Of a DNA stretch of 32,194 bases, positions 1-32,194 are shown in pieces. Numbering within the stretch: the first letter of the stretch is position 1; every line of letters starts with the position of its first letter. Under the pieces are notes generated by a model. The model searched no databases, was not told where the DNA came from, and saw nothing but the letters and a program-made list of their open reading frames with translations. The position numbers and the translations under genes are program-made. Source of the stretch: Candidatus Woesearchaeota archaeon (lineage in GTDB: Archaea > Nanobdellota > Nanobdellia > SCGC-AAA011-G17 > JACPNG01); NCBI GenBank assembly GCA_018303365.1, contig JAGVYI010000015.1:1-32194 (forward strand). Direction: 5' to 3'.

Positions 1-60
1 GTCAAGATAGTCTTTTTCTGCGGAAAAGAAATCTTAATAGGGGCGAGAATTTATTTTTGA
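1..60 (+). CDS. Possible C-terminal end of a gene entering from the left (partial)
   Basis: Frame 1 is open from the first base and ends in TGA at 58-60, giving a 19-residue tail (VKIVFFCGKEILIGARIYF) of plausible protein-like composition. It would converge on the DUF302 gene, whose stop lies at 82. A 19-codon open stretch is weak evidence, and no family can be named. Confidence 0.25.
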   Translation, partial: VKIVFFCGKEILIGARIYF

Positions 61-81
61 TCGAACAAACTTTAACATCAA

Positions 82-471
82 TTACTTTGCATTATCAACA
101 ATTTCTTTAACATCCCTTTCAACTTGTTCAGCTTCTTTTTGGCTAACTTCTGGAAAGAATTGGGAAATCATTGTTGGCTTCATGCCTACTATCTTTATTT
201 TTCCATTTTCTTCAAGAACATTTATCTTGCAAGGCATGCCTAAAGAGATTAATCTATTCTTATTTAGAAAATTATTGGCATGTTTTCCAGAGCAGATTTC
301 AATTATTTTTAATGGTTTCTGTTCAAATCCTTTGGCAGCCAGCCTTTCCTTTACATCATAGATCTGGAATAGAGCCCAGCCTTTTTGCTCAACAGCTTTC
401 AAAACTGAAACAACAGCCTCATCAAAGCCTTTATCTGTTTCAACAATATATGCAAAATCATTAGCATCCAT
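82..471 (-). CDS. DUF302 family protein
   Basis: Small soluble protein of about 129 residues matching the DUF302 fold in pattern: an N-terminal strand-helix (YIVETDKGFDEAVVSVLKAV), a central block around IYDVKERLAAKGF, the conserved IIEICSGKHANNFL segment that carries the family Cys, and the hydrophobic CKINVLEENGKIKIV hairpin. The function of DUF302 is unknown; some members are found near redox or heavy-metal genes. An ATG at 471 is preferred; an in-frame TTG at 480 would add three residues. A TATA box at 502-509 places transcription start at about 479, so the leader is absent or only a few nucleotides long. Downstream is only the window edge. The family call is confident; the role is not known. 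Confidence 0.8.
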   Translation of the reverse strand: MDANDFAYIVETDKGFDEAVVSVLKAVEQKGWALFQIYDVKERLAAKGFEQKPLKIIEICSGKHANNFLNKNRLISLGMPCKINVLEENGKIKIVGMKPTMISQFFPEVSQKEAEQVERDVKEIVDNAK

Positions 472-501
472 TTTTATCAACCTTGTATTTTATTCTCTCT
501 T

Positions 502-509
502 ATTTAAAT
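502..509 (-). promoter_or_regulatory. TATA box of the DUF302 gene
   Basis: On the minus strand the sequence reads TATTTAAATA, centred about 25 nt upstream of the TTG at 480 and 34 nt upstream of the ATG at 471. Confidence 0.5.
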
Positions 510-606
510 ATTTCAGTGCTACACAAATTTTATATAGAGAATATTACCTGCCAAAAGCAGATTTCATACCATCAATTAAATCGTAAGCTTTACTGCCTCT
601 GTTTAT

Positions 607-1395
607 CTAAAGAGATTGAAGGTTCCAGATAGCAGTCTCAAGAAAAGAATTTGAACCCCCATCAACCTGAACGACTTCAGGCTTCGAAATCATAACTTCA
701 GCAAGGCTTCCTCTCATCTTGTCTGGGTCTATGTGCCTTAAGGGAATGCTTGTATAATATCTGGCCCCAATGTTCGTAACCTGTCCTCCATAAGCGCCGT
801 GGATGTCTGAAGTGCCAAAACAAGCTACTCCTCTTTCTTCTGCAATTTCAAGAACCCTCCTATTAGGTCCAAATATAATGTCCCACAGAGGAGAGATTTG
901 TCCATTCTTTTCAACACCAATAGGATAGCCTCCGAATCTCTGGTACATTTTATCAAAAACATCCATCCCGCACCCATGAAATAGTTTAACAAGAAGGTGC
1001 GAAAAAACCGCAACGCCGCCCTGATGGTATATCATCTCAAGCGTATCTTTTATGTCAAGTCCACCTTCTATAGCCCTGTCAATACCCCAGGCAAGAACGT
1101 GCCCTTGTCTTGTCTTAACTTCTTCACCCTTTAAAACGAAGATATGTCCCTCTGGACTGGATACCTTAAGCACAGTCCCAGACTTTTGCTGTATATCCCA
1201 CATACTAGAGCCAATAACCCTTAGCCCACCATCATCTCTGTTTCTTGCTAGGCAGTCAAAAGGATTCGTGTTCCCATAGTTTGTAAAAGCAATGGCATTA
1301 AGCTCACTTCTTATTGCAAACTCTAATGCCTCTTTAATCCGGTCTGGGGGAATGTGCAGCTGCCCATCAAAGTAAAAGTATTCTTGGTCATCCAT
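607..1395 (-). CDS. PHP-domain-like protein with a degenerate metal site
   Basis: A 262-residue protein resembling PHP metallo-phosphoesterases. Later PHP motifs are clear: GEEVKTRQGHVLAWGI (residues 90-105, the conserved G-E-x-x-T-x-x-GH block), HQGGVAVFSH (124-133) and GTSDIHGAYGG (about 195-204, the SDxH motif). The early motifs are eroded. The usual HxH reads GQLHIPP (11-17) with one His, and the usual TDH reads FTNYGN. Metal binding is therefore probably reduced or altered. The ATG at 1395 is chosen over 1419 because a TATA box lies 26 nt upstream of it. The frame ends in TAG at 607-609 and stays open for 20 more codons. Its substrate is unknown; a nucleic-acid or phosphosugar phosphoesterase, or a non-catalytic relative, are possible. 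Confidence 0.7.
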   Translation of the reverse strand: MDDQEYFYFDGQLHIPPDRIKEALEFAIRSELNAIAFTNYGNTNPFDCLARNRDDGGLRVIGSSMWDIQQKSGTVLKVSSPEGHIFVLKGEEVKTRQGHVLAWGIDRAIEGGLDIKDTLEMIYHQGGVAVFSHLLVKLFHGCGMDVFDKMYQRFGGYPIGVEKNGQISPLWDIIFGPNRRVLEIAEERGVACFGTSDIHGAYGGQVTNIGARYYTSIPLRHIDPDKMRGSLAEVMISKPEVVQVDGGSNSFLETAIWNLQSL

Positions 1396-1415
1396 AGTTA
1401 AACTGCTAAAAATCA

Positions 1416-1426
1416 GCATTTAAGCC
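1416..1426 (-). promoter_or_regulatory. TATA box of the PHP-like gene
   Basis: Minus-strand GGCTTAAATGC is centred about 26 nt upstream of the ATG at 1395, which fits a leaderless transcript and selects that start over 1419. Confidence 0.45.
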
Positions 1427-1452
1427 TTTCTATGGGTAAGGTAGTCTGCAAT

Positions 1453-2163
1453 TTATTTCTTTTTACAGACAAAGAAAAAAGATTTTTCCTCAACTCTTAA
1501 TGCATTCTTTTTAGAGATATACCCGTCAAGCCTTTCTATCATTCTCTTGGTAAACTTCTTTTTCTCATCATAGGTAATCTCCTTTTTAAAATATCCTTTG
1601 AACTGCTTCTTGTCTTTAAAATAGTAATAAGTTCTCAGGCTTCTCTCAGCTACATCAAAATTACTCTCTAAAACCCTCTTCAATTCGTCTCTTTTATCTT
1701 TAATCTTAGACTTTCTCTTCGGTGCAATCATATCAAGAATTTTGACATATTCGCTGCTCTCATCAGACTCCTCAATAAGCAAAATTCCCATGTCCTTCAA
1801 TACCCTCTTTAATTCCTTTATAACAGCTGTTTTATTCTTCATATAATGCATCCCGCCCCATAGGCAAAGAACAGCCTCAAATGTATTATCAGGAAAAGCC
1901 AACTTAGAAATATTTCCAACCATAAAATCTATCCCTTTGTTCTTCTTTTTGCAGTACTCTATGATTTTTCTGCTGCTATTAACTACCGTAAGTGAATCTG
2001 TGTATGCTGCAATCTTAGAAGAAGTAGATAAGGCTCCGTATGCACCAGTAATTAACACCTTCCTGCCACCTACTTTCCCAAGTTTTATAATAGAAGCAAG
2101 CTCTTTGCCTTCAGGATCATATTCTTCTATTGAATACCATCTGTCTAGCCCAGTAACGTCCAT
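1453..2163 (-). CDS. Class I SAM-dependent methyltransferase
   Basis: A 236-residue protein with the Methyltransferase_11-type Rossmann layout. There is a glycine-containing motif I region (VLITGAYGALSTSS, about 36-49), an acidic-loop region, the motif around VGNISKLAFPDNTFEAVLCLWGGMHY (motifs II/III, about 93-118) and an ELKRVLKDMGILLIEE strand-helix (motif IV/V). Motif I departs from the usual D/ExGxGxG, so cofactor binding should not be taken for granted. The C-terminal 90 residues are Lys-rich and helical. The substrate cannot be named. A TATA box at 2184-2193 puts transcription start next to the ATG at 2163. The gene lies between the PHP-like and heptose-kinase-like genes on the same strand. 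Confidence 0.7.
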   Translation of the reverse strand: MDVTGLDRWYSIEEYDPEGKELASIIKLGKVGGRKVLITGAYGALSTSSKIAAYTDSLTVVNSSRKIIEYCKKKNKGIDFMVGNISKLAFPDNTFEAVLCLWGGMHYMKNKTAVIKELKRVLKDMGILLIEESDESSEYVKILDMIAPKRKSKIKDKRDELKRVLESNFDVAERSLRTYYYFKDKKQFKGYFKKEITYDEKKKFTKRMIERLDGYISKKNALRVEEKSFFFVCKKK

Positions 2164-2183
2164 AAAAACACAATCTGCTATAA

Positions 2184-2193
2184 GTTTAAATAA
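2184..2193 (-). promoter_or_regulatory. TATA box of the methyltransferase gene
   Basis: Minus-strand TTATTTAAAC is centred about 25 nt upstream of the ATG at 2163. Confidence 0.45.
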
Positions 2194-2231
2194 ATTTTCT
2201 AAGAAATATATATATTTATGCTGTAATCTTT

Positions 2232-3560
2232 TTAATTCTCAACCGAATTCGTAGCTGCTTCTTTTATCTCTCTCTTCCATTGTTCATGGCTTCCTTTGCC
2301 ACTTTTCGTTATCCTATAACTGTCTTCATCCAAATGTTGTGTAGAAAACTCGAAAAATATAGTATCTTTTAAAGCTCTGAAACTATGATATTGGTCTGGA
2401 GCAATGTGCACCACACCACCGCCACTGACCCTAGAATAACTTCCGTCTTTTATTATTTCTATATCCCCATCAAAGACATAGAATGTTTCATCTTTGATCT
2501 TATGTTTATGGTAGGAACAATAATAGTCTTCTTTTATCAGCATCTTCTTACCACAGTATTTTCCATTATTAACAATCCATTGCTCTTCCCCCCAGTCCTT
2601 CACTACAGTCTTTATGTTGTTGGAGAGAGATCCCCTTAATTCCTCAATTGTGATGGTTGTTACTCCCGGTTTGCAAATTACTATCCCAGATGCTCTGGTC
2701 GCAATCTCTGCCGCCTCTACTAAACTGCTGTTGCACACCAAAGACAATGTTAAGGTTGCAAGAAAAGTATCTCCAGCGCCGCCGACATCATAAAATTCTT
2801 TTACCACTGTAGGAATAGTTACCGGTTCTTTGTTCTTTTCAAATATACAGCAGCCTTCCGAAGCAAGGGTTACTACAACGTTTGAATCTAGCTTCTCTTT
2901 CAGGATTTTACCTGCTTCTTCTAGGTTGTCTGCCAAGGTCATTTCAATTGCTTCTTTCTTGTTAGGTTTTAATAGGTCAACACCCTTATAGAAATCTACA
3001 TTAATTGGTTTGCAGTCTGCGGTTATCAGTTTATTGTTCTGCTTTGCAATGTAAATTATGCTCTCAACGAGTTTTCTTGTTAATGCCCCCTTTGCATAGT
3101 CAGCAATAATTATAGCATCTACAATTGTTATTTTATCTTTGATAAAATAGAGCAAAGCCCTTTCTTCCTCTTCAGATATTGGACTGGAATCCTCATAATC
3201 TACCCTAAATAGGTGCTGGTGAGAAATACCCCTTATCTTTTGTATTGTTAGCTTGTTGGTTTTTAAGATACAAGAGGTATCAATCTTGTTTTTTTCAAGT
3301 TCTCTAAAGAGGATTTTTTGTGGTTCATCATCCCCTACAATCCCACAAAGGTAGGCTTTTGCTCCTAAATGCGCAAGGTTGTTTGCTAGGTTTGCAGCGC
3401 CCCCTGGATTTGTAGATTCTCTTTCAACTTTTAACACAGGAACTGGCGCTTCAGGGGATATTCTTGAAACATGGCCATAAAGGTGTTTATCTAGCATAAT
3501 ATCCCCGATTACAAGAATCTTTTTTTCGTTGAATTTGTTTAGTAGCCGATTATCCATCAT
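2232..3560 (-). CDS. PfkB-family heptose-7-phosphate-kinase-like domain fused to a C-terminal cupin
   Basis: A two-domain, 442-residue protein. Residues 12-310 form a ribokinase/PfkB fold most like the kinase half of HldE/RfaE: RISPEAPVPVL (33-43), NPGGAANLANNLAHLGA (51-67), IADYAKG (152-158), LKPN (197-200) and the anion-hole/catalytic motif DVGGAGD (258-264, catalytic Asp264). Residues about 322-417 form a cupin with metal-binding His351, His353 and Glu358 (HKHKIKDETFYVFDGD) and a second motif with His392, resembling D-lyxose-isomerase or sugar-phosphate-isomerase cupins. In place of HldE's usual C-terminal adenylyltransferase there is a cupin. I infer phosphorylation plus isomerisation of a heptose or related sugar phosphate for surface glycans. 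A GAAGGA ribosome-binding site precedes the start. Domain calls are strong; the exact substrate is inferred. Confidence 0.82.
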   Translation of the reverse strand: MMDNRLLNKFNEKKILVIGDIMLDKHLYGHVSRISPEAPVPVLKVERESTNPGGAANLANNLAHLGAKAYLCGIVGDDEPQKILFRELEKNKIDTSCILKTNKLTIQKIRGISHQHLFRVDYEDSSPISEEEERALLYFIKDKITIVDAIIIADYAKGALTRKLVESIIYIAKQNNKLITADCKPINVDFYKGVDLLKPNKKEAIEMTLADNLEEAGKILKEKLDSNVVVTLASEGCCIFEKNKEPVTIPTVVKEFYDVGGAGDTFLATLTLSLVCNSSLVEAAEIATRASGIVICKPGVTTITIEELRGSLSNNIKTVVKDWGEEQWIVNNGKYCGKKMLIKEDYYCSYHKHKIKDETFYVFDGDIEIIKDGSYSRVSGGGVVHIAPDQYHSFRALKDTIFFEFSTQHLDEDSYRITKSGKGSHEQWKREIKEAATNSVEN

Positions 3561-3605
3561 CTGCTGTCCTTCTATGGGCAGTTTATTATTAGAGTAGCTA
3601 ATGGG

Positions 3606-3627
3606 TTTATATAATTGTTATAAAAAG
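3606..3627 (-). promoter_or_regulatory. Probable TATA boxes of the kinase-cupin gene
   Basis: The minus strand contains TTTTTATAAC and TTATATAAAC in tandem, 46-67 nt upstream of the start at 3560. This gene also has a GAAGGA Shine-Dalgarno-like element, so a short leader is expected. Confidence 0.35.
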
Positions 3628-3690
3628 TTTATCAATTAAATTAATCTGGTCTGTGTGGGGGATATGTGTTGGGTCTCAAAAGGCACCAGC

Positions 3691-3984
3691 CTAGGTATAA
3701 CTGTCAACAAAGTCCTCAAGCCTCGCTAATTCACCCTCTCCGATTCGTATATTAAAATATTGCATGCGCCCACCATGTTTTGCTTGAAGAACATAAGCCC
3801 ACAAAGAATGATTATACCCTTTGAGAGCAAGGTTCAGTTGTGGATCCGTATTTCGAATAGGGCGAAAACGCTGAAGGACTATATTTTCTTCTCCAAACTT
3901 GGTTTCAAGACTTTTTAATAATGGAATAAAACCTACAATGATTGAATGTCTCCGCCCACCTACCTTCTTTTTGTACCCTTTCAT
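3691..3984 (-). CDS. Small conserved protein, possibly DUF2103-like
   Basis: A 97-residue basic protein with no signal peptide or membrane segment. The arrangement GGRRHSIIVGFIPLLKSLE, then a beta-rich central part (IVLQRFRPIRNT) and a C-terminal NIRIGEGELARLEDFV resembles the DUF2103 'predicted metal-binding' family, in which a KHS/IxG start precedes a short alpha-beta domain. That match is from memory of the family pattern and is uncertain. The TATA box at 4003-4014 lies about 25 nt upstream of the ATG. The gene is divergent from the FAD/NAD reductase at 4074. No function can be assigned. Confidence 0.6.
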   Translation of the reverse strand: MKGYKKKVGGRRHSIIVGFIPLLKSLETKFGEENIVLQRFRPIRNTDPQLNLALKGYNHSLWAYVLQAKHGGRMQYFNIRIGEGELARLEDFVDSYT

Positions 3985-4002
3985 AAGTTAGATGAGATTA
4001 TG

Positions 4003-4014
4003 GATTTAAAAATA
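4003..4014 (-). promoter_or_regulatory. TATA box of the 97-aa protein gene
   Basis: Minus-strand ATTTTTAAATCC is centred about 25 nt upstream of the ATG at 3984. It forms a divergent promoter pair with the element at 4043-4051. Confidence 0.45.
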
Positions 4015-4042
4015 TACCCAATATCCAAAAATAAATCAAAAC

Positions 4043-4051
4043 ACATATAAA
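4043..4051 (+). promoter_or_regulatory. TATA box of the reductase-purD unit
   Basis: ACATATAAA is centred 27 nt upstream of the ATG at 4074, which fits leaderless initiation. Confidence 0.5.
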
Positions 4052-4073
4052 CAGCCCAAAAGAGCCACCCCCT

Positions 4074-4790
4074 ATGGCACGTTTTGAACCAATTCAATAT
4101 AAAATAACAAGAATTATTCAGGAAACCCCAGATACAAAAATCTTTGATATGGTCCCTGTTGAGGGAGATATATTTGACTATAAGCCAAGCCAGTTTGTTT
4201 CTGTTATTCTTGAAGGAGAAGAAAAAAATCCAAGGGCCTTCTCTATTGCATCCTCACCAACAGACAAAAAAAAGCTTCAGTTTGTAATAAAAAAAGAAGG
4301 CATTATAACAACAAAAATGCACGAAGAACTAAAGGAAGGAGATACGGTTAAACTGCGGGGTCCATTTGGTTTATTTATTTTAAAAGATGGGGAGACAAAA
4401 GACGTTGTCTTTCTTGCAGGTGGTTGCGGTATCGCTCCTCTTATGAGCATGCTTCGTTATGGCATGGAAAAAGGAATGAAAAATAAATTTACTATGATTG
4501 CAAGTTTTAAGACAACGGAATATAGGATATATCATGGAGAACTTGAAAAATTATCAAAAAAAGAAAATTGTGATGTAGAAATCACGATTACAAGACCAAA
4601 AGAGTGCAAGGCTCCATGGTCTGGAACAACAAGTCACATCACAAAAGAGATGGTTGAGCGCCACATAAAAGATATAAAAAATACTGCTTTCTACATATGC
4701 GGCCCAAAAAAAATGGTCGAAAGCTCAACAAAAATACTTGAAGGTCTTGGGGCGAAAAAAGAGCAGATAAAAGTAGAAGACTGGGGATAG
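4074..4790 (+). CDS. Ferredoxin-NAD(P)H reductase-like FAD/NAD-binding oxidoreductase
   Basis: A 238-residue flavoprotein of the FNR superfamily that moves electrons between NAD(P)H and a redox partner. The FAD-binding beta-barrel carries RAFSIASSP (residues 54-62, the RxYSxxS-type motif) and GPFG (96-99). The NAD-binding half has AGGCGIAPL (115-123) and FYICGPKKM near residue 207. No 2Fe-2S cysteine cluster follows at the C-terminus, unlike PyrK- or SudB-type members, so its electron partner must be a separate protein that is not in the window. It lies 9 nt upstream of the purD-like gene and is probably cotranscribed with it. Family assignment is strong; the physiological partner is unknown. 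Confidence 0.88.
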   Translation: MARFEPIQYKITRIIQETPDTKIFDMVPVEGDIFDYKPSQFVSVILEGEEKNPRAFSIASSPTDKKKLQFVIKKEGIITTKMHEELKEGDTVKLRGPFGLFILKDGETKDVVFLAGGCGIAPLMSMLRYGMEKGMKNKFTMIASFKTTEYRIYHGELEKLSKKENCDVEITITRPKECKAPWSGTTSHITKEMVERHIKDIKNTAFYICGPKKMVESSTKILEGLGAKKEQIKVEDWG

Positions 4791-4799
4791 TAAAAACTA

Positions 4800-6206
4800 A
4801 TGCCAGAAGATATCACGGTTCTAATTGTAGATAACGGTGGGCGGGCACATGTCCTTGCAGACTTATATCAAAGACACAAAGATGTAAAAAGGGTGGTAGT
4901 AGCCAAAGGAAATTGTCTTATACTGCATGACTCAAAAAAAGAAGTAATTCTCGAAGAGAGGGTAGACCTTAACGACCCAAGAACAATTTTAAAGGTTGCA
5001 ATAACTTATAAACCAGATTTAGTTGATGTTGCTCAGGATAATGCCATTGCCTGCGGTACCGTAAATCTCCTTCAAAAAAATAGGTTCCATGTGTTTGGTC
5101 CAACAAAAAAAGCAGCACGCCTTGAATGGGACAAAGCTTGGGCCAGGGAATTTATGAAGGGATGTGGTGTGCCAATCCCAGATTATACATTTTTTAGTAA
5201 GCCGCAAGATGCAGCAGATCATGCAAGGAAGATATACCAAAAAAATAGAAGCTCCTTGATTTTTGTAAAAGCTAGTGGTCTATGTGCTGGAAAAGGTGTA
5301 GAGAAGGCAGAAAATATTCAAGAGGTATTAATAGCCATAGGGAAAATGCGAATGCACGGCAACGCGGCAAGTACGATCCTTATAGAAGAAGGTCTCCAAG
5401 GAGAAGAATTTTCACTTTATGCATTAAATGATGGCGAACACATGGTGACCTTCAGTTTGGCACAAGATTACAAACAGCTACAAGACGGTGGTCAGGGAAA
5501 AAACACAGGTGGCATGGGGGCAGTAGCTCCGCTTCCAATGACAAAAGAATTTGTCCAAAAAGTAGAAGAACCACTTGTAAAAAGGCAGATTCATGGAATG
5601 AAAATGAAAGGAGTGCCTTACACAGGCATCCTTTATGTTGGCGGGATATTAACAGAAAATGGGCCCTTTGTCATTGAAGACAATGCAAGATGGGGAGACC
5701 CGGAAGCTCAGGTAATTCTTCCAGGAATAGGAAACTACGCAGATTTAGTGATGGCCTCACTTGACAGAAGACTAAAAGAGATACAACCAATTGAAGATGG
5801 CCTTTCAAGGGTGTGTGTTGTTGGTGTTGCAAAAGGATATCCAGGAGATATAAGCTCTATTATTGGAAAAAGAGTTTATGGTCTTGAAGATGTAATGAAA
5901 ATGGGGAATGTAAACGTTTACGGTGCGGGAATAAAAAAAGAGGGGGGTAATTTTTACGTAGCTGGAGGAAGGGTGTTTCATATTGTTGGAAGCGGAGCAA
6001 GAATTGATGAGGCAAGGCAAGCAGCCTACGAAGCTGTGAGAAGAGTAAGCATTGAAGGTGACAACCTGCATTATAGGGTAGACATCGGCGCAAACTTGTC
6101 ACGATGGAGTGAGATTGCAACAGGTTATCTGCAAAGCAACCAAAAGGCATCTAGAGCAAGTGTAGCTCTACAACATCGCCGTCAGAAAGCTCGTGCTCAA
6201 GGCTGA
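4800..6206 (+). CDS. purD: Phosphoribosylamine-glycine ligase-like (PurD) ATP-grasp protein
   Basis: PurD couples glycine to phosphoribosylamine with ATP in purine biosynthesis. At 468 residues this is slightly longer than usual. Recognisable parts are the N-terminal VLIVDNGGRAHVLA strand-loop, VFGPTKKAARLEWDKAWA, FVKASGLCAGKGV of the ATP-grasp fold, the family hallmark QDGGQGKNTGGMGA (about 229-242) and the Mg/ATP motif IEDNARWGDPEAQ (about 292-304; usually IEFNxRFGDPE). The N-terminal GGGGREH motif is changed to DNGGRAH, so substrate specificity may differ from classical PurD. No other purine genes are in the window. The last 18 codons overlap the convergent DRG-like gene by 56 bp; the Arg/Gln-rich tail there is probably non-essential. 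Confidence 0.85.
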   Translation: MPEDITVLIVDNGGRAHVLADLYQRHKDVKRVVVAKGNCLILHDSKKEVILEERVDLNDPRTILKVAITYKPDLVDVAQDNAIACGTVNLLQKNRFHVFGPTKKAARLEWDKAWAREFMKGCGVPIPDYTFFSKPQDAADHARKIYQKNRSSLIFVKASGLCAGKGVEKAENIQEVLIAIGKMRMHGNAASTILIEEGLQGEEFSLYALNDGEHMVTFSLAQDYKQLQDGGQGKNTGGMGAVAPLPMTKEFVQKVEEPLVKRQIHGMKMKGVPYTGILYVGGILTENGPFVIEDNARWGDPEAQVILPGIGNYADLVMASLDRRLKEIQPIEDGLSRVCVVGVAKGYPGDISSIIGKRVYGLEDVMKMGNVNVYGAGIKKEGGNFYVAGGRVFHIVGSGARIDEARQAAYEAVRRVSIEGDNLHYRVDIGANLSRWSEIATGYLQSNQKASRASVALQHRRQKARAQG

Positions 6207-7200
6207 CTTTTACACCATCAAACTTTGCGCTCTTTCCCCAGACTCTGGCAAACCTAAACTTTTTTAGAAAATCTTTGTGAACAAATTCTGCAAGGTCCTG
6301 CACACATGAATGACTGTGAAGTGCGACAGGTGGGTAGTCTTTTTCTTTTCTAGGAGATTTTGTAAACACTCTTATAAGTCCAAGTTTATCCCAAATTGAA
6401 TGTTTTATATCCCCTACATCAAAAGGTTTAAGATTGTTTTTTATAACAAGAGATGGAAGAAAAGCTGCAGATTCGTCAAGGGCATCAGAGACCTCTGCAA
6501 GGCTCAGAGAATGAGAAAATTCAACAGTTGCATTGTATATGTTGTGCTCTAAGAAAATTTTGCGAACAGCTGCTGCTTCCCCAGGAATAGGGCCAAAAAA
6601 TTGCAGTCCGCCGCCAGAAGTTTTAGTAACTTTGACATCTGGGCGTTTTTGGTCAAGGTGTACGTTTGCAATCTCAAATTCACGTCTAAGAAGAGAAAGC
6701 TCTTTCTGGTTTTTAACAACAAGCACAACCAAATCAGCGTTTCGAATAATGCTAAAATAAAGCCTTCCCTGCACTTTAAAAACAAAATCTTTGATAAATG
6801 AGGGGATTTCAACAACTTGTATTTTCACACCTTCATATTCAAGAACACCTACCTCTGGTTTGATTGTGCTAAACGGGTATGGGGCAACAATTGGTGTCGC
6901 ATTTGTGATTTTTGATAAAAGAAAGGATTTGCCGCAGTTAGGAAACCCACAAAGAACAATTTGCGCTGCACCCTCCTTTCGAATAGAGACAGGCTGCCTA
7001 CCGCCCTTCTTCTCCTTTTCTGAAAGTGCCTTGTATTTTGCAAGTCTGCTCTTGATATTCGCCCGGAGGTTCTCAGCCCCTTTGTGGGATGGGGCAGTTC
7101 GAAGCATTTCTTCAAGTGCCTTTATCTTCTCGCGAATACTTGGTGCCTCTTGGAATGTGCGCTCTGCTCTCTGGTAATCAATACCGGCATTAATTGGCAT
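6151..7200 (-). CDS. DRG/Obg-related TGS-domain protein with degenerate GTPase motifs
   Basis: A 349-residue relative of the archaeal/eukaryotic DRG GTPases, which associate with translating ribosomes. It has an N-terminal helical region (10-65), a G domain with an intact P-loop GFPNCGKS (85-92) and PFST switch I (109-112), the DRG insert around FFGPIPGEAAAVRKIF, and a C-terminal TGS domain (about 276-349) ending in DGDVVELHLL. The G3 DxPG reads EIPS (131-134). The expected NKxD/SA region (G4/G5) is replaced by LVIKNNLKPFDVGDI (251-265), roughly 20 residues shorter than in typical DRGs. Guanine specificity and hydrolysis are therefore doubtful. The start at 7200 is chosen because a TATA box lies at 7223-7231; an upstream ATG at 7251 would precede the promoter. 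Confidence 0.85.
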   Translation of the reverse strand: MPINAGIDYQRAERTFQEAPSIREKIKALEEMLRTAPSHKGAENLRANIKSRLAKYKALSEKEKKGGRQPVSIRKEGAAQIVLCGFPNCGKSFLLSKITNATPIVAPYPFSTIKPEVGVLEYEGVKIQVVEIPSFIKDFVFKVQGRLYFSIIRNADLVVLVVKNQKELSLLRREFEIANVHLDQKRPDVKVTKTSGGGLQFFGPIPGEAAAVRKIFLEHNIYNATVEFSHSLSLAEVSDALDESAAFLPSLVIKNNLKPFDVGDIKHSIWDKLGLIRVFTKSPRKEKDYPPVALHSHSCVQDLAEFVHKDFLKKFRFARVWGKSAKFDGVKVSLEHELSDGDVVELHLL

Positions 7201-7222
7201 ATAAACAATGGGATAAACATTT

Positions 7223-7231
7223 TTTATAAAT
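7223..7231 (-). promoter_or_regulatory. TATA box of the DRG-like gene
   Basis: Minus-strand TTTATAAAA is centred 27 nt upstream of the ATG at 7200 and overlaps the longer reading frame's extension, which argues against the start at 7251. Confidence 0.55.
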
Positions 7232-7323
7232 CTAACTAAGGTTAAATGCACTGCTCCTAGTCAGAAAAGAATTTAAATGTTCCCCTTTGATTGGTTTTGT
7301 ACAAAGCCGCCAAATAAAAAAAG

Positions 7324-7331
7324 CTTTTAAA
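7324..7331 (+). promoter_or_regulatory. TATA box of the MscS-like gene
   Basis: CTTTTAAA is centred about 25 nt upstream of the ATG at 7353. A second candidate (ATTTAAAT at 7271-7278) would serve a longer leader. Confidence 0.4.
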
Positions 7332-7352
7332 GGAAAAACAACAGGAAAAGCT

Positions 7353-7865
7353 ATGCCTTTTGAACTTATCAATCTTCTCACAGCCCTCATAATTCTTTTT
7401 ATCGGTGTAGGAGCAGCAACACTTACAAGTAAAATTGTAAAAAAAGTAATTCATGAGCTTGAGATTGACAGGGTTCTTCGTGAACAGGCGGGGGTACGTA
7501 TCCCTGCAGAAGAATTTATTACAAGGTTCAGCAGGTACGTTGTATACTTTATAGCAATAATAATGGCGCTCAACCAGATTGGCCTGACAACAACCTTGCT
7601 GCAAATTATACTTGTTATCGTCTTTGCTATCATTGTTATCTTCATAATCCTTGCTTTCAAAGACTTTGTTCCAAACGTTGTCGCAGGATTCATGATTTAC
7701 AGGAAAAATAGGTTCAAAGAAGGGGACTACATAAAGGTAAAAGACATTGAAGGGAAAGTTGTCCATGTAAACCTCGTAGAAACTCGCATAAAAACAAAGG
7801 GAAAGGATATTGTCTATATTCCAAATTCAATGCTCAGTAGAGAAATAATAAGGATAAAAAACTAA
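7353..7865 (+). CDS. Small MscS-type mechanosensitive channel
   Basis: A 170-residue membrane protein reduced to the MscS core. There are three hydrophobic helices (about 4-25, 58-76 and 80-100), then the TM3-like pore segment running into DFVPNVVAGFMIY, and the conserved beta domain FKEGDYIKVKDIEGKVVHV followed by IPNSML. The large C-terminal vestibule domain of E. coli MscS is absent. MscS channels release solutes when membrane tension rises. The start at 7353 is preferred over 7287 because the TATA box at 7324-7331 fits a leaderless transcript and the extra 22 residues are basic and not family-like. It is monocistronic, divergent from the DRG-like gene. Confidence 0.85.
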   Translation: MPFELINLLTALIILFIGVGAATLTSKIVKKVIHELEIDRVLREQAGVRIPAEEFITRFSRYVVYFIAIIMALNQIGLTTTLLQIILVIVFAIIVIFIILAFKDFVPNVVAGFMIYRKNRFKEGDYIKVKDIEGKVVHVNLVETRIKTKGKDIVYIPNSMLSREIIRIKN

Positions 7866-7891
7866 GTTTTTCTAAGGATTGAATCCAGAAA

Positions 7892-7900
7892 GATTTATAA
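7892..7900 (+). promoter_or_regulatory. TATA box of the 89-aa protein gene
   Basis: GATTTATAA is centred about 28 nt upstream of the ATG at 7924 and selects that start over the in-frame TTG at 7879. Confidence 0.5.
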
Positions 7901-7923
7901 GCAAATCACTAGACGCCAAAGCC

Positions 7924-8193
7924 ATGGACTTTCCATATAAAGCAATGCGAAAAACCCAGGTGTACGGTGGTGGAGACAAAGTTGAAATAATTGTTTGCAA
8001 CCATACCTATTATCAGCTTGTTAGAGAATTTCCTTATGGTCAAGGGTGGTTAGAACATGGCAGCACTCCAGAAAACGGAAATAAAATATGGCCTACACTT
8101 GAAGAAGCATTAGAAGAAGCAAGAAAAACTTACAATGAACTGCCACAAGAACTACATCCAAAACAAAAGTTTCTACTTGGAAGAATAGATTAG
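7924..8193 (+). CDS. Uncharacterised 89-aa protein
   Basis: I do not recognise this family. The protein is soluble, starts MDFPYKAMRKTQVYGGGDK, has a strand-rich middle with aromatic residues (HTYYQLVREFPYGQGWLEH) and a C-terminal amphipathic helix (TLEEALEEARKTYNEL). No cysteines are arranged as metal ligands. The TATA box at 7892-7900 and a clean ATG support a real, leaderless gene. It ends 5 nt before the convergent permease gene. Confidence 0.6.
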   Translation: MDFPYKAMRKTQVYGGGDKVEIIVCNHTYYQLVREFPYGQGWLEHGSTPENGNKIWPTLEEALEEARKTYNELPQELHPKQKFLLGRID

Positions 8194-8198
8194 GGGTT

Positions 8199-9313
8199 CT
8201 ACTCATACCTTAAAGCATCAACAGGTTTCTGTCGTGCTGCCTGCAGAGCAGGAACAAGTCCAGAAATCATCCCAATAAGGACTGCAAGAAAGAGAGCAGA
8301 AAAAATAACCCAAGGGTTGATGCGAACACTTATTTCAATACCAGCAAGTCCAGCACCAAACTGGATGCCAAGGGAAATCACAATACCAAAAAGAACACCG
8401 ATAATGCCGCCAAAAAAGCCAACAATTCCAGCCTCAAGTAAAAAAAGGGATAAAATCTCACTATTTCTAGCACCAATGGACTTCATCACTCCAATCTCAC
8501 GGGTTCTCTCAAGAACAGATGTAAACATTGAGTTTGCAATGCCAATCCCCCCAACAACAAGGCTGCGGTCTGTACTTCCGTGTCGTCTTCGCCTCGAAAA
8601 CGGTCAAGTTTTCTCTTGACTTTGCTAGCAGTTTCATCAATATTAACACCATCTTTCACTTTTGCATTGATAGCATTGATGCTATCCCCCCTCTTAAAGA
8701 GTATGTCAGCATCTTCTCTTGTCATGCTCACAAGGCTATCAACATTGTTATCCCCCTCGCGCTCAAGGATACCAACTACTTTAAACGAAGCATCATTGAT
8801 TTTTACACGGGAGTTAGAGACAATTTCTTTGTCAAAAGTCTCTTTTGAAAGTGTGTATCCTAAAATAACTTCTCCGCTTGAAGTTGAGCGCAGGTTGCGT
8901 CCGTCAGTAAATGAAACATCAATAAGCTCAATTCTTTTGTCAGAAAGGTCTGCATCGGTTGCCGTAATTAAAACAGAAACCTTTTCTCCATCAAAGCCAA
9001 GAGTAGCAGGCTCAAAAACACCCGGAAGAACAAATTCAAATTCACTAAATCCACGAATAAAGTCAACATCGCGCTGGGTAATTCCACTCACGCCTATAGG
9101 CGGACCAGTCAATCCTTTTTTTGTTACAAGTATATTCTGGGCACCAAGTCTTCCGAATTGGGTACCAATGGAATCTTGAAGCCCTTGGGCGAGAGAAATT
9201 AATGCAACAATCGCAAGAATTCCGACAATTATCCCTAAAACAGTAAGACCAGTTCTAAGTTTTCGCCTGGAAATGTTGCGAATTGCAAGACGTAAAGATT
9301 CATTAAAATCCAT
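8199..9313 (-). pseudogene. FtsX/MacB-type permease, second copy, broken by deletion plus frameshift
   Basis: Second permease of the export operon. The N-terminal part (9313 down to about 8563) has the MacB-type start RLAIRNISRRKLRTGLTVLG with TM1 and the periplasmic-type domain. The C-terminal part (about 8560 to 8199) is in another frame: FTSVLERTREIGVMKSIGARNS, two TM helices and the VPALQAARQKPVDALRYE end. The frames fail to join at about 8562. Relative to copy 1, the stretch after DTEVQTAA lacks at least 10 codons plus a net frame change. The N-terminal frame runs on out of frame to a stop at 8486. The ATG at 9313 is 1 nt past the copy 1 stop, so translation is coupled. It could be a real pseudogene, a programmed frameshift (unlikely given the missing segment) or an assembly artefact. 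Confidence 0.8.
8463..8561. repeat. 99-bp identical repeat, copy in permease 2
   Basis: Identical base for base to 9579-9677, although flanking paralogous DNA is much more diverged. It encodes the conserved GGIGIANSMFTSVLERTREI and MKSIGARNS region. Its right edge coincides with the point where the permease 2 frame breaks. Confidence 0.95.
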
Positions 9314-9314
9314 T

Positions 9315-10457
9315 TTATCCTCGAAGTGCCACCACCGGGTCAAGCCTTGAAGCCTTGTATGCTGGAATAAACCCTGCAAGCATTCCAACTATGATAGCAA
9401 AAAGTATGCCGAAAAGAACGACACCTGGCCCAATGATAATTTTCAAAAGTCCAAATCCTGATTGTTTGGCAATTGCCTCAACCCCGATAGCAGTTCCAAT
9501 TCCTACAATAACACCAGCAGATCCGCCAACAAAACCAATCAGTCCGGCTTCCAAAATGAAGATAAAAAGAATAGTTGAATTTCTAGCACCAATGGACTTC
9601 ATCACTCCAATCTCACGGGTTCTCTCAAGAACAGATGTAAACATTGAGTTTGCAATGCCAATCCCCCCAACAACAAGAATAGAAGTAAGCCCCTCAAGAA
9701 AACTCTCAGGGGTACGCACAAGAAACTCTTCATCATCTCGCACCCTTTCAAGCGTCTTATCAATGCGGTCAGCAAGATCCTCAACAGAAACGCCATCCGA
9801 AGCCTTGATTTCAATAAAACTTACCTCATTGCCAAAGTCGGGAAATATGCTTGTAAAAGCTTTCTCAGGGATAATAACATCACTGTCATCAGGGGTTCCA
9901 GTCTCCTTCAAAATTCCAATTACCTTGAATTTTTGGTCCTTAATGAATATGTTGCTATTGGTGCGGATGTCCTTATCAAATATGCTATGCGCAGCGCGAA
10001 ACCCAACAAGGGCATGAAATGTATCTTGTGAAGAAAACAGTCTTCCGCTCTCAAGCTGAAATGAACTGACGCCCTTGGCACGCTCAGAAAACCCTTCAGC
10101 CGGAACAGAAAAAAGATTGGAAATAAAAATCTCCTCCCTTCCAAGCCTGACAGCAGCGCCGCGAAGTTTGTACTGTTGAACCCACTCCACCCCTCCAACA
10201 GAAGATGCTGTTGAAGCATCGTCTTCAGTTAGCTTTGATGCAAAAGAACCTGCAATTTGTGCTTTTGGAAAGACATAGAGCCTGTTTGCGCCGCTTTGTT
10301 CAAACTGCTCGACAATGGCATTTTCAAGACCGCTTGAGAGTAGAAGAAGTGAAACAATAGAACCTATACCAATAACAATCCCGATGACAGTCAGCCAGCT
10401 GCGCACCTTTCTGTGAAAAATGTTGCGTAGTGCAAGGCGAAAGTAGTCTCCGCTCAT
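9315..10457 (-). CDS. FtsX/MacB-type ABC transporter permease, first copy
   Basis: A 380-residue permease with the MacB/LolC topology: a short cytoplasmic N-terminus (RLALRNIFHRKVRSWLTVIG), TM1, a large extracytoplasmic MacB_PCD-like domain (about 45-235), then VVGGIGIANSMFTSVLERTREIG and the remaining helices, ending PAYKASRLDPVVALRG. It would pair with the ATPase encoded two genes upstream. Compared with family members as I remember them, the stretch between TPESFLEGLTSI and LVVGGIGIAN is short by about 15-20 residues, leaving a minimal TM2. The start overlaps the CARDB gene stop by 4 nt (ATGA), so the two are translationally coupled. The frame itself is intact. Confidence 0.88.
   Translation of the reverse strand: MSGDYFRLALRNIFHRKVRSWLTVIGIVIGIGSIVSLLLLSSGLENAIVEQFEQSGANRLYVFPKAQIAGSFASKLTEDDASTASSVGGVEWVQQYKLRGAAVRLGREEIFISNLFSVPAEGFSERAKGVSSFQLESGRLFSSQDTFHALVGFRAAHSIFDKDIRTNSNIFIKDQKFKVIGILKETGTPDDSDVIIPEKAFTSIFPDFGNEVSFIEIKASDGVSVEDLADRIDKTLERVRDDEEFLVRTPESFLEGLTSILVVGGIGIANSMFTSVLERTREIGVMKSIGARNSTILFIFILEAGLIGFVGGSAGVIVGIGTAIGVEAIAKQSGFGLLKIIIGPGVVLFGILFAIIVGMLAGFIPAYKASRLDPVVALRG
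9579..9677. repeat. 99-bp identical repeat, copy in permease 1
   Basis: Perfect direct repeat of 8463-8561 at a distance of 1116 bp. It spans the start of the FtsX C-terminal transmembrane domain. In this copy the reading frame is continuous across both edges. Confidence 0.95.
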
Positions 10458-11845
10458 AGTCCTTGAAATATTCTGCGTAGGCGTCTTGGAAGTCGCTTAA
10501 TATTCCGCCATCGAAAAAAGAGTATGCCTCGTGCAACAACCCTGGCAGTCTCTAAAAGCCCATTGCAAAGGGCAAAAGGCAATTCTCGTTTCTGCTTCCA
10601 GCTGCGATAGAAAAAATAAAGGAAGATAAGGCCCAAGACAATAACAGCAAACCTTGAAATGTTACTGGAGCCGTTGCTTTGTATGCCGAATTTTTTTAAT
10701 TCACTTCTGGAGAAGGTGTTTAAAATAATAGAGTCTTGGCGTACATGTTCGACATTATATGGGTCTTTGTAACGAAGTTCTAAAACAAGCCTCGGATTGT
10801 CAACATTGCTGTAAAGCTCAAATTCAGCAGTCTCAAAATCATCACTCTCAAGATTGCCAAGGTAGCTTTGAGATGGGGAAATGGCTACATAGTCTGAAGA
10901 AGGAAGAAGTTTGAGTGTAAGAAAATTCATCGTTGATGGGCCGACATTGGAGACACTAATGGTTATCTTTCCTTTTGTTTTCTTCTCAAAAAGGGTGCTC
11001 TCCTCTATATTTGTAAGAAAATCAGCATCCCGTCCGACAAGGATACCAATAGATTGGTGTTTTTCAAAACGGGTTCCTATGGCATCATAGTATGTAACAT
11101 TAAGTGGAATGTTGTACGCTTTTGCAGCAGCATCACCATTTGCAAGTATTTCAAAGGAGAGATTGGCGCTCTCACCAGGGATAAGTTGGTCAACAAGTTT
11201 TTCATTAGAACCTCCAATAGGAACAATCTCGGATGGAAAAAGGAGGAGAAAATCAAGGTTCTTCAATAATATTGTGTTCGTATTTTTGATGAAAAGTTTG
11301 AGTGTAGCAGGAGCCCCTTGGGGTATGCGTGAAGGCTCTGTTGCAACTTCAAGGGAAAGTACAGGGGTGACTGCACGGACATCAAGACGGATATTAAGGA
11401 TTTGTCCCTCACCGGAGAAGGCCCCTCCATGAAGTGCGCGAAATTTTAGTTCGTGGATGCCGCTTGGAGCATCACCTGCAACCCGAACGTTTTCGAAATG
11501 CAAGAGTGCTTCCTGCTGCGAAGGAACAGTGCCAACGTTTCGTTTTGTATCCGTACCACCAAGAAAAGGGTATGTATCAACAAGCTCAAGGCTAATACCC
11601 TGTGCATCCCTGTTGCCAACATTTTTGAGTTTTATCCATAAGTCAAATGTATCTCCAGGTTCAATAGGAAAGGGTTCGTAATTGAATTGGGAAATAGAAA
11701 GTGATGGGTAATCACCAATGCTGCCGGTCTTATTAAGTGCAAAAGAAGGAGTGGTAACAGTCTTGGCAAATGCAACATGAGAAAAAAATAAGATCACCAG
11801 AATAAAAAAAAGGTATCGCTTCATCAAAATAGGGTTGTTATTCAT
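10454..11845 (-). CDS. Secreted, membrane-anchored CARDB/S-layer-like protein
   Basis: A 463-residue extracytoplasmic protein. The signal segment follows NNNPILMKRYLFF with a hydrophobic core ending near HVAFAK. Three or so Ig-like/CARDB-type beta domains follow (recurring patterns such as PGDTFDLWIKLKNVGN, APATLKLFIKNTNT and KGKITISVSNVGPS), as in archaeal 'S-layer domain-like' proteins of COG1361. A single TM helix (FAVIVLGLIFLYFFY, about 410-425) and a basic cytoplasmic tail rich in Arg (RRLRRIFQ) end the protein. The ATG at 11845 overlaps the ATPase stop by 4 nt, which selects it over the upstream in-frame start at 11905. Its place between ATPase and permeases suggests that it is the extracytoplasmic adaptor or substrate-contact subunit, analogous in position to MacA. 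That role is inference. Confidence 0.8.
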   Translation of the reverse strand: MNNNPILMKRYLFFILVILFFSHVAFAKTVTTPSFALNKTGSIGDYPSLSISQFNYEPFPIEPGDTFDLWIKLKNVGNRDAQGISLELVDTYPFLGGTDTKRNVGTVPSQQEALLHFENVRVAGDAPSGIHELKFRALHGGAFSGEGQILNIRLDVRAVTPVLSLEVATEPSRIPQGAPATLKLFIKNTNTILLKNLDFLLLFPSEIVPIGGSNEKLVDQLIPGESANLSFEILANGDAAAKAYNIPLNVTYYDAIGTRFEKHQSIGILVGRDADFLTNIEESTLFEKKTKGKITISVSNVGPSTMNFLTLKLLPSSDYVAISPSQSYLGNLESDDFETAEFELYSNVDNPRLVLELRYKDPYNVEHVRQDSIILNTFSRSELKKFGIQSNGSSNISRFAVIVLGLIFLYFFYRSWKQKRELPFALCNGLLETARVVARGILFFRWRNIKRLPRRLRRIFQGL

Positions 11846-12552
11846 TTCTTTATATCCCTTTTGGAGGTAGTAACTTTTACAATAATGCCATCCCGCAGAT
11901 AGCATGTGCGTTCAGAGTGCTTCACAAGGTCTTGGTCGTGAGTAACCATGATAACGGTTTTATTATCCTTTCGATTTAATTCATCAAAGAGGAGCATAAC
12001 TTCCCTCCCCGTCTTTGAATCAAGGTTTCCTGTAGGCTCGTCAGCAAGAATGACCTCTGGGTCATTTGCAAGTGCACGAGCTATAGCAACGCGTTGTCGC
12101 TCACCCCCAGAAAGTTCATTAGGCCTGTGCGTAAGGCGGTGCCCAAGACCGACGCGCTCTAATAATGCCCGTGCTCTGCTGTATCTTGCTTCAATACCAA
12201 CACTTTGAAAAACCATTGGAAGCATTACATTCTCAAGCGCAGAAAGGCTTGGAATAAGGTTGAAAGTCTGAAAAACAAAACCAATCTTCTTTCCTCGAAG
12301 CTGGGCAAGGTCAGATTCAGAAAGCTCAGAAATATTTATACCATCAAGAAGAACCCTCCCTTTTGTAGGTGTATCAAGAGCACCTATGATATTCATTGCA
12401 GTTGATTTACCAGAACCTGAAGGGCCAAGCACAGTAAGAAACTCTCCTTTAAAGACAGTTAAATCAAGCCCGCGAAGCGCAGAAACGCTAACTTCTCCAA
12501 GTTGATAAGTTTTCCACACACCCTTGATTTCAATTATGGGTTTGTTTTTCAC
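11842..12552 (-). CDS. LolD/MacB-type ABC transporter ATPase
   Basis: A 236-residue nucleotide-binding subunit with all key motifs: Walker A GPSGSGKST (43-51), Q-loop Gln95, signature LSGGERQ (147-153), Walker B VILADEPTGNLD (167-178) and H-loop His205. The sequence is of the MacB/LolD/FtsE class, which drives mechanotransmission across the membrane and is not classical import. It is the first gene of a tightly overlapping unit (ATPase, CARDB protein, permease, permease) and has its own TATA box at 12573-12583. It is certain to be an ABC ATPase; the transported or remodelled substrate is unknown. Confidence 0.95.
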   Translation of the reverse strand: MKNKPIIEIKGVWKTYQLGEVSVSALRGLDLTVFKGEFLTVLGPSGSGKSTAMNIIGALDTPTKGRVLLDGINISELSESDLAQLRGKKIGFVFQTFNLIPSLSALENVMLPMVFQSVGIEARYSRARALLERVGLGHRLTHRPNELSGGERQRVAIARALANDPEVILADEPTGNLDSKTGREVMLLFDELNRKDNKTVIMVTHDQDLVKHSERTCYLRDGIIVKVTTSKRDIKK

Positions 12553-12572
12553 AATAATGCGGATTAAGGTTA

Positions 12573-12583
12573 CATATAAAAAA
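12573..12583 (-). promoter_or_regulatory. TATA box of the ABC export operon
   Basis: Minus-strand TTTTTTATATG is centred about 26 nt upstream of the ATG at 12552. Confidence 0.5.
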
Positions 12584-12595
12584 CTGCTCTTTTCT

Positions 12596-14353
12596 TTACC
12601 TATAATAATATTTCAAGAACCTGTTGGGTGTAGAAATAGCACCACCTGTAATGCTTGCATCTCCAGTAGACTCACCGCTGCTAGCTTCAGGTGAAGGTTC
12701 TGATTGGGACTCTTCTTGGTGTTGCTCTGGTTCTGACACCCTTTCTTCCCCCCGATGTTCTCCTTGCATTTCGTCTTTATCCATTGTTTCATCAAATTCT
12801 TTATGCTCTTCAAACTCATCAGATTCTCTCTCAAATTCTTTATGTTGCTCAAATCTTTCTTCTTCAAAGTCTCTCTCTACAAACGAACTCATCACTCTCT
12901 CGCATGATTCTCTGGTAAAAGCATTTTCTCTTGCACAAGGCTCAGGCCATCCGCCAGAAGGACCGCGTCCCTCAAAATCCGCTCTTTCTTCAAACTCCCT
13001 ATCTATCCCTTTAAGTGCTGAATCATAACACTTCAATCTCTCTTCTGGACTCTCTATCCTTCTACAATCTGCTCCACCAAACAGCTCAGACCCTCTGCGA
13101 TCTTTTTCCATAACCCTTTCCATAATATCCCTACATTTTTTATCATCATCTCTTGACTCTCCAGTAAGACCAGCTTCAATACATTCTGGAGGGGCATTGG
13201 TTTTAAACATAAGTTTTCCACATTCTCTTGGATCTCTAATCCCTGCCTCAACGCACTCTTCTGGCGCATTTTCTGTAAACATAATTTCTTCGCAAGCCTT
13301 ACGAGCCTCCCTTTCGTTATCAATACTAATTCTTCCTTCTTCTAGCGCCCTTATACATTCTTCAGGCGCATGGATTTTAAACATGACCCCCATACAGCTT
13401 TTCCTGTCCGTGGCCCCAGCTTCCCTGCATTCGCTAGGAATATGCAAATCATATTGGGTATCTCCAAACCTTTCCTCTACCTCTTCCATAACCTCCTGTA
13501 AGTAAAGTGGAAGCAGATCAATAGGGTCCTCAATATTCTCCATAGCTGTGCAGGCACTTTCATCTCCATCCATACATCTTGCGGCTAAGGGAGCTATCTC
13601 ACTACAAGCATCGGCAAAAGAAGATACACCAATATCCTCGCACCTACACTCTCTCGGATTTTGAAAACACTCTGACATTATTCCAAAAAACTTTCTGGCT
13701 TCTTGTTCCTGCTCCTTGGTCAAATCCTCGTCCAACCTCTTCTGCCACTCTGGAGAATCTTTATCAGTCCTGCAAACCCTGGAATATTCTAATGGATCTA
13801 ATTCAGATAAACTCTCACAAAGCCTCTTTACTTGGCCTGATATTTTGGCAGTTAGTGCAATTTTATCTTCTCTTTTATCATGCTCTTCTACAAGTATCCT
13901 AACATCTTCCCATTCATCTCCTTCAATATCATATTTTAGTTCAGTAAAAACTTCTTTTATAGCCTTGCTACTCTCTCTTGCTCTTCTTTCAATATCTGGA
14001 GAAACTTCCTTTTCTAGAATAGTGCCGTACTTTTCAGCCCTTAAAAGCGCCCTTTTAGCTTCTTCAATTTTCCCTTCTTCAATCATGAGCCTAGCTTCAA
14101 CTATTTTCTCTTCTTTGTATGCCAGGACCCTCTTAGGATTGTTACCAATAAAAACCCTTTCAGCAAGATCATCAATAAAGTATAATGGGCTGTCAGGGGT
14201 AAGTCCAGCACCTTCTTCTATCTTAACCTCGCCAATATCAAAATAGATAGAATCTTGGTTCTCGCCGTTAATCCCATTATTTTCTTGAGCAAAAGCGGCG
14301 GTGTTAACCAGTAGAAGAAAACCAATGAGTATTATTCTGCCTAGTTTGAGCAC
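12596..14353 (-). CDS. Large secreted protein: DUF5667-like helical domain, Cys-pair repeats, acidic tail
   Basis: About 585 residues, read from a GTG at 14353 because a TATA box sits about 25 nt upstream and a signal peptide begins directly there (hydrophobic IILIGFLLLVNTAAFA, then QENN). The first mature region, LTPDSPLYFIDDLAERV followed by YKEEKIVEARLMIEEGKIEEAKRAL, resembles DUF5667, a helical domain of secreted proteins. About residues 300-415 hold four repeats of a pattern AP-x-EC-x2-AG-xn-C-x3-MF, with a fifth, degenerate one near 468-490. Each has two cysteines. The last 100 residues are low-complexity Glu/Gln/Ser, ending with SITGGAIS and a short aromatic-basic tail. It lies just upstream of the ABC export operon on the same strand, so it may be its substrate or partner. 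Function unknown. Confidence 0.75.
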   Translation of the reverse strand: MLKLGRIILIGFLLLVNTAAFAQENNGINGENQDSIYFDIGEVKIEEGAGLTPDSPLYFIDDLAERVFIGNNPKRVLAYKEEKIVEARLMIEEGKIEEAKRALLRAEKYGTILEKEVSPDIERRARESSKAIKEVFTELKYDIEGDEWEDVRILVEEHDKREDKIALTAKISGQVKRLCESLSELDPLEYSRVCRTDKDSPEWQKRLDEDLTKEQEQEARKFFGIMSECFQNPRECRCEDIGVSSFADACSEIAPLAARCMDGDESACTAMENIEDPIDLLPLYLQEVMEEVEERFGDTQYDLHIPSECREAGATDRKSCMGVMFKIHAPEECIRALEEGRISIDNEREARKACEEIMFTENAPEECVEAGIRDPRECGKLMFKTNAPPECIEAGLTGESRDDDKKCRDIMERVMEKDRRGSELFGGADCRRIESPEERLKCYDSALKGIDREFEERADFEGRGPSGGWPEPCARENAFTRESCERVMSSFVERDFEEERFEQHKEFERESDEFEEHKEFDETMDKDEMQGEHRGEERVSEPEQHQEESQSEPSPEASSGESTGDASITGGAISTPNRFLKYYYR

Positions 14354-14372
14354 AAAAGTAAAACCAACCAGA

Positions 14373-14383
14373 GATTTATAAAT
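14373..14383 (-). promoter_or_regulatory. TATA box of the secreted Cys-repeat protein gene
   Basis: Minus-strand TATTTATAAAT is centred about 25 nt upstream of the GTG at 14353. It supports the GTG start, since the longer frame from 14422 would begin upstream of the promoter. Confidence 0.55.
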
Positions 14384-14454
14384 ATTCTCATGATTTTGGA
14401 ATATTGGGCATCCTAAGCACAAACAAATTCCTCATGGCTTGAAAAGAAATTATA

Positions 14455-14535
14455 CGCTGGAGCCAGGATTTGAACCTGGATACCCAAAGGGCCTGGTTTT
14501 CGAGACCAGTGCAATCGCCGTTCTGCCACCCCAGC
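14455..14535 (-). tRNA. tRNA-Ser(CGA)
   Basis: The 81-nt minus-strand sequence folds as a class II tRNA. The acceptor stem is GCTGGGG/CTCCAGC (one G-U), the D arm starts GCAG, the anticodon stem CTGGT/ACCAG carries loop CTCGAAA with anticodon CGA, there is a long variable arm (GCCC-TTT-GGGT), and the T arm is CCAGG-TTCAAAT-CCTGG. The discriminator base is G, as expected for serine. CCA is not encoded, so the 3' end must be made by the CCA-adding enzyme at 26859. No intron is seen. Confidence 0.95.
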
Positions 14536-14557
14536 CTAAGAAAATGTAATTTTTGTG

Positions 14558-14567
14558 AATAAAAAGG
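14558..14567 (-). promoter_or_regulatory. TATA box of tRNA-Ser
   Basis: Minus-strand CCTTTTTATT lies 23-32 nt upstream of the tRNA 5' end. Confidence 0.4.
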
Positions 14568-14588
14568 TTACCAAAGAAAAAATAAATT

Positions 14589-14681
14589 CCGCCAACGCTA
14601 AGGAGGGTCAAAGCATTGGCGGCAAGAAGGAATTAGGGCAACCACTACAGAATGGGGTCTTTGGGGGTTGTATGGTTGCCC
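14589..14681 (-). terminator. Two tandem hairpins in the ftsZ 3' region
   Basis: Read on the minus strand, 13 nt after the ftsZ stop comes a hairpin with a 9-bp perfect stem (GGGCAACCA/TGGTTGCCC, 14636-14681) that extends inward past a one-base bulge. A second follows with a 10-position stem and one mismatch (14589-14622), then AATTTATTTTTTC. The second hairpin plus U-tract resembles an intrinsic terminator, unusual for archaea. The pair could instead be a small structured RNA or an mRNA-stabilising 3' end. The loop of the second hairpin reads CCCTCCTTA on this strand, matching the anti-Shine-Dalgarno sequence. Confidence 0.5.
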
Positions 14682-14693
14682 TTGAAGATGACC

Positions 14694-15764
14694 TTAGCGA
14701 ACAAGGTCAATGCCAAGTTCGCTGCTCATTCGTACTGCTTGGGCACTGGGTCTTTTGTGGTCAACCTTGCCAAGGACATAAGGTGACTGGACGCCTGTGA
14801 CAATGGTCATCACGCGCATTTTGCCTTTCATATCCTCAGATATGCGTGCACCCCAGATAACCGTAGCCTCTTGATCCAAGGCTTCGGTGATCATCTCGCC
14901 TGCTTGGCTTACTTCGTCAAGAGTGAGGTCTGCACCACCTGTAATGTGGATGAGTGCACCGCTTGCTCCTTGATAGCTTACATCAAGAAGAGGATTTGAA
15001 AGTGCCCTTCTGACAGATTCCTCAACACGGTTTTCACTTGTTGACTCCCCGATACCTATGACAGACACATCGCCGTTGGCCATAATCGCCTTTACATCTG
15101 CATAGTCAAGGTTAACTAAGGACGGAACAGCAATAATCTCGACAATCCCCTTTATCATTGTGCTGATAAGTTCATTTGCAACAGCAAAAGCCTGTTCAAT
15201 AGGAAGGTTGCCTGCAATCTGCACAAGGCGGTTGTTATCAATAACAATAACAGTATCGCAAATATTGCGGAGTTGCTGGAGTCCAATCTCAGCCTTGTCA
15301 ATACGTGCGCGCTCTATATCAAAAGGCATAGTAACAGTACCAATGACAATAGAGCCAGTTTCACGTGCAACTTGGGCAACAATTGGTGCTGCTCCTGTTC
15401 CTGTACCACCTCCAAGCCCTGCGGTAATAAAAACCATGTCAGAGCCACGGATAGCTTCTTTAAGGTCATACAGGCTCTCATTTGCAGCTTCAGCCCCAAC
15501 TTTAGGATAGCCGCCGGCACCAAGCCCACGAGTAAGATCACGACCAATAAGTATTTTTTTATCAGCTTCAACAATATCAAGGTGTTGTTTATCAGTATTC
15601 AGGGCAATAATCTCGGCACCTTGAACACCCTTCTTAAAAAGCCAGTTTGTGGCATTACATCCTCCCCCACCACATCCAACAACTTTAATGTTTGCCCGAC
15701 CAACCTCAACCTGTGGTTGATTGGTCCTTGCAGATTCAATCGCATTCTGTACGATAAATTCCAT
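14694..15764 (-). CDS. ftsZ: Cell-division GTPase FtsZ
   Basis: A 356-residue tubulin homologue that polymerises at the division site. The nucleotide-binding start [14 protein letters not shown] (28-41), the tubulin signature GGGTGTG (118-124) and the catalytic T7 loop NLDYADV (218-224) are all intact, so GTP binding and polymer-linked hydrolysis are expected. The protein stops right after the C-terminal FtsZ domain ([11 protein letters not shown]) with only a very short tail, leaving little room for a bacterial-style conserved C-terminal peptide. SepF (28144) is the likely membrane anchor. Translation begins at a strong GAAGGAGGGG ribosome-binding site six nucleotides before the ATG, unlike the leaderless neighbours. 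A TATA box lies at 15821-15832. Confidence 0.97.
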
Positions 15765-15770
15765 CCTTTT

Positions 15771-15780
15771 CCCCTCCTTC
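15771..15780 (-). promoter_or_regulatory. Strong ribosome-binding site of ftsZ
   Basis: GAAGGAGGGG on the minus strand is spaced 6 nt from the ATG at 15764. It is one of the few near-perfect Shine-Dalgarno elements in the window. Confidence 0.8.
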
Positions 15781-15820
15781 GGGTTTTGTCTTTTTGCTTA
15801 TTGGTATACTCGAAGACAAT

Positions 15821-15832
15821 AATCTTTATATC
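15821..15832 (-). promoter_or_regulatory. TATA box of ftsZ
   Basis: Minus-strand GATATAAAGATT predicts transcription start near 15798 and a leader of about 35 nt, consistent with the use of a ribosome-binding site. Confidence 0.45.
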
Positions 15833-15865
15833 ATACTTCGAACACTACCTTTTTTAGAAGGAGTT

Positions 15866-15996
15866 AAACATTGCCCAAAAAACTCTTTCAAGAAAACATA
15901 TAAAAAACTATTTTACCCAATAAATACAAATTGTAAAGCTCGTTCATAACAACGTTTTTGCCCAAAACGTTGGAAGTTTTATTTGCCCAATAAAAC
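15866..15996. repeat. Four copies of a TTTRCCCAA-type repeat in the ftsZ-gatD intergenic region
   Basis: Cores at 15872 (ATTGCCCAAAA), 15914 (TTTACCCAATAAA), 15959 (TTTTGCCCAAAA) and 15984 (TTTGCCCAATAAA) share a T-rich left arm, T-R-CCC centre and A-rich right arm. Spacings are 42, 45 and 25 bp. Each copy sits inside an inverted repeat, so it could be an operator array or the loops of RNA hairpins. The 325-bp stretch 15765-16089 contains no convincing gene; apart from these repeats it holds the ftsZ and gatD promoters. Confidence 0.75.
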
Positions 15997-16006
15997 CTCA
16001 ATGAAC
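15942..16006. other. Predicted three-way-junction structure (possible ncRNA or regulatory element)
   Basis: A closing helix GTTCAT/ATGAAC (15942-15947 with 16001-16006) encloses two perfect hairpins. One has 9 bp, CAACGTTTT/AAAACGTTG (15950-15972); the other has 8 bp, GTTTTATT/AATAAAAC (15976-15996). Both have the same five-base loop, TGCCC on the plus strand or GGGCA on the minus strand. A third hairpin of 9 bp with one G-T pair (15857-15889) has TTGCCCA in its loop. Possible minus-strand TATA elements lie near 16011-16045, so transcription towards ftsZ is conceivable. Strand and expression are unknown. Confidence 0.5.
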
Positions 16007-16059
16007 ATTTTCTTATAATTAATTTATTTAGTATTTTAAAAAAGTATTTAAATGTTATC

Positions 16060-16091
16060 TTTAAATAAAGTATATATTCTACTATATAAAT
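16060..16091 (+). promoter_or_regulatory. Clustered TATA-like elements of gatD
   Basis: TTTAAATA (16060-16067), AGTATATATT (16069-16078) and TATATAAAT (16083-16091) would place transcription starts near 16090, 16099 and 16112. Each fits one of three in-frame ATGs (16090, 16099, 16123). Confidence 0.35.
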
Positions 16092-17424
16092 GATTTTTAT
16101 GCAAGAAAGTGCACTAAAAAGAATGGACACAAAGAAACAGGACATTGTCGAAATAACCACAAAGGATGCTGTCTATAAGGGAAAGGTTATGCCAAGTCCT
16201 GTAAAAGATACAATTGTCCTAAAGCTTGATTCTGGGTATAACATAGGAATTCCAAAGAAAACAATAAAAAAGTCTGTTATTTTAAAAAAACAAAAACCAA
16301 TAAGAAAGGTGATGTATAAACAAAAAAAACAGCAAAAAAATACCAAGACAATAACTGTTATCCATACAGGGGGAACCATCAGTTCTGTTGTAGATTATGA
16401 GACTGGAGGGGTCGTTTCTAGGTATACCCCGGAAGACCTTCTTTCAATGTTTCCTGAATTAAGAGGTATTGCAAACATAAAAACTGTTTTTTTGCGCAAT
16501 ATGTGGTCTCAAGATATGCGCTTTAGCCATTATAACCTTATATTAAAAGAGGTTGAAAAACAGCTTAAAAGCGGGGTTGATGGCATTATTATCACTCATG
16601 GAACAGATACGCTTGGTTACACTGCAGCTGCTCTTTCGTTTGCCATTGAGGGCCTTAATAACCCAGTCCTCCTTGTCGCAGCGCAGCGCTCGTCAGATAG
16701 GGGCAGTTCAGATGCTGCAGCAAACCTAATCTCTGCTGCTAATTTCATTACAAAAGCGGATTTTGCCGGGGTAGCAATATGCATGCACGAAGAGACTTCT
16801 GATAAAACATGTGTTATACTCCCGGCTACAAAAACAAGGAAATTTCACTCTTCAAGGCGAGACGCATTCAAGCCAGTCAACACCTCTCCAATTGCAAGAG
16901 TTTACTATAAATCTGGAACAGTGGAGTTTCTAACAGGCCATTATCTTAAAAAAGATCAGAAAAGGAAGCTACAAATTAAGTCCTTTAAAGAGAACTTAAA
17001 GATCGGTCTGTTTAGGTTTCACCCAAATATGTTTGCAGAACAGTTGCTTTTCTATAAGAATTATCATGGCCTTGTTATTGAGGCATCTGGTCTTGGACAC
17101 CTTTCAACAACAAAAATAGACGAAAAAACCGCAGAAAATCAGAAGATTTTCAATGCCTTGACCTTGCTTGTAAAAAAAGGGGTTTTTGTGGTTCTTGCTC
17201 CACAGACTATTTTTGGAAGGCTAAACCTTAATGTCTATGAAAACCAGAGAAAATTAAAGGAGATCGGTGTACTAGGAGATGGCTCTGATATGCTTTCAGA
17301 AACAACATTTATCAAGCTTGCTTGGCTTTTATCAAATTATAAAAAAGAAGAAATCTCAACCCTTCTTATGACCAATCTTAGAGGGGAACTTAATGAAAGG
17401 CTGCAAGAAGAGATGTTTTTATAA
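16090..17424 (+). CDS. gatD: Glutamyl-tRNA(Gln) amidotransferase subunit D
   Basis: GatD is the asparaginase-like subunit that releases ammonia from an amide donor so that GatE can convert Glu-tRNA(Gln) to Gln-tRNA(Gln), the archaeal route to glutaminyl-tRNA. It has the small N-terminal beta domain specific to GatD (about 17-65, DIVEITTKDAVYKGKVMP), then the asparaginase core with HTGGT (92-96, nucleophile Thr93), HGTDT (170-174) and QRSSDRGSSDAAANL. The length of 444 residues is normal. gatE, often nearby in archaea, is not in the window. The start is ambiguous between ATGs at 16090, 16099 and 16123; the conserved domain begins after 16123, so all are compatible with function. It converges with lysS. 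Confidence 0.93.
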   Translation: MIFMQESALKRMDTKKQDIVEITTKDAVYKGKVMPSPVKDTIVLKLDSGYNIGIPKKTIKKSVILKKQKPIRKVMYKQKKQQKNTKTITVIHTGGTISSVVDYETGGVVSRYTPEDLLSMFPELRGIANIKTVFLRNMWSQDMRFSHYNLILKEVEKQLKSGVDGIIITHGTDTLGYTAAALSFAIEGLNNPVLLVAAQRSSDRGSSDAAANLISAANFITKADFAGVAICMHEETSDKTCVILPATKTRKFHSSRRDAFKPVNTSPIARVYYKSGTVEFLTGHYLKKDQKRKLQIKSFKENLKIGLFRFHPNMFAEQLLFYKNYHGLVIEASGLGHLSTTKIDEKTAENQKIFNALTLLVKKGVFVVLAPQTIFGRLNLNVYENQRKLKEIGVLGDGSDMLSETTFIKLAWLLSNYKKEEISTLLMTNLRGELNERLQEEMFL

Positions 17425-17446
17425 CTACTGATAAGTAATCTTTTTA

Positions 17447-18919
17447 TTATTCTTCAGGCCTCATAGTCGGAAACAAGATAACATCCCTAAGTGAGGCAGA
17501 GTCTGTAAAAAGCATTATAACCCTGTCAATCCCAATCCCAACCCCTCCCGCAGGAGGCATACCTATCTCTAATGCCTTGATATATTCTTTATCCATTGGG
17601 TGGTGCTCTTCATCCCCCCCGCGTCCCCTTTCTTCTTGATCTTTAAACAGTTCATATTGTAATTCAGGGTCGTTAAGTTCGGAATAGGCATTCCCCATTT
17701 CCATCCCCCAAATATAGCTCTCAAACCTCTCAATAAGATGAGAATTGCCCCTTTTAGGCTTGCAAAGTGGTGTTGACTCTTTTGGATGGTCAAGGATGTG
17801 AATTGGTTGGGTTAGCTTGTCTTCAACAAGCTCTTCAAATATTAGGAGGGTAGCAAGCCCACGCGAAAACTCACCCCTATACTCCAAATTATTGTTTCTA
17901 AGATAAGTCTGAAGCTCACGGTCACTCATCTTATCAACATTAATTTTAAGGTAATATCTGATGGCATCCTTAAGTGTCAAATGTTTCCATGGCGCCTTAA
18001 GGTCAATTTTCTTACCCCTGTAATTGATAGTCGTTCTCCCAAAAAGCTTCTTTGCAATATATTCATAAAGCTCTTCAGTAAGTTTCATAATATCTTTGTA
18101 GTCAGCATAAGCCATATAGCATTCAAGCATTGTAAACTCCGGGTTATGTGTTCGGTCAACACCCTCATTTCTAAAGCATTTTGTAAGGGTGTAAACGCGC
18201 TCAAATCCACCAACAAGAAGGCGCTTTAGGTAAAGCTCAGGAGAAATAGAAAGATAAAGGTTCATGTTCCATGCATTGATGTGCGTTTTAAATGGTCGTG
18301 CATTCGCCCCTCCATAAACTGGTTGAAGTGTAGGAATATCAACTTCAATAAACCCCTCTGAAGATAAAAACTCCCTGATTAAAGATATGATCTTACTTCT
18401 AATTAAAAAGACGCGTCGAACTTCGGGATTTACCAAAAGGTCAATATGCCTTTGCCGATAACGCAGCTCAACATCCTTAAGACCATGCCACTTCTCAGGA
18501 AGGGGTCTGACAGACTTTGTTAAAAGTTCAAAAGAGCGCACAGCAATTGAGAGCTCACCCATTTTGGTCTTAAATACGCTTCCACGAATTCCGACAATAT
18601 CTCCAAGGTCAAGTTTGGTAAAGTGTTTGTAGCATTCTTTTCCAACGTCTTCCTCACGAATATAAATTTGGATTCTTCCAGATTGGTCTTGCAGATGGGC
18701 AAAACTCGCCCTTCCCATAACGCGAAGGCTCATCAACCGTCCAGCAAGAGAAAATCTTTTAGTGACCCTCTCCCCTTTCTTGAGTTTTTTATAATTCTCA
18801 AGAATAAAAGAAGCATCATGTTTTTTTGGAAAAGAATAAGGATAAGGGTCGATGCCCTTCTCTCTAAGTGCCTTGACTTTCTGACGCCTTAAAGAAATAA
18901 GTTGGTTTTCGTCCTTCAT
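17447..18919 (-). CDS. lysS: Lysyl-tRNA synthetase, class II
   Basis: A 490-residue class IIb enzyme that charges tRNA-Lys. It has an N-terminal OB-fold anticodon-binding domain (about 50-145, FSLAGRLMSLRVMGRASFAH), motif 1 around FIEVDIPTLQPVYGGANARPF, motif 2 TLTKCFRNEGVDRTHNPEF and motif 3 GGVGIGIDRVIMLF, ending FPTMRPEE. Many euryarchaea use a class I LysRS; a class II enzyme is the bacterial/eukaryotic type and is also found in DPANN and other archaea. The ATG at 18919 is selected by a TATA box at 18943-18952; the 44-residue upstream extension of the frame is not family-like. It lies 110 bp downstream of pyrG but has its own promoter. Confidence 0.96.
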   Translation of the reverse strand: MKDENQLISLRRQKVKALREKGIDPYPYSFPKKHDASFILENYKKLKKGERVTKRFSLAGRLMSLRVMGRASFAHLQDQSGRIQIYIREEDVGKECYKHFTKLDLGDIVGIRGSVFKTKMGELSIAVRSFELLTKSVRPLPEKWHGLKDVELRYRQRHIDLLVNPEVRRVFLIRSKIISLIREFLSSEGFIEVDIPTLQPVYGGANARPFKTHINAWNMNLYLSISPELYLKRLLVGGFERVYTLTKCFRNEGVDRTHNPEFTMLECYMAYADYKDIMKLTEELYEYIAKKLFGRTTINYRGKKIDLKAPWKHLTLKDAIRYYLKINVDKMSDRELQTYLRNNNLEYRGEFSRGLATLLIFEELVEDKLTQPIHILDHPKESTPLCKPKRGNSHLIERFESYIWGMEMGNAYSELNDPELQYELFKDQEERGRGGDEEHHPMDKEYIKALEIGMPPAGGVGIGIDRVIMLFTDSASLRDVILFPTMRPEE

Positions 18920-18942
18920 AAACAAGAAAAAAGCATCAAAAC

Positions 18943-18952
18943 AATATATAAA
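18943..18952 (-). promoter_or_regulatory. TATA box of lysS
   Basis: Minus-strand TTTATATATT is centred about 28 nt upstream of the ATG at 18919. Confidence 0.5.
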
Positions 18953-19029
18953 GGTTTCCGCAAAGATGGGGTTTTGTAGGAACCAAACAAGAAGTTGGGT
19001 TGAAATTAGAATAAACCGCTTGAAACTTA

Positions 19030-20622
19030 TTACTTCATTCTGGAAATGCAAGCCTCGACAAAAGACAAGAACATCGGGTCAGGCTCAGTTAATTTGGATG
19101 TAAGTTCAGGATGAAACTGACAACCCATGAAAAATGGGTGGTCTGGAAGTTCAAGTATTTGCATAATCTTTTTATCTTCAGTATACCCAGAAAAGACGAG
19201 CCCTTTCTCTTCAAGCTGAGAAATATACACCTGATTAACTTCATATCTGTGCCGGAAACGGCGTCTAATGACATCAGACCGAAAAAGTGAATGTGCAAAA
19301 GAGCCCTTCTTGATATGCACGTCATAGCCACCAAGACGCATAGTTCCGCCAAGGTCAGTAACAGATAACTGTTCAGGAAGAAGGTCAATTACAGGGTGAG
19401 GTGTGCGTTTGTCAACTTCAGTAGTATTTGCGTCAGAAAGCTTGCATATGTTGCGTGCATATTCAATGACTGCAAGTTGCATCCCATAACAAAGGCCAAG
19501 GTATGGGATGTTGTGCGTACGGGCATAGGAAATGGCCTTTATTTTACCCTCAACCCCACGTTCACCAAACCCACCAGGAACAATGATACCATCTACCCCA
19601 TTTAGAGAATTGGTAACGTCGTCGTTACTTGTTTCAACAAACTGGAGATTAATATTACAGCTAAAATTTGCACCACAATGTTTAAGCGCTTCGATAATGC
19701 TGATGTAAGAATCCTCAAGCTTGGTATATTTTCCGCAGATTGCAACAGTAATCTCTTTAGATGGATTTGCAAGTTGTCTGACAAGGCGGCGTAGCTTTGA
19801 AAGTTTCGGAGGGCTATAGATGCCAAGTTTTTTGTGGATAATCTCGCTAATGCCTTCTTTTTCAAATATCAAAGGTATTTCATAGACATTAAAAACATCA
19901 AGGCCGGTAATAACTGCCTCCTTGCTTACACTACAAAAACGCGAAATCTTCTCTTTGACATGCGAATCAAGAAGTTCCTTACACCTGCCAATAATGATAT
20001 CTGGAGAAATGCCTCGCTCACGAAGAAGATTTACACTCTGCTGGGTTGGTTTTGTCTTTTGTTCATTTGCACCCTTTAAAATTGGAATATAAGTCAGGTG
20101 TATGTAGAGTATATTTTTCTCTCCAACATCATCATAAAGCTGTCTGACTGCTTCAAGGTAAAGTTCATTTTCAATGTCTCCGACAGTCCCGCCAACCTCA
20201 ATAAGTAAAATATCCGCTTTCTCTTCTTTTGCAATTTGAAAAAAATTGTTTTTTATAAGGTCTGTTACATGTGGGATATACTGAACAGTCTTTCCAAGGT
20301 AGTCTCCACGTCGTTCGCGCTCTCTAATCTCAGAAAAAACTTTACCCATAGTAAGGTTCCACGAAGATTTGCAGGTTACACCAAGAAAACGTTCATAATG
20401 ACCAAAGTCCATATCGACTTCTCCACCATCATCAAGCACAAAGACTTCACCATGTTCAATAGGGTTCATTGTACCTGGGTCAACATTGAGGTAACCATCG
20501 CATTTAATAGGCACAACTTTGAGACGTGAAGAAAGAAGGTACCCCACAGAAGCGCCAGCAATACCCTTCCCAAGTCCAGAAAGAACCCCGCCGGTAATAA
20601 CAATATATTTTGTTTTACCCAT
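19030..20622 (-). CDS. pyrG: CTP synthase
   Basis: PyrG aminates UTP to CTP using ATP and glutamine. At 530 residues it has normal length. The N-terminal amidoligase domain begins KYIVITGGVLSGLGKG (P-loop-like, 11-20). The C-terminal class I glutamine amidotransferase domain has the nucleophile in GLCYGMQ (Cys378) and the catalytic His504/Glu506 pair in CQFHPE. The ATG at 20622 is chosen over 20712 because a TATA box at 20648-20657 lies in between and the family N-terminus starts exactly there. It is divergent from the thermosome gene; the two promoters sit within about 130 bp. Confidence 0.97.
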   Translation of the reverse strand: MGKTKYIVITGGVLSGLGKGIAGASVGYLLSSRLKVVPIKCDGYLNVDPGTMNPIEHGEVFVLDDGGEVDMDFGHYERFLGVTCKSSWNLTMGKVFSEIRERERRGDYLGKTVQYIPHVTDLIKNNFFQIAKEEKADILLIEVGGTVGDIENELYLEAVRQLYDDVGEKNILYIHLTYIPILKGANEQKTKPTQQSVNLLRERGISPDIIIGRCKELLDSHVKEKISRFCSVSKEAVITGLDVFNVYEIPLIFEKEGISEIIHKKLGIYSPPKLSKLRRLVRQLANPSKEITVAICGKYTKLEDSYISIIEALKHCGANFSCNINLQFVETSNDDVTNSLNGVDGIIVPGGFGERGVEGKIKAISYARTHNIPYLGLCYGMQLAVIEYARNICKLSDANTTEVDKRTPHPVIDLLPEQLSVTDLGGTMRLGGYDVHIKKGSFAHSLFRSDVIRRRFRHRYEVNQVYISQLEEKGLVFSGYTEDKKIMQILELPDHPFFMGCQFHPELTSKLTEPDPMFLSFVEACISRMK

Positions 20623-20647
20623 ACGGGATAAGAAAGACAGGGTGAGT

Positions 20648-20657
20648 CTATATAAAC
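20648..20657 (-). promoter_or_regulatory. TATA box of pyrG
   Basis: Minus-strand GTTTATATAG is centred about 30 nt upstream of the ATG at 20622. Confidence 0.5.
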
Positions 20658-20682
20658 TTTCAGATAATATAGAACAGAAACG

Positions 20683-20690
20683 CTTATAAA
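20683..20690 (+). promoter_or_regulatory. TATA box of the thermosome gene
   Basis: CTTATAAA predicts transcription start near 20713 and a leader of about 40 nt carrying the ribosome-binding site at 20741-20747. Confidence 0.45.
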
Positions 20691-20740
20691 CAAAAAATAA
20701 GAGATTATTCAAATTAAAACCACGCTCTAATTAATCGCTA

Positions 20741-20747
20741 AGGGGGG
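20741..20747 (+). promoter_or_regulatory. Strong ribosome-binding site of the thermosome gene
   Basis: AGGGGGG lies 5 nt before the ATG at 20753. Like ftsZ, this probably highly expressed gene uses a leader and does not appear leaderless. Confidence 0.6.
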
Positions 20748-20752
20748 TAAAA

Positions 20753-22384
20753 ATGGCGCAAAATCAACCAATATTTATACTAGCTGAAGGCAGCCAAAGA
20801 ACAACCGGCAGAGATGCCCAAAGAAACAATATAGCTGCCGCAAAGCTTGTTGCCGAGACAGTCAGAACAACCCTCGGTCCAAAGGGAATGGACAAGATGA
20901 TAGTTGATTCTGTAGGTGATATTATTGTCACAAACGATGGGGTAACAATTCTTGAGGAAATGCAGATTGAACACCCAGCAGCAAAAATGATTGTTGAGGT
21001 TGCAAAGACTCAGGAAGCCCAAGTAGGAGACGGCACAACCACTGCAGTCATTATTGCAGGAGAGCTGCTTAAGAACGCAGAGAATCTGTTGGATAAAGAT
21101 ATTCATCCTACTGTTATTGCAAAGGGGTATCGCCTTGCGGCAGAAAGGGCACAAAAAGTGCTTAATGAAATAGCAGAATCAGTAACAGAAAAAAGTGAAG
21201 ATGTGTTAAAGAAGGTAGCAATAACAGCAATGACTGGTAAAGGTGCAGAAGCAGCAAAAGAACACCTTGCAAATCTTGCTGTAAAAGCAGTAAAGCAAGT
21301 TGTAGAAAGAGAAGAAGGAAAACTTGTTGTTAACACCGATGATATAAAAATAGAAAAAAGGGAAGGAAAAGGAACAGACGAATCAGAGTTAATACAGGGG
21401 ATTGCAATCGACAAAGAAAGGGTACACAGTGGAATGCCAAAAGTGGTTAAAGGAGCAAAGATACTCCTACTTGATGTGGCTCTTGAGGTAAAGACCACAG
21501 AAACAGATGCAAAAATACAGATTAATGATCCAACTCAGATGCAGGCTTTTCTTGACCAAGAAGAGAGGATGTTAAAAGAGATAGCGCAAAAAGTCATTGC
21601 AACAGGAGCAAATGTTGTTATATGTCAAAAAGGCATAGATGATGTTGTTCAGTATTACTTAGCAAAGGAAGGGATATACGCTGTAAGAAGAGTCAAGAAA
21701 TCAGATATGGATAAACTTGCTAGGGCAACAAGTGCAAGAATAGTTTCAAATATCAAGGAGATAGCAAAAGCAGACCTCGGAAGTGCAGGCACTGTTGAGG
21801 AAGAACATATTGGAGATGAACAATGGACATTTGTAAAAGACTGCAAAAATCCAAAAGCAGTAACTCTTATTGTGACTGGAGGAACAAAACATGTTGTTGA
21901 TGAAGTTGAGCGTGCGGTAAAAGATGCAATAGGCGACGTTAGTGCTGCTGTGAAGGATGGAAAGGTTGTTGCAGGTGCAGGCGCATCGGAAGTAGAGCTT
22001 TCAAAAAGAATAAGGGAATTTGCAAATTCCCTTTCAGGAAGAGAACAACTTGCAGTGCAGGCTTTTGCTGATGCAATGGAAATAATTCCAAGAACTCTTG
22101 CAGAGAACGCAGGTCTTGACCCAATAGATATGCTCACAGAGCTAAAGTCCCAGCACGATAAAAAAGTAAAATGGGCTGGTCTTGATGTTTTCAAGGGAAA
22201 AACAGTTGATGCATGGAAGGCAGGTGTTATTGAACCGTTGAAGATAAAAACACAGGCAATAAAATCTGCTGCAGAGGTTGCCGAGTTAATCCTCAGAATT
22301 GATGATGTTATAGCAGGCTCAACAGATGGTAAAGGTCCAGCAATGCCCCCCCATGGCAGCGGCATGGGTCCAGACATGATGTAA
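20753..22384 (+). CDS. thsA: Thermosome subunit (group II chaperonin)
   Basis: A 543-residue CCT/TF55-type chaperonin subunit that forms a double-ring ATP-driven folding chamber in the cytoplasm. Hallmarks are [11 protein letters not shown] (39-49), NDGVTIL (61-67), the ATP-binding GDGTTTAV (92-99) and the apical/intermediate domain sequence throughout. The C-terminus ends in a Gly/Met/Pro-rich tail ([12 protein letters not shown]), similar to the flexible GGM-type tails inside the cavity. Only one subunit gene is in the window; whether the complex is homo- or hetero-oligomeric cannot be told. It is probably monocistronic, since a T-tract follows the stop and the next gene has its own TATA box. 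Confidence 0.97.
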
Positions 22385-22386
22385 TA

Positions 22387-22396
22387 ATTCTTTTTT
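22387..22396 (+). terminator. T-tract after the thermosome gene
   Basis: ATTCTTTTTT immediately follows the stop codon. It fits U-run termination, which in archaea is assisted by FttA (encoded at 29353). Confidence 0.3.
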
Positions 22397-22414
22397 AATA
22401 AAACAAAACGTAAC

Positions 22415-22424
22415 CTTTTTATAC
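22415..22424 (+). promoter_or_regulatory. TATA box of the coiled-coil/secretion-ATPase-like pair
   Basis: CTTTTTATAC predicts transcription start at about 22447 and a short leader with GAGGG before the ATG at 22464. Confidence 0.45.
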
Positions 22425-22463
22425 AAGCATCGTTGGTATACAACAGGAAAAAAGAGGGAACCA

Positions 22464-22817
22464 ATGGTAAAAAATTCTCAGAAAGAAAAAAAGGAGACTC
22501 TAAGAAAAGCCCCATCAAAAGAAAAATTAATTAATGATCTAATCGAAAATAACCACATCCTTCAAGAGAAAGCAACAGAGGTGGTTCTAGCGATAAATAA
22601 ACTTACAAAAAAACTCGATACAATGATTGATTTGTTTGAAGAGGCGGCAAAGAACATACGTTCTGATATGGATGAACCATTAGCAAAAAGACTCAATGAA
22701 TTGCTAGACCAAAATAAGAATATTGCACGTGGACTTCTTCTCTTGGAAAAATATGTCAAGGAGAACAGCTCTTCAGGATTCCCGCCCAGGCCGATTCCAA
22801 GGTCTTCTCCTTTCTAA
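22464..22817 (+). CDS. Small coiled-coil protein
   Basis: A 117-residue soluble protein with a basic N-terminus, a long heptad-patterned helix (about 20-105; NKLTKKLDTMIDLFEEAAKN, then LAKRLNELLDQNKNIARGLL) and a Pro/Ser-rich end. No enzymatic motif is present. It is followed after a single base by the gene for the secretion-ATPase-like N-domain protein, so the two are cotranscribed and probably act together. Proteins of this shape recur in DPANN genomes as far as I recall, without known function. An oligomerisation or scaffold role is inference. Confidence 0.75.
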   Translation: MVKNSQKEKKETLRKAPSKEKLINDLIENNHILQEKATEVVLAINKLTKKLDTMIDLFEEAAKNIRSDMDEPLAKRLNELLDQNKNIARGLLLLEKYVKENSSSGFPPRPIPRSSPF

Positions 22818-22818
22818 A

Positions 22819-23799
22819 ATGGATATTAAGTTCATACGCGACGATGCAGCCATTGAGCGTGAAAAAGTGTTCTCCGAAGTTATATCCTTGGTTAAAAAAA
22901 ATGTTGCAAAGGAAAGAGAGCAGGATGTTGCAAAAAGGTTTCTCTTTGAACTTTGTAAGGCTGCAAAAAAAATAAAACAGGAGAAAGTTACAAAGTCAGA
23001 AGAAGGTATAAATGAGGATATAAGGCTAGGACCAGAAGTACAATTGGCTATTCAAGAAAAATGGAAGACTGCTTTAGAAGACTCCCAAAAGCAAGTTCAG
23101 GTACGGTCTCCAGAGAAAACAAATGAACATGAAAAAGTTGATGAAATAAAAAAAGTCCATTCACCAATTCCAGAAAGAACACCGGTTCAAGATGAAGTAG
23201 AAAAAGATTATCCGAAAACATACCCTCTTATCGTTACAGACCATAAAGTTATGGCTACAGCAACGATTTACAAAGATCCAAATACGCAGAAGTTGGTATA
23301 CAGTGTTGCAGAACCGTTTGCAAATGAGGCAATAATTAAAAGGGTGAAAAAGGATATAGGAAAAAAATACAAGAAAGAAAAGACTATCATTGCAAATGAT
23401 GAATTTATAGAAGAAAAAGTAGAGAAGGCGGCAAAAAAAGAAAAGGTAGACTATCGCATTGCAATGGTTGAACCAATAAAGTATTACCTTTTTAGGGATT
23501 TTACAGGATTAGGTGTTATTGAGCCGCTTCTTCATGATAAGGGTGTATCACAGGTAAAATGCGAAGGTACAGCAAAACCAATAAAAGTGGTGCACAAGGC
23601 AGAAGGGGAATTAGAAACAACAATATCATTTAAAGATAAAAAAGACCTAGACTGGTTTGTTGATTTTCTTGCTGAGCTAACTCAGACAAAAATATTAAAA
23701 GGTCAAACAACAATTCAGGCCAATTGGAATAACCTGAAGATAGAAGCAAATAAGGGAAAAGAAGTAGACTCAAGGTTTATTATAACAAAGTTACCATAA
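22819..23799 (+). CDS. Stand-alone N-terminal domain of a type II/IV secretion ATPase (no ATPase domain)
   Basis: A 326-residue protein. The N-terminal 60 residues are helical, then a charged low-complexity linker (about 70-130), and from about 223 to the end a region closely resembling the domain that precedes the RecA-like motor in archaeal GspE/FlaI/PilT-type ATPases: YYLFRDFTGLGVIEPLLHD, then PIKVVHKAEGELETTISF, then DWFVDFLAELTQ, ending SRFIITKLP. In full-length enzymes this last strand leads directly into the Walker A domain. Here the gene stops and a tRNA follows 37 bp later. No Walker motif is present. The start at 22819 is chosen because it follows the coiled-coil stop by 1 nt. The protein may be a regulatory or structural relic, or a truncated gene. 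Confidence 0.72.
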   Translation: MDIKFIRDDAAIEREKVFSEVISLVKKNVAKEREQDVAKRFLFELCKAAKKIKQEKVTKSEEGINEDIRLGPEVQLAIQEKWKTALEDSQKQVQVRSPEKTNEHEKVDEIKKVHSPIPERTPVQDEVEKDYPKTYPLIVTDHKVMATATIYKDPNTQKLVYSVAEPFANEAIIKRVKKDIGKKYKKEKTIIANDEFIEEKVEKAAKKEKVDYRIAMVEPIKYYLFRDFTGLGVIEPLLHDKGVSQVKCEGTAKPIKVVHKAEGELETTISFKDKKDLDWFVDFLAELTQTKILKGQTTIQANWNNLKIEANKGKEVDSRFIITKLP

Positions 23800-23800
23800 G

Positions 23801-23811
23801 CTTTAAATATA
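23801..23811 (+). promoter_or_regulatory. TATA box of tRNA-Gly
   Basis: CTTTAAATATA is centred about 31 nt upstream of the tRNA 5' end. Confidence 0.5.
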
Positions 23812-23836
23812 AAGTTCTGGAAAATTGTGTTGTTTT

Positions 23837-23909
23837 GCGCTGGTAGTATAGTGGCCCAGTATACCGCGTTGCCAACGCGGTGACCCGGGTTCAAATCCCG
23901 GCCAGCGCA
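23837..23909 (+). tRNA. tRNA-Gly(GCC)
   Basis: A 73-nt cloverleaf. The acceptor GCGCTGG/CCAGCGC is perfect, the D arm is of the glycine type (GTATAGTGG...), the anticodon stem CCGCG/CGCGG carries loop TTGCCAA with anticodon GCC, the variable loop is short (TGAC), and the T arm is CCGGG-TTCAAAT-CCCGG. The discriminator is A. CCA is not encoded and no intron is seen. Confidence 0.97.
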
Positions 23910-23944
23910 TAAAGACGAAAAAAACATAACATAATTCAAAAGCA

Positions 23945-23957
23945 AAATAGTTATAAG
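23945..23957 (+). promoter_or_regulatory. TATA-like element of the Nudix gene
   Basis: AATAGTTATAAGT is centred about 30 nt upstream of the ATG at 23982. Confidence 0.35.
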
Positions 23958-23981
23958 TTCTAACAAAGCAATTGCTACAAG

Positions 23982-24325
23982 ATGGCAAGTGAGTTCCCAG
24001 CTAGAGATGAATTCTTATCTAGGTACGGTGATGGACTTGTTTTAACTGCGAGCGCATTGGTTCAAAATAATAGAAGATATCTGCTTGTTCTTTGTCCAGC
24101 ATACGGACTATGGAGACCACCCGGAGGAATGGTTGAACCAGGTGAAGACCCAAAAGATACAGTAATAAGAGAAATGAAAGAAGAATTGGGTATTGGTGTT
24201 GATAACCCGGTTTTTGTTGGTTAACCCCCCAAGAACTAATGATTCACCCAATGATGGAAGGAGCATTTGTTGATTTAATCAGGAGAAGGCCAGATTTATT
24301 AGAAAACCTTGTAAACGGAAAATAG
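23982..24325 (+). pseudogene. Nudix hydrolase, broken by internal deletion and frameshift
   Basis: The first frame (23982-24224, 80 aa) holds a complete Nudix box, G-x5-E-x7-REMKEELGI, after the expected N-terminal strands (YLLVLCPAYGLWRPPGG). It then meets TAA right after VDNPVFVG. A second frame from about 24218 to TAG at 24323 encodes WLTPQELMIHPMMEGAFVD and a helical end, which looks like a normal Nudix C-terminus. Together the parts are about 30 residues shorter than typical Nudix proteins, so the central strands are missing and the frames differ. Either a decayed gene or an assembly fault. A complete enzyme would hydrolyse nucleoside diphosphates linked to another moiety. Confidence 0.72.
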
Positions 24326-24523
24326 TTAAACCTTGTGTGTTTTTTTATTTCCCTTTCTTGGACCTTCCGCATCTCCACCACTACCCCGATAGTGGTGTTT
24401 TGATTCCTGCTGTTCGCGCAGTTGGTTTGCGTCAAACATAAATTGCTTTCCACAGTATATACACCAGTGAAATCCATTAAAGAAATTATCAAAATTGTTG
24501 CCGCAACGGTTGCACTTAGTCAT
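24326..24523 (-). CDS. Small zinc-ribbon protein
   Basis: A 65-residue protein with two CxxC knuckles, Cys4/Cys7 (KCNRCGNNF) and Cys21/Cys24 (WCIYCGKQF), as in treble-clef or zinc-ribbon folds, followed by a charged tail rich in His, Gly and Lys. Such small proteins often bind nucleic acid or ribosomes, but no specific role can be assigned. A good TATA box at 24543-24552 lies about 25 nt upstream of the ATG, supporting a real, leaderless gene despite its small size. Its stop abuts the end of the Nudix remnant. Confidence 0.7.
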   Translation of the reverse strand: MTKCNRCGNNFDNFFNGFHWCIYCGKQFMFDANQLREQQESKHHYRGSGGDAEGPRKGNKKTHKV

Positions 24524-24542
24524 AATAAAGCTAGAAAAAAGC

Positions 24543-24552
24543 CATATATAAA
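24543..24552 (-). promoter_or_regulatory. TATA box of the zinc-ribbon gene
   Basis: Minus-strand TTTATATATG is centred about 25 nt upstream of the ATG at 24523. It overlaps the 3' end region of the upstream gene, whose stop is at 24555. Confidence 0.5.
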
Positions 24553-24554
24553 CT

Positions 24555-25484
24555 TTACTTTACAACCCCTGGTCCATATTCTTGAAGGCCACGCACAAGA
24601 TCTTGAATTATCCTAGCTGCCATCTGTGGATGCCAGAGGTTCATAAATTCACAAGGTTCAATCTCAAGGATAATGCGTTTTGCATCAGGTAGGAGTTTGC
24701 GCTTTGGTCCATGAGCAATATCCCCGCTAAAAACATGAGATACTGTAAGGCGCGGTTCAGGTGTCTTTACAACGGCATTCTTAACTGCTTCAACAAAGTA
24801 GTATGGAGTAAAATTGCGCTTGAGATTGTCCGCAGCGTACTTATCGGCGTACTTATATATGACCTCAATATCTTTTTTAAGGTTTTTTTGAAACTCAACA
24901 CCTATTTGTTTTGGGTCAAAGCCGTCATAAACACGCATAATCTTCAGAACAGTCCGGCGACTCTCAAAAACGATTGCATTCCTATAGTCTTTTGTAATTG
25001 CCTTAAAAAAAGAAGAATATTTTTTGTTAATGTGGTCAACAACCGCATTAAGAATCTTTAAGTTTGTTCTTTTGCCAAAAGAAACAACATCCATGATACT
25101 CGGTATGGTTTTGATACGGGAAAAGGCCCTGTGAATAAGGAGGATGCAGTCTCCTTTGTTTATTTCTTCCCAGAAATTTTGATAAATACTAAGTCGCATC
25201 TCATAATCAGCAGCGTCACGGGCAACCCACCCATAGTTGCGCCGATAATTTTCCATTATTGCGTTATCTGAAGCCAGAAGGAAGACATTAAACATTTCAA
25301 GCGCAAGTTTTTGAGGCGGGATATCACGGTTAAAATCAACACCAAGAAGGCGTTTACGTGGCATATGGGAAATAATAAGTGTACCACCCATATTCTTCCA
25401 GCAAATACTCGCAACAGTCTCGGAATGGTGGTCTCGGGAAGTAACAGTTTCAAGTGCAGGGCCAGAGTGGGGTGCTGCAATGAT
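24555..25484 (-). CDS. N-formylglutamate-amidohydrolase-like protein, start codon unclear
   Basis: About 310 residues. The N-terminal region LIIAAPHSGPALE, then DHHSETVAS, then LLGVDFNRDIPP resembles the metal-site layout of N-formylglutamate amidohydrolase-type hydrolases (a PHSG-like strand and a D-x-NR motif), but the match is only by eye. The rest is a mixed alpha/beta domain with a conserved-looking IILEIEPCEFMN near the C-terminus. The start is odd. The frame is open to 25682, but residues before about 25500 are the antisense of the conserved NSUN N-terminus, and no ATG, GTG or TTG occurs between that overlap and the PHSG motif. A TATA-like element (about 25523-25534) points to transcription start near 25500. 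The coordinate given marks an ATC/ATT pair and is only a placeholder. Confidence 0.55.
   Translation of the reverse strand: MIAAPHSGPALETVTSRDHHSETVASICWKNMGGTLIISHMPRKRLLGVDFNRDIPPQKLALEMFNVFLLASDNAIMENYRRNYGWVARDAADYEMRLSIYQNFWEEINKGDCILLIHRAFSRIKTIPSIMDVVSFGKRTNLKILNAVVDHINKKYSSFFKAITKDYRNAIVFESRRTVLKIMRVYDGFDPKQIGVEFQKNLKKDIEVIYKYADKYAADNLKRNFTPYYFVEAVKNAVVKTPEPRLTVSHVFSGDIAHGPKRKLLPDAKRIILEIEPCEFMNLWHPQMAARIIQDLVRGLQEYGPGVVK
25469..25474 (+). promoter_or_regulatory. Ribosome-binding site of the NSUN gene
   Basis: GGGGTG lies 5 nt before the ATG at 25480. No TATA box is seen close by, so the transcript must begin inside the divergent gene. Confidence 0.4.
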
Positions 25485-26382
25485 AAGACCGCTATCTCCT
25501 GAGTTTAAGAGAAATTTTATTGAAAGATATAATAGGCTAACAGACTGGGAAGTATTTAAGGAATATTCTCTAAAACCGCTTCGAAAGTCAATAAGGGTAA
25601 ACACACTCAAAGTGACTGTAAAGGAAATGAAAAAAAGATTTGGCCTTGAACAGATCCCTTGGTATAAATGTGGGTTTTTCATAAAGGGTTTTGCACTTGG
25701 AAATACAATTGAACACCAATTAGGGTATATTTATTTGCAGGAAGCAGCGTCAATGATACCACCGGTTGTATTAGACCCAAGGCCAAAGGATAAGGTTCTT
25801 GATATGTGCGCCTCACCAGGAAGCAAGACAACGCAAATGGCAGCGATGATGAAAAATAAAGGAATAATAGTTGCAAATGATAATAAAATAGACCGGATGA
25901 AACCTCTGGTTATGAACTTGCAGCGTTGTGGGGTAATTAATACACTTGTGACAAGGATGGAAGGTTGGTGGTTTAATCAGACTTTTGATAAGATTCTGCT
26001 TGACGCTCCTTGTTCGGGTATTGGGGCAATCAGAAAATCGTACAAAACAATAGCAATGTGGAACCCAAACATGGTAAAGAAACTTTCAGGTCTTCAAAAA
26101 AAACTTATTCTAAAGGCCTTTGATGCGCTAAATGAGAAAGGGATTCTTGTTTACTCGACATGCACCACAGAACCTGAAGAAAACGAAGGTGTAGTTGACT
26201 TCCTTCTCAGAAAGAAAGGTAATGCTACGCTTCAGAAAATCGCTCTGCCTATAAAGAGTTCTGAACCAGTCAATACTTTTGGAAAAGAAAAATATAGTCA
26301 GGAAGTAAAAAGATGTTTGCGATTGTGGCCTCAAGATAATGATACAGAAGGATTTTTTATTGCAAAGATAAAAAAGTTATAG
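25480..26382 (+). CDS. NSUN-family (RsmB/NOP2/Sun) RNA m5C methyltransferase
   Basis: A 300-residue SAM-dependent enzyme that methylates cytosine C5 in tRNA or rRNA. After the N-terminal RNA-binding region (FIERYNRLTDWEVF, then LRKSIRVNTLK) come the SAM motif DMCASPGSKT (108-117), motif IV DAPCSG (175-180, Cys178) and motif VI STCTTEPEENE (226-236, catalytic Cys228). Both cysteines of the two-Cys mechanism are present, so activity is expected. The target base cannot be deduced. The 5' end overlaps head to head with the amidohydrolase-like gene. The 3' end overlaps the next, convergent gene by 6 bp. Confidence 0.93.
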   Translation: MIRPLSPEFKRNFIERYNRLTDWEVFKEYSLKPLRKSIRVNTLKVTVKEMKKRFGLEQIPWYKCGFFIKGFALGNTIEHQLGYIYLQEAASMIPPVVLDPRPKDKVLDMCASPGSKTTQMAAMMKNKGIIVANDNKIDRMKPLVMNLQRCGVINTLVTRMEGWWFNQTFDKILLDAPCSGIGAIRKSYKTIAMWNPNMVKKLSGLQKKLILKAFDALNEKGILVYSTCTTEPEENEGVVDFLLRKKGNATLQKIALPIKSSEPVNTFGKEKYSQEVKRCLRLWPQDNDTEGFFIAKIKKL

Positions 26383-26775
26383 GGGATTAAGTCCAAACCT
26401 GCAAAGCTCATCATTGAATCTATGGTAAATAGAAAGGCTTGGAAGTTTGGAAGATATAGCATAGATAAGTGACCCTCCAAAAATGTAAATAATGGACTGG
26501 ACCATTGTGAATGCTTGAGGATGAGCATTTTCTAATCCATAGAGGCCAGAAATAAGGGAAGGAACGCTCATGGCAATGATTCCTGGGGCAATCACATCTC
26601 TAAAACAAATAGCAGTTTGTGATACCTTTAAAGCAGCATTGCAAATAGTGGTCTTTCTAAGAACCTGAAGTTCTGCCAGATCATATAATATTAACTCATG
26701 TTTACCACCTTCTACAGAGTGAGCGACGAGAGTACCATCTTCACCAACAGAAAGGTCAATAATGCCTTCAAGCAT
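26377..26775 (-). CDS. Uncharacterised 132-aa protein with hydrophobic C-terminal half
   Basis: I do not recognise this family. The first half (MLEGIIDLSVGEDGTLVAHS, then ELILYDLAELQVLRK) looks like a small soluble beta-rich domain. The second half contains two hydrophobic stretches (VIAPGIIAMSVPSLISGLYG and FTMVQSIIYIFGGSLIYAIS) that may be membrane helices. The ATG at 26775 is preferred over a TTG at 26790. A possible TATA element lies near 26796-26805. The stop overlaps the NSUN gene end by 6 bp. Coding status is likely but not certain. Confidence 0.5.
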   Translation of the reverse strand: MLEGIIDLSVGEDGTLVAHSVEGGKHELILYDLAELQVLRKTTICNAALKVSQTAICFRDVIAPGIIAMSVPSLISGLYGLENAHPQAFTMVQSIIYIFGGSLIYAISSKLPSLSIYHRFNDELCRFGLNPL

Positions 26776-26858
26776 AAGTATAAATGTCAAAAAAGCTTAA
26801 TAACTTTTCTATAAGCTGACAGAAACCTATTTTAAGAAGAGATACTAGGTGTAAAAAG

Positions 26859-28061
26859 ATGAGAGAACTGGTAAAGAGGTTAAGGCCAACAGTAAGGGAA
26901 TCAAAGAAAATAAAAGAAGTTGTTGCTTTGCACAAAAAAGGAATTAAAATACCCAAAACAGTTGTTCGAATTGGCGGCTCAATAGCAAAGGGTACTTTTC
27001 TTAGGGGAAGTCATGATATTGATCTTTATGTAATGTTTGATAAAAAAACATACGAAAAAAAAGATATCTCGAATATCCTCGAAAGGGCTCTGAAAAAGTT
27101 TAATCCAGTGAGGGTGCACGGCTCAAGAGACTACTTCCAGTTAAAAAAAGAAGGCTACCTTATAGAATTTATTCCCATACTTAAAATAAGAAGTCCAAAA
27201 GAAGCTAAAAATATAACTGATATAAGCCCATTTCATGTAAAGTGGGTTAAAAAGCACAACAGAAAAGATGAAGTGCGATTAACAAAAGCGTTTATGAAAG
27301 CGTCCAGCTGTTATGGTGCAGAGTCTTATATAAAAGGGTTCTCAGGATATGTTGCAGAAATCCTTACAATCACCTACGGTTCATTTGAAAATTTAACGCG
27401 CCAGGCGGCAAATTGGTCTTATAATGTGGAAATAGGAAAGAAGGAAGACATTAAGAATCTCAATAAGGCAAAGGCAAGTTCACCTATTATTCTTATTGAC
27501 CCTGTAGATAATGAAAGAAACGCAGCTGCCGCGCTCTCAAAAGAAAGGTTCAACCATTTTAGGAAAAAGTCTAAGGCTTATCAGAAGAGTCATTCGCTAA
27601 GGTTTTTTGAACAGGAAAAGTTTAGCATTGAAAAAATCAAGCGAAAATATAATAAAAAAAGTTTAATACTTCTTGAAGCGCACCCCTTAGAGAGAAAAAA
27701 AGACATCGCAGGAGCCAAACTCCTTAAGGCTTTGGAATATCTAAGAAAAAGGCTGGAAGAGTATGGGTTTGTGGTTTGGGCAAGTTCATGGCACTGGGAT
27801 GAAATTGCTTATCTCTGGCTGGTCACTCCAAAAGAAAACATTTCAAGAGTATACAGACACTTTGGACCAGAAGAAATTCAAAAACAAAGGTCAGAAGAAT
27901 TCAAAAAAAAGCATATGAATGAAAAAATCTATAATGAAAATGGAAGGCTTTATATCAAAAGGAAAAGGCGTTGGGTAGCCTCAAAAGACTATATTGATGC
28001 CATAATAAATGATGACAATCACATAAGAAAGTTTGTAAAAGAAATAAAAAGAAAAAGGTAA
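26859..28061 (+). CDS. cca: CCA-adding enzyme (tRNA nucleotidyltransferase, archaeal class I)
   Basis: Adds or repairs the 3' CCA of tRNAs without a nucleic acid template; both tRNAs in this window lack encoded CCA and need it. The 400-residue protein has the class I polymerase-beta-type head IGGSIAKGTFLRGSHDIDLYV (Gly40-Ser41, Asp53 and Asp55), a likely third carboxylate at Glu103 (LIEFIPI; usually Asp), the central-domain segment GYVAEILTITYGSFE and the tail-domain motif PVDNERNAAAALS. It is about 30-50 residues shorter than typical euryarchaeal enzymes. A TATA-like element lies near 26826-26836. The Asp-to-Glu change at the third carboxylate is worth checking but does not alter the assignment. 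Confidence 0.95.
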   Translation: MRELVKRLRPTVRESKKIKEVVALHKKGIKIPKTVVRIGGSIAKGTFLRGSHDIDLYVMFDKKTYEKKDISNILERALKKFNPVRVHGSRDYFQLKKEGYLIEFIPILKIRSPKEAKNITDISPFHVKWVKKHNRKDEVRLTKAFMKASSCYGAESYIKGFSGYVAEILTITYGSFENLTRQAANWSYNVEIGKKEDIKNLNKAKASSPIILIDPVDNERNAAAALSKERFNHFRKKSKAYQKSHSLRFFEQEKFSIEKIKRKYNKKSLILLEAHPLERKKDIAGAKLLKALEYLRKRLEEYGFVVWASSWHWDEIAYLWLVTPKENISRVYRHFGPEEIQKQRSEEFKKKHMNEKIYNENGRLYIKRKRRWVASKDYIDAIINDDNHIRKFVKEIKRKR

Positions 28062-28081
28062 GGAATAGTTGAAAAGTAGGA

Positions 28082-28138
28082 TTATCTCTTCTTAGTCTTA
28101 GTGCCAGATTTAGATTTCTTTTTTGCCAAACTATTCAC
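28082..28138 (-). CDS. Possible 18-residue Lys-rich peptide downstream of sepF
   Basis: A GTG at 28138 opens an 18-codon frame, MNSLAKKKSKSGTKTKKR, ending in TAA. It starts 5 nt after the sepF stop, and the end of sepF supplies GAGAGG as a possible ribosome-binding site. The peptide is almost entirely basic and polar. Its position and composition are suggestive, but a reading frame this short can occur by chance. Confidence 0.3.
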   Translation of the reverse strand: MNSLAKKKSKSGTKTKKR

Positions 28139-28143
28139 CCCCT

Positions 28144-28509
28144 TTACCTCTCTTTTTCTCTAGACACCTCAGCAATGCTAGAAGTGACAATAATCCAGTC
28201 ATGAGAAAGGCCAGCAATGTCTCCGCCAATTCCCTGACACACTTTTTTTAGGCGCTGGACACCCTTCTTAAAATTATCATCTCCACTCTCCTTAAGTCCC
28301 CCGATGTGAAGAAGATAAATAGACCTGCCTTGCCTAAGTTGATTGATAATATCCTCGACATCCTCCAAAGATTGAATGTGTTCAGTGCGGATTCCAAGTT
28401 TACCCGGAGCATTAATGCTGTCAAAGTCAACAAGAACCTCATCATAAGCTGAGAAGTCTTCAAGCGAAGGGGAAAACTTATCCCGAATCCAAGAAACAAT
28501 CGTACCCAT
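28144..28509 (-). CDS. sepF: SepF-like cell-division protein
   Basis: A 121-residue SepF/DUF552 homologue. In archaea SepF anchors FtsZ to the membrane. An amphipathic N-terminal helix (MGTIVSWIRDKF) fits the membrane-targeting sequence, followed by a short linker and the SepF core: IRTEHIQSLEDVEDIINQL, GRSIYLLHIGGL, then RLKKVCQGIGGDIAGLSHDW and IIVTSS. FtsZ at 14694 is the presumed partner; no FtsA is seen. It is divergent from psmB, with a weak TATA at about 28530-28542. Confidence 0.88.
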   Translation of the reverse strand: MGTIVSWIRDKFSPSLEDFSAYDEVLVDFDSINAPGKLGIRTEHIQSLEDVEDIINQLRQGRSIYLLHIGGLKESGDDNFKKGVQRLKKVCQGIGGDIAGLSHDWIIVTSSIAEVSREKER

Positions 28510-28615
28510 GCCTGCTCGTGTATTTACCTATTAAAATAAAAAAGTTGTAAAAGTATTTAATGATTTTCGTTATTCAATACTCAAATAAAACAGGAAAGAA
28601 AACCAATAACCAAAA

Positions 28616-28625
28616 GATTTATAAA
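28616..28625 (+). promoter_or_regulatory. TATA box of psmB
   Basis: GATTTATAAA predicts transcription start near 28647, giving a short leader before the GTG at 28658 or ATG at 28667. Confidence 0.5.
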
Positions 28626-28657
28626 CAAAAACAAGACCCACCTACTAACTTATTCTG

Positions 28658-29302
28658 GTGAAACTTATGAATGGAGACCCAAAAACAGGAACAACAACCA
28701 TCGGTTTGGTATGCAAAGAGGGGATTATTCTGGCAGCTGACCGGAGAGTAAGCGCTGGTTACCTAATAGCAAAAAAAGATTATGAGAAGGTCGTTCCAAT
28801 AACAGACAATATAGCGGTAACAATAGCCGGGTCTGTCTCAGACATCCAGATGGTCATCAAAATAATCAAGGCGCAAATAAGGCTGAATAAGTTTCGTTCA
28901 GGAAAAGAGCCGCTGGTTCGGGAGATGGCGAATCTTTTGATGACAATGGTCTATGGAAATATAAGGCGAATGACAATGATTCCGAGTATTACAGCTTTTT
29001 TGGTTGGAGGGTTTGACAATACTGGCAGTCATCTATTTGAGATAAGCCCAGCAGGGAGTATTATTGAATTTGATGACTATGTGACAGATGGTTCTGGTTC
29101 TGTTTTCGCTCTAGGGGTACTTGAGGCAAACTATAAAAAAGACCTTTCATTGCAGGAAGGGATAAAATTAGCTCTCAAGGCCTTAAATGCAGCGATGCAG
29201 CGGGACATGGCCTCAGGAAATGGTGTTGATATTTACGCAATAACAAAAGAAGGAGCAAAGAAAGTCTTTGAAAAACAAATCGATACAAATTTGGTGATAT
29301 AA
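28658..29302 (+). CDS. psmB: Proteasome subunit beta
   Basis: The catalytic subunit of the archaeal 20S proteasome. A short propeptide (MKLMNGDPKTG) precedes the autocatalytic Gly-Thr cleavage site, so mature Thr1 is residue 12 of the 214-residue precursor. In mature numbering Asp17 (AADRR) and Lys33 (YEKV) of the Ntn-hydrolase active site are in place, and the SDxxM region and GSGSVFALG loop are typical. The start may be the GTG at 28658 or the ATG at 28667; the latter is preceded by a GGTG and would shorten the propeptide by three residues. fttA follows 50 bp downstream in the same direction, an arrangement common in archaea. The alpha subunit is elsewhere. Confidence 0.96.
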   Translation: MKLMNGDPKTGTTTIGLVCKEGIILAADRRVSAGYLIAKKDYEKVVPITDNIAVTIAGSVSDIQMVIKIIKAQIRLNKFRSGKEPLVREMANLLMTMVYGNIRRMTMIPSITAFLVGGFDNTGSHLFEISPAGSIIEFDDYVTDGSGSVFALGVLEANYKKDLSLQEGIKLALKALNAAMQRDMASGNGVDIYAITKEGAKKVFEKQIDTNLVI

Positions 29303-29352
29303 AGGATATTTTCTCTAATTATTTTTAATAAACAAACTATAACAAGAAGAAC

Positions 29353-31257
29353 ATGGCAAACATATTAGATGAAGTACTCAAGTATATGCCAAGTGACGCT
29401 CAGATTTCTGAGGCGGGCTTTGAAGGCGCTAATATAGTGCTTTATACAAAAAATAAGGATTTTGTATTTAATGCGAACGGCATCTTAAAAACAATTGTGG
29501 ATAATATAAGAAAGCGTGTTGAGCTAAGACCAGACCCATCCCTTACAATGGACACCGAGAACGCAAAATCCATAATTGAAGGTGTATTACCTGAAGAAGC
29601 AAAGGTGGCAAACATCATCTTCGACCAGCAACGTTCGCGGGTTATTATTGAAGCCGAAAAGCCAGGCCTTGCAATAGGAAAACAAGGAGAACTCCTAAAA
29701 GAGATTAAGAAGAAAACACTCTGGATTCCAATAGTGCAAAGAACGCCAGGTATTCGCTCGAAAATAATTGAGAATATCCGCTACGTTCTATACGAAAATA
29801 ATGATTTTAGAAAAAAGTTTCTTAATAAGGTTGGAAAAAGGGTTTATGGTGGTTGGACAAAAGAAAAACGTCACGAATGGGTGCGCCTCACAATGCTTGG
29901 TGGAGGAAGGCAGGTTGGCAGAAGTTGTGTGTTGTTGCAAACTCCGGAAAGTAAGGTACTCCTTGATTGCGGTATAGACCCATCAAAGTCTCTCACAGAC
30001 CCCGAAGCTTTCCCATATTTTGATGTACCGGAGTTTAACCTAAATGACCTTGATGCTGTTGTGATTAGCCACTCACATCTTGATCATGGCTCATTAGTGC
30101 CTTATCTATTTAAGATGGGTTACGAAGGACCTGTCTATATGACTGCACCAACAAGGGATATTACCGCCCTATTATGCTTAGATTTTATTAATATTTCTCA
30201 GCGTGAAGGAACAAACGCTTTATATGGTAGTGTAGATGTAAAGAGCATGGTAAAGCACACAATTTGTCTCAACTACGAAGAAGTTACTGATATTACCCCA
30301 GATGTGCGGTTGACATTCTACAATGCAGGCCATACTCTTGGCTCATGCATGGTACATCTTCATATTGGCAACGGGCTCCATAATTTCTTGTATACAGGAG
30401 ATATGAAATTTGAAAATTCAAACCTTCTTGCTGCAGCAGCAACACGCTTTCCTCGTCTTGAAACCGTGCTTATAGAAAGTACCTATGGTGGAAGAGATGA
30501 TAAGGTAACATCAAGAAAAGACTCTGAGGATTATCTTGTGCAGGTTGTAAAGGAAGTTGTGCAACGCGGAGGCAAAATTATTATGCCCGTGCTAGGTGTC
30601 GGTAGGAGTCAGGAAATCATGCTCATCGTGGAGAAACTTGTGCGGGAAGGACAAATCCCAAAGCTCCCTGTTTTTGTACAGGGGATGGTTTGGGATATTA
30701 CTGCAATCCACACAACTTATCCTGACTTTTTCAATATACGGGTAAAAAGGAACATCTTTCACAAGGACCAAAACCCATTTCTATCGGACATATTCAAGCA
30801 GGTTGGAAGTCAAAAAGAGCAAAAAGAAGTTATCGATAAAAAAGAGTCATGTATCATTATTGCAACATCTGGGATGATGCAGGGCGGAGCTTCAGTAGAA
30901 TATTTTAAGCAGCTTGCAGAGAATAAAAAAAATGCACTGATTCTCACGTGTTATCAGGCAGAAGGAACGCTTGGGCGCAGATTGCAGAACGGAGAAAAGG
31001 AAATTAATTTCGGGGCAGGTGAAAGGCGGGACATTGTAAATGTAAATCTTGATATCCACACAATCTCTGGTTTTTCAGGTCATGCCTCTCGTCACGAGCT
31101 TATGAACTTTATTCGTAGGCTAGAACCAAGGCCAAAAAAGATTATCACAAATCATGGTGAAAGCTCAAAATGTATTGACCTTGCAACAACCATGCACAAG
31201 GTATACAAAGTGGAGTCTATAGCCCCGAAAAATCTTGAAACAATTAGGTTAAAGTAA
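29353..31257 (+). CDS. fttA: Transcription termination ribonuclease FttA (aCPSF1; KH + MBL + beta-CASP)
   Basis: FttA is the archaeal homologue of eukaryotic CPSF73. It cleaves nascent RNA downstream of U-rich sites and terminates transcription. The 634-residue protein has N-terminal KH domains (about 1-145, with GLAIGKQGELLKEI), a metallo-beta-lactamase core starting near 178 with HSHLDH (240-245) as zinc ligands, NAGHTLGSCM, TGDMKFE, the beta-CASP insertion (GRSQEIMLIVEKL) and the C-terminal SGFSGHASRHEL and TNHGES motifs. All metal ligands that I can locate are present, so activity is expected. Length is normal. It lies downstream of psmB and probably shares its transcript. Confidence 0.97.
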   Translation: MANILDEVLKYMPSDAQISEAGFEGANIVLYTKNKDFVFNANGILKTIVDNIRKRVELRPDPSLTMDTENAKSIIEGVLPEEAKVANIIFDQQRSRVIIEAEKPGLAIGKQGELLKEIKKKTLWIPIVQRTPGIRSKIIENIRYVLYENNDFRKKFLNKVGKRVYGGWTKEKRHEWVRLTMLGGGRQVGRSCVLLQTPESKVLLDCGIDPSKSLTDPEAFPYFDVPEFNLNDLDAVVISHSHLDHGSLVPYLFKMGYEGPVYMTAPTRDITALLCLDFINISQREGTNALYGSVDVKSMVKHTICLNYEEVTDITPDVRLTFYNAGHTLGSCMVHLHIGNGLHNFLYTGDMKFENSNLLAAAATRFPRLETVLIESTYGGRDDKVTSRKDSEDYLVQVVKEVVQRGGKIIMPVLGVGRSQEIMLIVEKLVREGQIPKLPVFVQGMVWDITAIHTTYPDFFNIRVKRNIFHKDQNPFLSDIFKQVGSQKEQKEVIDKKESCIIIATSGMMQGGASVEYFKQLAENKKNALILTCYQAEGTLGRRLQNGEKEINFGAGERRDIVNVNLDIHTISGFSGHASRHELMNFIRRLEPRPKKIITNHGESSKCIDLATTMHKVYKVESIAPKNLETIRLK

Positions 31258-31268
31258 AAACAATAACC

Positions 31269-31277
31269 TTTTTATAC
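31269..31277 (+). promoter_or_regulatory. TATA box of the FecR-domain gene
   Basis: CTTTTTATA is centred 27 nt upstream of the ATG at 31300. Confidence 0.55.
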
Positions 31278-31299
31278 CTATTCTGGAATTAAGATAAAT

Positions 31300-32154
31300 A
31301 TGGGAAGGGTAGGGAAGGTGTTGTTGGCTATACTGCTAATCCTTCTCATTCTTTTTGTAGGTTTATATTTTGCTATTTTCAGAACATCCACAGATATAGC
31401 AACACTAAATATTAAGCAGCAAAAGGTCGAGGTAAATACAGGTGGAGGCTGGGGAGGAGCAACCGATACAAAATTGTCTGTTTCAGATATGGTAAAAACT
31501 CTTGATGGAAAGGCTTTGGTAATATTGTACGAGAGTGTGCTTATAAACATGAAAGAGAATACACAGATAACCGTTCAAGACCTAAGAAAAGAAAAACCAA
31601 CAGTAAAACAGCAATCAGGAACGACATGGAGTAAATTTACAGGTCTAAGTGGCATAGAAAGTTATGAAGTGCAGACCCCAAACACTGTGGCAACAGTAAG
31701 GGGAACATCTTTCTTATCTAAGGTGGATGATACTTCATCTATATTTATAGCTGGGGAGGGGAGTGTAGACCTATTGTCGGATAATAGGCAACTAACAATA
31801 TCTGCAGGTGAAAAAGCAATAAAGAAAGGTGAAGAACCTATACAAAAAGTACCCCTGACAGCAGAGGAAAGAGAAGAATTGGTTGCCCTTATGAAGGAAA
31901 CACTCCAGGATCTAAAAGATCTCAGGAAAAAAGAGATCCAAAAACACAGAACAATACTCAACAGGGCAATGAAACAGTATGATTTGACTGAAATGGATTT
32001 AGATAATTATCTTGATATGATAGATAGGGGCGAATTGGATGATGCAGAACTCATCGAAAAGTCGCCGGTTAAATTAGAAGCAATGAATAAAATAAAGAAG
32101 ATAAACGACGAAATAAAAAAGCAGCAACGGGCAATTGATAACATAAGTAGATGA
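31300..32154 (+). CDS. Membrane-anchored FecR-domain protein
   Basis: A 284-residue protein with one N-terminal TM helix (about 7-27, LAILLILLILFVGLYF) and an extracytoplasmic FecR-like beta domain: the segment ALVILYESVLINMKENTQIT and the hallmark VQTPNTVATVRGTSF (about 126-140). A C-terminal helical region (about 185-284) is highly charged and likely coiled-coil. FecR domains act in bacterial surface signalling and in polysaccharide-related or LysM-associated envelope proteins; in archaea the role is unknown. No sigma factor partner is expected. The next gene starts inside its stop codon (ATGA overlap), so it heads an operon that runs off the window. Confidence 0.82.
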   Translation: MGRVGKVLLAILLILLILFVGLYFAIFRTSTDIATLNIKQQKVEVNTGGGWGGATDTKLSVSDMVKTLDGKALVILYESVLINMKENTQITVQDLRKEKPTVKQQSGTTWSKFTGLSGIESYEVQTPNTVATVRGTSFLSKVDDTSSIFIAGEGSVDLLSDNRQLTISAGEKAIKKGEEPIQKVPLTAEEREELVALMKETLQDLKDLRKKEIQKHRTILNRAMKQYDLTEMDLDNYLDMIDRGELDDAELIEKSPVKLEAMNKIKKINDEIKKQQRAIDNISR

Positions 32155-32194
32155 ATTGGCCAGAACGAAAAATTGTAGTAAGCCTGACTATTGC
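32151..32194 (+). CDS. Start of a downstream gene (partial)
   Basis: An ATG overlapping the FecR gene stop by 4 nt opens a frame that runs to the window end: MNWPERKIVVSLTI. The hydrophobic stretch after the charged start may be the beginning of a membrane segment. Translational coupling suggests a functional link to the FecR-domain protein. The product cannot be identified. Confidence 0.6.
   Translation, partial: MNWPERKIVVSLTI

Follow-up and report, generated by a model that had tools for sequence, protein, structure and literature searches.

The stretch of DNA analyzed here (the window, 32,194 nucleotides, from a genome of 702 kb in 22 contigs) carries ftsZ and gatD as divergent genes, and the region between them contains four copies of a short C-rich core, TGCCC in three cases and TACCC in one, at the four positions given in the original prediction (Table 1). 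Folding of the plus strand with a folding program placed the third and fourth copies in hairpins of 9 and 8 bp with the same five-base loop, enclosed both of them in a 6-bp helix, and returned around the first copy a 9-bp stem containing one G-T pair, all as had been predicted from the letters. This G-T is a pair on the plus strand only and becomes A-C on the ftsZ strand. The second copy, the TACCC variant, lies in a hairpin of 4 bp at most. The region folded with a z-score of -3.55 on the plus strand, where none of 200 shuffled sequences folded equally well, and of -2.22 on the minus strand, and of the four occurrences of the pattern TTTRCCCAAWA in the genome of 702 kb, three are inside the element. 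Taken with the comparisons below, these repeats and their fold are almost certainly parts of a conserved structured RNA encoded on the plus strand, rather than an array of operators.

Table 1 Features of the ftsZ-gatD region in window coordinates
Feature	Position	Strand	Basis
ftsZ, conserved divergent neighbour	14694..15764	-	
BRE/TATA promoter of the RNA (ACAATAATCTTTATAT), TATA at 15825-15831	15816..15831	+	TATA-to-UUAGAA spacing in homologous loci; partial dyad symmetry
Putative noncoding RNA gene, about 177 nt, ends inferred	15854..16030	+	promoter spacing, fold, covariation, U-rich end
Conserved 5' motif UUAGAA, probable transcription start	15854..15859	+	spacing from TATA in homologous loci
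5' hairpin H1, stem 15857-15865/15881-15889, loop core UGCCC 15872-15876	15857..15889	+	folding; corresponding 5' hairpin in family f1 relatives
Second core, variant UACCC, in linker, weakly paired	15914..15918	+	sequence
Helix P2 (15942-15947/16001-16006) around two hairpins, forming a three-way junction	15942..16006	+	folding
Hairpin, 9-bp stem 15950-15958/15964-15972, loop UGCCC 15959-15963	15950..15972	+	folding; equivalent CGCCAA hairpins covary
Hairpin, 8-bp stem 15976-15983/15989-15996, loop UGCCC 15984-15988	15976..15996	+	folding; equivalent CGCCAA hairpins covary
U-rich tail, probable archaeal termination region	16007..16030	+	inferred from sequence
gatD, downstream in the window, not in every RNA-bearing genome	16090..17424	+	

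In 87 of 101 homologous loci, the TATA box and the conserved UUAGAA motif were 28-30 nt apart, which would set the start of the RNA at about 15854 in the window. The TATA region itself (15812-15832 and its homologues) is partly palindromic, with a dyad complementarity of 0.46 against a median of 0.33, a slight hint that one bidirectional promoter may be common to ftsZ and the RNA. A small-protein gene was considered and rejected, as closed frames within the first 150 nt were short, the longest having a median of 13 and a maximum of 42 amino acids. Across genomes, the RNA is about 150-200 nt long and has two to five hairpins with an identical loop, while the linker and the number of hairpins differ among homologues; helices equivalent to P2, of other sequence, were seen in relatives compared by eye.

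Conservation and covariation of the hairpins

The region upstream of ftsZ was compared in 95 genomes of the order, mostly metagenome bins and representing 20 families, together with 27 further named loci. The plus strand of the 95 regions contained 223 instances of the cores CGCCA, GCCCA and GCCCG. Dinucleotide shuffles gave 15 ± 3.7, and the reversed motif occurred 20 times. The core motif was picked after inspection of the loci and has its independent support in the class-wide search with a hairpin model described below. At least one core was present in 82 of the 95 genomes and at least three in 46. Stems of at least 6 bp surrounded 53% of the core copies, compared to 9-10% when arms were swapped between copies, and the loop was exactly CGCCAA in 91 of 140 hairpins, with the remainder mainly GCCC.

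Covariation was measured on 150 distinct 24-mers selected by CGCCAA alone and not by pairing. Paired cells made up 74.7% of this set compared to 43.9 ± 1.2% after shuffling, 488 cells had changed on both sides compared to 206 ± 12, and two-sided variation was found at all nine stem pairs. The covariation score was 0.722, against 0.217 for shuffled sequences and 0.10-0.33 with the partners slid by one to three columns. These cells count sequences and not independent events, so kinship inflates the figures, yet the slid controls retain the same kinship and score far below the true register. Both the repeats and the stems are conserved upstream of ftsZ in relatives, and since stem sequences vary between copies and genomes while complementarity stays, the stems are kept as structure and not as sequence. 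A pairing test in a fixed register on the ftsZ strand had given a weak signal only, because GCCC and CGCC loops differ in the register of their stems, and the test was redone with a free register.

This pattern bears on the two readings originally offered for the locus, a structured RNA and an operator array, of which the first was borne out by the covarying stems. A repeated core in the intergenic region between divergent genes is what one would expect of DNA operators at which a regulator of ftsZ and gatD binds. However, the arms of hairpins chosen by their loops alone vary at every position, with no conserved half sites, and still remain complementary, which an operator would not require; the preference for G-U wobble over A-C (below), the frequent absence of gatD as a neighbour and the position of the repeats inside the presumed transcribed region also disfavour operators, which we regard as extremely improbable.

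The place of the RNA is occupied by other forms in some lineages. Loops were degenerate or different in families f2, f8 and f10 and at several dphB-side loci. In families f8, f14, f15 and f20, a UGA-UUNN-AUGAU loop replaces the C-rich loop in the 5' hairpin (5' part of the RNA at L236, L178, L193, L205, L206, L212, L215, L217 and L223); this loop resembles a box D'/C' kink-loop and is a possible candidate site for L7Ae. Upstream of ftsZ, L090, L092, L100 and L101 have no CGCC loops and carry other sequence with TATA-like elements, partly common to them (GGTCTCCAAA...), with no match in Rfam, and L114, L132 and L134 have short repeats, AGGCGG and TTGGTT, at the position of the RNA, possibly as diverged forms of it.

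Strand of the RNA and its association with ftsZ

Non-Watson-Crick pairs inside the stems, read in plus-strand letters, were G-U in 35 cases and A-C in 7, against a background of 5108:4897, and an earlier, smaller wobble test had the same direction. The 160 nt from the start motif folded with a mean z-score of -2.53 on the plus strand and -0.92 on the minus strand in 86 genomes, and the plus strand folded better relative to its own shuffles in 92% of them. The wobble bias, the folding bias and the spacing between TATA and UUAGAA together argue strongly for an RNA transcribed from the plus strand, opposite to ftsZ. Because the RNA would lie on this strand, the displayed loop is not GGGCA, as had been supposed, and reads UGCCC in the window and CGCCAA in most relatives.

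The same data weigh on antisense control, in which a long ftsZ leader starting from a promoter beyond the RNA would overlap it, and the two transcripts would meet through their complementary loops. TATA-like sequences directed towards ftsZ are present beyond the RNA, and the loop complements UUGGCG (of CGCCAA) and UUGGGC (of GCCCAA) both keep UUGG on the ftsZ strand, which is a U-turn (YUNR) like those employed by antisense systems of plasmids. However, a search for ftsZ-direction promoters beyond the RNA gave no sharp peak in start-site spacing, the wobble and folding biases place the selected structure on the plus strand, and complementary strands need no loop identity among copies, whereas the loops observed are concerted (below), making antisense control improbable.

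The RNA is followed by gatD in the window and in many relatives, and by dphB or a DNA-ligase-like gene in others; at L059, L115, L124 and L126 the neighbouring gene runs in the same direction as ftsZ, with its end facing the RNA. This changing neighbourhood indicates that the RNA is not a leader of gatD. A long 5' leader, riboswitch-like or protein-responsive, would suit the window, where gatD follows on the same strand, but the gene on that side varies among genomes and at these four loci faces the RNA, and this explanation is very unlikely. The RNA very probably represents an independent gene tied to ftsZ and not, as first proposed, an element controlling both ftsZ and gatD; gatD is often not its neighbour.

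The occurrence of the RNA was followed by searches with a model of a single hairpin. In 16 whole genomes, significant matches were found essentially only at the ftsZ locus; two isolated matches elsewhere (contig C30 of G042 and contig C18 of G001) were dismissed as chance-like on reading. In a first class-wide set, 17 of the 20 fetched matches adjoined ftsZ, some of these loci having contributed to the model. A second set comprised 20 genomes with one match each, all on contigs outside those used for the model. Here 17 matches were on the strand opposite to ftsZ, at about 80-250 nt upstream of the gene, and one further contig, the eighteenth, ended at the corresponding place next to dphB. All matches in a sample of the phylum fell inside the class, the number of genomes sampled from other classes being uncertain. 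Extra ftsZ copies at L070, L072 and L080 are not accompanied by the RNA and have instead a frame of about 35 residues (MRKKFLRFxENLE...) just upstream. In G000 (contig C20, 29212-29409), a second ftsZ was found as a fragment that contains an internal stop codon, and relatives have an intact second, more distant ftsZ.

Concerted loops and a possible trans-acting partner

Loop types were counted in genomes with at least two well-paired cores. The loops were all CGCC in 45 genomes and all GCCC in 19, and only one genome was mixed, compared to 32.7 expected if loops were dealt at random (minimum of 19 in 1000 shuffles). The copies in one genome have unrelated stems, yet a common loop. Common descent within families explains this in part, and both kinds of loop are present within families f1, f7, f12 and f16. 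That the loops of one genome switch together strongly suggests that a single trans-acting partner reads all loops of an RNA.

Such a partner could itself be an RNA. A trans-acting small RNA, with C-rich loops that base-pair with G-rich sites in target RNAs in the manner of the C-rich-loop sRNAs of Gram-positive bacteria, would account for several C-rich single-stranded loops per RNA, and a shared RNA target would impose concerted change. Against this, the complements UUGGCG and UUGGGC within ftsZ are not matched to the loop type, only 0-2 loop complements were found among the 366 gene starts of the fetched loci, and the usual ribosome-binding motifs, GGAGG and GGGGG, are not complements of the core, so that base pairing of this kind seems unlikely.

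We favor instead, at a probability of roughly 0.55 for the explanation as a whole, a stand-alone, multivalent RNA that presents its loops to an RNA-binding protein. The RNA would be transcribed in the direction away from ftsZ by a promoter immediately upstream of it. The hairpins into which it folds, two to five in number, all present one loop, which is CGCCAA in most genomes but GCCC in the genome of the window, and every loop would be read by the one partner. This partner is most likely a protein, several copies of which could be bound at once, so that the RNA would titrate or assemble it; granting a structured plus-strand RNA and an independent gene, a titrating or assembling mechanism is slightly better than an even bet. 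Other transcripts with the same hairpin were not found by the model in the 16 genomes, a search from which short or unstructured sites would escape, leaving titration with no visible competing targets. The conserved adjacency to ftsZ is a weak indication that the RNA is expressed together with FtsZ and acts around cell division. Extended to the class, the proposal would be of an archaeal RNA that assembles several copies of a loop-binding protein and links this protein to cell division based on FtsZ, the loop co-evolving with the protein through the switches from CGCC to GCCC, which we offer as speculation that is rather doubtful as it stands.

Comparison with known RNAs and significance

No match above the gathering threshold of Rfam 15 was obtained in the window region or at 19 related loci, the best weak match in the window being an unrelated S15 leader (E = 5.5), and no RNA of comparable kind was found in the open-access literature, in agreement with the statement in the original prediction that no archaeal element of this form had been described. 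The closest designs are bacterial. The protein-titrating RNAs CsrB and RsmZ likewise have several hairpins with the same short loop motif, but the repeated loop is GGA there and CGCCAA or GCCC here, and the RNA described here is archaeal and fixed next to ftsZ. None of 40 relatives' genomes encodes CsrA, for which the control was positive in Escherichia coli, Bacillus subtilis and Thermotoga maritima. The 6C RNA of actinobacteria also has two or more hairpins with C-rich loops but differs in loop sequence, host, hairpin number and setting, and the Rfam scans gave no match to it here. RNAIII and LhrC, sRNAs with several C-rich loops in one RNA, are similar in that respect; in the ftsZ-side RNA, unlike in these, the loop is not complementary to ribosome-binding sites, and its complements are not enriched at gene starts. 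Plasmid copy-control antisense RNAs have UUGGCG/CGCCAA loops, and the likeness extends to the hexanucleotide, its place in a hairpin loop and the U-turn in the complement, but the RNA of the present locus is chromosomal, has several loop copies and has no sharp opposing promoter signal.

Knowledge of regulatory RNA is scant for these archaea, which have small genomes and are mostly uncultured. Bacteria are known to have RNAs built on this plan of repeated loops; in archaea, and with a link to ftsZ, such an RNA would be a novelty. If the proposal is correct, a structured RNA lies beside a gene central to division across a whole class, and the identity of its loops is switched concertedly from lineage to lineage. 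These switches would provide a natural handle in the search for the partner, as a protein or RNA changing together with the loop.
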